From contig JAAMXP010000247.1 in NCBI GenBank assembly GCA_019693395.1, positions 1-64,000 on the forward strand: a DNA stretch of 64,000 nt. Reading direction: 5' to 3'. The translations under genes were made by a program, and so were the position numbers. Positions within the stretch are counted from its first letter, which is position 1, and the number at the start of each line of letters is the position of its first letter. Below, in pieces: positions 1-64,000 of this stretch. Below the pieces are notes generated by a model. It worked only from the letters and a program-made list of their open reading frames with translations. It searched no databases and had not been told where the DNA came from. Source of the DNA: Ettlia oleoabundans. Taxonomy: Eukaryota > Chlorophyta > Chlorophyceae > Chlamydomonadales.

Positions 1-3000
1 CCCCGCGCGCGCGCGCCCTCCCCTCCAGTGCCCACCTGCCATAGCCTGATCTGATCCCGCTGGAGCTTGAGGGTGGTGCGATCATAACCCTCCCCCTCAA
101 CCAGCACATCATAAGCATGGCTGGGGAACTGCAGGGACACACGGTGACCTCTGCTTGATATCAACTGACAGGAAAGGTCCCATGCTGTGCTGTGCAGCAA
201 TACAGAACAGCGCAGAAACCAACGTCGCAATGCTGAGCAGGCGTGATGGTGTCACAGAGCAAGGCAGGTGACAAGAGAGAGTTGAGGGGCACTGACCTTA
301 AGGGTCCTCCACTGAGACTGCTTGACCGACATGCGGGAGCCGAGGAACAGGATGCAAACATTGGCAGACTGCAGCTCAAGGGATTGCGGAGGAAGTGAGA
401 CAGGGCATGCTTCCATTACCTTTAATTTCCACTTTGTCGCCCGGTGGCAAAGGGAAGGCTTGTCATGCTCACAAAAGAGCACCATTGGTGCGCCAGGCAA
501 AGTGCCGGCCCACTTAACACCTGCTGGTGTAACCCACTGGCGCCACACAACTCACCTCGCAGCTGACGATGTCGGCCTGCACGTTTTCCTTGGTGTACTG
601 CAGTGCTGTACTGCTGTTGTACAGCACTTCTGCCTGCGGTACTGCATCCTGGATGGCCTGGAGGGGAGTGGTAACGGGCCCGGATGTGGCGCCGAAGTAC
701 TTGCTGCAAGTCGGGGCATAGCAGTAAAATAAGGGACAGGCGCAATATTTGGAGTGCAGAGAGTCAGTCAAGTATGGTGGCATACAAGCATGGCTGCCAG
801 TCAGACACACAGACGCCTGGAGCAAGACTTGGTGCAGCCAGCAATTGACTCCCCGTTGTATGTGAAGGCAATACTGCTGAAGGAGCAATGCAGGCAACCA
901 GCAACCAAGGCAGCATTGAGAAGTGGCAACGGCGACACCAAGCCACCTCACCCCAGAATGTAGGATGGCTGGTTGGCAAATGGCCCAACCACCGCCACCC
1001 GCTTCAGGGTTGCGGGCTTCAGCGGCAGCACGGCCTGCAAGCGCCATGCGGTATTGCGGATGAGTCAGCCGTTGGTGAGTGTTATGAGTTGAAAGCATGG
1101 AGCATGCTAAACAGCAGGTGAGCGCTGGTATATTTGGCCCACGTCCTTTTTAAAGGCGCATGTTGATTGCACCCAACGCCATTGTCCACCCCAGCCAACA
1201 CCGCCCCTCCGGACCTCTGCATTTTTCAGCAGAACAATGCCCTTCGCTGCAATTTCTCGTGCTGTGTCCCTGTGGGCTGCCTGGCCGATCACATCACCAT
1301 CCAGGTGGCCAAAGGGCAGTTCCTTCAGCGGGTTGAAGTGGCCCTGCCTGCATTGGGACAACAAAAATCCACGGCACATTTGTAAGCAATTGTTTTCCGA
1401 GGCCAACACTGACAATAAAGCATGAGCTGGGCGTTGGGCTGGGCAACCTAGGCAGTCATCCTGTGGCAGGCGGCAATGAACTCTCCCTGCACCAGTCGCA
1501 CAACCAGACCGCCAGTCACTTTAGAGGTTTGTAATAAGTGCTGTTCATTGCCTGGCACTTGGACAACACACGGCAGGGCCATTGCTATATAGAAGAGAAG
1601 AGAGGAAGACCTTGGCGTGCCACATACCTGACCCGGGAGCGCAGCACACGTCTGACAGCTGTGTCCAGCTCCCTCCTGGTCAGATCCTGGGCCCTCAGCT
1701 CATCAAACACGTGGCAGGCCATGTCGGTGCCAGCCCTAATAGCCAGGGCAGAGGCAAGCCGCTTGTTGCCGCCAGCAAAGAAGGGGCCCTGAGGTTGTGG
1801 CTTGATGATGCGCGTCATCGCTGCACAGCGGGCACATGACACAGCACAGTAGTAAGAGACCACACTTGAAAGAGGGAAGATGCTGGGGTGCACTGTATTG
1901 CGGCCAAATATGCGCATTACAATGATAGTCCTGGGAGCTGTTTCCGCAGAGGCAGTGAAGCCGCTCCTACAGCAGCATCGGGGCGCATGAACAGCAAAGC
2001 ACATGCAGAGTGCCATCAGACAAGTCACTCTTACACGCTTAACAGCATGAGCCGAGCCCTGAGCTCTGACCTGTGCAATCTGTGACCACCAAGCCATCAA
2101 ATCCCAGCTCGCCACGTAGCAAGCCCGTCAGCAGTGGCTTGTTGACGCAGCTGGGCAGACCATTCACTGCAGCATGGAATGGTGGGGCGATGGACCACAC
2201 AGACCCATTTGCAGTCAGCAGAGCAGCCTTTGTAATGCAAAAAAGCTATGACTGGCACAGGCGTTGGATGACAATGTGGATGGTACCATTGATGCACCAG
2301 TTGCCAGACAACTAACCCCAACAAGCGACGGTAAACAACCTGGAGTGCTCAACACAACCAAGACGGCCCTGCGTACCTGAGTTGTAGCTGCACATGAAAG
2401 CCGCAGCATGCGCCTCACGCACACACGCCTCAAAGGGTGGCAGGTATGTGTCCCTCATATCCCGCTCTGAGATCTTGGCATTGAAGTTATGTCGTGTGAT
2501 CCCCTGCCACCCTTCCAAGTCGTTGCCAATGAAGTGCTTGCAGGTGGCAACTGCCTTGAGATAGGGGCCTGACCCAGGGCTGCCCTGTAGCCCTGTGACT
2601 TGGGCAACAGCCATGTTGGACTGCGACAATAACACACGTTCATGGGGCAGGCAAAACGGCAGGCTGAACAACAGGCGGAGGACAATGTTTGCGGATACGG
2701 ACAGCTGACGACGCTAACATCTCAGCTCCCAACTCTGCCACCCACCGTTTGTTGATACCGGCCAGATGCAAGGCTGCTGTAGCACAACACTGTGCGGCCA
2801 GCAGAGTGCAGTGATCAAGCAGGCACATTGACACCTGACTTGCGCCAGCCCCACCTGCAGCAGCGGGTCCTCCCCATACGTCTCTGCCATGCGCCCCCAT
2901 CGTGGATCCCTGCAATACAACGAGGCCAGCCAGACATCAATGTACAAGCTCCTCTGATTGATTAAATGGTCTTGAAAAGGCTGTCAAGCAGGGGAACAAG

Positions 3001-4976
3001 ATGTAAGGCAAGAGAGAAAGCTGGAGTGCCGTTGAAGGTACACAGGAAGCACAATAAGCAGCCAAATGTGCAGCAGGCAACATTGCAGTGTGGAAACAGT
3101 TGCAGCAGGTTCACTTGAAACAGCACGGTGCAAGACATAACCCAGCGCAGCGTAACACAGCAGGGGCCCCACCTGACTACGTGTACGTGTGGGCCAAAGC
3201 AGTTGCTGTATGCCAGCTGCACCCCTGCCCGAGCACGCAAGTTGTACTGGGCTCGCATCTCATCGCCGACTTGGGTGGCGGCACGCAGAGCCAACTCATC
3301 ATCAAAAGTGGCAGCCCATGCGATGTTGATGGGGTAGATGGTGCCGCCGCCAGATTGGCGGACAGCTCCCGCCAGGCCCACCTTCACGCCATGCAGGCAC
3401 TCCTCCTGCACAAGGAGCACAAGGAGGGGATATGTCGAAATTTGCACAGCTGTGTTTTGCCATAAACAAACAACGCTGCTACCGTGTCAATCTCACTGCC
3501 ACCGCAGCTGGAAGAAGACGCGGTTCAGCAATGTGCGAGACACCACTGCAAACTAAACTGGCTGCTTCCTTTATAATGGGCAGCCTCTTGCATCTTGGCC
3601 TGGCCCTGGCCCATCAAGACATCCACTGCGGCACCCCTCTGCTTAACCATCCACCTCAAATATGCTACCAAGCCCGAAACTTACGGATTTGAGCCCCAGC
3701 CATGACATACCTGCCAGTTGAAGGCCGGCACAGCCAACTCCTCCACCCCATTGCCTGTGGCGCTCTGCAGCTGATCCACCTTCTGCCGTGGGGTCAGCCG
3801 TTCCAGCAGCGCCTCTGCCCGCTGCTCAACAGACAGGCTGGTGTTCCACCAGGGGAACTTACGAACATCAGGGCCGTCAGCATCCACCGCTCCTGCCCCC
3901 TCCCCAACCTCCTCCTCCTCCTCTTCATCATCCTCATCCGCTTGCTCCAACTCCGACCCCTTGGGTGCCGCCTTATCCCTGTTAGACTGCTGCTTTTCCG
4001 AACCTTCTTTCTCCAATTCCTCCTCCTTGCCACCAGTGCCAAGCTCGTCTCCTGCCACAGCTGCTGTTGCTGCTGCCTCCTCTTCTACTTGGTCAAATGC
4101 TGCCTTAGACTGGCCATTAGCCCCCTTATGGCCACCTGCTTCCGTTTGGCCTTCTGGAACATCTGCTGCTTCACTGCTGGGATGTGATACTCCGTTCTGT
4201 GCCGCTGCCCCTCTGGCAACTTCTTCTGGCTTGCCTTGTGAGGTTGCTGCTGCTTTGGCGCTGGCTAATCCCGCCTCGACCCCTGCAGCTCGCTCTCGCT
4301 GCTCTAAGCTCTCCTCCAAGTTGGCATCCCCACCCTGCACCCCAGCTGCTTGCTCGGATCCCATTCCTGAGTATGTTTGCTGCAAGGCACCAGTGCTGCT
4401 GATTCCACCTGCATCTGTCCCCCCGCTGGTAGCACCCACATCTTCTGATGTTCTTTGCTGTTCATTTTCCAAAAAAGCACCAAATTCCGTGAAGTCATCA
4501 ATGCTTTCAGCGTCCTCTGCCTCGGATTGTGTGGCGGGGTTGCCGTCCTCGCTTGCTGCTGCGCTGGCGCTAGAGAGAAAGGTGGAAGTTGTTAGCCGAA
4601 CCCTGGCCAGCTGGAAGAGGCTCTTGGGGACAGTGCTGGTGCCACCTTCTGCAGCAGGAGCAACAGGTGCAAGTGCAGTACAAGCCTGATGCTCATGTTT
4701 GCCAGAAGCATGTCCACTAGCGGGTGCACTGGGCGATTCCAGCTGCTGGCGGTGGCGCAGCTCCCTCTGGAACAGCTGCTGCGTAGACAAACCTTTCAGC
4801 GCGATAATCAATGATGGGCCAATCAAAATTGCTATTGTAGCGAACACAACGATCAGTCGCTCCCCCCAACTCCGCTTGAAAACTGGTGGGGAGATGGGGG
4901 CGCCTTTTAAGCGGGTTGGTGTGGAGGGAGGGCTGCCGACCATCCTTACTACCCACTCCTTGCTCATGTCCAGCAT
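1..4976 (-). CDS. Glycoside hydrolase family 3 enzyme (beta-xylosidase/beta-glucosidase type), membrane-anchored; partial
   Basis: Predicted exons (complement): 4976-3711, 3405-3173, 2909-2855, 2620-2377, 2166-2071, 1820-1628, 1347-1215, 1034-952, 703-556, 368-297, 128-36. All junction phases close, and the left edge falls inside the next intron, so the C-terminus is missing. Plant BXL-like GH3 landmarks appear in order: FPWWNTSLS with LTPRQKVDQL, EECLHGV, RDPRWGRMAETYGEDP, CKHFIGNDLEGW, GFDGLVVTDC (the Asp corresponds to the GH3 nucleophile), GIVLLKN, KRVAVVGPFAN and VEGEGYDRTTLKL. GH3 enzymes hydrolyse terminal beta-linked sugars, with retention, from glycans. Residues 1-40 are polar and basic, 41-60 form one hydrophobic helix, and about 61-373 are a low-complexity Ser/Ala/Glu-rich acidic stalk before the catalytic domain. 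This suggests a type II membrane enzyme facing the lumen or cell surface. The substrate cannot be told from sequence. Confidence 0.85.
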
Positions 4977-5425
4977 CCGCCAGAGTCCTTATGTTCTCGA
5001 TGTTTGGAGGGTCCGCAGTACAAAGTACTGCCCGTGTCATCGTGGTGCCAGCAGAGTTCAACAGCCCTATGCCGCAGTGCGACAAGCTTTGTGCCATGCC
5101 ATACCATGGTATCACGCCGCTACGTGTAAGCTCTGAAAATGCGCCGCTGACGAGCTGTCCTTTCTTTGCAGGATTCTTGCAACCGGCACCATCAGCGACA
5201 GGCACAAGCTGGCTATGCTGTTGCTATTATTGTTGACTGCTCCGGTATTGCCACTTTAATGTTGAAGACAGACAGCCATTTACATACAACACAAAATATT
5301 TTAATTACAAGAAATAATTACAAGAACGACTAGCCCGCATGCTGCAGATCCAGCGTTCCCAAGCCTGCCTCCGCCAGCACCGTCCTGTGCAGTACAGGGC
5401 TTGCGTGCTGCTGCTCCCAGACCAG
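4977..5425. other. Intergenic, upstream of the GH3 gene
   Basis: This 449-bp gap lies between the GH3 start codon and the stop of the next minus-strand gene. It should hold the GH3 promoter and 5' UTR plus the neighbour's 3' UTR. The only compositional feature is an AT-rich patch around 5280-5330. I see no gene or RNA in it. Confidence 0.5.
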
Positions 5426-6952
5426 CTACTGAAGGCGAGGGCTGATTCTTGCCTCAAACGTGGCTCCATGCTTTGGTTCTTCCCGCGACACGGCAGCTGC
5501 CAATGCTGCGGGTGATGCACCTGCTCCAGACAGTGCCGGCTGTGGGTCGGCGGCAGTAATTGTGCCTGCTGCCTCTGCCGCTGCTTCTGCTAGTTCCTGT
5601 GCTCTCTGCTGCGCTGAATCTGCAACCAAGGCTGCCTTCACTGCCCCCAGGCGCTGCTGCATGGCCAATAGCAGGGCATCAATCGTCTGCACCCGGCCAA
5701 CACCCGCCTCCAAGCTGTCAGCCTGCATTGCGTGTGGGCCAGCAGATTCTCTGTATGGGCAGGTGAGGGCACGAACATGGACGCTAGGTGCATTCAAGCA
5801 ACAACAGTCAGCCCTTCTGTATCCGCAGGGGATGAAGCACATCATTACATTTGTAGGCATGCTTAGTCTACCTTGGAACACCTTACCGTTCGTGACAGAC
5901 GACCTAACCACCTGCATGCCAACCTGCGTGCCCTGCGCTCTTGCCCTCTGCCGCTGCTTGGCTAGCATGCTCTTGGTCAACCGCAGGTGGCTGCTGCTAC
6001 CGTGCCGCCGTATCAGCATTGCCTCCATGCAGGGCGACACAGCGGGGCGCGCCAGCGCTGCACGCAGAGCCTTGATCGCTGCAGGCAGATGAAAGGCAGG
6101 GAGAGTGCAATGCCTACTCACAGACTGCTAATGGCAGACAAATGTGCCACGATGAATGCAACAGGAGTTGTTAAGCTATGGTTGCTGCCAATCTTCAACT
6201 TGTGCCAGATTCTCAAGCTTGCCTGCTGCGGGGTTGCCACCAGGGTTGCCGAGGCCGCCAAACAGGGGCAGCCTGAGGGGATCGAGGCCTAAGGCCAGGG
6301 CCAGCCGTACGGTTGGGTCATTGGCACCTTCCAATCCCCCTGTGGCCCCACCGGGGTGGTGGAGGCTGCTGTCTGCAGTGGCATGTGTTTAGCATCTGGT
6401 CAGGTATCGGTTGAGAACAGAAGCCACGCTCAATCGCCACGAGCAAGTCACACCTGCAGCATTGCCACTTCCATGCAAGCAATGAAGGCTCCATGCTTTG
6501 TCACCTTCAGACATGCTGGCTGCCACATCGCTGCCTAAGCCTTCCCAGTCGTCATCCTCATCCTCGTCCCAATCAAGGAGAAAGTGTGGCGTCCGGGAGG
6601 CGGAGGGCGCTTGCAGAACAGGTGCTGGCAGCACTGCCCTGCCCAAAGCCGCATTCGAGAAATTGTCCTTTTTGCCAGGGGCATGTCCCCCTGCTGCTGC
6701 CACTGCTGCTGCTGCTGCTGCTGTTGCAACCTCTGTGCTGCTGCCAGCCACCCCTGGTTGCGCTGGCGGCAGGGGCAGGTCGCAGGGCGGCACATATGCA
6801 GTGCCACCAATGCTGTTGCTTGGCCTGCGGGCTGCGGCTTGCGAGTGAAGTTTTGCACTGAGCTTCACGGCCCCGACCTCTTCCACCGCGACAAACTGCG
6901 GAAAGGGCAGGGAGACCCGGCCCGGCCTGCGGCTTTGCGCAGGCCCCGACAT
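5426..6952 (-). CDS. Unrecognised protein, about 360 residues
   Basis: A four-exon model closes in phase (complement): 6952-6454, 6372-6241, 6078-5924, 5722-5426, giving 361 codons with the stop. The frame is open further upstream to about 6991, but the first ATG is at 6952. The N-terminal part is basic, then alanine-rich, then has an acidic motif (LLDWDEDEDDDWEGLG, near residue 125). The middle contains DPTVRLALGLDPLRLPLFGG, and the third exon is Arg/Lys/Gln-rich. The last exon is an Ala/Glu/Gln-rich stretch likely to be helical or coiled-coil. No family was recognised. The donors of exons 2 and 3 are the least certain parts. Confidence 0.5.
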
Positions 6953-7181
6953 GGCTGGCGCTAACTGGGTTGCAAAACCGAGACCCGACAAGAAGAACCT
7001 GCCGTCGCTCTTGGTGTCGGCAACGCTGTTGACCAGCCAAGGAGCTTGCTTCCCAGCTACTTTCTATATTAATAATGTATCGGTAGTCAAACTTACGGGA
7101 CTCTGATACCTTGCCAATGCTTGCAAGGCCACGCTGTCTGTCACCGCCACGCCTGCACCTGCTGTACTGCTGGGTCGCATA

Positions 7182-7728
7182 CAGGGTTCCGATTTGTTTG
7201 GCTACAAGCCGAGTTTGGCTAAAATTGGGCAGAAAATTTGGGATTTGGCTTGGGGCGCGAAGCGCTCCAAAATTTTGGCTGAAAAAGAAGCAACGCGCCG
7301 AAGGCGCGCGGTCAACCCCATAGCCAGTTTTCAAGTCGCCTTAGCCAAACATCGTGTATGCTGAGCAGCTTGAAGATTTCTTCCTTGAGAGGGCCTTTGC
7401 CACTTGGTATGACGCACAGCGGTAGAAGCAACCTGTGCACCCGCCAACTCAGTAGTGTTGGGGCTTCATGCTCATTACAAACAAGTTCTCGCGTTTTTCA
7501 TGAGCGGTGCTGTCAGTTGTTGTGTCAACGTTTTGCTGCAACCTGGTGGTTAAAGAATCTGCAGAGGTCGGGTTCTTCTGGCTCACTAGCAGTGAGCAAC
7601 ACCTCTGATACCGCCACCTGGCCAAGCCAAACCCCAGCAACCCCAAGCCAACTTTGGCTATAAAATTGGTTATTTTCAGACCCCGTAGCCAACCTAAGCC
7701 AAATTGAAAAAGGAAAATCGGAAACCTG
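7182..7728. mobile_element. Non-autonomous hAT-type DNA transposon (MITE), 547 bp
   Basis: The element is flanked by identical 8-bp target-site duplications, GTCGCATA at 7174-7181 and 7729-7736. Its ends are inverted repeats: the left end starts CAGGGTTCCGATTT, and the right end read on the minus strand starts CAGGTTTCCGATTT. An 8-bp duplication with CAGG-type termini is the hallmark of the hAT superfamily. Both subterminal regions are crowded with TTGGCT/AGCCAA motifs, as expected for transposase binding. The left side also has two GC-rich hairpins (near 7257 and 7295). No transposase reading frame is present, so it must have been moved by an enzyme encoded elsewhere. It lies between the 5' end of the 5.4-7.0 kb gene and the 3' end of the DHAR gene. 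Confidence 0.85.
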
Positions 7729-7854
7729 GTCGCATAACTTGCAGACCATGCAGATATTACAGCTGTATGATAAGTTTGGGATGGCTCCAGGGCAAGAGAA
7801 GAGAATGAAATCATCGACCAACCACTAGGTACAAAGTCAGGTCTCAGGTGCGCA

Positions 7855-9329
7855 TCACTGTGCTGAAGGTACCAGCTTCTTGATGCCGTGCTTCTCCCAG
7901 CCAGCAATGATCAGCTCGGGACGGTAGTATGTGTTCTTCCAGCTGTCTCGTGCCATAAAGGTCTCCATGTACTTCTTTAAGGCCACGAGGTCGGCCGGGA
8001 CCTCCCATTCCTGCACATAAGAAAGGCATACCATGAGTACAGCAACCTTGACACTGGCATGCAACACAGCCAGATTCTCGCAAGCAGCACCCAGCCATGC
8101 AACCCAACAGCCCTCCTGCAAGACGTCGCCGTGCACTTCCAGCCATTCAGAGATAAAGCTCCAGACACTCACCCTGAAGTACTTGGTACCAACTTGCATG
8201 TGGTACAAGCGTGGGATGACGGCACAGTCAGTGGCGCAAGGCGTGGCGCCACCAATGAAGGGGCCGTTTGCGGCCAGGTGTGCATCCAGTCCCCGCAGGC
8301 ACTTTGCCAGGGCCGCCTCCTTCTCTGCTGCTTCCTCTGGGCTGGATTTGACAAAGTCTCGGAACTTGGGCAGCACATCCAGGCCGCTGCAAGCGGTCAC
8401 GGGAGCAGGGCGCGAGGGTGAGGGCCAGGCCAGCATGCGCTCAAGAGGTGAGCCACAGCTTGGGAGGCTCACCTCAGGGAAGCCAACACAGGCATAAAAG
8501 GAGACAGTAGGACTGGCTGTGGAAACTCAGCACTTGTGCTGATGGACGGCATTGTACCATGGCTCCAAGGCAACGCACATTTGTGGCGAGTCCTCGGCAG
8601 TGCCCAGGCGCGGCTCCGGGAACTTCTCCTCCAAGTAGTTCTGAATGGTGCCGCTGTCTGCAATCCACTCACCGCTGGCCAGTTCCTGCATAACAAGGTC
8701 GGAAGGGTCGTTTGCAGCAAAGTGGGAATCATAATGACGAAGAAAGCGGGCGTGCCCAGTGTGTGGATCGCCTCCGCGGCTTTTGTGCAAGAAAGGGAGG
8801 GTGACCAGCAACCGCCTAGCCCACCTGCATCACTGGCACACTGCCAGAGGGGTTCACGTCCAGAAGCCACTGCGGCTTGTTGTCAAAGTCGATGAGAGTC
8901 TTGGTGTAGGGGACATGCTTCTCTTCGAGAGTCAGCAGCGAGCGGTGGCAGAACGGGCCTGTGACAGTGGGAAGGTGGTGACAGTGGTGAGCAAACAGTG
9001 TGGGTGAAGGCAGACCATGCCGGAGGCCACCAAACGCAGATCCAAAAGCATGAGGTACCCTGCTACATGGAAAGCATTGTGTTCTAGAAATCTGGCAAGC
9101 GTGTCCAGTGTTTGGCTCATCGCAGCTGCCCCAAGGCTGCCCAGCTCCTACGCCCGCTGCAGTGCCGCCACTCACAGTCTCCGAGCTCGTTCCCTGCCCC
9201 CTTGACCGCAATGTTGTACTTGGGATCCGCCGCCATGGCCTTCACTGCAAATCGGCTGGCACGCTGGGATCTGAGAGCTGCTAGTTTGGGCCGAGTTGCT
9301 GGCAGCACCGCCTTTACGCTGGTGAGCAT
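7855..9329 (-). CDS. DHAR: Dehydroascorbate reductase (GST superfamily), probably chloroplast
   Basis: Five exons (complement 9329-9176, 8958-8825, 8685-8579, 8386-8173, 8010-7855) encode 254 residues, and all phases close. The thioredoxin-fold N-terminal domain has GDCPFCHRSLLTLEEK with the CPFC active-site cysteine, then VNPSGSVPVMQ and the ADSGTIQNYLEEKFPEP helix. The helical C-terminal GST domain carries GPFIGGATPCATDCAVIPRL, typical of plant DHARs. The enzyme reduces dehydroascorbate to ascorbate with glutathione in the ascorbate-glutathione cycle. The first about 35 residues are rich in Ala, Arg, Ser and Lys and lack acidic residues, as in a plastid transit peptide. It is head-to-head with TBP. 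Confidence 0.93.
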
Positions 9330-9716
9330 GCCTGACTAGATGATCAAGTTTTTTTGTGAGTGAATCCAATTGCGAACAGTGAAACGTCCTCAGGAAGGGC
9401 CATTCTGAGGTATTCCTGTCGAGTCAGGCGGTACGCTTGGGTGTAGTGCTCAAGAAGTCCTTTGAGTGCTCGCCCTGGCTTCGTACACCACAGTCTCTTG
9501 TGCACACGCGCTCGATCTTGCGACCCAGCTACTGCTTCGCTGCAAGCGATTGAACGCGAGCTGCTGAGGCGACGGCGCGCCCTGGGCTCCTGTCAACCCC
9601 GTTGTATGCTCGAAGGGGCTGCGGCCCGGCCGTAACACCATCCAGCGGCACAGGCAGCGCAGACCCCGCCGGCTGCTCCCGCCTCCCACCTCCGGCGGGT
9701 TGCCTGCCTGGCCAGC
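9330..9716. promoter_or_regulatory. Presumed bidirectional promoter, DHAR/TBP
   Basis: This 387-bp gap separates two divergent start codons, so it must contain both 5' UTRs and promoters. No TATA box or other clear motif stands out, and no coding potential is supported. Confidence 0.4.
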
Positions 9717-11471
9717 ATGGCTGAAGCAGGGCCCAGCAATGCGGTGGTGCCGGCGACAGAGCCGGAGGTGGACCTTGCCGTCCACCCCAGCGGCATCGTG
9801 CCGCAGCTGCAGGTGCCGCACGTCAGCGCTGCTCTGGCCCTGCTTGCCAACCCTCCCAAAGCAACCACTTTAACGTGATTCCCATGCGCCGTTGTTGAAT
9901 CAAGCTGGCCTCTGGCTTCACATGCTAGTTGCTTTTGAGCTCACCTCGCCACGTCCTGCTGCTGCAACTGGTATCCACCGGTCCTGTTTCGCGATGTTTC
10001 ATCACTGGCAGAACGTGGTCGCCACAGTGAACCTGGAGTGCAAGCTGGACTTGAAAAACATAGCCCTACATGCGCGCAACGCGGAATATAACCCCAAGCG
10101 TTTTGCGGCGGTGATCATGCGAATCCGTGAGCCCAAGTCCACCGCCCTCATCTTCCACAGCGGCAAGATGGTGTGCACCGGCACCAAGAGCGAGCAGGAG
10201 GCTCGCATTGCAGCCCGAAAATATGCCAAGATCCTGCAGAAGCTGCAGTACGCAGTGTCCTTCAAGGTGCTGGCATGACCGGGATACGCCAGGGCGGCGA
10301 CATCGCGTTGGAAGTGCAAGCAGGAGCAGGGGTTGGGTGGCTCCATTGCAATCCCCTGCATTGCCACTGCTGGTTATCCTGGGCTGCTTATGACTTGGCC
10401 GCACCCCTACAAGGGCGACTGCTTGTCTGCTGCCATGTTGGCCATGCACCCGCCTATTACATGGCACTGCCGCTTGCCGCTGCAGGAGTTTAAAATCCAG
10501 AACATGGTGGGCAGCTGCGATGTGAAGTTCCCGATCCGTCTGGAGGGCTTGGCTAGCATACACGCAGCGTACTGCAGCGTAAGTTGGCAAGGCATGCCAA
10601 CGTGTGGGTTGGCCAGCGTTGCTGATTTCCAGTTGGCGTCAGAAGCTGCTGACGTCTGTTACCCTCTCCTGCCGTGGGTGCAAGGCCCGCCTTTCATCCT
10701 GTTAACATGTCAGTGGGCATTCCAGAGCTGTGCAAGAGACGGGCAGAGGGGGGCTTGGCACACTGTCAGGCGGATGTTGCCTTGTATGGCCACCTGCTGG
10801 TGCGCATCGCCCTGCCTTGCTGGCCTTCTGCAGTACGAGCCTGAGCTGTTCCCGGGCCTCATCTATCGCATGCTGGATCCCAAAATCGTGCTTCTTATTT
10901 TTGTTAGCGGCAAGGTGAGTCTAAGCCTCCCATTCTCAGATTTCTTGGGAGATAGCTGGGTCACATGCAACGCTAGTGGGATCGTTCTACTTTGTCCAGT
11001 TGGTGCTGTCATGGATTTGGGCGGTGACACATTACCCTTGCTCCGCAACGAACTCGCTCGATTGGTAACGCCCTGACTTTCATCCCACAGGTGGTGTTGA
11101 CGGGAGCAAAGAAGCGGGAGGATATCTATCGCGCATTTGAGAACATCTACCCTGTACTGCAGACTTTCCGCAAGGGCGGTAAGTGCAGGCAGTCTCGGGT
11201 GGCATGCAAGGAGTTGTGAGATTGGTCTGCGTTTAGCGGCATCTGCTGTAGTGACAATCAAGCCTGTCAGCAGCTGTCGAGGTGTCATTCAGCAGCGCTC
11301 GCATATGCTTCAACATGCATCTGGATCACCTTGCTGTGTGCAGGCATGATCTCGGCGCCAGAACCGGCAGCAGCCTTGCCACCGGCGCAACAGCAGCAGC
11401 AGCAACAACAGCAGCAGATGCAGCAGCAGCCGGCTCTTCCCATGGTCGGTATGCCCATGCAGCAACTCTAG
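9717..11471 (+). CDS. TBP: TATA-box-binding protein with C-terminal polyglutamine tail
   Basis: Six exons (9717-9812, 10012-10266, 10486-10578, 10834-10914, 11091-11178, 11344-11471) encode 246 residues, and phases close throughout. Both pseudo-repeats of the saddle are present: [20 protein letters not shown] with [19 protein letters not shown] and SGKMVCTG, then [20 protein letters not shown] with [11 protein letters not shown] and [18 protein letters not shown]. The four DNA-intercalating phenylalanines ([26 protein letters not shown]) are present. TBP nucleates pol I, II and III pre-initiation complexes in the nucleus. Plant TBPs usually stop within a few residues of the core (FRK). Here a last exon adds about 43 residues, including ten consecutive Gln and a Met/Gln-rich end. 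Small variations from plant TBP, such as MLDPK in place of the usual MKQPK, are unlikely to matter. Confidence 0.96.
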
Positions 11472-12340
11472 ACTCATCCTATGTTTCCCAACAAGCACAT
11501 CCTGCCCGCCATGCATCAGCTAATAGAGATGCCTGGCATCAGAACCACCAACTCCCCCCTGCCTTTCCTAGTTATCCTTGGTGGCACGGCGCCAAACAGC
11601 ATATGCAACCAAGTTCAAACATGCTTGTCTTGCTTTCTTCTAGTTTCTGCTCTGCTCGAGTCCAAGCTCCCGCTTTTATTTGATTGCCAGAGTCAGCCCC
11701 CTCCAGTTCCCCCCTCGCCTGTTCGCGTCTACACCAACACGCTGGCCGCACTCTGATTCTGCTCGAGTTCTGTGTCCAGCCCTCATTAAACACACATATG
11801 CTTTTTCACCGCTCTTCTGACGCATATGTTTCCTGGCAACCCTATGTCAACAATGCAACAGTACAACATTTCACCCCTTGCCTCATCAGCAGCAGAAATT
11901 CATGCATTTGGTTGATTAGCTTGCCATCAGCCCAGGCACAGGCGGCGGACAGGCATTGCCTGGGACCCTGTCCTGCCAAAAGCTTGCCGTCGTGAAGGCT
12001 TCCAGCAAATCACGCCTGCAGTCGCAGTGAGCTGGGTTGATGGTAATGTGAAATGAGACATGACCAAAATGGTATAATACAGGCAACGACATGCTGGAAT
12101 TGGCAGCAGTAACACCACAAGTTGCGTTAGAAGCAGCAGGCGCACTAACAGCACTAAAACATGAAGCAACACCATTGTGCCAGCCCCATGACCCCTGACG
12201 CGATGCATGGCACAGAATGCCTTGCATGGGGTTGCCAGCATGGCAATGCAACAGCTTGCATTCGCAAGAAACGATACGTGCCATCTTCGCCCCGTGCAAC
12301 ACAAATAGCAGGGGCACAGCAGCTAAGCACCTGTTTGCCG
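11472..12340. other. Convergent intergenic region
   Basis: This 869-bp gap separates the TBP stop from the stop of the convergent coiled-coil gene and should hold both 3' UTRs. Short open frames occur, but none shows recognisable protein features or good splice context. I see no RNA gene or mobile element. Confidence 0.4.
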
Positions 12341-13583
12341 CTAGCGCCTTGCCATAACCCGCTCCAGCTCATCAAGAGTGATATAGGATCGCACGTAGCG
12401 CTGTGGTGTGTAGCCATGCGGGATGCAGTCAGCGCGGTAGGCAGAATTTTGCCCTAGCAGCTCTGGCCTGAGCTGCTTGGTCCTGGATATCTGCTGTGCA
12501 GAACATGAGTAAAGTTGGCCAGGCAGTCGAGTTTAAGGAGCGTTGCGCACTGAGCATGAGCACAGCAGGCAAAGCATGGACAGGCAAAGTTTCCACCGGC
12601 ATGATGCAATATGGGATGCTAACAGCAGCAATATACGGGAAGCAGGCAGTGGAAAGGGCTGTTGGCAAGCAGTCTGAGCGCACCCCGAGGCTTCTGATGT
12701 GGTTTGAGAGAGCCTGCAGCTCCTCAATAGTGCCTGGCTGACTGGCACAAGACGGCCCTCTGCCGTCTTCACTTGGAACCCCCACGGGTTCCGCCGCCTG
12801 GGTCCCACCACGTCCACGCCCACACCAGCAATTCCAGCTGCGGCAGTAATTCCACCATGGGCCGCAGCTGCTGACACGGGGGTTGGCACCGGCGGAGGGA
12901 ATTGGGAGGCTCCCGCTGCGGCAGCCTGTCCAGGGCCAGCAAGGCGGCGCTTTTGTAAGCGGCCCTCCCTGCGAGGGGCGGCGCTGCTGGCATCAGTGTC
13001 CTCGCTGGGCTGGTAGTCGTCGTCAGCACTGTCCTCGCCTGCCTTCATGTACAGCCTGTCCCTAAGCTTGGCGTTCTTCTGCTTCTCTGCCCTGAGCTCC
13101 CGCCTTAGAGATGCCGCTCGCGCGTTTGCGGCCGCTGCTGCCTCCGCAGCCGCCTGTGCCGCTTGAGCCGCCTGCTGGGCTGTCAGTTGGACATTGCCTA
13201 CACGTGTATCAACTGCAAATGAACGCAAAGATTGAAGCCCAGCAATCGGGGTGATTCCACAAAGCGGCCTCGAGAAATACAACAGCAACAAGCGCTCACC
13301 GGCACGGCGGGACCAAGGCTGCGGAATGCGAGCGTCGCAATCGCGTTGACCTTAGCACCCGCCTTCTTGTCTCACCTTCATTGAGCTGCGCCGTCACCCT
13401 GTCGCGCAAAGCTCCAACCTCACCGCGCAGGCCCCGCAAGTTGCCCTGAACCTCTTGCATGTCCTCGTCGAGCGATTCAATTGCTTGCATAAGGTACAGA
13501 GTTACCTTCCGGCCTCCCAGCTGGGCGACAGCCTTCCCCTTCTCCTGTCCCCGAGCCACCAAAGCCTGCTCTCCGCTCGCCAT
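12341..13583 (-). CDS. Unrecognised coiled-coil protein
   Basis: Exon 1 (complement 13583-13376, ATG at 13583) is a probable coiled coil containing LYLMQAIESLDEDMQEVQGN and LRGLRGEVGALRDRV. Exon 2 starts at 13212 and continues with an Ala/Gln-rich helix, RRELRAEKQKNAKLRDRLY, an acidic patch (EDSADDDYQPSEDTD), basic RREGRLQKRR, and a distinctive RRRNPWGFQVKTAEGRLVP near 12770. The last exon, from about 12490 to the TAG at 12341, contains GYTPQRYVRSYITLDELERV in the frame that best continues exon 2. The end of exon 2 is unresolved because several donors, including a weak GC, give the right phase. The alternating helical and basic segments suggest a nuclear or cytoskeletal partner protein, but no function is assigned. 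Confidence 0.5.
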
Positions 13584-13764
13584 GCTTAGGTCTCCTGGCG
13601 CTTCGAAATGGCAGTTCGGCCCCAATATGCAAGGGGACACGCGCCGGGGCAGGGAATAGGGCACAACTTGACTAGCATCAGAATGCAACACCAGGATGGA
13701 AGAAAGCGAAGTCTCTTTGTTCCATTAGACATTGTCCAACGCAGTACCTAGCCTTTTGTGTAAT
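13584..13764. promoter_or_regulatory. Very short bidirectional promoter region
   Basis: Only 181 bp separate the divergent start codons of the 12.3-13.6 kb and 13.8-16.2 kb genes. Two 5' UTRs and two promoters must fit here, implying shared control. No TATA-like element is obvious. Confidence 0.45.
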
Positions 13765-16170
13765 ATGCAGACGGTTGCGGAAGCCTTAGAGGCGCTAGGC
13801 ATTGCTCGCCAGACTCGGCCAAGCCCTCTAGACAAGCTGGCCTGCTTGTCCGCCGAGGAGGCTAAAAAGCAAGTGAAGGACTGGTATAGGCATGCTCTGT
13901 CCCAACACCCAGATAAGTTGCAGCAAAATCCGGGCGCGGCCAAGCCAAAACACATCACCGTGCCCAACTACGTATACGACGGCGATAGAGCGGTCCAATC
14001 GAGGGACTTCCTTTTGGCATGGTGGCAGCAAGAGCAGCAGCGACGCCAGCAAATTCGGCAGCGGGCGGCGGCACAGCGGCAGGAGCGGTTTGATGCCCTG
14101 CGTGACCACCTGGCCTGGGTTGCTGGCGTGCAGCAAGGCCAGCATCCATCACCAGCCAACGCAACCCCGGTCAGACTAAAGTACATGCGAGAAACAGATG
14201 GCTGGCCGCGTCTGAGTCTCTGGCACGTGGGGCAGGTGAACTTGATCACGCAGCATTGCTTATGTTGCATAACCCTGTGTTCTGCTGATGAACTGTGCTT
14301 GCTAAAAACATTAACTCTTGTACATTGACATGTCCCTTTGTCTAGAAATCGTTACGCATCTTGCTCCTCTGCTGTGCAGGACACACCCATTTGGTGCGGG
14401 GTGCCTATGCCCAAGCAGGGCAGCCGTCCTCACAAACCATTCCTCAGCGCTCCACGCGAGTTTGGGTGGGAGCTAACAGCATGCTTGGACCAGCTCACAG
14501 CACATTTTACAGCTTGCGGACCAGGCGTGGAGTGGTGGCTGCACGCAGCGCAAGCAGGCCCGAGCAAAGCTGGCAGCTTATCATCAAAAACTGACCATGT
14601 ACTGTGGGTTGTTGAGGGTGACAAGCTACGGTTCTGCTTTACAGCACAGGAGCTGATGGAGGGGAGATTGGATCTTGGTGCTGCGGTGTGGCAGCCTCAG
14701 GAGCAGGTGGCGCCGGAGAAGCCACAGGAAGGCTCTGGCCAGCACGCTGGGAGGGGCCAGGCTGGGCCAGCCATGTCCATCAGCAGCAGTGGAGGCAGCA
14801 AGGCTACAGTCACAGAACCGCAGTCCCAAACGCCACGGGCTGCTGCTACAAAGCAACCGGCTGCAGCCGCTGAACAGGTGGGTGGGCTGAGTGTGTTCGT
14901 GTAGGTTCCAAATGCATGTGTAGGCCGGCATGCAACAGCATGCAGGCAGCCTGCTGTCGTGGATTCAAGGCGAAACAGAAGTGCTTTCTTGCGCAGATGG
15001 CTGAGCCAACCTTAGCGGGCAACAGACACAAAGCAGCTATGCCAGAACCCTGGGCCCGTCCAGTCAGGCCGCGGCAGCGGAAGCGACACGCAGACCCGCC
15101 CATGCCAGCGGGCAAGCGGCAGCGAGTGCCGAACCGCCGATACATCAGCAGCAGCAGCAGTAGCGGCAGCAGCAGCGGCAACATCAGCAGTGAGGCCACA
15201 GATTCTGAAAACAGCAGATCACAAGGTAAAACCATTCACCCCTAGTTTTCCTTTCATCACCTTCGCTGCACTGAGCTCTTGACTCTGCCTTCCCAAGAAG
15301 TGAAAGAACGCGGTCAACATGCTTTGCACCGCCTGCTACCACCTGTGCTGATGACAGCAAAGCTGCTTGTGTTGTGCAGCGGCGGAGGTGCGCCTGTCTG
15401 GAAGAGAGTGTGCTTCAGGCAGTGACCTAGTTCTGGACAGCGAGGACGAGACATTGCCGGAGGTTGAGCCAAGGCCAAGATTGCAGAGAAACTTCAGGAG
15501 AAGTAAGTTGCCTGCCAACTCAGGGCACAGCAGTAGGCAGAAGAAGCGGCGTAAGAATGAATGGAGCCTATTTGTGAGGTGTGCGCGGGCTGAGCTGCCA
15601 GATCTATTGGAAGGACCACAGGAGATGGAAATTGACAATCGAATCGTGACGGTCGTGGTGACTGATGAGGGTGAGCATCCGACATTTCGGGCAGACTCTT
15701 TATGCTTCAACCCACGATGCACCTCAGGACAGCCTCCCCTTGATACTCTTCATTTCGTGCATGTAACTTGCAGATGTCGGCGGTACTTCTTTCCGCAAAG
15801 TACGCACACAAGCTTTTAATCCACGATACTTGCATTTTGTGTTTTGCAGGCTTGAAGTACAACCGGCAGCTGTGCACTCCATCTTCGCTTGCATTGCTGA
15901 TCATCCGGCAGCGCAAACCAGATCGGAAAGCCGCCAATGGCTGGTGTGCGGTGAGCAGTGATTTAAAGTCAGTCAATAGGGCAGTTTTGTACTTGTCCGT
16001 ACCTGTCCGTACCAAGCGAGTGCCGTGCCCCGCACATCATCTGCTATCGCATCAATGGCCAAGCCTGCATGACGTTTGTGTCCCCTGCAAATGGCCCCGC
16101 GCAGATAAAATGGAGGGGATTGCGGTTGAAGGATCACTACAAGCGCTGCATACAGGCTTTGCGCTTTTAA
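13765..16170 (+). CDS. J-domain-like protein with basic and Ser-rich regions, unrecognised family
   Basis: Model exons: 13765-14235, 14380-14877, 14997-15225, 15380-15670, 15774-15799, 15858-15950, 16021-16170 (585 residues, phases consistent). The N-terminus has KKQVKDWYRHALSQHPDK, with HPD at residues 48-50. This resembles helix II and the HPD loop of DnaJ J-domains, which stimulate Hsp70, although the rest of the J-domain is only weakly matched. The middle holds WELTACLDQL and DHVLWVVEGDKLRFCF. A Lys/Arg-rich stretch (QRKRHADPP, AGKRQRVPNRR, RQKKRRKNEW) with poly-Ser suggests a nuclear protein. The C-terminus ends IKWRGLRLKDHYKRCIQAL. Exons 5-7 are least certain: the natural CAG acceptor at 15849 would shift frame, so the acceptor 8 bp further on is used, and the last acceptor is weak. 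Confidence 0.5.
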
Positions 16171-16481
16171 GGCCTGTATCAGAGTAGGGTGCTGGCAAGG
16201 ATGTACTACCCTGGCTGCGCAGCACCTGCCCCAAACATCTGGGCGGCACTGCAGTGTTGTGTTGAAGGCTGCCCTCTATGTTGGGGGCGGCTAGCATCTT
16301 TCTACAAAGAAGAATCACCGATACTATAATATTGTTGGATTAATTGGGCAAATATTTACCTTAAGCACGAGTGGCAGCTTACTTCTGCTGTGCGCAACCG
16401 CCACAGAGCAGGCTGGGACCACGGGACACCACAACAGTTCACCACCTCCATTGTGTGCCATGTCATCTTTCTGTTTCCTGA

Positions 16482-19400
16482 CTCGTGTATGTGTCTGAGG
16501 CACGTGATAATGTAAGGAAGTTTCAAAGAACCGATGCACCAGAATTGACTGGACCAGTGGCGGCGCCAAAGCGTGAGCGCCACCTGGCATGGCCATTCGG
16601 CACTGTCGGCGATGCCGACATTGTTCGGCGCCGCTTTACCTGCCATAAGTACACGGAGGGGATCTGGCTTAAGATCTTGCCGATGGACAAGAACTCGGAC
16701 AACGGCGAAACACAGTCTTTCACTCTTCTGCGCCACCCAAGCGGGTCTCCGGTGAGATCATTCCTGCGAAAACTAGGAGTAACGAGGCGATTGGCCTCCT
16801 CATTGCGCAAGGCCCCCACGCCCACCTGCCGCCATGCTGTGCCGCTGACAATGGACAGCCCTCAAACTGGTTGCCAGCTGCATATCAGTCGTTCCTCTGT
16901 TCTTGTTCCTGCAGGTGTACGTAGTGGGCGCTGCTCACGTCTCACGTAAGGTATGATCGCGACATACGGAGCAGTTCTGCCGGGCTGCACATATTCCCTC
17001 AGCAACCGCTTCCCTGCGGCTGGCTGGATGTGCCCTGCCAGCCCTCACTCCACCGTCTCGCCTTGGCTTGCTGCCTGCCTGCTGCCTGCAGGCGGCCCAG
17101 GATGTGGCAGCTCTGATAGCTCGCGTGTCCCCTGCTGTGATAGTGCTAGAGTTAGATCCGGAGCGGGAGCACAAGCTGCTTGAGCAGGTGCCGCACACAC
17201 CCATCTTTTTGTCCCCGTCCACCTGCTGATGTCTCACTGCCTTGTCCTTGTATTGTGTTAGGGGCTGACGCAGCTTCCTCCCTGCATAGCTGGCATGATG
17301 AGCCAAGGTGTGATTGACGTTGTTGTTGATTGTCCTTTCAGGCTGAGAAGGCGGACACCTATGGCATCAGCCGACTGCAAAGCAAGTCAACATGGAAGGT
17401 AGGCAGCTGGTATCTGGGCACAGTCATCCTTGAATGGCCACACTTTCCATCAGGCATACTGCCGCCGATCAAAATGGCCCTGTTGTTCTACCAGCAAGCT
17501 TTCATGCGCTGCGTTTTGGGCACTAGTTGTCTAGGCTCAGGCTTGCTGTTTGGACATTAGCAGTATGTGTGGCGTCGTGCTTGTGCTTACCTGCGCTTTC
17601 AGATTGTGAAGATGAGCATGTCCGGCGAGGCCCTTGAATTCTTCATGTCTACCATATATACCATCACGGGAGCAGTGTTGGGCACCACACCCGGCAGCGA
17701 GTTCCTGGCGGCAATGGAGGCGGCGCGCGGCGTGGGCGCGCAGGTATGATGCTCTTGTGCATTGGCTTGGGATGGCGCCGCACATACGTGTGAAGAGTCA
17801 CAGCCAGCGCCATGTGGTGTGCACGTATACAAGGACTTGAAGTTAAGCCGGTGTATCGAACCCCCGGTGACATTCACATCACGCTTTTCGTTGCTTGATC
17901 CTTTGCTGCAGATTGTGCTAGGGGACCGAGACCAGGAGGCCACAATCAAGCGCCTGCAATACTACACTCGCTACCTTACACGCCGTGACAGCCGCACACA
18001 GGCGGGTCGGCAAATGCGGGTGCCCTCTCGTTTGCCCGTCCCTTTTGTGCTGTTGTTATATGTGATGCTGATCTGCCATGACGGCAGACATGGGCTGATG
18101 GCAGGCCAGTTGAGCCAACCACATCAGCATGCTGGTCAGCGCAGGCTTATGCATTGTGGTAGGTGTGACTTGCTCTGCTGCCCCCTCCTGGCTGCTGCAG
18201 GCAGACATGCGGCGCCTGAGAAACATGATGGACACTGGGCGCTTGGAGGACGGCGGCAGCGGCCCTGCCATAGACCACCCCACATCTGTGGATGTGGGTG
18301 CGTTTAGGCATCTCCTTAATTGACCTATGATTCTAACATTGTTGCTTTGCTACATTCCATGTGTTGTTGCTTAAGGTATTTAGAGGAGGTGCATGTGCTG
18401 CTGGACTGATTTGTCCACTGCCATCTTCAGGGAGTAAGCCCGACTTCTTGAGCGGTGATCCTCCTCCCACAGCCAGGGAGCAGGAGATAGAGGAGGAGGT
18501 GCGGGCAGCACAAACCTCAGGTAATGTTTGCTTGGGATCTGTTGTTGGGTGCAGCAGCTGTTGTATGTGCTGCAAATGTGGGTGCATTCCTTGCGTTGGC
18601 ACGGCTGTTTGCATATCAACGGGCTTCCTCGGATGATTCATGCCCTTTGCACGGCCTGCATACCTTCTGGCTATGCCATCATGCCAACACCCCTCCTCAC
18701 AGCAACTCCGTATCTGTATGTCAGATAGTTTGTCCTTCTGCTGCAGATGATTCTTGGGGCCTGGGGCCTGACGACAGCACAGAAGCGGGCATGAAGCGGC
18801 GGCTGCTGGAGATGATGAAGGAGGGAGGCTGCGCACAGCCCAATCGGGTGCTAGAAGCAGCGCGGCGACTCTTTCAAAATGGTGGGCTTGACTGCGCTCC
18901 CCTTCATGAGCGGCAGCTCTAGGCATGTAACTTGGGGAGCATACCCACCTCCTGCCCTCCTTGTGTTGCTGATTTCTTGACCTGCCCTTGTGCCATTTTC
19001 TGTTCCCTGGATGCAGGTATGGACCCTAAGGCTAGTATCAAGCCCGCAGACATCCTCACAGTGCGAGAGTGCGGAAACAACCTGGTGGAGACCTTTCGCC
19101 AGCGCGCTGTCAAGGTGGGTACAACAGCAAAACAGAGCTGGCAGCAGGTTGTTCAAGCATGGCAGACTGCCACAGCCCTGCTGGTCTATTGGAAGTCAAT
19201 AATGGGCACCATCACGCCATAAGGTGGCGTGAGACTGTCTTCTGCCCATGTGTCTGTACCCTATATATTGTGCAGGGTGATGACACGTGGATGCAGCGGC
19301 TGGAGGAGGAACAAGTGGCAGGGGCAAAGGGCGCAGCGGGCATGGAGCGCAGGTGCGCGATGCAGATGGCATGTATGCTGGCGAGGTTTGGCTCTTCCTT

Positions 19401-20434
19401 CTTATTGCAGGAATGCGCAGTACCTGCAGGGCTTGACCTTAATCTGTTCCTGCTGCTCCTGTCTCTCTCACATGGTCGTTGCAGCAACATAGCAATGAGG
19501 AAGGTCATAGTTGATGAGCGTGACCTTATACTGGCCAGGTGGGCTGCACAGGAAAGGGGGAGAAGAGCATGCCTGCTGCATCTTGGTGACAGGCTGCAAT
19601 GCAGGCAATACTACACTGATTTCAGGCCGTGCCGTGGTGCAGGCGTCTATGGGAGGCGGGACTGGAGGCAGGGTCGCAGCCAGTGGTCGGCGTTGTGGGG
19701 GCCGGGCACCTCAAGGTCGGAGGTTGGCAAAAAGTGGTCCTGCTTTACAGATTGCCAGTTGCACAGTTGTTCTGTGCCGGTTCCCACTTTGTACTCAGAT
19801 TGCATGCCCTTGGCAATCAAAACCCTCTGCATACGCGTTGTTAAGCTGGCATTGCCATATCCTGCAGGGCATTTCGCATTACTGGCCGGTGGCAGGCGAG
19901 CAGTCAACAGAAGAGCGCGTGCAGCGCTACCTTCAGACCCCTGAGACGGATGTTGTCTCTCCATGGGTGACAGCAGCAGCAGGGGCTGCTGTGCTGGGGA
20001 CCATAGCATACCGCCGCCCCCGAGCGGCAGCGCTTTTTGCTGGCAGTGTGGCGCTGGTCACTGCACCCTACATCGGTTTCATGGTCGTCACCGTCAACCG
20101 CTTCAGCAAGGTGGGCTGCATCAGTGGCTGTTAGAAGGCTGTTACGCTCGCTCTGCAGGCGCCGTCCTCCCGCAAGTCTGCCACTCCTTCCACCCCAGCA
20201 AGTGCTGATCTCCACGTGGCGAGCCGGTGCACAGCATGCCTGATGGTTGCTTCTCATTGTCACTTACCTGCCTCCCTGTCGCTGCCTCTCCGCTGGCAGT
20301 TTGCCAGCAAGCTGGTCCACACAGTGGAGACCATGGATGAGGGTGGCGTGCTGGGTGAGGACCTGGGGCTGAATGGCTGGGGCGCCGAGGAGGGCGACAG
20401 CCGCGGCGTTGGCAATGACAGCGAGTGGAAATGA
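16482..20434 (+). CDS. TraB/PrgY-family membrane protein (5' end unresolved)
   Basis: Fifteen exons close in phase: about 16485-16751, 16915-16950, 17092-17187, 17342-17398, 17603-17743, 17912-18019, 18201-18297, 18431-18520, 18747-18881, 19017-19114, 19276-19352, 19485-19538, 19643-19715, 19868-20110, 20300-20434. TraB landmarks are VYVVGAAHVSRK, VIVLELDPER, IVLGDRDQEATIKRL, KVIVDERDLILA and PVVGVVGAGHLK. The penultimate exon encodes a hydrophobic membrane segment (WVTAAAGAAVLGTIAY and AALFAGSVALVTAPYIGF). TraB-domain proteins in plants sit in organelle outer membranes and have been linked to membrane contacts and mitophagy, but their biochemical activity is unclear. The frame is stopped just upstream at 16479-16481 and has no early ATG. 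The real start is therefore in an undetected upstream exon, possibly spliced near 16500. Confidence 0.85.
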
Positions 20435-20820
20435 CAGCTGAGCTGTTCCAAGCAAACAGCATAACATTGTACATTGCGGAGGGTCAGCATAGCAACATAC
20501 AGTATGCATGTAGTGTGCATTTCAGGAGCTAGTTGTAGCACTCAACTCACTTGTTGCAGCGTTTTCACGCTGATGTCAATTGTGCACAGGCAGCAGTGGT
20601 TAGAGCAGATTACTCCTTTAAACAGCTACCAGGGTGACATCCAAATATGGAAGCATTGCAAGCAGTAGAAGCAGGAAGACAGCCCCATGCTAACAGAGTG
20701 TTTGTGCAGCAAGCCATGTGAGTTGTTTGTGATTGCAGACGAGCGGAAATAGGAAAACAGCAAGAATCAAATTGAGCACAGGGGCAAGCTAAAAGAACAA
20801 GTATGCAGAAGGATGGCTCC
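20435..20820. other. Convergent intergenic region
   Basis: This 386-bp interval lies between the TraB-family stop and the bL17 stop and presumably holds both 3' UTRs. A TTGTA-rich patch follows the TraB stop. I see no further gene in it. Confidence 0.4.
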
Positions 20821-21752
20821 TCATTGCTGTGTTTCTTGCTGCCGTGCCGCTGCTGCTGTTGCTGCCGGCTGCGCATCTATTGCTGCCTGCGCTGCGGGTG
20901 GCAACATCGAGCGCGGCGGCCGCGCCGGCCGCAGCTCCCCCTCTCTATCCACATACTCTATGAAAGCCGTCTGCGCCGCATCACCCTGCCGCACGCCTGT
21001 GCGTAGGATGCGGGTGTAGCCGCCGTCACGATCACGATACCGCTCCGCCAGCTGCGTGAACAGCTTGTGTAGCTCCACCTCGCCGTTGACAATTGCCGCT
21101 GCCTTTCTCCGCGCGTTCAAGTCGCCCTGCACATTTGCAGCAGCAGCAGCAGGTTCAGCAGCAAGAGGTTTGGGGCGGCAAAACGACAGGCACCAACAAG
21201 TTCTGCTCTGCTGCAAAGCTGCCACGGCTTTGTTATAACAGCGTGAGTCAACCCACAGCGAACAACATGCGCGACAGGACGGGAACCAGCAGGCTGCAGC
21301 AGTTAGGTGTGCCCACCTGCTTGCCCAGGGTGACCACTTGGTCAGCCACGCGACGCAACTCCTTCGCCTTCTGCACCGTGGTCTCAATCCGCTCATGCCG
21401 GATCAGCTGAGACACCATCGTCCTGCATAACATAAAAAACATCCAACTCGGCGCTGGAAGACGCTCAAGGTGGTTTGGTAAGGCACTCGAGGTTTGGGGT
21501 TGCACGAGCGGCAGGGTAGGGCAGGCGCGGAGAGCAAGACCCACCGACACGCCTGTCTGGCTGACAGCATCGATGCAGGACAGTTTGAACATGCCAAGCC
21601 ACAAATGGCTTGTGCTTCAAGAAAGCCTGCCAGAACACAAATCGTGCTGGCTGCAGCCTATGTGCAGCGAGCAGGCTGCTTGCGCACCTCAGCATGGACC
21701 AGCGGTGAGCTGACGTGCGTCTAAGCTTGCGGAATGCAACCCTGTGCTTCAT
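20821..21752 (-). CDS. Ribosomal protein bL17, organellar
   Basis: Three exons (complement 21752-21688, 21422-21317, 21126-20821) encode 158 residues. The N-terminal motif [17 protein letters not shown], then [33 protein letters not shown] and [12 protein letters not shown] follow bacterial L17 closely, as does [20 protein letters not shown]. bL17 is a bacterial-type large-subunit protein near the peptide exit tunnel, so the product must work in mitochondria or plastids. There is no long presequence before the conserved start, as in mitochondrial L17 proteins of several eukaryotes. The C-terminus is extended by an Ala/Gln-rich tail of about 35 residues. It is head-to-head with the VHL-like gene. 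Confidence 0.9.
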
Positions 21753-22500
21753 GGTCTGTGGCCTTCGCTGGAAAGAGCAGGTTGTGGCCCCCTTTCACTA
21801 ATCGATCTGTCTGTGACTAGTCCTGCACATGGACGTGGACGGGGGAGTGGGGCTCCGAGACAAGCGGCAGACGAGGCGGTGGTGGCAGGCGGGATGCCCC
21901 CCGCTTGCACATCCTTTTCCCACTCCATTTACCCACGCAAGGTTACACAACGTTATATCGCGAGCGTGGAGAATGAGGCCTGATTGCAGGCCAACATCGC
22001 TTCAGGAATACTCCCTGCCATGCGCGCACCCTCGCCACTGACGGCTTGTTGGTATTTTCACTCAACAGTCGGATGTATAATACGCAAATCGACGAGGGGA
22101 AAAGCGGCGGCGCTCCGGCAGGGAGATGGCTGTGGGGTGTGGATAAGCGTAAACGACAGGCAGCCTGTCAGAAGGTTGGGTGTAGATACTGCAAATCTAG
22201 GGGTTCCACGGCCCCAGAACGAGCCGAGCACAGGCGCATAGTACAGTTGGGGTCTGCTGTACAGTGCTATCTGAATTTATATCAGCTACCTGCCCTCAAT
22301 CCCACTCTGATATCTGAAAAGTACATTGGCGTCGAGAACTGCAGCGGCACCGGCAGACCGCGCGTAGGGACAGCTTGCCACAGGTGAGCTTGTTGCATAC
22401 CAATGGGGGCCAGATGCTAAACCATTGGCTATGCAAACGCACACAATTATATCCTAGGCCAGCCAAACGGTCTCCACCCCATGCCGCCCCTGCAGGAGGA
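21753..22500. promoter_or_regulatory. Bidirectional intergenic region, bL17/VHL-like
   Basis: This 748-bp gap separates the bL17 start from the VHL-like ATG. A strong acceptor (CCCCTGCAG, ending at 22495) lies 5 bp before the ATG, so a 5'-UTR intron of the VHL-like gene probably lies within this region. I find no convincing coding sequence or RNA. Confidence 0.4.
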
Positions 22501-23554
22501 ATGGGCGCTGGCGCCTCGAGCCAGGCGGTGTCACACCGCAGCCTCAACTGCCGTGAGGCAACGGTTGTGGAGTTTGTTAACAACACCGATCATGTTGTGA
22601 TCACCACCTGGCTGGACTACAGCGGGACGCCGCGCAGTTATTTCGCTTTGGCCCCAGGTGGCCGCGTGCGGCAGCCTACCTTCACCGCCCACCCCTGGAC
22701 GTTTGTGTCGGAGGGCCCAAAGGACATGCCGTGTGTGGTGGATGGGCAGCCTGTATTTTATGCACCACCAACACCCAGTAGCACCGTGCCTCAGCAGGCC
22801 CACATCCGGCTAGCCTCGCCCTTGCCTTGGTCTCTTGCCCACCACCTCCAGTTCCCTGCCGACTTTCAGGCGCTAGTTGCTGCCCTGCTGCTCTGTCATC
22901 GCCGCCTGTCGGTGCAACCCGTCGGTGGGCCGACCAGCATGCATTGGCTGCTGAAGCCCTGGCAGTGGCGGCAGCAGCTCAGCTGGCTACGCTACCTGTG
23001 CCCCAATGCAATGCGTGCCTTGCCGCAACTGTTGGCAGCGGCGGTGTCACCGACAGGAGGACCAGCAATAAACCCAGCACCAAGGCCACAAGAGCAGCAC
23101 CCCAATCTAGGGGACCTCCCAAAGGTGCGCGCACTTAGCGCAGTTGGTAAAAAGCTGCTTTAAAGGTGGTTATGGTGCAGTGTCTCATGTGTTACTGTGA
23201 GAATCCCACCCCAAGGGCTGCCGGCTGGCAGCTGTCAGTTAGGTCCAACAGCACAATTGACTGCATCACATCAGGATCCTTTCTAACACAACACGATTTT
23301 GGATTGACAATATACTCCCTTGCTTAGTGCAGGACCTGCTGCTAGCGATATTGGCAGCAGCGGCACCCTGCATCCCCCTGCTGGCAAAGCCACCTCTGCC
23401 GCACAGTGTGGACCCGCAAGACCTGCCACAGCAGGCTGTGCACGAGTTGTTTGAGGTTTCCGCCGACAATGATGGCAGCGAGCACAGCAGCAATGAGGAT
23501 GCGGATCGGGCGGAGGAAGAGGAGGGGGCTGACGAACCAGCAGCTGCGCAGTAG
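22501..23554 (+). CDS. VHL beta-domain protein
   Basis: Two exons (22501-23124, 23333-23554; junction in phase 0) encode 281 residues. Residues about 18-90 match the von Hippel-Lindau beta domain: TVVEFVNNTDHVVITTWLDY, GTPRSYFALAPGGRVRQPTF, HPWTFVSEG and VDGQPVFYAP. In animal VHL this beta-sandwich binds hydroxyproline in HIF and the adjoining alpha domain binds elongin C in a ubiquitin ligase. Here the segment after it is helical and Leu/Ala-rich (FPADFQALVAALLLCHRRL), followed across the intron by DLLLAILAAAAPC. That arrangement resembles a substrate-adaptor C-terminal box but is not clearly a VHL alpha domain. The C-terminus is acidic (EEEEGADEP). It may be a ubiquitin-ligase adaptor, but the partner and substrate are unknown. 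Confidence 0.8.
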
Positions 23555-23711
23555 GTAGAAGTGAGGATAATGAGTTCAGCGAGCATCGAGCTACAGCACG
23601 ATTGTTGGAGTTGGATAGATTTAGGCAGAAACACAGTCAGCAGCAAATGATAACAGCCAGATACAATTTCTCCATGCAAATCACAGATGGTCACACAAGT
23701 GGCAGCTCACG

Positions 23712-25699
23712 TCATGTAAGTGGCAGGGTGCAACAATTTAGTAAGTATGGTGAGTCAAACGCCGTTTGCTGCCCTGCTATGCCGCCTGGCAACGGCAGCA
23801 AGCGCACGCTCAAGGGCTTGTCCAGCCTGAAAGCGAGGGCTGCCACATCCAACAGCAATGCTGCAGTGGAGTCTAGGAGGGCTTGCCGCACCGCCGCTGG
23901 CTGTTGCTGGGTGGCGCCTGGGACGGGCACTGTATCTAGGCCACAGCCGCACACGGCTGCATGGAATCGGTGCGAGGCACAGTCAGCTGTCGGTTGAGTG
24001 AAGACAAAGGGGATGCGGTTCAGTATCACAATTCAGTCGGAGTCAACACACAGCAGACGCACAGGTCAATCAGGAGCTTAATTGCAGCATTGGAAAAGGC
24101 CGTCAGCAGGTTATAGGGGAGCAGGCTGCCAACAAAAGCAAGCGACAAAGGCTGCAGAGTTTTGCCACAGCCGCGCAATGACGCACCCGAGTAGTGCAGC
24201 AGGCTGCTGACAGATATGCGCCCCTGGTCTGCCGCCTGTGCCAGGCCGCTATCTTCCGCCACTGGCAGCATCAGCCCGCTGTAGCCACACAGCTTGATTG
24301 GGAGGGACCTAAGGGCAGCGGTAATGCGCTCTGCATGCAGGGGTTGGTCACAGATGTGCAGGGAGTATTGGTTATAGCGAACCCATATCGTGCGGTTGTG
24401 CCATGGGGACAGCAGCAAGAATAGCGAGAAGTGGTTTCTGATGCACACTTTGAAAGAGCCTCACAGCACTAAAACATGATCTTGCGGGCCGCTCCCCGCG
24501 CCGCAAAGGCAAGCGGTCGCACCAGATATGGCTAAGGTGCCATTGCCGCCAAACCGTCCCAGACCTAGCAGCTCATAAGCTGCCGGGATGCTGGGAGGTT
24601 CCAGGGCAGGGGCGATGCTGGCGTCAATACCCAAGTAAGGCTGCCCAATTGCTGTTGCCAGCTCCTGTGCAAGGTCCTCTAGGGGCTGCAGAGCAGCTGT
24701 CATCACCCGCTGTAGGCAGCTTTGCGCTGCATCTAGTATACTGCCACGCTGCCCGCTGTCCATGCTGCCATTGCCAGTGTTGCTGTTGGTGCTGCTTGTA
24801 TTGTTACTGCACTTTGCTGCTGCTTGCTGGAAAGCTTCAAATAGAAGCCCAGAGTTTTCGGTGCCAATGGCAAACCCGGCCATGTCCGGCCCTGCTGCTG
24901 CCACAGGAAAGTAGGGGATGCCTGGGCGACAGTTGAACCCCACACCGAAGCGGAAGTTGCCAGAACCTGCTGTTTGCTCTGCTAAGCCATGGATGGCTGC
25001 TGCCAGCTGCTGTGCCTGCTGCTGCCCCATGCCGCGCTGCCAGCTGCATGACCAGGACAGCGGATTGGAAGGTTAACAGCCAGTGCAGTGAGATGTGACT
25101 GCCAGCAGGTGCCCAATGAGGGATCAATTGCTGCAAGTAACATCACAAGACGCAACCGACAAGCGGGGGGGCAAGTCTTTTGCGCCATACTCCTGCTTGC
25201 CCTCCTCTGCGCACTTGAATGAACAGCTGGTATAGCTGGTGCTTGCGGCAATGCTTGAGAAGCAGCTCTGCTCAAGTAACTGCTCATTGCTGGTGGATCC
25301 CAAGCTCAGAAAGGTGACACTATGTGCCAAGCACAGACGCTCAAGCATGGCGGCGGTGGCGGCGGCTTCTTCGGCCGTTTGCGCTGCCGAAAGCGCGTGT
25401 GTGACAATGCGCACCGTCTGCACCTCATAACCTGCATGTTGTGTTCGGCCAGGAAGAGATTTATCCGGGAGGGCCATGCGGCAGCCTTGCTGCTGGCAAG
25501 GCAGCGGCCGGGCGGCAGGGTGCACTCGCGACACAATGCACCCACCATGGCTCTCATACAGCGCCTGAGCTTGTTTGAGCAACCCAGCGGCTGTTGAAAT
25601 ACTTTCATTCCACTCTGACTCGGTGCCTGGAAGGCTTGAAATAAAGAAACTGATAGTTCTGATTCTGAAAGCTTTGCTGCCGGAGCTTCCGGTTGCCAT
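23712..25699 (-). CDS. DUF711 / UPF0210 family protein
   Basis: Five exons (complement 25699-25546, 25431-25191, 25043-24523, 24330-24187, 23956-23712) give 434 residues, the family's usual length, with every phase closing. Conserved blocks: FRIRTISFFISSLPG, GYEVQTVRIVTH, FRFGVGFNCRPGIPYFPVAA, FAIGTENSGLLFEAF, YLGIDASIAPALEPPSI, GLGRFGGNGTLAIS, LCGYSGLMLPVAEDSGL, AVCGCGLDTVPVPG and RLLPLPGGIAGQQTAFDSPY. DUF711 proteins are widespread in bacteria and archaea, where they sit beside an ACT-domain protein. They have a pyruvate-formate-lyase-like fold, but the reaction is not established. No organellar presequence is evident. The stop lies only 157 bp from that of the convergent VHL-like gene. Confidence 0.9.
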
Positions 25700-26232
25700 T
25701 ATCAATGCCAATTATGAACTAAGGACTATCAAGGACTGAACGAATAGAGCGCACCGCTGAACCGATATGCACAGAGACCACATTTTGGGCGCAAAAGGTC
25801 ATGGAAGAAAGAAGCGCCCAAAGATTGCGCTGTCGCCTGCATGATAATGCTTTTCAAACAAATGCGCAGCGCGAATCAACCAATGTGCGGAATGAGTCCG
25901 AACAGCCTTCCAAAATAAACCTTGCCCTCGTAATATGAATATATTCATACGTCCCTGGTCACTGCTGTTGCCGAAGATCATTGGTGCGCACCTTCCGGCG
26001 CAAGAATGATAGAACTTCTGAACACAACCGGTGGCCACACAAGGCTTGTCACTCTAGGCGGCGGCGGGTGGTGTCCCGCTTGACTGTTGCTTCTGCAATA
26101 CACAACCTCACACGTGTTCCCCTCGTATTTTTACGAACTATACATTGATCTTACTTGCAATTACATGCAGGGTTTACAAAACACACAGTACTTGATAGTT
26201 GAAACAAAATACAGCAGGGGAGCGTGCAGGCG
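25700..26232. promoter_or_regulatory. Bidirectional intergenic region, DUF711/pseudouridine synthase
   Basis: This 533-bp gap separates two divergent start codons. It is noticeably more AT-rich than the flanking genes, especially 25900-26220, as expected for a promoter in this GC-rich genome. No coding region is supported. Confidence 0.45.
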
Positions 26233-29200
26233 ATGGCGGCTCCCGAGGACGCGCAGTGTGGCGTGGGCACGCTGCAGGTGGAAAGTTCTGACTCGCCCAG
26301 CAAGCCAGAGGACTATGTGATTGTTGGCGGCTACCGACTGGTGAGGCTCGTGAGCTCAACAGAGCAGCCGCATTGTTGGGATGACTACATCAGCGTGCAT
26401 GCCAGCCAGCATTCCCTTGCATGGCCTCTTCTGTTTGCTCCTTTTTGCTCACCACATCTGCCCCACGTTTAAACTTCCCGGATACTATGCAGGTGAAGCC
26501 ATACCACTTTGACTTCTGCTGCAGCATGCGACAGCGCTGGTTTGGGCAGAATATCATAGACATCTTCACACGGGTGGGCAGGAAACGGACAGCGGTCTTT
26601 TGGGGGTGTGGTCCACAGCAGTGTGTAGAGCATGTCGCGGTGTAGTTGGGATAGCACAAGCAGCATTGCCCCCACAGATGGTTGTGGCAACCCCTGATCA
26701 AAAGGTTTCAGCCCAGGCTTTACAACATATCCCACCCCTGCCTGCTGTCTGCATCCGACCTGCCCTGCCACTCACCACCCGGTGATGCCAGCAGATATCT
26801 GTGTGTGTGTGTGCAGGAGTTCCCCGCCAGAAACCGCGCCTACTACCTGCAGGCACTGGCCGATGGGCGGTTGCGGGTGGAGGGCTGCCAGGTAAACAAC
26901 GACCGGCAGTTGGGCAATGTATTGCTCAACAGCACAGCGTGCGCACACACAGCTGTCCTTCCGCACCGTGGTTGGCTGCTTTCTGTAGCGACAGCTGGCA
27001 TGCCCCACGATTCTTACCAATACTTCCAGCCAGCATCAACAGCCAGCGCGACCTGTGAGTTTTCAAGCTCTTGCTGTGATTCACATAGTTTTGCTGAAGT
27101 TGAGCAGCATTTGTGGCTGCTGGCCTGTGTGGCCTGTCTGCAGGTGACGGCTGAGACACCGCTCAAGGACGGCCAACGCATGCGCCACTTCATACACAGA
27201 CACGAGCCGCCAGTTCCTGCAGGCAGCATTAAGGCACGCTGCGCATGCTATGCTGCTTTCAGGCTGTTTTGCACTTGTCATTCCGCCAGGAGCTGCAAGC
27301 ATCCCGGCGCAAAGCACTCTGCAACCAATTGCATCTCCTGCCTACCGACACATGTATGCACACTAAGCGACACCAGCACCTACTATAGAAACGCACTCAT
27401 CCCTTCCTCGCTGAAGGTTGTTGGTGACAGTGCCGACGTGGTGGCTGTGTGCAAGCCGCACGGCATGCCGGTGCACGTGGCAGGACAGTACCGCAAGAAC
27501 ACAGTACTAGGAATCCTCACCGCAGAGCGCCCTGACCTGGGTCCCCTCTTCCCCATACACAGGCAGGACCAGCTGCTGCTCCAGCTGGCTGCCTGGCTGC
27601 CTGACCATGGCTGCTTGTCTTTCTAGCTGGCTAACTGGCTGGCTGTCTGATTTTCGTTGCTACCAACAACAACACAACCTGCGACTGGCCTTGCATAAGC
27701 ACACATGAGTAATGCTGGTGTCCTGCAATGCACCCGCCGCCTGCCCTGCTCTGGTATGCAGGCTGGACAAGCCTGTATCAGGGCTGCTGCTGTTTGCACG
27801 CAGCTCAAAGGCAGCGGCCACGCTGTGCAGGAAGATTGAGGGGCGGGAGGTGGAGAAGGTGTATGTGGCAAGGGTGCTGGGCCAGTTCCCCGCGTCAGGT
27901 GGGCAAATGCAGCAGGGGCGGCTCGGGTGGCTAACAGCCTGCTTCACTGACTCTAGCCTGCAGGTTAAAGTGTTGTGCCACTCTGATCCCATCACAGCTT
28001 GCACGCAAGTTTAGCATCTTGCAGGTTGAGAAGATCACTTGCCCAGTTCAACGATAGCAGTTTTCAGCCTGCCTGCCTGCCTGCCTGCCACGTTCCCACC
28101 AACCTACCGACGTCCCGCCCGCTCGCTTGCCTGCTCACCTGCCCACCTGCCTGCCTGCAGATGAGCCCATTGCTGTGGATGGGCCGCTGGCTTGGGACCC
28201 AGTAGCCAACCATGCCACCACCGAGCCCGAGGGTGCGACGCCTGTGGGTGGGACACCTGAGGCAACGCTTGCCACAGCTTCAGGAAGCTGTGGCAATGCG
28301 GAGCTTCGGGATGCGACAATAGCATCAGCAACAGGAGGGGGGCCTTCAGAAAGCAGGGATGGAGGGCAGCAGAGTGTGGCTGATGCATCTCTACCAGAGC
28401 ACCAGCAGCAGCAGGGACTGGCGCCTCCGCAGCACGTGCAGCAGCAGCAGCAGGGGCAGGGGCAGCATGCTGTCAGCATCCAGGAGGAGCGAAGGCTACG
28501 CAAGCAGGCACAGAAGCAGCAGCGCAAGCAGGCAAAAGAGGAGCGGCGGGCCGCAGCCGCTGCAGCAGCTGCTGCGGCCGCCAACAAGCCTAGCAAAGGC
28601 GCTGCCAAACCCGCACTCACTGAGTTCAAGCTGCTGGCGGTGGCGGCAGATGGGCAGACCAGCATTGTGGAGTGCAGGTGAGCTGCCTTGCTGCCCGCAC
28701 TTTGCGCTGCGCCATGGCTTGAGCCTGCAGCTGCCTGCCGCAGCTTGTTTGCTTGGGAGCTTGTGGACACAGCTGCGGTTCATGAATGCAGGCTGCTGTC
28801 GCAGTTTCCCTGGTTGTTTTGCTGCCATCGTCCCGAACCTTCGCTGCCGCACCAACCATCGTGCATCACACCAAGTCATCAACCCCCATATGACAGCTTG
28901 ACTCCTTGGTTCAAGCTGCATTGCAGGCCTCGTACTGGGCGCACTCACCAGATACGTGTACATCTGCAGTACCTGGGGCACCCCATTGCCAACGATACGC
29001 AGTACGGCGGTACTTACGGCGGCCCCCTGGCCAGCCGCCACATGGCACAGCAGCTGGGAGTGCACTGGGCGGCGGCTCGCGGGCAGGCAAGCGGCAACGG
29101 GGGCGATAGAGCTGCTGCTGAAATAGCAACCAGCAGAGAAGAGGAGACCCCGGCAGAGTCAGGAGCAGAAGCAGGACCAGGAGAGGTGGCGTGCAACAAG

Positions 29201-29752
29201 CGGGCGCGGGTGGAGGCGCGGGCACTTGCATCAGGTGGTCCTGGGCAGGCGCCGGCAGCAGCAGCCACCGCAGCAGCGGATGCAGCTGAAGGCGTGCAAG
29301 CAGCAGGGGGAGCTATTATTGCAGCGGAGGCACCTGTTCCTTGCACTTCAAGCGGGCGTGATGTCGGGGTGGGCCCCCCAGGCGGTGAGGTAGCGGATGC
29401 GTACGCACAGTGCCAGGCCTTGCGCAGCCGGCCAGAGTTCCAGGTGGCACCAGAGTTATGTGACTCTCTGTGTATCCATTGCCCCTTCTACGCACCTAGG
29501 TGAGCGCTTTCGTGTGGTAAGTGGCGTGATGCATGTGACCTGCCTTTAGATTGCTGCCGCCAGTCGATCAGCACCCCATCCTATTTGTGTTTGCCCAACT
29601 GCCCTCCACCACCATACTGCTGCAGGGATTACCCATTGGACTTACGACCGCTGTGGCTGCATGCTCGCAGCTACAGCTGCCGAGAGGACGGCTGGAGTTT
29701 TGCTACGGAGCTCCCTGATTGGGCGCACTCTGGTTGGCAGCTGCCGGCCTGA
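26233..29752 (+). CDS. RluA-family RNA pseudouridine synthase (RPUSD2/PUS8/9-like)
   Basis: Nine exons (26233-26340, 26493-26573, 26817-26891, 27144-27233, 27417-27562, 27762-27898, 28161-28677, 28927-29499, 29626-29752) encode 617 residues. Family blocks in order: [53 protein letters not shown], then [13 protein letters not shown] with the catalytic Asp, and [18 protein letters not shown]. The C-terminus has [20 protein letters not shown] and [11 protein letters not shown], typical of the eukaryotic RPUSD2/PUS8/9 group that modifies tRNA or other RNA. Exon 7 inserts about 150 residues of Ala/Gln/Lys-rich low complexity between the catalytic and RTGRTHQIR motifs. Two introns (after 27233 and 27562) appear to use GC donors. 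There is no obvious organelle presequence. Confidence 0.9.
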
Positions 29753-30023
29753 ATTGTGGCGGCGGCAGGGGCAGGCACTCGTTCTGCGGGCGGCCTGCTT
29801 CTGGAGGCCCAGCTGCGCATTACCACGTATTCTTGTAAGATCCACACCCTCTGATAAGTCTATCGAGGCAGGCTGGGGCTCATGCGTTGCTACCCCGGCT
29901 GCCTTCTGTACTAACAGGCGGGCAACCCACATGCATGCTCCTCTTTCGCCCATCACCGGTGCCTGTCCGTTGTGTTGGCGCGTAGAGCCACTACTATCCT
30001 CAGTTACACAAGCAGCCAACCTG

Positions 30024-33000
30024 ATGGCGAAGAGTGCCAAGAAGGCTGCTGCTGTGGCCAAGGCCCAGGAGGCCGAGAACCTCAAGAAGAAGAAGATGGC
30101 ACAGAAGAAGCAGGTGTCAGAGTCGGAGGTGAGCGGTTTGTTGCACCGCCGCCATCCAGAGTTGCTGTGCGGCATGCATGCACCCCGACTGGGCCGCAGC
30201 GGTTGCCGAACTGCGCCTACAGCCTGTTCGCATTCGCCAACCACGAGGGTGCTTCACGATCAACACCGGCATGCATGCCCGAGTTCCCCGTGGCTGGAAC
30301 CCGCGGCGCTGAACGCTGCTCCTGCCTCTGCTTGCATTGCGGCAGGAGAGCAGCAGCTCGGAGGAGAGCAGCAGCTCGGAGGAGGAGAGCAGCGACGACG
30401 AGGAGCCCGCTCCTGCCAAGAAGGCCGCCCCCGCTCCTGCCAAGAAGAAGGAGAGCAGCAGCGAGGAGGAGAGCAGCAGCGACGAGGAGGAGAGCTCGGA
30501 CGACGAGGAGCCTGCCAAGCCCGCCGCCGCCGCCACCAACGGCAAGGCCAAGGTGTGCGCCGCCATCACCAGGGCGTCCTTATGACCTCTTGCCTGCCTG
30601 CCTTTTAGACTGTTGTGTTATATATGGCCTGCTTACTGTTCTTCTTGCATTCTGCATGCACCGGGGGTGCCGACAGTCAGGGCAGCTGGGTTAGCCACGC
30701 ACGTTTGCCATTCGACAGCGGGCGCCATGGCGGCCACCACCCCCCGTCCGGTTCTGTTCCGGCAGGCTGCATCTAGCTTTGAGGAGGAATCTTCCTCTGA
30801 AGAAGAGGATGAGGAAGAGGAGGGGAAAAAGGGCAATGAGGAAAGCAGCAGTGAGGAGGAGGAAAGCTCCGACGAGGAGGAGGCAGCGCCCGTAAGGCCT
30901 GCCGCTGCTGCCGCAGCAAAGGTACCCCATACGCCTGTCTGCAGAGGCAGCTGACACCCCTGCCAGTTGATTTCCCCCCCCATTCCCTTGCCCAACTATT
31001 CAGGATAGGCCAGATGGGAAGACGCAGAGTCTCAGCGCCTAGTGCTAACTTTCCGCCTTGTGCTCTCCCGTGCTTGCCTCTCGGGCTCCTTCCTGCAAAC
31101 CCCGCAGGCTGCTGCTGCCAAGAAGAAGACGGAGTCCAGCAGCGATGAGGAGGACTCTGATGAGGATGATAGCTCTGAGGAGGAGAGTGAGGAGGAGGAG
31201 AAGCCCAAGCCGGCCGCAAAGAAGGCCGCGCCCGCCAAGAAGGAGGAGAGCAGTGAGGTGGGTCTCGCTGCCTGGCAGATATGTTCAATGTGCCTGATGG
31301 CAGATGCTCTTAGCTTGCCACGCTGACCAACTCACTGCTGTCGCCATCTGTTGCCAGTGTGGCAAGAGCCTTGGACTGGCACGCTCTGATCTGGCCTTCA
31401 CCACTCTGCCAGGCTACGTGCCCCTGTCAGTTGGCAGGCTTCAGCCTGGCACGTATCCTACCTGCCCCTTAGCACCTCACCTCTAAAACCTGCGCCTGCC
31501 TCCCCTTGCTGACTTGGCGTTGCACCTTGTACCCTCCCCGTTCTATGGTGCAGGAGGAGTCCAGCGACGATGAGGAGAGCTCTGATGAGGAGATGAAGGA
31601 GGCTGGTGGGTGCTCGCCTTCTTCCTTTCTCATGTCCACGCACCGTTGGCGTTGCGCTGCTTTGCGATAACCTAGTGGAACCCTTGCAGTCTGCAGCTCT
31701 GCTCATCCTTGCCCTGATGCCAGTTCGCGCTGATTCCGTGCCTCTGCCGCCACGGCTGTATGTATCCTGCTCACCCCCCGCGTGTGCCACCGGTGCAAAG
31801 ATGGTTGTCTCGTTCGTCTGAATGCGAACCCCACCAAGGTTCTCCAAGCTTGACGACAAGCATTATATCACCACCCATAAACTGAGCTCCAACCGGCACA
31901 TGCATTGCACTTTGGGCCCATAGTTTTGCACTGATTCTGCGCTATCCGACCCTGCTGCTGCTGCCTTACACCTTTTTGTCACTCGATTGGTCCCCAACAT
32001 CACCAACCAATGGCTGGTGCCTTTGCTGCCATGCCCGTTTCTGCAGAAAAGCCCAAGCAGGGTGTGAAGCGCGCCGCTGACGGCAAGGCCAAGAAGGAGG
32101 AGAGCAGCGAGGAGGAGGAGTCTGACGATGAGGAGGACAGCTCCGAGGAGGTGAGGGTGGGCAAAATTTGGGGAGGGTGTTTTTGTGTGAAGTGACACAG
32201 CACTCTGTTGTTCATGGGTGAATGGGTGACGTCTGGGTTGGCTTTCTATTCCCGTTAGCCAGCGCTGGCTCACTGAATGCGCCACTCCTGCCATGCCGGT
32301 CCTCCTGCAGGAAGAGGAGAAGGAGGAGGAGAAGAAGCCTGCCACCAAGAAGCAGAAGGCGGCTGACGGCAGCGCGGTGGACGTGTCTGCAGCCAACGGC
32401 AGCCGCACCATCTTCATTAAGAACCTGGCCTGGGCCGCAGACGAGGTGAGGGGTGGGCGCTTGTGGGAATATTCTCGGGGTTTCTGTAGCTGACAAGCTG
32501 TGGATTGTGCTGGCGACCTGGTCAGCTGCATGCCTGCCCGAGGCAGTGGGCCGCTTGCCCTCCATCGGTCAATCTGCCAAACACACCCGCTTCGTGGTGG
32601 GTTGCCCGCTTGGTGTACCCCTTCTTTATGTTTCAAGTTGTTATTTTGTGGCGTGTTTGAGCGTTTGCCGTGAAGAAAGCAAGCCCATCCGGTGGATTCC
32701 TGCCACCGTCCAACTGGCCTCTCTGCCAGAGCACGGGCCCTCTGAGCAAACTGACGCACATCATGTTAGGATTGTCTTCTGCTCTATCCATGCTGTTGCA
32801 CGCGCTGTGAGGATCTCATGCCCCCCTGGTTCATTCCTGCAACCAATTCACTGGCTCCATGTCGGACCGCTGGGCTTGCTGAGCGCCGATTTATTCTCAC
32901 CTCCTCCTGCATGGGTTTGCCACTCGTAACGAGAAGCGTCAAATTGTCACCTATATACCCACCCTTTCACTTGACCATCAAGTGACAGACTACAACCAGT

Positions 33001-36000
33001 AAGCCGTTCGGTACTGCGCGCGCTGTGAGGACTTCACGCCCCCCCTGGTTCATTCCTGCAACCAACTGCCTGGCTCTGTGCCAGAGTAATGGGCTTGCTG
33101 AGCGCTGTTCTCCCTTCTTCATATCAATTGTATTGGTTTGCTTGGTCGTTTTGGGTTACAAACACTATCCCTCCTTTTTATCTCGGCCTTTCCAGTCGCC
33201 TGCATTACCCTAGCCAGAGGCTTACGTCTCCATTTGCCATCTGTTTTCATCGGGCTCTCGCGCCATGATAGTCCAAACGCCTCATTCCTGCAACCAACCC
33301 CCTGGCTATGCCAGACATTTGGGCTTGCTGAGCGCTTCTCACTGGTCTTTCCTCTTTTGGTGCACATGTTGTCTGTGCTTTTTTATGGAATTTAGACACA
33401 CCTGCCTGCTGTCCAATTTCGCTTGCTGCACGCGCTGTGAGGATTTCACGCCCCCCCTGGTTCATTCCTGCAACCAACTGCCTGGCACGGTGCTAGACAT
33501 ATGGGCTTGCTGAGCGCTTCTTGTTGATCTTCTGTCTTTTGGTGCACATGCTGTATGTTGTGCTTTATACATGATTTCACCTGCATCCACTTGCTGGCCT
33601 CGAGATGCCCGGTTTGCTACCCGTTCGCCCTGCTCCACGCGCTGTGAGGATCTCACGCCCCCCTGGTTCGTTCCTGCAACCAATTAACCGGCTCCTTGCC
33701 GGACTGATGGGCTCGCTGAGCGCTACATGTTGTTACTCGTCAGTTGGGGAGGGTCAACATTCATCTTTGCAACATTCATCACATCTTACAACACCCATAT
33801 CCTCCCTTCTTTCACCTACCAGAATCAACAGCTAGTTCTGGTTCCCGTCGTTTTTCTCTTTGCTGCAAGCGCTGTGAGGATATCACGCCCTCCTGGTTCA
33901 TTCCTGCAACCAACCGCCTGGCTCTGTGCCAGACTGTTGGGCTAACTGAGCGCTTTACTTGCCACTTTCGCACATTCCTATCCTCTTCAACCATCGCCGT
34001 CACCTATTGGATATGTTGCATCATCTTCTTTTCCTCGCGTCACATCACATTGAAGCATCTCCCTCATGAGTAGGGGCCAAAAGTGTATGGGCTCTTCCCG
34101 ACGCCCACCACATATCCACCTTGTCCCTCACGTACCTGCAGGATACCATCCGGGAGTTCTTCGCCGACTGCGGGCCCATCGCGGAGGTGCGCATCGCATA
34201 CGACCGCGACACCGGGCGCGCCAAGGGCTTTGGCCACATCCAGTTTGAGGAGCTGGAGGGCGCTGCCAAGGCCATTGCCAAGAGCGGGCAGAGCCTGATG
34301 GACAGGGAGGTCTTCATTGACTCAACAACCGAGCGCCAGCAGAGTGAGTGTGGATGCCTTGTGGGGCTGCGATATGGGTTGGGTTAATTTGTCCTCACTT
34401 CGGCCCTTTTCAGCGCCAGAAGAGTTAGTGTGTCGGCGGGGGCCGTCTGTGGGGAGGTGGTGTGAGATTGTGAGGCAGGGCCAAGTGCGGGTTTTTACTG
34501 TTGCGCACCTGGGGGCTGAGTTTGTAGGTGGTATACAGCAAGAGTAGAGCTCCGCTGCGGCATGCAGGTCTAGTTGACTGTTAAGAGAGTTCCGTCCATA
34601 CGTATTCTGTGCTTTGTTGTGGAGTTGCAAAGCTTTGTGCTGTTGCCAATACTGGCGGGGCAGCTGCGTGTTTAGCCGCATGCGCTGCCACCCGGCTGGG
34701 GTGCCGTCCTCCCTCGCGAGGTGTTGTTGGTACATAGCCCACGGGAACGCCACAGAACGAGCGCGCCGGTTGTAGGCCCCCCGTTGCCTCCTGCCGTCCG
34801 CTGCGCGTGTCTCCGCACCGCGGCGCGCACGGCGGGGCCAGGTGCGGGGACCCGCCTCCCGGTTTGCGCGGCATGCTGATTCCATTGCCCTGGGGAGCGC
34901 CGTCGGCGCCTTTACCCTTTGGGTCCTACCCAGCAATCAACATCCCAAACTTTTCACCGAAAAAAACTCTCCCTCATAACGGCGCTGTAAATTCAGGGCA
35001 CATGGCAACAGCCTGCCGGCTTGCAGCGTTTGATACTTAGGTTTAGCTCCCCTCCTGTCTCCTGGTTAGTCTAGCCCAACCCCTCAACCTGCATCATGAG
35101 CCAGTCGTCATGAACCTCCTGCTGCTACTCTCCCTTGATTCTTACTGCCTCGCTCGCTGTACTGCCTGTATTCGCAGGGACACCAGGCGAGAACCGGTTT
35201 GCCGCATCGGAGGGCACCACCATCTTTGTCAAGGGTTTTGACACCTCCCTGGGTAAGTGACACCTCAGTTGATTCCTGTCATGTTCCCGGTCCCTGTCTG
35301 CTGACTTGTTGGTCCCTGATGAGCCTGGGTCTGTCAGTGGTTGCATTTGTGGCTGCATTTGGGGCAAGCAGCATGGAGGCTGGAAAGCTGGTTTTTCCTC
35401 CCAGCTTCTGCTCCTCCTCCGCCTCCGCCCTACAAACCAGGTCATGTTGCAAGGATTTTAGCCAGCCCAATCCTGCCTTTTCCTGTTCCTGCCCTCCCTT
35501 CTCCCCCTGCAGGCGAGGACGATGTGCGTGCCCAGCTGACAGAGGCCTTTGGCGAGGCGGGCACCGTTGTGAATGTGCGGCTGCCCACCGACCGCGAGTC
35601 GGGAGAGCTGAAGGGCATCGGCTTCATCGAGTTCGAGTCAACTGAGGCTAAGGTGAGGAGGGAGAGTGGGAAGAGGGGGCAGGTGTCTCCCGTTCGAAGG
35701 GAACGGGAGGGCACAGGCAAAAGCAGCAGGCAGTTGAGTCCGGCTGGGATGCGTGAAAGATCTTTACCTGTCTGCACTTGCATCCTTGTGGCCTGCCGGC
35801 CAGGCTTCCTGTTGAGCATCCCTGCATCCCCGCACACTGGCGTGGGAGTGCCATGCAACGCTTGCTGGCAATTGTACGGGGCTGGTTGCTGGCTGGGGCA
35901 CTGCCTGGGATGATACACCCCAAATCCAACGCCGAAAGTTCATGTGTGGATTCAAAAAACGAGCTTTTTAATACTGAGGCACAGCCCTAGTCAGCAGCTC

Positions 36001-37097
36001 CAGCCCCTTCCGCCTGTACCAAATGCATGGCACCCTGCTCACCTTTGCACCCTGCACCTTATGCATACCTTTGGGACTGGGGCTGGTGTCCAGCCGAAGC
36101 TAATCGTAGGGTCATTATGCGTTTAGTCCTCAGCTAACCCGACGGTTGTCTTGCCCCTGGCACCCTCTGCCCTCCACCCACCTCGCTGCAGAACAAGGCA
36201 GTTGAGCTGGACGGAACTGAGGTGGCTGGCGGCTGGATCAAGGTTGACCCCAACCCCGGAACCCCAGGCGGCGGCGGCCGTGGCGGTGGCCGCGGCGGTC
36301 GTGGTGGTCGCGGCGATTTTGGCGGCAGGGGCCGTGGCCGCGGCGACTTTGGCGGCGGAAGGGGCGGCAGGGGCCGCTTTGGCGGTGGCCGCGGCGACTT
36401 TGGCGGGCGCGGCGGCGGCCGTGGTGAGTGTTTGCTGGCGCCGCTGCGGCACCCCTTCTGCACCAAAGCTGTGTAGCATTTGCTTGCATTAATGTACTGG
36501 CGGGGCAGCTGCGTGTTTAGCCGCACGCGCTGCCACCCGGCTGGGGTGCCGTCCTCCCTCGCGAGGTGTTGTTGGTACATAGCCCACGGGAACGCCACAG
36601 AACGAGCGCGCCGGTTGTAGGCCCCCCGTTGCCTCCCGCCGTCCGCTGCGCGTGTCTCCGCACCGCAGCGCGCACGGCGGGGCCAGGCGCGGGGACCCGC
36701 CTCCCGGTTTGCGCGGCATGCTGATTCCATTGCCCTGGGGAGCGCCGTCGGCGCCTTTACCCTTTGGGTCCTACCCAGCAATCAACATTCCCACATACAC
36801 ACTCAACACCTTGCATGTCTGTCCTTTTGCTTGGCCCGGCTGCTGCTGAGTAGGCCCATTCGGCTGTTTGCCTGGGCTGCCTAGATCTGCATAGCTGGGT
36901 TGCCGTGCTACCTGCACTCCTGTGCTGTTGTGCTGCCTGCCACCGCACAGCTTCAACACCTTGCTGCCGGCTTGTTCTTGTGCTCTTGTTCAGGCCGCGG
37001 CGGCCGTGACGGCGGCAGGGGCGGGCGCGGTGGTCGTGGCCCACGCATCTCCATTGATGCTGGCGGCAGCGGAAAGAAGACCACCTTTGACGATTGA
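30024..37097 (+). CDS. NUC: Nucleolin (acidic N-terminus, two RRMs, RGG tail)
   Basis: Twelve exons (30024-30128, 30346-30552, 30766-30921, 31108-31257, 31554-31605, 32047-32150, 32311-32445, 34142-34343, 35178-35252, 35513-35652, 36192-36423, 36994-37097) encode 553 residues; every phase closes. Exons 1-7 give a Lys-rich start, then repeated acidic Ser/Glu/Asp tracts separated by PAKKAAP-type basic patches. RRM1 runs TIFIKNLAWAADE to KGFGHIQFEELEGA. RRM2 runs TTIFVKGFDTSLGEDD to KGIGFIEFESTEAK. The last two exons encode Gly/Arg repeats (RGGRGGRGDFGG type) and the end GGSGKKTTFDD. This is the plant/yeast-type two-RRM nucleolin, a nucleolar protein needed for rDNA transcription and pre-rRNA processing; the Ser/acidic tracts are likely CK2 sites. 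Intron 7 (32446-34141) holds seven structured RNA-like elements, and introns 8 and 11 hold copies of a 294-bp repeat. Confidence 0.94.
32663..32751 (+). ncRNA. snoRNA-like structured element, copy 1 (divergent)
   Basis: This 89-nt element lies in nucleolin intron 7. The closing stem is GUUUGC (32663-32668) with GCAAAC (32746-32751). One nucleotide later comes a box-C-like GUGAAGA (32670-32676), and CUGA (box-D-like, 32742-32745) abuts the 3' stem strand. Hairpin CGGUG/CACCG encloses the 9-nt loop GAUUCCUGC, and a second hairpin is CUGGC/GCCAG. Stem sequences differ from the other copies while pairing is kept. Confidence 0.5.
32802..32886 (+). ncRNA. snoRNA-like structured element, copy 2
   Basis: This 85-nt element has a GCGC/GCGC closing stem, GUGAGGA at 32807-32813 and CUGA at 32879-32882. 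It has the UGGUU/AACCA hairpin with a CAUUCCUGC loop. The second hairpin is CUGGC/GUCGG, held by G-U pairs. Confidence 0.5.
33020..33105 (+). ncRNA. snoRNA-like structured element, copy 3
   Basis: This 86-nt element has a GCGC/GCGC closing stem, GUGAGGA at 33025-33031 and CUGA at 33098-33101. It has the UGGUU/AACCA hairpin with a CAUUCCUGC loop and a CUGGC/GCCAG hairpin. Confidence 0.5.
33260..33335 (+). ncRNA. snoRNA-like structured element, copy 4 (shortened)
   Basis: This 76-nt, partly degenerate copy keeps the GCGC closing stem, the CAUUCCUGC motif, a CUGGC/GCCAG hairpin and CUGA at 33328-33331. The left box reads AUGAUAG (33265-33271) and the first hairpin has lost its 5' strand. It may be decayed, or the UGAU may make it closer to a true box C. 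Confidence 0.4.
33432..33517 (+). ncRNA. snoRNA-like structured element, copy 5
   Basis: This 86-nt element has a GCGC/GCGC stem, GUGAGGA at 33437-33443 and CUGA at 33510-33513. It has the UGGUU/AACCA hairpin with the conserved loop. The second hairpin is CUGGC/GCUAG, with a U-G pair replacing C-G. Confidence 0.5.
33639..33723 (+). ncRNA. snoRNA-like structured element, copy 6
   Basis: This 85-nt element has a GCGC/GCGC stem, GUGAGGA at 33644-33650 and CUGA at 33716-33719. Its second hairpin is CCGGC/GCCGG, a full compensatory change relative to CUGGC/GCCAG. The first loop reads CGUUCCUGC. Confidence 0.5.
33869..33953 (+). ncRNA. snoRNA-like structured element, copy 7
   Basis: This 85-nt element has a GCGC/GCGC stem, GUGAGGA at 33874-33880 and CUGA at 33946-33949. 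It has the UGGUU/AACCA hairpin with a CAUUCCUGC loop and the CUGGC/GCCAG hairpin. It ends 188 nt before the intron acceptor. Confidence 0.5.
34650..34943 (+). repeat. 294-bp interspersed repeat, copy A (nucleolin intron 8)
   Basis: Copy A matches 36495-36788 at 290 of 294 positions in the same orientation. Similarity starts at TACTGGCGGGGCAGC and ends at CAGCAATCAACAT; flanks are unrelated. No clear terminal inverted repeat or target-site duplication was found. The minus strand has an open frame across the whole unit. Confidence 0.9.
36495..36788 (+). repeat. 294-bp interspersed repeat, copy B (nucleolin intron 11)
   Basis: Copy B of the repeat at 34650-34943, 98.6% identical. All four differences are transitions at CpG sites. 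It sits wholly inside the intron between the two Gly/Arg-rich exons, so it does not alter the protein. Confidence 0.9.
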
Positions 37098-37777
37098 GCG
37101 ACAAGCATACATATCAGCAGGCTGCCACCCAGCGGCGACAGTGCTGCAAACAACCTGCCGCGGATACCGCTGCGGCCCTGATAATCAGCAATCGACAGAG
37201 GCCATATGATGTGCACGCTCTACTCAATGCGGTTATATTGAGCCCCAACTGTATGCACCTTCACTCGCTTGCATCACGCACGTATGCCGCAGAGCACACT
37301 AGGCTGGCCGTGTGCCCCCACTGACGCCCTATAACACATAACTGAGTAGGCTGTGGCCCCGTCCCTCGGCTGCTGACGTGGCGGTTCTACAGTGTGTGCC
37401 CAACACAACCACCCATATGTAGGAGTAGCTGTGACCTGGCTGTCGTTCAGTCCTTGAGAGTTTTTTTCTGTCTCGTCTTTCTTCCTTCTCCCTCTTTTTC
37501 CTGCTGTTCTGTCTGCTGCCCCTGCAAACGACCCAACCCACCGCCGTCCACTAACCCATGCGCCCTTTCAGTTGGTCTCATGTGTTGCACAGTGTGCTTT
37601 GTGATACAATCGATTGATAGGAGGCTGGCGGGGTAAACCCAGCCCAAAGTAACTGTAAACACACAGTGCCAGTGACACGAACTCATAATGAGGGGGACGG
37701 GGGTGAGCTCGCGTCTCCGTGGTGGTTGTTAATCGGGGAATCGCTGCCCTGCGCAGCTGCCCAACACCAGCTAGCCA
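37098..37777. other. Convergent intergenic region, nucleolin/PSMA3
   Basis: This 680-bp gap lies between two stop codons and holds both 3' UTRs. A TGTAA motif, the usual green-algal polyadenylation signal, lies at 37654-37658 on the nucleolin strand, giving an approximately 560-nt 3' UTR. No other gene is supported. Confidence 0.4.
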
Positions 37778-40265
37778 TCAGTCGTCCATGTCTTCTGCCT
37801 CCAGAGCTGCCTTGGCCTGGGCCTCTGCACCCAGCCAAGCAGGCAGGACAGAGAGTGAGAAGGAAGGCAAGGCACGCAGGCAGGCAGGAAGGCAGCCGGT
37901 GGGCCAGTAGAGCAGCTGTGGCGCGGTGCCTGTGCAACATATGGCAGCACGAGGTTGCACGTTCCGGCCCGAAAGAAGGAGCGGCTGGTAAGGCAGCAGG
38001 GCTGTTAACGTAGGGTATTGATGTGCCACAGCTGCTTGGAAGCTTACAATCATGTAGCAGCTCATTCAACAGTGCAACATGAATAGAGAGAAGCGGGCAG
38101 TGTGCACCCACCCGCCTCCTCTGCCAGCTGCTGCGGCACACGCTGGAACTGCCGCCCGCTCTCCTCGCAGATCCACGCCAGCTCCATCTCAAAACCCTTC
38201 TCCTCGTCGTGAACTTGGTGCAGGCTGCAGGGAAAGTTGCGGGCAAATGTGGGGGCAGACTGGGGATGGGGTCAAGGTATTTAACCACTTGTCACCTCAC
38301 CCACTAAATATTTCACACATCTCAACAAATTTGTCACAGTAATTTGTTTTTGATGGCAACTCAAGATTGAACTCAGCCTTACATTGTACAACCCCTCTGG
38401 ACACTCTCAGTCCAAAAACGAAACAAGCCAAAACAGCACCAATATTTGCATCCCTACCCACGAGTTCCCCAACTCACATCTTGGCCACCGCCTGTATGCC
38501 CTCCCTGCAGCTCATCTCCGTCAGCTTCAGCTTCTCAATCTCGTTCTTGGCTCCCTGACGGCCCTTGCCCACTGCCGTGCCAAAGTAGCGCTGCAGGCGG
38601 GGCAAAGTCAGCGCCGGGACAACTGAGAACAGCAAGCGGCTTGGAAGGGGTGAGGCAATGGGGGTGGCACGAGGTTTGCCAGGCTCTTTGCAACTGCTTC
38701 CCCCTTTTGACCGCACCCCTGGCTTAACCAGCTGGCATAGAGCTAGCCGGCTGATAGGTGGCAGGCAGGTTACCTGCTGTTAACCCCAACTCCTGCTAGC
38801 CACTTTAGTGGCAGTTCATAAGTCAAGCTTGCTGCCAAGCTACGCTGCCAAGCCAGGCAAAGGTAGATGCAAGAGCTCACGTGCATGGTGCCTGATGGCT
38901 CCACCAGGTAGAGCTGCGGCCCCTCCTTGTCGTACACAGCCAGCAGCGTGGACACGCCATAGGGCCGCACATACCTGCAGGTGACGCAGAGGGGCGCAGA
39001 GCAACAGCGGTAAATGCAACAGCGCTGCAGCCGCATAGCAGCACCTACCATACTTCAACAACAAGCAGGCCCTGCATCCCGCCATGCCGGCTTGTGACAG
39101 TCTCTGGGTCCGTGCTGGCTTGTCGTGAAATCAGCGGCGCCAAAACAGGCTAAAGCTTGACAACCCAACATGAAGAACCTATGTTCCAGCAAACCCAGCC
39201 ATAAGTGAAGCCAGCAAGCCGCAAAGCCAGCGCAACCTTATGAGGTTCAGGTGCTGCCACAACAGTAGTATTGCCAGCTCAGCAGCCCAGCTGCACGCAC
39301 CAGTAGAGGTTGAAGAGGTGCACGTATGTTGCCAGTCGCTCAGCCAGCACGTGGCCGGGGATGGGTTCCCCGTAGAACGACTTGTAGTTGCTGGCCTCCT
39401 GCAGGCACACAAGCATACTGCTAAGTACGCAAGTCTACCTACCCATCAGACCACGGAATGGATATTTCTAGAAACTGCGCGTGCGATACCTGCATGGCCC
39501 GGTTGACGATGGAGCGGCCGTCGGCTGCCACCCCAGCAATGGCCACGCCCGCATGCCGATCCACTGGAAAGGTGCGTCGGTTGGAGTTCTCCACCAGCAT
39601 CTTGCTGATGATGAGCTTCTCAGCACCCTGCACACGGAGCATCGTGGCGAACAAGGAGCAAATTTGCGAGCGCTCGAGCAACGTGGCTTGCACTTTGCGA
39701 CGAGCAGAGAGACACGTGCAGAGAATGCTCCCTTCAAGGGGCAGCTTTACCAACAGCGGCACAACCCGGGGAAGAAGATGCAACGCAAGCACCTAGACCT
39801 CAACCACGGAATGCAACTGACATTCCCCCTTCCCTCCAGGGCATAGCAAGGAAACTGCAATCCAGGTCAGGGTCGCCACCAGGTCAAGAAGTACGCAGCT
39901 CTGCTCACCAGCACCACGCCGTCTTTGCATTTGATGCCCACCACCGTGCTGCATAGGGAAGGACCGGCAACCAACCAGCATTCGTCAATGCAGCAAACAA
40001 TCCTGTGTCCAAAGATCCTGCAGAGGGCAGGCTTGACGCGCCCCTTCCCAAAAGCCGCCCACCGCCCGTGTGCTGGCAACCTCACCCGCTGCTGTCTACC
40101 GCTTTCTGCGCGTACTCCGTCTGGAACACACGGCCATCTGGGCTAAAGGTGCCGACCGATTGGTCATACTGCAGAGCAAAGGGACGAGCGGTGATCAGCA
40201 AGGTGGTGGCGCTGCTTTACAGGCCTGCGGCGGACGTAACTTACCCCTGACCCAATACCCGACAT
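37778..40265 (-). CDS. PAG1: 20S proteasome subunit alpha-7 (PSMA3/PAG1)
   Basis: Nine exons (complement 40265-40245, 40168-40086, 39948-39909, 39627-39490, 39398-39301, 38974-38881, 38590-38478, 38224-38112, 37824-37778) encode 248 residues, almost exactly the plant PAG1 length. The first exon is only 7 codons (MSGIGSG). The alpha-subunit signature [20 protein letters not shown] follows, then [64 protein letters not shown], the diagnostic [16 protein letters not shown] and an acidic end (LEAEDMDD). It forms part of the outer ring of the 20S core and has no catalytic threonine, as expected for an alpha subunit. All phases close. Confidence 0.96.
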
Positions 40266-40750
40266 GTGCAAGCGCGCTGCAACTCCTCAATGCCTGTCAA
40301 AGACAAGGTCGCTCTTCTCTGAGCACCAGCTGGCCACGATCGATGGTCCTTCACAAGTCTATTGGTTTGATTGACGTTCTCATATCAATAGCAGTGAACA
40401 ATGGATGACTTTGAGCGCTCCGGCAAGCGCAGGGCGCCAGCATAGAAAGGCCGAAGATCTCGGACACATTTCGCCAGCAAAGACGGTCCACCAGTTTCCT
40501 ATTGTCAGATCACATGCTGCAGGTTTTCGGGGCAGGGCAGGCCAAGGTTTCCGAGAGTGAGTCGCAGACTGGCATTTAGAGCCTTGCAGATGTCTACAGG
40601 ACGATAACGTCGCTTGCGTTATTGTCGCCTGTATAATCAATAAATTTGTGTGCGGTGTCATACAGGCCAATAGACTGCCAGCTTTGACTCTCCTGCCGGC
40701 ACCACTGGTGTCGCCGCCAGTCCCCGCCCAGCACGACACCTGCTCAGCTG
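40266..40750. promoter_or_regulatory. Bidirectional intergenic region, PSMA3/SET protein
   Basis: This 485-bp gap separates divergent starts. A 14-codon open frame begins at the ATG near 40402 and stops at once; it could be an upstream ORF of the SET gene, but nothing else supports it. Confidence 0.4.
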
Positions 40751-42362
40751 ATGCCAGCGGTCGCTCCACTGCTACTTCTGTACAAATGCTTTGCCTTGCA
40801 GATCAGGCTACCCAGCCACCTTTGCCAGAGCCCCACAAGCATCCAAAAACCCATGGCCCAGACCACAGGACCGACTGCCACGCTGTCTGGGCCATGCGTC
40901 AATCCATGGTGCTTCCTTGGCAGCAGCAGCAGCAGCAGCAGCATTAGCCCTGCAGCAGTTTTGTCGGCTACTGCCGTAACAAAAAGACGGCTGCCAACAA
41001 GCATGGCTCAACGACAGCGTCGGCTTTTAGCCCTGGGTTTAAGTAGCGCAGATGGCGGCATCAGTGAGCTGGTCTTGGAGCAAGGCCCTGATGCGGTGCA
41101 GCTCCAACTACTGGATCGCTTACAGCAGGCGGCAGCACAGCATATTGCAGCATACATGTCACAGCTGTTTTTAGTGGGAGTGGCAGCCTATGCAGCGGCA
41201 GTGTGGCCCAACCGGCCGCGAGGCTGGTGCTTGAAGGAGTTGTTGGAGGTGAGTCTTCCCCAACCCACCCTTTTCTATTTTCCCAGCTTCCCTGCCTAGT
41301 TGCTGTGACACACTTGGTGCATTCATGTATATTTCAGTGGGTCAACTTGCGTCCATTACACTGCTGAGTTTGGAACAATGCAGAGCTAAGCCGCGTTTGG
41401 CTGGCTGTGTAGCACTAGTCTCAACCTGCTGCCTGTCGCTCCCCGACCGCCCGCGGTTACCACCCCGCCCTCCCGCCTGCCTCGCAGGTGCGTCCGTCTA
41501 CGGTGGCAGGTCAGGGTGTATTTGCTGTTGGGCACATCCAGGCGGGAACTGTGCTAGGTTGCTACCCAGGGCGGCCCCGCACGCCGCTTCAAATGACGCT
41601 GAAGTGCGACACGGCACCCGCTGCAGCAGGCTACTGCTTCAGGTGGGGTGGGAGTGTTTCAATTGGCTGCTTTGGCCTTCAGCTGACCTGACAGTGGGCG
41701 TGTCTGACTTCAGCATGTTGCAGCTTTGCCCGCCTGCACTTGCCTAAAGATATCCATCTCTCCGGCATCCATCACATATAATACAGCATGCATCCCATCT
41801 CCCTGCTTTCCTCCTTCACTCGACACAGGACCCGGGCTGGGCTGCTTCTGGACCCTACAGACACAGCGGGGCGCCTGTCTGCCTCCCCTGGCCCCGGCCT
41901 CCCCTGGCTGCCCGTGAATTACACCCTGGCATACGTGAACGAGCCGCCGCTGGGTGTTGGGGGCACCAATGTGAGCGTGGAAAACGACCCAACCGATGAC
42001 TGCGGCCTGCTGTGTGTGGCAGCCAGGGACATCCGCCCAGGGGAAGAGCTATTCATGGTGCGGAATCAGTGGTCTGCCCCTGCTGTTGCATGTTTACCGT
42101 GCATATGGCTTGCATCATCATCACACTGCTTGTACTGATGCACTGCGTTTGTCGACATTTGTTGACACTGGTCGCATCTTCTTGATACCCAAGCACTTGG
42201 CGGGTGGGGGTGTTGTGCACCTGCCTTGCTTGCCTCACCAAATCACTCTGTCATCCCGTTTGCGCTACTATGCAGGATTACGGCACGACATACGATCGCT
42301 CGTCTTACAGCCAGCAGCAGACCGGGAGCGGCGTCGATGGAGGCGCCAGCAGAGACGGATGA
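40751..42362 (+). CDS. Small SET-domain protein (putative lysine methyltransferase)
   Basis: Exons 40751-41248, 41488-41642, 41829-42057 and 42276-42362 encode up to 322 residues, and phases close. SET motifs: GQGVFAVGHIQAGTVLGCYPG, then LAYVNEPPLGVGGTNVSVEN in place of the canonical NHSC region, then AARDIRPGEELFMDYGTTYD, the GEEL-Y/F-DYG end of the fold. SET proteins transfer methyl groups from S-adenosylmethionine to lysine; the substrate is unknown. The N-terminal about 100 residues are Ser/Pro/Gln-rich. Its start is uncertain because an acceptor-like CTTGCAG ends at 40801, and later in-frame ATGs occur at 40853 and 41003. The NEPP...N pattern differs from histone methyltransferases and resembles SET proteins of algae. 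Confidence 0.8.
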
Positions 42363-42834
42363 GACCGAGGCACGGCAGAGGGGGTAGCGGCAACCAACAG
42401 CAGCTTCCTTTCATGTAACCTGGCGCAATTTGTTGTTTGCTTTAGCAGCCTTGCGCCGGATGTAGCCACGCGCGCTACGGTATGGTTTGACATCAAAAAC
42501 ACTGTACTGGACGGCATCATTAACCTTGCTGCCATGTGAGGCGCTCCAAAACCGGCCGCTCTCTGCTGCACTCTGGCTGCGTATGTAGTCCTTTGTGCTG
42601 AGACTGCTGTGATAATCAATCAGTTTTAATTCGCCTAATTCGCCTGCTGCTATTATGAAGAGTGATTGAGCGAGTGACAAGGGTTGCAACGCAACATGTG
42701 CAGCGGGGAAAACCAGCGCCGGCGCCAAAAACATGGTAGTGCCGCGCATGCAAATAATGTGCTTTCATATTGATCCTCTGTTTACCGTCCTTTATTATGT
42801 AAACTAGGGACAACCCACGAGCATCGAGGGAGTA
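42363..42834. other. Intergenic between tandem SET and POP1 genes
   Basis: This 472-bp gap has candidate TGTAA polyadenylation signals at 42414-42418, 52 nt past the SET stop, and at 42798-42802. The second is only 33 nt before the POP1 ATG, so the first is the likelier 3' end. The remainder should contain the POP1 promoter. Confidence 0.4.
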
Positions 42835-45800
42835 ATGGAGCAACAAGCACAGCTGCCACCTTTGCCTCGTGCGCTAGACGTTCAGCGGTTCGCAGGAGCT
42901 CGTGAACAAGAGGTAGATTGCAGTGATGGCAGTGCCATCGCTAGCAGGGCCGCCATCTGCCGGCATGCAGCTGTAGCTGACGAGCTTCCGCTTGGTTGGC
43001 TGTTTGCTGCGCATCTATCCGCAGATCAGGGCGCTATGTGCCGCGCTGAAGGAAAGCGAACTGGGCGCCAAGTTTGGGGTCGCAGCGCTGCCACGACACC
43101 TGCGGCGGCGGGCGGGGAGCCACAAGCCTTACAAGGGGCACCGCCTCCGGCCCAATGTTAAGCTGGCCGGCAAGCGGCGCAAGCTCAATCCTGCTGAGAA
43201 GGCAGATCAGGAGCAAGGTGAAGGAGCAGCAGCTCAACCAGAGTCAGGCAAGGCGGCAGAGCCGGAAACCAGTACTGCAGCACGGCCATTCACAAACCGC
43301 CGCATGCGGCGACAGCCCTCAGCTCTTCAGCAGCGGTTTCGCCAGGCGGCCATGTGGACAGAAGCCTCTCTCGCTGCGAGCGCTGCAGCTGAGGTTTCGG
43401 GCACGGATGTTGTCCCCAGACCCGCCGCAGCATCGGGGCTGAGCAGCGGCAGCGGTAGCGTTGGCGGCAGCAGCAGCACCAACCAGCTGAGGCGCCTGGA
43501 AACGCATGTGTGGCATGCAAAGCGACTGGCAATGGAGGAAAGGTGTGTAGGCAGAGCGCAACCAAGGGCAGTATCAAAATGGCAGCACCTCTGCTTTTTC
43601 CCCTGCTTAGGTGAACCAGCTGCGTGCTCACTCCCTGGACTGAATTGCAATTGCTTGACACCCGCCTATGTGCTCTCATATCAAACCCCTCCCCGGTATT
43701 GCTCGCTGTCGCAGATACGGCTGGCTTCTGCCGGCGGGTGCTGCGGGGCAGGGACGTGGCAGCCGCTCCTTTGTGCACGTCACCAAGGCCTCAGCAGTCA
43801 TGCACGATGCTTCCTACCTCTGCCCGCTGCTGCTCAGGTGGGGGGCTTCACCCATGGGGGTGCTCCCGCTACGTTTGCATCCAGTAGCTGGAGCACCTAC
43901 CCCAGCGTGCTGTGGTTTTTCCTTGTTCACCGCAGCGATGTGGGCCAAGCCATAGCCATAGCCATAGCCATAGCCATAGCCATAGCCATAGCCATAGCCA
44001 TAGCCATAGCCATAGCCATAGCCATAGCCATAGCCATAGCCATAGCCATAGCCATAGCCATAGCCATAGCCATAGCCAATAAGCCATAGCCATTAAGCCA
44101 TTTTCTGCAATACTCAAGGTGCCCTGTCCCCGACTTGCCCTGCAGCGGCACCCTGCGGCACGTGCAAAGCGTGCTGGGCATGCTGCTAGAGCCAGCTGCC
44201 GCAGCAGACTTAGAGACCGATTTGTATCAAATGTTGGCCAGTAGCAGCAGTGGCAGCGGCAGTGGTGGTGGCGGCAGCAGTGCTGGGGAAGAAGGCATCT
44301 GGGGTGGGTATGAGGTTGAGGTGATGCTCCACCAGCCTGGCCAGTACCCACGGGGAGCCATCTGCCCCGCCCAGCTGCTCCTATGCCCTTCAGCTGCCAA
44401 CAAAGACCCCAACATTGATGGCAGCGCTGGTATGGATGTTGATGGAGCGGCAGACGCGGCTCAGGAGGCCCCAGGCAGCAACAGCTTGCAGGCAGTCCTG
44501 TGGGTGCACCCAGCCGCTGCGGCAGAGGCCGCTGCCGTGCTGCGTGCCGCAGCAGCGGCAGCGGAGCAGCGACCCATCTCGCCTGGCAGCGGTGCTCCCA
44601 GCAGCAGTGCCGTCGCTGTTTCCGTGCTTGACTTGAGGCGGTTGGAGATCCGCGGGGGCGCGGCCGATGCGGCCCTGGCAGTGGTCCTGGCTGGAGGGAA
44701 TGCTGGCGGCGCAGCTGCCTCTGGGGACCGCCAGATGCAGCACAACTCACAGCTTGACGAGCGGCAGCAGCAGGAGCAGAGGCATCAACGGGACCAGCAC
44801 CAGCGGCAGCAGCAGGGCCAGGCCAAGCCACCGGTGCTTCCGCCCGCGCTATCCAGCATGCAGCATGGAGATGCGATCCAGCTGCTGCTGCCTGACCCTC
44901 GGTTGCTCAAGCCGGTGGTACTTGGCCAAATGACTGCCAGCCTGCTGCCTGCACCCGCAGAGGGCGCTCAGTCGACAGGTGGGGACTGGTGGCAGGCTCA
45001 GCCCTTTGATCTTCGGCGGCTGGAGCAGGTGCCGCTGCCGCTAAGCGAAGCAGAGCTCAGCAGTCGGCGCAGCCAGCTGCGGCGCCGGCTGCTGCAGCTG
45101 GAACCCCTGCAGCCAACTTTTATTGACAGAGGCGGCATCGACGAGGCACAGCATGCACAGCAGATGTCCCAAGAGCAGCAGTTGCGTCAGCGCAGGGGCT
45201 GCTGCCCGGTTGTGCTGGTGCGGCAAGACCCTCAGGAACTGGAGGGCATCCCAGGTGTGGGCTGATCTAGCCATGTCCTTCTGCTTTCTTGCCGCTTTTG
45301 GGTGTTAAACTTGTTTTTGCGTTCTTCGGCTGCCCCTCCCTCGCATACGTCTTAGCACCTGCTTGCTGCCGTGGCCGGTTTCCGGTCGAGCTGTTGTTGA
45401 ATGCTGCCAGCCACCTGGCTGGATACGCCCATGCAGGCTGGTCGCTGGTGCTGCCTGCCGGCTGGGTGCCGACCTTCTGGCTGGCCGCCGCCTATGCCGC
45501 GTGCAAGCCTTCGGGGCAGCGCGAGTGGCGCTGGCTGCACACACTGCAGCAGCGGCGCTGCTTCCCCTGGGACTACCCAGACTGTCCCGCCTATGCGGCA
45601 CTCATGCGACAGCAGCATTGCCAGCGGCAGGCTGCAGCGGCAAAGCGCCCGCCGGGCAAGAAGATGCTGGCAGCACCTCCCAGCCGACCTGACTGGCACC
45701 GGCTGGTGCAGTCTGCCGACAGCGGCGGGAGCAGCCATGTTGGGGTGGAGCAGCAGCAGCTAGGGGAACAGTCTGAGCAGCAGAGTGAGCAGCAGAGACC

Positions 45801-46662
45801 CATGGAGGTTGACAGCAGTGAGCCAGCTGCCCCGCCTGCCCTTGAGCCTGCAGCAGCGGAGGGAGGAGCAAGGGCAGCAGGGGCAGCAGAGGCAGCAGGC
45901 ACTGATGCACCAGAAGCACCAGCTGGTTTATGCGTGGCTCGCACCTACTCTGCCATGACTGTCGCCCTATACGGCCACAGTAGTAGCAGCCCCGGAGGCC
46001 ATGCCAGCAGCAGTGGCAGTGCAGGCCACTTGCCGGCGGGTATCCGGCCAGTTGCTGCTGCGCTGCGCCAGGGACTGCTACAGTGGCGCCCTAAGCAGCA
46101 CGCGGTTACGGCAGCAAGTTGTGGTGACTCAAAAAGGGGGTGCTGCCTGCTGGAGGCATTTGTTCAGCCGATCAAGTCGGGGTCAATAGCAGAGGGTGCT
46201 GAGGTGTGCTTTCTTGCGGGGCATGAGGCTGAGCGCCACCGTCGTCCCTTGACGCTGCTCAGCGCCAAGCAACGGCGGCGACAGCAGCGCCAGCTAGAGG
46301 AGCACCAGATAGCCCTGCTGGAAGCCGGCGGGGACCTGGAGGAAGCTGAGGCCCTTGCAGCGGCAGTGAAGGGGGGTTCCACCACCCTTGCTGGCTTCCA
46401 CAGCGGCAGCAGCAATCAAGCGGTTGATGAGGAGCTAGTGCGTGTGTTTGGCTATGTGCTGTCGGAAGCACCCCGCGGAGCGCCCCGCCGCTGCGCCTCG
46501 CTGGCGGCGGTGCAGGCGCAGGCAGCCTGGCGGCTGCGCTCGCTGCAGCACTGGGCCCCACGGCTGGATGGCGGGGCCATAGAGGCCTTTGTGCGCAACC
46601 CAGGCAGCACGACCGTGTTCCCAGTGCGCCTGCGGCTGCTCGTGGAACCAGGACGTAAATGA
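42835..46662 (+). CDS. POP1: Ribonuclease P/MRP protein subunit POP1
   Basis: Five exons (42835-42912, 43025-43542, 43715-43837, 44146-45254, 45356-46662) encode 1044 residues; phases close. POP1 landmarks: [61 protein letters not shown] with [12 protein letters not shown], and near the POPLD region [29 protein letters not shown] and KRPPGKK. POP1 is the largest protein of RNase P and RNase MRP and acts in the nucleus and nucleolus on tRNA 5' ends and pre-rRNA. Long Ala/Gln/Gly/Ser-rich insertions, for example residues about 150-240 and 360-480, make it longer than animal homologues. Intron 3 contains a (CATAGC)n microsatellite. The exon 5 acceptor (CTTAG at 45355) is the least certain junction. 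Confidence 0.9.
43951..44078. repeat. (CATAGC)n hexanucleotide microsatellite, about 21 units
   Basis: A perfect 128-bp run lies inside POP1 intron 3, followed by a few degenerate units up to about 44100. It leaves the acceptor at 44145 intact. The run opens long spurious frames on both strands (alternating Ala-Ile on plus, Met-Ala and Leu-Trp on minus), none of which is a gene. Confidence 0.98.
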
Positions 46663-46975
46663 TGCAAACACCTAGTTGCAGCGGACATGCACCACTGTGT
46701 ACCGGACAAGTGATATTGGACAAGTGACGTCGACACCTTTCATACAAATATCTCTAGCTCACCAGTTGGTGTCACTAATCACGGTTTTCAAGTCTGTTCT
46801 GTGACCACTAGCTAAGACGGCAGATTACAAAGCACACTGGGAAAAGGGATTGCATCAAGCTACTGGCTCTATTCTACTTGAGGTAAAGGAAATTCAGATA
46901 GATGCGCCTACTCTGCTACTACTGCTGCATGACATCTGCAACCTCCGCTGCCGCCAAGCACATGCCACGCATGTC
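46663..46975. other. Convergent intergenic region
   Basis: This 313-bp gap lies between the POP1 stop and the stop of the 47-49 kb coiled-coil gene. It should contain two 3' UTRs. No additional feature was found. Confidence 0.4.
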
Positions 46976-49026
46976 TCATGACCGCCTGCTGCGGTGCTCT
47001 GCCTGCTGCTCTGCTGGCAAGCGGCCCCCGCACACCAGCTTAGACAAGAAGGAGCTTCGCTTGGCTGCCTTTGGCTGCACTGCACTAACATTAACCCTGT
47101 CACCTGAGGCTGAACCAACCTTGCAGCCTGCTCCAGCTTTCATCATTGGAAGCGCGAGGCTAATGGACACCCCGGTGCCTAGGTCGCTTGAGGCTGTGCT
47201 ACTGCTGACCTCATCTGCCTGCTGTTTGCAGAAATCAGCCGAGCTGTGAGGGTCCGTGGAGGTTCCAGAGCTGGACAACGATGCCTGGGGCAGTAGCGGA
47301 GAGGCTGGTACTGCAGCGCAGATTGGTCACAGCCAGGCATCAAGTTGAAGCCAAGCAATTAGCCTCGTAGAAAGCACCCACAACATCAACAGGTCTGCGG
47401 TAGATAGTGCATTATGTCAAAAGCACGGTTTCAGAACTCTCAAATCCCCAACCCTGCCCCAGCCCACCCACCTTTGCCCAGCGGAGGCGCCGCGAGAGGC
47501 GAGGGCGTTGCCAGTAGCGGGCTCTGCCCAGCCCCCAAGCTGCTTGCCAGCGACAGCCCTGGAGTGGGCAGCCTGTGCGTGTGCAGCAGCGACAGGTGGG
47601 ACCCCGGTGCCAGGTCAGCGCTGGCCGCCAGCTCAGCAGCAGCAGGACCCGATGCAGCTCCTGCAGGTGGGCTGACATGAGGCTGGGCCCAAGCCTGGTG
47701 CGGCATGGGGGACTGGAAGCGCTGAAGCACAGGGCTGCCCTGCAGCTGTTCCGTGGAATCCAGGGGAGCCACGGCGTGGAAGGCTGCTATCAGGCTGGCA
47801 CTGGGCTCCACCGTGCCCACCGTCCTGTCTGCAATGCCGCCCGAGCTGGCGCTGCCAGTGTGGCACAAAGGCGTGGGCAGGCCAGGCGAGCCGTACCGCC
47901 CTGCCCGCAGTGCAGGGAGACCTTCTTTGCTGCAGCTGCTGACTCGACTGGCAATTTCAAAAGTCCCTCCCCCACTGCTAGCCGGGGAGCACAGGCTGGC
48001 CAGGCTGGCGGGCGAGGCAGAGCCCAGCTGCGAGGCAGGAGAAGGGCTGTCGGGCAGCAGCGCCGAGCGCTGGAGGGCTTGAGCCAGAGAGCACCAGTGG
48101 GAGGCGCGCTCAGCTGCGGTATCTGCCTCACGCTGCATCCCGGTGCAAGCATAGTCAGAAGCACAGTGCAGGTTGGCATGGCAGGCGAAGCGGTCTTTGT
48201 TCCAGTTGCAGTGACAGTGGCAGAGCGAAGGCAAGCACGCTGAGGCCAAGCACACCACAGTGTGCCACAACATACCTGGGCGCAGCTGGCCTGAGTCAGT
48301 GCTTGAGCCAGTCCCTCCTGCAGGCACTGCCGCTCCTCCTCCACCTCTAGCATCAGCTGATGCCGCTCCTCCTCCCATGCGCGCTGCGCCTGCTGCAGCT
48401 CGATCAGCTGCGCCTGCTCATAAAGCAGCAGGGAGTGGAGAAGGCACAAGTTGGACCAACTTATACGTCCTTTACCACCCACCAAGAGACCACATTGACG
48501 AGAGGCACATCACGGGCTTCGCCTGGGAAAGGCAACGGTAATGCTGTTATCCCTGCTCACGCAAACCTCAACTGCCCCACACCTGTGTCAGCAGCAACTC
48601 TTGGCGTAGCTGCCGCCGCGGCGTGGCAGCCCTGGGCGATCCTTCTGCAGAGTACACAGCCTGCCTGCTGCGCCGCTGATCCTGCAGCACCACTGCCAGC
48701 TGCTCCTGCAACTCTTGGTTGCGCCGCAGCAGCGCCGACCGCTCGCCTAGCACGCCTTCAAGCACCTCCAGGGCGTCGTGCAGCCGGCCCTGTGTACCCG
48801 ACAGCTCATACTTCAGCCTGCTCACATGCTCCTCAAGCGCAATTTTATCGTCTTCAAAGGACTCTAGTTGCAGCCGCGCAGCCTGCAGTGGATATGTTGT
48901 ATAAGGTATAGTTGTTGGGGTTTGGTTGGGCTGGGATGGGATGGAGCACAGCACAGCTGTGACCGCTGGAGGTGTGCGCCAGTTCACCTGAAGGTCGGCA
49001 GTCGTACAGTTGCATTCTGCTTCCAT
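46976..49026 (-). CDS. Coiled-coil protein with Ser/Pro/Ala-rich C-terminus, unrecognised
   Basis: Five exons (complement 49026-48988, 48882-48583, 48413-48276, 48132-47472, 47310-46976) encode 490 residues and close in phase. Residues about 14-160 are strongly heptad-like (ARLQLESFEDDKIALEEHVS, LERSALLRRNQELQEQL-type segments, EERHQLMLEVEEERQCLQ). The remainder is low-complexity Ser/Ala/Pro/Gly with LSLASSLGAGQSPL-like repeats and no catalytic motif. The ATG at 49026 is the first in frame; the frame remains open to 49182 without another ATG. A scaffold or centrosomal/cytoskeletal role is possible but not shown. Confidence 0.6.
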
Positions 49027-49618
49027 CTTAAAAGTGCTGTTGTCGAACAGATACTTGCAGTCTTGATCTGCAGCATTGGTGAGGGAGCCAAGGGTTGGAA
49101 CCGAGACTGTGCAGCATGCACGCCTCCCTGCACCGTTCCCGCCCGGTGCCGATGAGCAGCAGTTGAGACCCTTGTGCGGCACGCACCTGCCGTCCCGCTC
49201 GATATTGCCATTGTTTGTCCCTCTCTACACCCCTGGATTGCTCGATTGGCCAAGCCCGCGAGCCACCCGATTCCTGCTTGTGTTCCGGTGAAGTCACCGC
49301 ACCGTTCTTTTGTGTTGTGCTACGGACAACGATTGCAATACTTATGGAGCGCAAGCACGGCTGTCAAAGCTCTGGTCAGCAGCGGCGTGACTTCTGGCTC
49401 AGCTGTCCAGGAAGCCTGCACCGCTGGGTGCCATTAGTCACTCCCGACGGCTCACGGTTCTCCAATCGGCTTAAGCAAGGCATCGGCACCAAACATTTTC
49501 ATACCATCCTGCTCTGCACGCTATGCTGGCGGCAGAGGCGGCGCCAGCACCACGACAGCTGCGCCCAGCCAATCTCGCATAATGCTTATCACTCGTTGAG
49601 GATTTAGGTTACAGAGGC
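49027..49618. other. Intergenic between two minus-strand genes
   Basis: This 592-bp gap lies between the TatD stop and the coiled-coil gene's start. It should hold the latter's promoter. A plus-strand ATG frame from 49344 to 49607 gives 87 residues rich in Cys, Arg and His with no recognisable motif, and is not supported as a gene. Confidence 0.4.
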
Positions 49619-52084
49619 TTAAATCTGCACGCTGAGCTCCCGCTTTGCATCTGAGCAAAAAAACATGCGGCAAGTGTTGGCATAAACTTGTTCTGCAAGC
49701 TGCTCCTTATTTTCGCCGCGATGCCCCGCTATGACCTCCAAAACCTGCGATCGTGAACCGCATGCACTGCAAGGCTCAGTGCTGCCGGTGACATTGTCTG
49801 CTGGAAATCTGCACAACGTCACAGTCCAAGAGTTGCGGCAAGCTGCACGCACTTGTTGGATGCAGCAGGGCTCGTTCCGGCTCTTCACCAGCTTCCCTGC
49901 CTCGTACTTCTTCCTGTCCTTGGCCTCCCACTTTGTTGTTACATATTTGCTGCCTGCAACAAACGGTCCAAGGCTGTTCAGGAGGTAATTGACGTGAGCT
50001 CCCGACCCATGAAACCGCAGCTGCATTCAGGGAAGCAGTCTGTCGACATCGGACAGGCTGGGCGGCAGGCTTACCTGCATGGCTGGGCCGGATTTCACAC
50101 CAAGGGCAGTCGGTCTCTATGAGCAACCGATCCAGGGGAACTGCTGCCATCACCTCCAAGTTTTCTAGTGTTTTCAAGGAGCAACCATTGATCCCTATAC
50201 TGCGCCCGGGTATGACAAGAAGCACATATCCATATGCTCAGCTGAAAGCATAAGCTGCGGCTGGGCAGCAGTGCTCACCAGCCACAGCAAGGCGAGCGGC
50301 ACGTCGAAGCTTGACTAACGCCCATCTGCAATCCTGCCTGGCTCAAACTTTGATACATTGCTGGCTGCCCACCTGAGCTTGTCATGCATCAGAATCTGTT
50401 GCAGCTCCTCCGTGGTGCCATCAAAGGAGTGAACCACTCCCGCAGGGAAGTCATCTGCAGCGCGGGAAGCCAGGCGGCCGAAGGTGCCGGGTGCTCTGAC
50501 TGTATCGTTCAACTAAAAGATGTTGGAACCAGCAGCATGCAAAGCAACAGCGAAATTGCAGGGTAATGAGGCGCATGGATCAAATGCCCCTGTTGTACCC
50601 CCCCTTGCTTGACAATTCTGCCCACTAATCTGGCTTGCACAAGCCGAGAAGCCATTGCTGCTGACCCGCTGTGTTTAGCCGGCTTTGCAAGGAAAACGCA
50701 ACTTGCCTGCATGCTTCTGCAAAATGGTTAGAAAGTCTGTTGCTGCCGCCCGCAGGTGCAAGAACATGGGCAGGCCGCTGCTGCGGGCAAGCTCAAACTG
50801 GCGGACAAAATAGCGGCGTTGTGTCTCCGCATCGCAGAAATGAAGCCTGCAACACACGCGCAAGTGAGCAGAGAGAACCAGGGAACTGTTGAGAAGTTTG
50901 ATCAGGGGTATGAAGAGGTTTTCAATGATTGCATCACCTGGGAAGTCACAGTGGAGTTGCACTGACAACATGCACCGTCAGCCACAGGCACCATTGTGTG
51001 CCTTCTTGTTGTCACCTGTCGTAGTCCAGCCCTGTCTCTCCCACAGCCACCACTTTTCCGTCAGAGAGCCCATCCCGCAATACCTTCAGCAACGCTGCCA
51101 TGTATGCCTCGGGCCCTTCTGGGTAAGCTTCGAACTCGCCACAGCGCGTAGGGTGCACCCCCACCGTGCTGAACAGCCGCTCTGCGTCAGGTGGATTACG
51201 ACCACAGTTCACTGGTACCACAGCAAGATAGTAGGAAGGCAATGACCTCACGAAACATTCATACAGGTATTGCGCACTTACATCGGCATGCCATGGCAAC
51301 CCAAGACACGGACGTGTTTGCTACGACAGGCGCAAGAGGACACACACCGTGCGTACGGGCAAGGGCCAACGCTGCGCGGGCTTCCTCCAGATTACCAGCT
51401 GTAATAATGAGGCGGTCAACCCCTGCAACAGAATAAGCATCAACAAATTAAGCACCTGGGGTTGCATGTTCCATGCATGCAGCACCAAGCATGGGCTAAC
51501 GGCCATGCGTTGCGCGCTGGCAGCAGTTCACCTGCATCAAAAGCACGCTGCAGCACTGCATCCAGGTCTGGAGCATGGTACTCTTTGTCGTTGTAGCGGC
51601 CACTATACATAGCGTCCAGCAAGTTGGCACCAATATCTGTACACTTATTTGGGCAACAGTTCAGCTGCAGGTTGCCAACCTCTGGGCCCTTGCAGCATGG
51701 AATGCAGCCGAGCTCTAGCAAAACGCTCATACAGCCACCAAGTGAGGCTGCTGTTCAATCATTCGCATACATAATATGCTACGCATATTTCACACACAGG
51801 CATGCTGTCAATGTGGCTACTCTGCAGTCGCAGATTCCGCCATTAGCAGCCGCAGATAGCCGCCGCTTGCAGCCCCATCCGCTGAGTGACCCTTCACCGC
51901 CGACCGCCGCCACAGCAGTTGGGTCAGCACAACCCCCCTGTTCTCTCCGCCGCCCGTTAACCGTACCTATGATCTTCATCTTGCTGGCCGCGCCGTGGAC
52001 CAGGCTTCCGTTCTTTGTTGCTAAAACACGCTGGGAAAGGATGGGTGCTCTGGCTGTTGCCACAGTGAGGCAACGTGACAGCAT
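49619..52084 (-). CDS. TATDN1: TatD-family metal-dependent DNase (TATDN1-like), probable mitochondrial presequence
   Basis: Nine exons (complement 52084-51967, 51636-51532, 51422-51348, 51181-51016, 50846-50707, 50499-50373, 50199-50075, 49953-49853, 49744-49619) encode 360 residues. Motifs: [51 protein letters not shown] with a metal-binding His, [14 protein letters not shown] with the metal-ligand Glu, [61 protein letters not shown] and SRNEPCCI. TatD proteins are TIM-barrel 3'-5' exonucleases and endonucleases involved in DNA repair and in degradation during programmed cell death. Thirty-five residues precede the conserved start: Arg/Ser/Ala-rich without acidic residues ([14 protein letters not shown]), as in mitochondrial targeting peptides. 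Intron 5 uses a GC donor in the strong context AG/GCAAGT. Confidence 0.92.
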
Positions 52085-53348
52085 TGTGTTCCTTCATTGG
52101 GTTCCCTTACTGTTAAAGTGCCGCTGGCGGAACTGTACCAGCTTGTACCGCCCTTTGTGCCAGGCTGGCATTGGCACCCTCCGTGTCAAAGCCCTCTGTT
52201 CACAGCCATCCAACAGGGTTACCACGAGGGATGGCCCGCGTTGTCTACTGCTGAGCTTCTATCCTGAGGCCCACTCCAAGCACTTGCGACCCTCCCGGCC
52301 AACTGGGCTGATTGCCACTTCCAACCAACTCGAATGCTTTCAACAAGGAGAGCGGCGTAGACTTACATTTGTTATTTAGTCCGATAATTTACTCCGATAA
52401 GCAGTGATGCGTTTGGTTGGATCAAAGGATTAATCAGCTCAATCCACCCTCACTGCACCCATGAACCGACACCAGCGCCTTTGCCAACTCCCACCATTTG
52501 GCGGCAAGGCGGGCTCTGATGCTTATTGTGGGGATATGGGCGGATCCCTGCGAACAGCACTCCCAGATTGTGTGTGACTGCAGCCTGCACGGCGAGCAAA
52601 AGTTGTCAACAAACCCTAGCTGCGAGGAACTGCTGCGCCGGCAAGCCTAGTGCAAGACTCCCGGTGGTTAAGCTGGGTCAATTTCTATCACCAGTGCTAA
52701 ATTGAACATGCATCCCGCCCGCGACAGATGTGCAACCAGTCATAGATGTTGGCCACAGAGTTGGCAGTAGGGTGGCTCAGCGGCTTCACATGTGTGGCTG
52801 TTCCCCCAATGTGGCGCCATGGCGGCGTCAGACAGCTGTTAGGCACGGTCACCCCGTTTCCCTCGTTATATACAATCCGGAGAGTCAACACAGCATGACA
52901 TGTAGCAAGACATGGATGCTCAATGCATATCCCCGCTTCCCGCTCAAAATCTCCGTCTGACCCTAGACAGTGACCGAGCAGTACAGCCTCCCATTAGGGT
53001 AGGCCGAGGTCCGGAGCAAATCTGGTTGTCGCACCGCGTGTCAACCGCGACCACTTTGCATGCAAGACGCCCCAAAACGCGCAGATGCTCTGAAAACCCT
53101 GCCGTCATATTCGTCTGTGCAGCGCCCGCCGGAAGCACGAGGAGCTTCTCTACGTTGCAGTGTGTAGCCGCCAATGAGTTGTTTCAGGTGAAAAGCATTG
53201 ACGGCTCCTGTCGTGAACGCGGTTCCTCCGCCTCATGCAGCGGGGTCCTATCAATCTAGTTTGAGTTATGTGCAGGCATTGCGATGTGCACAGCTGCGGG
53301 GGCCACGAATCGGTTTCGATGCCGCTATCGTGTTGGAGTTCACCAGCG
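52085..53348. other. Bidirectional intergenic region, TatD/cyclin-like gene
   Basis: This is a 1264-bp gap between divergent starts. A plus-strand open frame over 51624-52379 mostly overlaps TatD exons in antisense and is not a gene. From 52390 to 53270 composition is unremarkable and no family similarity, RNA fold or repeat was seen. Confidence 0.4.
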
Positions 53349-55272
53349 ATGTCAAACGTGGCGGCGGCGGCGGCACTGAGCGGCTGTAGTGTCGAGGGCG
53401 GGGCCAGCTCCCGCACCGCGTTCGCCTGCCGGGAGCGTTCAATCACACCCGATGACGCACTGAGCACGCAGCCAGCAGCAGAAAATAGTTGCGAGTTGGG
53501 CCCCATCACTCCCGCCTCTGCGCCCCCGCATGCCACGGTTACACCCGGCGGCGGCGAACCAGACGACGCTGCAGACCCCCGCGCTGACGCCACCCTCCTC
53601 GCCGCTGCTTTGGCGGGGGCTACCCAAGCAGCACATGACGATGCGGCCGCCCAGCATGCGGCAGAGCTCTGGCGGCGCATCCAGTCATTCATGCAATGCC
53701 TTGCTGGCTCGCCGCTCCTGCACTCGGCGCTCTTCTCTCTGGAGCTCAGCAGCAGGCACCCTGTGGCTGCTGAGCCAGGCATCACGCCCTCAGACGCCTT
53801 GCACTGGACTGTGGCACAGCTTCTGGCCCTGCATCTCAAGGCGGAGTACACCGAAGGTAAGCTCACACAACCAACTCGTGCACTGAATGCCTGCCCTTGC
53901 TCATCCGCCCTTACCGTCAGCTTTGCTACAGTTGTACTGCCGGCATCCCGCCACCCAAACACCGCCTTACTGAGCCTGGCACATGCACCGCTGCAACAAT
54001 GCACCCTAGCTCATTCCATTGTGCCCTGGCCAGTCTCCCACCTGACCGTGTCCTCTTGGTGCCTTGCGGCCTGGCTTCTGCCTGACCCTCTGCCCCTCCT
54101 CTCGTGACCCTGCAGCTTCAGAGCGGAGCGTGCTGGCCTCGCTGTGGTTGCTGGAGTCTATGGAAAGCGTGTCACGCTGCCCAGCCACCTTATGCCTCAA
54201 CGACTACCTGAAGCATCTGTCCATCTTCTCCCAAGAGGCAAGTAGCATGCAGCCGGGCCAGCGGTGGTGCCCCATGGGGCACATAGTAGGGCAGCTGATA
54301 GCAGCCGGCTTAAGCACCAGGGAACAGGCCATCTCGATTTCCTAGTCTGCTGGCTGACGTCCGTCAACTGCGTGCCACATGTGGCCCGGATGTCTTCCTC
54401 CTGCATCCCAACCCAGCGCCTGCCTGCTCACTGGCTTGTTTACCGTGGCGCTGCTACTGCAGGCTGTGCTGGCGATCACGGCTGAGTGGGAGAATTCCTT
54501 CCGCAAGCTGAGGCAGGCACTGGTGGATGCCCAGGTGGACGTGCTGCACCGTCTGGACTGGCGTGTGCGGCTGGATTTGGAAACAGGTGGGCGCTGGGTG
54601 GGTGGTGTTTGCCGAGAGGGTGGACAGTTGGGGGAGCTGGCTGACTCCCTGTGTACCGCCTGCTCTGGCATAACCGCTGCTCTGGCATAACTCTGCATCA
54701 GCCTGACAGCCATGCGTCTTGTGCGCCAGCTGCGCCCGGCATTGCGCCCGGCCCACCTGCTTTCGGCCAATCTGGTTCACTCCTTGTTGTGTGTGTTTGC
54801 TTCTGCTGCTCTGATGCAATGCAGAGGTCAGGTCATGCCACAACCTGCTGTTTCAATTGTCCCGTGGGTGCCAGCAGCCCGCGCAAGGGGAACCCAGTCC
54901 TCGTGAGGTCTGGGCGATGCGCATGCACCGCCTGTGCGCGCACGTCCGGCAGCAGGTGTGCTGGGCTGCCCCTTGCACTGAGTGACAGGAGCCTGCAAGC
55001 ATCTAGCAGCTTGATTCAAGCAGGGCTGCTGCAGCCATTGCACATCAACATTCAGGGCGTGATGCCGGGTCCGCTCTACCAAGTGGCACTTGTAGCCCTG
55101 TGCTGCTGCCTTACCCATTGCCCAACATTTGCCCGTTGCTATGTGCCCGCAGGCAAAGCGTGTATGCAAGCCTGTGCGGACCTCCGCACGCTGCTCTCCG
55201 CAGGGCGGGGTCCGCGAGGAGGCCCAGCAAACACCCATCAAGCGCCAGCGTGTGGAACCCTTCCACGCGTAA
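53349..55272 (+). CDS. Unassigned protein with possible cyclin-like fold
   Basis: Five exons (53349-53856, 54116-54237, 54463-54586, 54825-54955, 55153-55272) encode 334 residues with all phases closing. The first about 90 residues are Ala/Pro/Asp-rich and disordered. Then come helical segments: AELWRRIQSFMQCLAG, SDALHWTVAQLLALHLKAEY, SVLASLWLLESMESVSRCPA, CLNDYLKHLSIFSQEAVLAI, FRKLRQALVDAQVDVLHRLD and WRVRLDLETEVRSCHNLLF. Helices ending in a VLHRLDWRV-type motif recall the cyclin box helix with its LDWRL signature, but the match is weak. The end (IKRQRVEPFHA) resembles a nuclear localisation signal. Intron 2 uses a GC donor (AG/GCAAGT at 54238). Treat cyclin as a hypothesis; hypothetical protein is the safe label. 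Confidence 0.6.
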
Positions 55273-57354
55273 CGCCCCCAACCAACCACTCTATGCCAGC
55301 AGGCGGCTTCTGCCACGCTCACATGCAGTGCGGGCTGCCTCCGTCTTTGCAATCCCCATGCTTTGACTTAAGGCACCTGCCTGCCCATCAGCTGCCCCTT
55401 GCGCATGCCAATTGATCGGCGTGCACCTCCGAGTGCTGCCCTCCTGCTTCACACTATCTCTGATTCGAAAGATAGCGCCACCTGCCCCAATTCTTCACTC
55501 CTTGATTTTGAACTGCAGTACCTCCCCTCTCCCCCTTGTGCCCTGCTTGCCCCTCACACCAAGGTCTTATGTTGGCTCTGGCGTGTTGGCTTGTGGCGCG
55601 TTTGCCTGAACCTGTGTTTTTCTAAAGCTTTCCTGTGCACCCATGCAACCACTAAGGGTGCGCATGGTGGTGACCCCCACCCCACCCCCACCCCATCCCA
55701 CCCCAGTCCGCGGCCCTCTTTATCCTGCTTTACCAGTTGCTTAGCTGCAGCTGCCTCCTGCAGCTTGCGCTCAAATGAACTTTAGTGCCTGTTCGTAGTA
55801 CAAAGTGTCGTAGTTTGTCAACCACATGAAATGCCCCAAATTGGTATTCTAATTGCGTTTGGGCATATGCGAGTCCAGATTTGTTGTGTCAACCTTTCCC
55901 AAGCGTCTCAATCCCTTTGCCAATTGCCAACAGGGCAACAGATGTGCTCCTTTGCGGAGCCATACATGTGCAACTGCCCAGCCCTGCACAGCACTAGTAC
56001 CTTTACATCACTCACTTTGCCATTTGTTCTCCAACATATTCAGCATCCTGCACCACCCGTGTGGCGTTTCCTCCCCTTCCGCATGCACACAACTTACAGG
56101 TGGGAGATGCCCTCCTCCCATTCCCCTGTGCTTTTGCCAATGCTGCCATTGCTGCCGTCCCACTCGGCCTCAGCAGGCTTCGCTACATTTTTCGGCCCCC
56201 ATCAGTACCTTCCTGCTGGCAGCAGTTGGGCAGCAGACGAAGCCGCCCAACTCACTTCCCAGGCCTACAACAAACTCTTGCAACTCTTGATTCACGGCAA
56301 GGGTCCCTGTTGTGGCACGACTGGATGCACGAGCCCATGCTTTTTGTACCCATCGGGAAGCACAATGTTCTCCGATCTTGATCCCCCCCCCCCCCACCAC
56401 ACACACACACACACGCCTCCCACTACCATGCAACATCTGGCCTTATCAAATGTTTGCATGCACGCACGTGCATGGCAATGTGCTGGCCCCTGCACAGCCG
56501 CATGGATGTTCCCCTTACTGCTGCCTTACTGGCCACTAGCGTCCCCCGGCCTTCTTGTAGCCCCTGTGTGCTCAACTATTCCACTTTTTGAAGGTTCAAT
56601 GCACTTTCTATATACACACATGCCCCGACTGAGGTGCTCCGTTCCCCTGCCAGCCAGCTCCTTGCTTATGCTGCCTGTCTTCCCATTCACATTTTATTTC
56701 TGTGTTAGGGACCTCACAGCAAATGTATGCAAGCCGCCTGCAAACTTTGCTTCTGAGTCTCTCTTTATTGCAATCTATGATGTGTTGCATGATGCCCCTC
56801 TTTAGCGCGTAAAAATGAACGAAGCTTTTGCTGGAATGCACGGCCCTTCTTGTAATTTACTTCCCAAGGCAAACAGGTGCATGTATCAAGGCAGGGTGTG
56901 GCAGCCTAGGCTGCATAAAATGGTCAGGAGAAAGCGGCAGGACAGACGACACAAAGCTGCGGCTGGCAGGCATTATCCAGCCATGCTGCACTCCTTTCTT
57001 ATCTGTTGAGTTGCATCGGAGGTCCTGCTTCATGCGATTGAAAAGCCCTGGACCAGGCATGATCCAGGCAGGGCAGCACAGCGCTGCGGTGCCAGCGACG
57101 GCTCGTGCGACTAATTAACACTATCAACAATATGCAAGGTGGATCACAATTTGCATAATCTTAGCAGGTGATCACTCAACACGCTGTTTGCGCCAACAAG
57201 AAAAGTTGCTGGCACAGATATGGGGTGACGCCGGCGCTGTGCAAGAGCGGCGCCACCTGGCGCCACCCGCCGCCGGACATGCATTCATGCAGGCATTACA
57301 TAATCTGCGGCCTGCATAGGGGTTGTTTGTCACATCGGATGCCCTCAATGTGCC
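55273..57354. other. 2.1-kb gene-poor region, pyrimidine-rich
   Basis: Nothing coding is supported over 2082 bp between two plus-strand genes. The plus strand is strongly C/T-rich, with C-rich runs near 55675-55710 and a 13-base C tract followed by CA repeats at 56383-56414. Long open frames here are Pro/Ser/Leu-rich by composition only. It presumably includes the 3' UTR of the upstream gene and the promoter of the SET gene. Confidence 0.5.
56383..56414. repeat. C13 tract plus (CA)n microsatellite
   Basis: Thirteen consecutive C bases are followed by a short bridge and about eight CA units. Confidence 0.95.
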
Positions 57355-60300
57355 ATGCAACGACTGAAAACCCTACTCGCGGCGAATGGCAAGCAGCGGG
57401 AATTGCTGCACAGCCTTAGGGTGCTGGACGTGCTGCAGAAGGATTCGGCAACCCTAGACGAGCTTCTGGTGCTGGCCCGCGTGCACTGCCTCAGCAAGGT
57501 GAATTTGCGCTGGGCTGCCAGGAAGACCTAGCCTCAATTTGAGCCCTTGACATACATGTCAAGGCCCACTGAGCAATCCTGATGCGGCGGCCACGCGGCA
57601 GCACGTTTGCAGTCGCCTGGTGCAGTCCCGGCTGGCTGCCGCCAGTGGCTGCCGCCGCTGCTGCTTGAACATATTGGTCACTATAACTGTCATTGCTTGA
57701 CTTGCCCTTCCACCGTCTTGGTATTTCCTTGTTCATTCCTTCGTTTCTCCATGCATGTGCTGCCCTGCTTCATTGGCCCGCTGCTCTGCTGCTGCCGCTG
57801 CTGTGCGGTACGCACCCCATGCAGATTGAGCTGTACTTCCTTCAGGACGCCTCACAGCTGAGGCAGCCGCTCAACCTGCGCAATGAAGCTGCAGTGGTTT
57901 CCCTGCTGCTGGGTCACCTGGCGGACGAAAGAGGCAGCAATGATGCCGGCAGCCCACCGCATGCCAGGCTGCTGGCAGCGTTGGTAGACTACAGCCGCAA
58001 GCTGTGGCCAGAGCTGGCCAACGGTGACGTGACCTTGAGCAGCTTACATGACAGTTTTGCAAACAGGAGCAGCAGCAACGGCAGAGGTACTGGTAGTGGT
58101 AGTGGTAGCAGCACGACGCCGCCGCCGCCTGCGCCCCTTGGCCAGCCAACTCCCCCAGGCAGCGCCGCAGCCGATTTCGAAGCTTGGGCGCGGGAGCGGG
58201 GCGTGGCGGCGGCAATCACAATTGCCAGCTTTGGAGACTTGCGTGGCTGCGCCGCCAGCCAAGACGTGGCTCCCGGGCAGACGCTGCTTTCCATTCCAGC
58301 AGATGTGCTGATTTACGAGGACACCGTCAAGAACACCGACCTGGTAGGTGGCTTGCTTCTGCTTCTTAGCTGGTGGCGCGACCGTCACTGCTGTACTAGT
58401 GAGGCGGCAACGCTACCTGTTTAGTTGCCAAGGGGCAGACTGAAGACGGTGCAGCAGCTGTTAGGGAAGCGCTGTTCAATTGGTTGCATGCAGTGCCCAG
58501 CTGCAGGTCTATCTGCTGGCGCCCCCTGTTTGCTGGCATTAGTTTCCCCATTTGGTTTATGCTGGAATCTTGTGGTGCAGGGCCGCATGCTGCATGCCAT
58601 CCCAGGCCTTACAATAGACAACCTGCTCATCATCTTCACGATGATTGACAGGTGGTCAGGGCTGGTTCCTTGACAATCCTGCTGACGTGTTTTGCATCGT
58701 CTCATATTGCTCCCTGCTGCTGGCATTGCTCGGCTCCCAGCCGCCACGCGCTGTGAATCGCTCCGGTGTTGTCCAGTTGCACCCCACCTGCGCTAGAAGG
58801 TCTTGCTATGTGCTACCCCTCTGTGCTTTGCTGTGGTGGCATCGCTGGCTTTTTCACGAGCAAAGTGAGAGGCAGTTTTTATGCCGAAGCGCACACTAGA
58901 GTGCCGTTGGCAAACCTGATGGCATTGGGTGGTGCAGGCACGACGAGGACAGCGGGTGGGCGCGGTACTGGCGCTCGCTACCGGCCAAGTACTACACTGG
59001 CATGTCCTTCCCGCAGCACTTCATCGACGCACTGGCCGGTACAGCCGCTCAGCTGGAGCTCAGCCGTGCACAGCAGCACCTGCAGCAGCAGGTACGAGCG
59101 GTTGTTGGCAATGTTTGTGTGGGCCTGCTTACATGCCTGCCCACCAATGAGTGGGTGGGGATGGGTTGCCAGCCCACTCACCAACCTGCTGTGCATGCCA
59201 ACCAATAACCCCAACACTGCAAGCAATCCCAGCTGAGGTTAGTTACAACAACGCATCCAAGCAGGCCTTCCCACCATCTGCTGAACCACACGTGTGCCAC
59301 CGCCCGCCCCCGCAGTATGCCGCCACCCGGCCGCTGTTTCACATGCTGCTCACCGCGTACCCCCAGTACCTCCGGCCCGAGTGGTTTGACTATGAGAGCT
59401 ATTTGTGGGCGGCTGAGTTGTGGTACAGGTGAAGCTGTACTGCATGCTGTGCAAGTGACTGTAGTTGAGGCTCGCTTTGTATGCGGCTGTCCTGCTGTTT
59501 CAGCTTGCCGTGTGCCTTGTGTTTTCTGTTTCGTAAAGCCGTGTTGACCACAAACATAGAGTGACATATGCAGCCCGATTCAACCCAATCCCTGCTTGCC
59601 CGCCTGCCTGCTGCCACCAATCCCCACTGCCCGCAGCTATGCTTTTGAGGTGAGTGCAGCGAGTGGGAGCCAGCACTGGTGTTCCTGTAGGATAGGGCCT
59701 GCGGTGGCCTGCTGAGGCGGGCGGTTGCGGTGGCGAGAAAGGCACTTCTCGCTGTGCAAACCCACTTGCCTGCCTACTTGCAACAGCACCAGCAATTGAG
59801 CGGTTCTTCTTGCTAGTGTTTCTGGCGCGGGCACTTACTAGTGCTATGGGTCCATCCATAATCTATGAACCCCACCCTGTTTTCCTGCTGCCCCAGGTGG
59901 ATTTCCCTGCAGACACAGGATCAGCTGGGGAAGCAGCAGCAGCAGCAGCAGCAGGAGGTACTAACCACCTCGGCAGCAGCAAGCCACACAAGAAAGGGAG
60001 CACAGCAAGCAAAAATTCCAGCAAGGGTGGCAAAGCGAAAAGCAGCAGCAATGTTGCCAGCAGCACCATCGGCAGCAGCAGAGCGGGCACGACATCTGGC
60101 GATGACAGCAGCAGCAGCAGCAGCAAGCCCGTCATGGTTCCCTTTGCCTGCCACATCAACCACAGCCCCTGGCCGCACTGTGTGCGCTACGGCAGGGTGA
60201 ACCCCAAGACATCCACGCTTGACTACCCTGCCTTTCGGCCCTGCCAGAAGGGGCAACAGGTGTGTTATGGAAGAGTGGACGCCTGCTGATTGCCTGCCTG

Positions 60301-61813
60301 GTTGCCTGCCTGCCTGTCTGGCTTAATAAGCAAGGGCAGGAGCTGGCATATTGCGGCTGCCCCAGCTGCATACTTTGAGGACTGCAACATGAAGGCATCT
60401 ACAAAGCAGGGCACCTGCATATTTCCGTTGTTCCCCGCCTCCACAAGCTCCCAGCTCCGTTAATGTGTCAGGCTTCACCCTTTGACTCCATGGCCTCCTC
60501 ACTCACTCCGTTCTTGCTTCTTGTTCCATGCAGGTGTTCATCTCTTACGGGCCCGTCCCCAACCTCAAGCTGCTGTGCTACTACGGATTTGTAGTGCCAA
60601 ACAACCCACACGACGTTGTGCCACTGCAACTGGAGGTGAGTAGTGGAGGGAAACCGTTCAGTCCTCTTGTTTTGACGCTAACTGATAGGAAGGCAGGATC
60701 TGGCACATTTTACAGCATGGAAGCCAAGGCTCACTGTCATCATTTATTGCATTAACTGCATTCCTTTCAAAAGCAATCAATCTTGGTGGCTATTCCCCTT
60801 CCTGCTCTGCCTTTGCCTGTCGCACACTCCCCCCGGCTGCAGCCACCTGAGGGCCCGCTCAAGGCGCAGCAGCTGGCGGCACTGCAGGCCCTCGGTCTGG
60901 GGCTGGAGCATAGTCTGCAGGATGGGCCCCTGTCAAAACAGGCAAGCTGCCTTTCCTGACTGCCTGTTGCTGCTGCTTCTGCTGCAATCTGCGACCGCAA
61001 ACGGTGGGCATGGACATGCTATAGGTGCCGTAAAAATCTCGCTGCCTCACAGGACTCACGGCCCAAGTGCGCACATCTGCTGCCTTGTTGTGTCGTGTCA
61101 GTCTTTGCTCTGTGCTGCATTTCAATCTGCCCCGCGGTCACCAGTCCACCTCCTGCCATGCCATGCAGCTTCTGGCCTGCCTGCGTGTGATCGTGGCGAC
61201 ATCAGCGGAGCTGCAGGGGGTGCGCAAACACAAGGTCGACCCAGTGGCGGGCCCAATTGCCGTGGAAAATGAGTCCCAGGCTTTGCGCACACTGGAAACC
61301 GCGCTTCTGGAGCTGATAGCACCGCTGGAGCAGTCAACGCTGCTGGAAGAGGCACGGGTGGAGGCAAAGGTTGCAACAGCCGCAGGGAGGGCGGCGGCAG
61401 CAGCGACAGAGGAGGTAGCAGCAGGGCAAGAGGCAGAGGGAGGTGCTGGCAGGGGCGATGCAGCAAAGGACTCCGAAGGAGAGGAGGAGCGTGCAGACGT
61501 CAATGCAGTGCTTGGTTCTGGCAGCAGGGAGCAGGCGGCAACGGCCAGCCAGGAGCCAGCAGCAGGGCAGCTGCAGCGGGTGCGCTTGCAGGAAGCACCA
61601 CCAACATCTGGCGGGACAGGGCAGGAGCCACCGCTGCAGGGTGCTAGCGCAGCAGACCAGCAGCAGGAGCAGCAGCAGCCTAATGAGAATGGGTTCGATG
61701 CCGACTGGTGCATGAGCCGCCGTTTCTGCCAGGTCTACCTGCTGGGGCAGCACCATATCCTGCTGCACAGTCTACAGGAGTGCCGCCGCCTGATGCAGTT
61801 GGTTGACAGCTAG
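57355..61813 (+). CDS. SET-domain methyltransferase, LSMT/SETD3-like
   Basis: Ten exons (57355-57498, 57825-58343, 58581-58651, 58938-59091, 59316-59428, 59637-59649, 59897-60259, 60534-60635, 60843-60941, 61169-61813) encode 740 residues; phases close throughout. The SET domain is split as in Rubisco LSMT/SETD3: FEAWARERGV and LRGCAASQDVAPGQTLLSIP, then the long iSET helices (WARYWRSLPAKYYTGMSFPQ, AATRPLFHMLLTAYPQYL), then the catalytic FACHINHSPWPHC with the NHS motif, and GQQVFISYGPVPNLKLLCYY with GFV. The about 210 residues after it correspond to the substrate-binding domain, with a low-complexity insert. The first about 150 residues are extra to the family. Relatives methylate Lys or His in Rubisco, aldolase or actin; no clear transit peptide was seen. 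Exon 6 is a 13-nt microexon and intron 9 has a GC donor. Confidence 0.88.
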
Positions 61814-62132
61814 CGCTTGTAACCAGCCATTGCTCGCACAATTACTTGTGCAAATAGTTGTAAAAGTGGCCAGAAGTCCTGCATGCATCACCGCTCAAGG
61901 CAGTTGATGTGGTCATCAAGCTCAGTGCAGGCAGCTGCGACATGGCGGCGCTGGCGGGCAGCTTGGCCACTCCCGGAGCAGCTCTACAGTCTACGCGCTT
62001 TGGGCACGTTGTAGCGCATTCTACCATCGCTCGTATGATCTAGTTCATGCCTTTGCGAAGTTGCAGGTCCCTCATCTCGTCATGTGACGGAGCGCTTGCC
62101 CTGCGTTTGCAGCTTCATCTCGTTAAGTCCCC
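61814..62132. other. Intergenic between tandem SET and TFIIH genes
   Basis: This 319-bp gap has a TGTAA motif at 61859-61863, about 46 nt after the SET stop, which is the likely polyadenylation signal. The rest presumably holds the TFIIH p62 promoter. Confidence 0.45.
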
Positions 62133-64000
62133 ATGGATGCTACCATGGATACGACTTTGTTCACCAAAAAAGCCCAAAAGGGAACCGGGGCTTCCGCAGT
62201 TGACGGCGTGTGCATGATCACCCAGACAAAGGTCAAGTGGGAGCCCAGCGACCCCTCAAAGGCTAAGCCAACGTTGATTGATATCAGCGCCATCACGAGT
62301 GAGTCGCTACACTGCCGCCGCTGTCTCACGCACCACTGCCGCCACCGCTGCCGCTGCTGCCTCCCCCGGGCAACTCAGGAAAGTTGCTGATGTCCAACAA
62401 TGAGTGCCTCCTTTTTACCAGTATCAAGTTGTCATGGTGCTCATGGTCACCATTTTTGAGCAGTACGTGCCTGTTTGTCGCTTTTCTCTTGTGCCATGCA
62501 GGGACGCAGCAGGCCCCCGGCAAGCCTTTCATCAAGCTTATCACAGCTGCAGGGGCGCTAATTTTAGCCTTCCAGACAGTCACCGATCGAGACGATGCGG
62601 TAGAGCTTTTGAAGCAGGCCAAGCCGGCAGCACCGCTTAAAGCAACAGGGGCAGGAGCCGGGGCTGGCAGCGGCGGCGGCGTCCTTGTGCCCACACCGCA
62701 GCAGGCGGCGGCGCTGTTACGGGCGGACCGCGACCTGGAGTCCGTCTACAAGTCGCTGGTGGTGGCTGGAATCCTGAGTGAGCAGGAGTTCTGGCGCACA
62801 CGACAGAGCCAGCTGCGTGATGCGCTCGCCCGGACCGGCGGCAATGGCGGCGGCGGGGCGGGAGGGGCGCCACGCGTGCGCCAGCGTGTCGGCCTGCCCA
62901 CCGCCATGCTGGCCGACGTCAAGCCCAGTGCAGACGGACAGACGGAGAAGGTCCACTTCCAGCTCACGCCACAAATCATTCAGCAGGCAAGCAGCCTGGC
63001 ATGCTGGCTTCTGTACAGGCGCACGTATGCAATGGGAGCAGCCTTCTGATGCCTAGCTGAGGCGATCGCTGGCTCATGCCCCCTAAATCATCTGCTGCTG
63101 CTGCTTCTTACTTTTGCTAGCTCGCAGCTGGGCTCCACCAGCCTGCCTTATGACTGCCTGACACCCTGGTGCTTATTCTATGCCTCTGCACCCTGCACTG
63201 TTCTGCCCACAGATCTTTAGCGAGCGGCCGGAGGTGCATCGCGCTTACTTGGCGCACGTCCCACACAGCATGGACGAAAAGGCCTTTTGGACGCGATACT
63301 TCAAGCAGCAGTACAAGCGCATGGCGAGGAGGTATGGTATTGGCGCCGCAGCCGCTGCCTTGGTGCCGCTGCTGAGTTGGCATGAACAGAAGCTTGCTTG
63401 CCCCTGAATGCTTCAATGTTACACTGCAGTCAAATGCCGCCTGTGCTGGCTAAGAAGCCATAATGTCAACCCTCTGGCCGTTGACGTTGATGCTAGCCCG
63501 CCCCCCTGCCCGCCTAATATGCACAACGTGCAGGCGGCGGCAGGGGCTGGTGGGGGATGGCGACGATGATGATGATGATGAGCTGTTTGCTCCCTTCAAG
63601 AAGCAGCTGCTGGAGCAGGTGAGGCAGGCTGCCGGACACAACTAGCATTCGTAAGTAATAGCTAGCCAGATGTTTGTGGCTATGTGTTGGTGCTGATAGT
63701 TAAGAGGCTGCATCCGGCTAACTGCACATGCGTGTCCTGTCCACTACGTCCCTGCTGGTTCCATATCTGTTGCACACTGTTGAGCACCCTGAGGGGTACA
63801 TGTGGTGTGAACCTTGTGTTTCTCATGTGTATGGCCAGTCACCTACCCATTCACTCATTCACCCACCCACCCGTACAGGAGGCAGCCCGGGCGAAGCAGG
63901 CCATGGTTCGGGTGGATCCCACCGTCAACTTGGCTGCCGATGCCGGGGATCGGCTGACAGCTGGCTTTGGCGTGCTTCATGACGGTGGCAATGATCCTGC
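62133..64000 (+). CDS. TFB1: TFIIH core subunit p62 (TFB1/GTF2H1), 5' part
   Basis: Exons 62133-62298, 62502-62986, 63213-63331, 63534-63618 and 63879 onward; the gene runs off the right edge. The N-terminus is the PH/GLUE-like domain (GVCMITQTKVKWEPSDPSKA, then KPFIKLITAAGALILAFQTV and TDRDDAVELL). The two BSD domains follow: VYKSLVVAGILSEQEFW..RQSQL, and FSERPEVHRAYLAHVPHSMD with FWTRYFKQQYKRM. Then come a six-Asp run and DPTVNLAADAGDRL, a p62 signature. p62 is part of the TFIIH core used in RNA polymerase II promoter opening and nucleotide excision repair; its PH domain binds acidic activators and XPC. Intron 2 starts with GC (AG/GCAAGC at 62987). Confidence 0.93.

Follow-up and report, generated by a model that had tools for sequence, protein, structure and literature searches.

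A putative family of box C/D small nucleolar-type RNAs in two tandem arrays, one of them in a nucleolin intron of a green alga

Results

A nucleolin intron contains seven repeated units

The window analysed, a 64-kb stretch of an algal contig, contains a nucleolin gene (30024..37097, plus strand) of 12 exons that encodes an acidic region, two RRMs and a GAR tail. Its spliced frame is open and yields a 553-aa product; a partial splice gives an RRM_1 domain match (E 4.6e-31), and the RRM part shares 86% identity with a protein of Micractinium tetrahymenae. With the Micractinium nucleolin as query, a single scan of viral contigs found no relative. Intron 10 contains a SNORD36 relative (35902..35982, plus strand; Rfam RF00049, 35.4 bits, gathering threshold 30) that forms a 14-nt duplex (2 G-U) with 18S, and is a C/D snoRNA of known type inside the nucleolin host gene. 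Intron 7 (32446..34141, plus strand; 1696 nt, GT..AG, with ends GTGAGG..CTGCAG) is the longest intron of the gene and contains the array described below.

The original prediction placed seven repeated units at 32663-33953 of intron 7, and all seven are present on the plus strand, with lengths of 76-89 nt and spacings of 50-154 nt. Specifically, unit c1 (32663..32751) has the closing stem GUUUGC/GCAAAC, box C GUGAAGA, hairpin 1 CGGUG-GAUUCCUGC-CACCG and box D CUGA, while box C is GUGAGGA in c2 (32802..32886; box D CUGA), c3 (33020..33105), c5 (33432..33517), c6 (33639..33723; hairpin 2 CCGGC/GCCGG) and c7 (33869..33953). The architecture proposed as common to the seven copies holds for the closing stem, the loop motif UUCCUGC and box D CUGA, each found in 7/7 copies, but not in full for c4 (33260..33335), which retains these three elements with a shortened 5′ half, no hairpin 1 and AUGAUAG in the box C region.

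Copies 2, 3, 5, 6 and 7 are 82-92% identical in pairwise comparison, versus 58% at random (sd 2.8, maximum 65%), and the flanks of most copy pairs are at the random level. Identity to the other copies is hardly above random for copy 1 (61-69%) and only partly above it for copy 4 (61-75%); judged from sequence, these two are members of the array by their loop, boxes and predicted pairing rather than by plain identity. The sequence TTCCTGCAACCA occurs in intron 7 six times exactly and once with two mismatches, and 22 times across the window at up to two mismatches, versus 10.5 expected (22 reached by 0/100 shuffles). The folding energies of the copies are unremarkable (z-scores +0.6 to -2.3). 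Energy folding favours a further hairpin that spans box C (GUGAG-GAU-CUCAC) in five window units, but c1 and c4 do not form it, and it was rejected.

A second array extends the family to 16 units

Homologues beyond intron 7, a check that the original prediction had called for, were found in the same genome as a second array of nine diverged units (d1-d9) in a snoRNA-rich region of contig C12. Array 2 is flanked by sub-gathering Rfam snoRNA matches, all on one strand. Six of its nine units were found by a pattern that includes the loop motif, and d5, d7 and d8 by the model or another pattern, both likewise favouring that motif. The motif UUCCUGC is present in 16/16 units, an invariance that is partly selected, because the search patterns and model contain or favour it.

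Apart from scattered places, three patterns found only these two loci in 32.9 Mb; model R2 detected no unit in any of the scattered places (9, 9 and 8 for the three patterns). When R2 was applied to the window, L061 and 18 other loci of the genome, the weakest unit, c4, scored 54.7 bits and the next score was 17.4 bits, with nothing in between. The latter (window 57514-57578, E 0.05) was taken as chance, and the best score on 15 further loci of the genome was 11.7 bits. Units with an altered loop could escape this genome-wide screen, because it used patterns rather than a covariance model. A DNA search with array 1 as query found array 1 alone and missed array 2; such searches are therefore blind at this divergence.

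The Rfam 15 covariance models (4227 families) matched nothing in array 1 at E values up to 5 and nothing that overlaps array-2 units up to E 1, a tRNA search found none, and a plasmid collection gave no match. Viral contigs gave 34 raw pattern matches. We found no description of the 16-unit family in the papers listed by our literature searches or in passages of PMC12218528, PMC7671301 and PMC5122169.

The units have a box C/D layout

At the box C position, adjoining the terminal stem on its 5′ side, the sequence is UGANGA in 13/16 units and exactly UGAUGA in 3/16, while c4, d6 (UUAAUGA) and d7 (AGGAAGA) deviate further. Box D, adjoining the 3′ strand of the stem, is CUGA in 15/16 units and CUAA in d7; the poorly boxed d6, d7 and c4 may be decayed. 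The suggested likeness to box C/D snoRNAs is borne out, with these deviations, over 16 units by the place of box C, by box D and by the terminal stem. The accompanying worry, that box C departs from RUGAUGA, is eased by the exact UGAUGA of d2-d4; the array-1 copies have GUGAGGA or GUGAAGA or, in c4, AUGAUAG. The location also agrees with that of box C/D snoRNAs: array 1 lies in nucleolin intron 7 and array 2 between snoRNA matches. In addition, the units have a stem II (GCCC/GGGC) directly inside boxes C and D, which the original prediction did not list; it is seen in the sequence as well, more weakly than the other helices, and RNAalifold did not recover it.

Pairing is maintained around a fixed loop

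Covariation was claimed for the seven copies, on which it proves weak: six pairs are changed on both sides, and five of these changes come from copy 1 (the sixth from copy 6), so that covariation within the array is close to a single event. On 16 units the claim gains force, with compensatory changes in three well-aligned helices that go beyond neutral tandem duplication. In the terminal stem, columns 3-6 with 95-98 are 100% paired, and 2/4 pairs show both-side change over 16 cells. On two measures, shuffles do reach the observed values, in 21/500 cases for double-change pairs and in 15/500 for further pair types, a comparison in which related sequences may exceed shuffles without structure. 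The sequences show the closing stem, hairpin 2 and a hairpin 1 that is altered but still able to pair around the UUCCUGC loop; in 14/16 units the predicted stem has 4-8 bp and the loop 9 nt. The wider evidence supports reading the units as RNAs with a box C/D layout whose structure is under selection.

These changes also bear on whether the units are mobile or decaying repeats, be they ancient retroposons derived from snoRNAs or functionless tandem duplicates evolving neutrally. The tandem layout, the degraded boxes of c4, d6 and d7, and the pairs d2/d3 and d3/d4, recent duplicates with a common flank, fit such an origin. We nevertheless consider it very improbable, given the compensatory changes, the restriction to two loci with no unit in the scattered places, and the many unit pairs that are alike while their flanks are at the random level.

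In another reading the units act in cis, their hairpin loops binding nucleolin and autoregulating the splicing of the nucleolin pre-mRNA. The vertebrate nucleolin recognition element is a stem with a 7-10-nt loop of consensus U/G-CCCG-A/G. The predicted loop and stem sizes and the presence of seven copies in the longest intron of the nucleolin gene suit this idea, but UCCUGC departs from the consensus at 2/6 places, nine copies lie at another locus among snoRNA matches, and boxes C and D and the closing stem would be left unexplained. We consider this reading very improbable as well.

No common rRNA guide was found among the units

If the units were ordinary methylation guides, an antisense stretch that stops at box D, or at a D′-like CUGG or CUGC, would direct 2′-O-methylation of rRNA or snRNA, and the hairpins would be no more than alternative folds. 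The rRNA comparisons used foreign rRNA; the assembly contains none of its own except an 18S fragment, and species-specific matches could be overlooked. The best case for guides is c1, in which GCCACCGUCCAACUG pairs at 15/15 positions with a foreign 28S (L044; candidate target CAGNNGGACGGUGGC) and ends on CUGG, a match reached by 0/60 shuffles; d8 does not retain this match, and the target site differs in L045 and L052. Furthermore, c2, c3, c5, c6 and c7 share UGGUUCAUUCC (UGGUUCGUUCC in c6), which pairs over 11 nt (1-2 G-U) with GGGAUGAACCA in the 28S of L044 and is followed by UGC, with an overlapping D′-like CUGC; c1, c4 and the array-2 units lack the stretch. A 14-nt duplex of d9 with 18S scores 12.4, versus a shuffle maximum of 12.2.

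On four rRNA pieces, 14/16 units do not exceed their own shuffles, the best duplexes of c2-c7 being reached by 3 to 9 of 12 shuffles. The best scores on six rRNA pieces, taken without shuffles, are 15 (c1), 12.4 (d9) and 12.0 (c3). For antisense elements of at least 10 nt next to D or D′, only c1 clearly beats its shuffles, on the foreign 28S, and neither contiguous-duplex scans nor local alignment against foreign rRNA revealed a guide common to the family. The same assay detects the duplex of the SNORD36 relative. With the alga's U2 and U6 as targets, the best score is 10.4 (d2 with U2; scores without shuffles). In addition, the would-be guide strands show conserved pairing inside the RNA. 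We therefore regard ordinary guides as unlikely. The loop region also seemed to resemble the 5′ end of 18S, but the sense-strand scores of all seven window units lie within shuffles, and the idea was rejected.

Discussion

Taken on their sequence, the units probably encode small nucleolar-type RNAs of one box C/D family, amplified as two tandem arrays of seven and nine. The intron would be spliced first. The closing stem and boxes C and D would then form the kink-turn to which Snu13/15.5K binds, Nop56/58 and fibrillarin would assemble, and exonuclease trimming of each unit would leave a stable RNA of ~80-90 nt. The working part may be the loop that hairpin 1 presents, either by pairing with a GCAGGAA-type site in pre-rRNA or some other target RNA or by docking a protein. 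On this view the particle would not guide methylation but serve as a chaperone or processing snoRNP; a high copy number could provide dosage, and copy 1 may additionally guide 28S methylation.

Canonical box C/D guides, such as the SNORD36 relative in intron 10, share with the units a terminal stem with box C one nucleotide in from it and box D directly against its 3′ strand, a length of 76-90 nt and an intronic or clustered position. Unlike these guides, for which a fully structured inside is unusual, the units have no common antisense guide that we could find, have stem II and two hairpins with a fixed loop, and often have GUGAGGA or GUGAAGA as box C. The orphan SNORD115/SNORD116 arrays likewise lie in host introns as numerous, diverged tandem copies and have, to our knowledge, no rRNA target; they keep unpaired antisense elements, whereas covarying hairpins present a fixed loop in the units. 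U3, U8 and U13 also combine a C/D core with extra structure and a role in processing rather than methylation, as proposed here; these non-guide RNAs usually have single or few genes, are longer and differ in box positions, whereas the units are multi-copy, shorter and match no Rfam family. The units also resemble the intronic snoRNA clusters of the green alga Chlamydomonas, which are polycistronic and usually have multiple isoforms (Chen 2008, as cited in passages of PMC7671301 and PMC5122169). According to passages of PMC5122169, all but a few land-plant snoRNAs lack recognisable homologues in green algae.

More tentatively, and with some doubt, the units might represent a distinct class of box C/D RNP of chlorellalean algae, in which a hairpin-presented invariant UUCCUGC loop replaces the antisense guide and at least 16 copies supply a trans-acting docking or chaperone RNA for ribosome biogenesis, with the RNA and nucleolin arising from a single transcript.

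Orphan box C/D RNAs have long posed a puzzle. More generally, the locus shows what a second array can add: covariation that was weak on seven copies became a strong argument once the units from elsewhere in the genome were included, and the 16-unit covariance model can be used for searching other green algae. One genome offers 16 natural variants in which much of the sequence is altered while the C/D core, the pairing and the seven-base loop are kept, which makes the partner of that loop a sharp, testable question.

Architecture and genomic setting of the units

The nucleolin gene of the window (contig C93) comprises 12 exons, and its spliced frame is open. Its intron 7 (32446-34141), the longest of its 11 introns (1696 nt vs 160 to 834 nt elsewhere), bears the array of seven snoRNA-like units, copies c1-c7, all of which are present as originally described. 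Nine related units (d1-d9) form a second array on contig C12 of the same genome. Read from 5′ to 3′, a unit opens with the first strand of the closing stem, followed after one nucleotide by box C. A spacer then leads to the GCCC strand of stem II, to hairpin 1, whose 9-nt loop is NNUUCCUGC, and to hairpin 2 (CUGGC/GCCAG type). The GGGC strand of stem II and about 3 nt precede box D (CUGA), after which the second strand of the closing stem ends the unit. The proposal that this architecture is common to the seven copies holds for most of them but not for c4, in which the 5′ half is shortened and hairpin 1 is absent. The folding energies of the seven units, taken alone, are unremarkable.

A SNORD36 relative lies in nucleolin intron 10 (35902-35982). 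Separately, introns 8 (34655-34945) and 11 (36500-36788) carry two copies, 99% identical and in the same orientation, of a GC-rich block about 290 nt long. When the assembly (32.9 Mb, 1230 contigs) was searched at the DNA level, only these two copies were found; the block has an ordinary folding energy, and its first copy has no Rfam match.

The nucleolin RRM part shows 86% identity to a protein from Micractinium tetrahymenae and 75% to one from Auxenochlorella protothecoides. Together with a nuclear-type 18S 3′ end fragment on one contig (L049, 3720-3850, minus strand; the sole Rfam match in the surrounding 9 kb), these identities suggest that the alga is a trebouxiophyte near Chlorellaceae.

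Covariation among the units

The covariation originally reported among the seven copies is real but thin, amounting to six double-sided pair changes, five of them contributed by c1 as read from the alignment. We scored 18 pairs in a MAFFT alignment of all 16 units made without structure. Double-sided changes occur at 8 of the 18 pairs (44 cells). Pairing is kept in 93.9% of cells, vs 27 to 45% when the partners are shifted by 1 to 3 columns, a comparison biased in favour of the scored structure, which was taken from one unit. None of 500 column shuffles equalled the observed paired fraction, changed-cell number or covariation score, while 21 and 15 of 500 equalled the numbers of double-change pairs and of further types, respectively; kinship among sequences can by itself exceed such shuffles. 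Unaided, RNAalifold recovers the closing stem and both hairpins from the MAFFT alignment and does not predict stem II, which is poorly aligned there (78% paired) and 100% paired in the model-fitted alignment, itself biased towards structure.

The hairpin 1 stems around UUCCUGC are CGGUG/CACCG, UGGUU/AACCA, UGGAA with UUCCA, UUCCG or UUCUG, UGGA/UCCA, CGGA/UCCG (longer in d6), CUGUC/GACAG, CGUG/CACG and UGGCA/UGCCA. The invariance of the loop is partly ascertainment, as six of the nine array-2 units were found by a loop-containing pattern and d5 and d8 by a second such pattern; d7 was found by the model alone. Flanking 45-mers are at the random level (57%, sd 4.6) for most unit pairs, those above 70% being d2/d3 downstream (96%), d3/d4 upstream (98%) and c4/c5 downstream (73%). 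Selection acting on RNA structure and on one loop is the simplest account.

Boxes C and D

Of the 16 units, 15 have CUGA as box D, and d7 has CUAA. Box C is GUGAGGA in five units, GUGAAGA in c1 and d8, GUGACGA in d9, UUGAUGA in d2-d4, UUGACGA in d1 and UUGAGGA in d5, with deviants in d6 (UUAAUGA), d7 (AGGAAGA) and c4 (AUGAUAG). In the C/D kink-turn, box C position 5 stands opposite the U of box D. Here the two form six G-U, three A-U and seven other combinations, so position 5 is under a loose constraint.

Search for rRNA guides

Because the assembly contains no rDNA except the 18S fragment, we used as targets two foreign eukaryotic rDNA contigs, L044 and L045, jointly lacking 28S model positions 2311-2710. 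These contigs (JANSYO010000167.1 and JAKUNN010000063.1) are titled bacterial MAGs, a case of contamination. In the alga itself, a group I intron (L050, 5171-5846) lies within a bacterial-type 23S rRNA gene of contig C1228, probably of organelle origin.

The SNORD36 relative, used as a positive control, forms a 14-nt duplex (two G-U) with 18S, 1 nt from its box D, equalled by 0 of 8 shuffles. c1 pairs at 15 of 15 positions with the 28S of L044 at CAGUUGGACGGUGGC, equalled by 0 of 60 shuffles. L045 and L052 have a different sequence at this site, and the match is absent from d8, the unit most similar to c1, leaving a candidate guide in c1 alone. An 11-nt duplex (1-2 G-U) with another 28S site is common to c2, c3, c5, c6 and c7 and lies within the shuffle range. 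Across four rRNA pieces, d9 alone among the 15 other units exceeds its 12 shuffles (12.4 vs 12.2); the duplexes of the remaining 14 do not. Against foreign rRNA, as distinct from the alga's own targets, no guide common to the whole family could be demonstrated.

Identity and proposed mechanism

No Rfam family matches the units, and we did not find the family described in the titles and passages covered, a coverage that excludes the main Chlamydomonas paper. A weak match of the 16-unit covariance model at 57514-57578 (17.4 bits, E 0.05) was put down to chance.

The pairing, the common loop, the C/D boxes and the clustering with snoRNA matches indicate that the units are probably box C/D RNAs. 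They would be excised and then trimmed into a C/D RNP. The loop might, rather tentatively, serve as the contact point, its partner being either an RNA (GCAGGAA) or a protein. We regard the family as orphan-like C/D RNAs in which a fixed hairpin loop replaces the guide.
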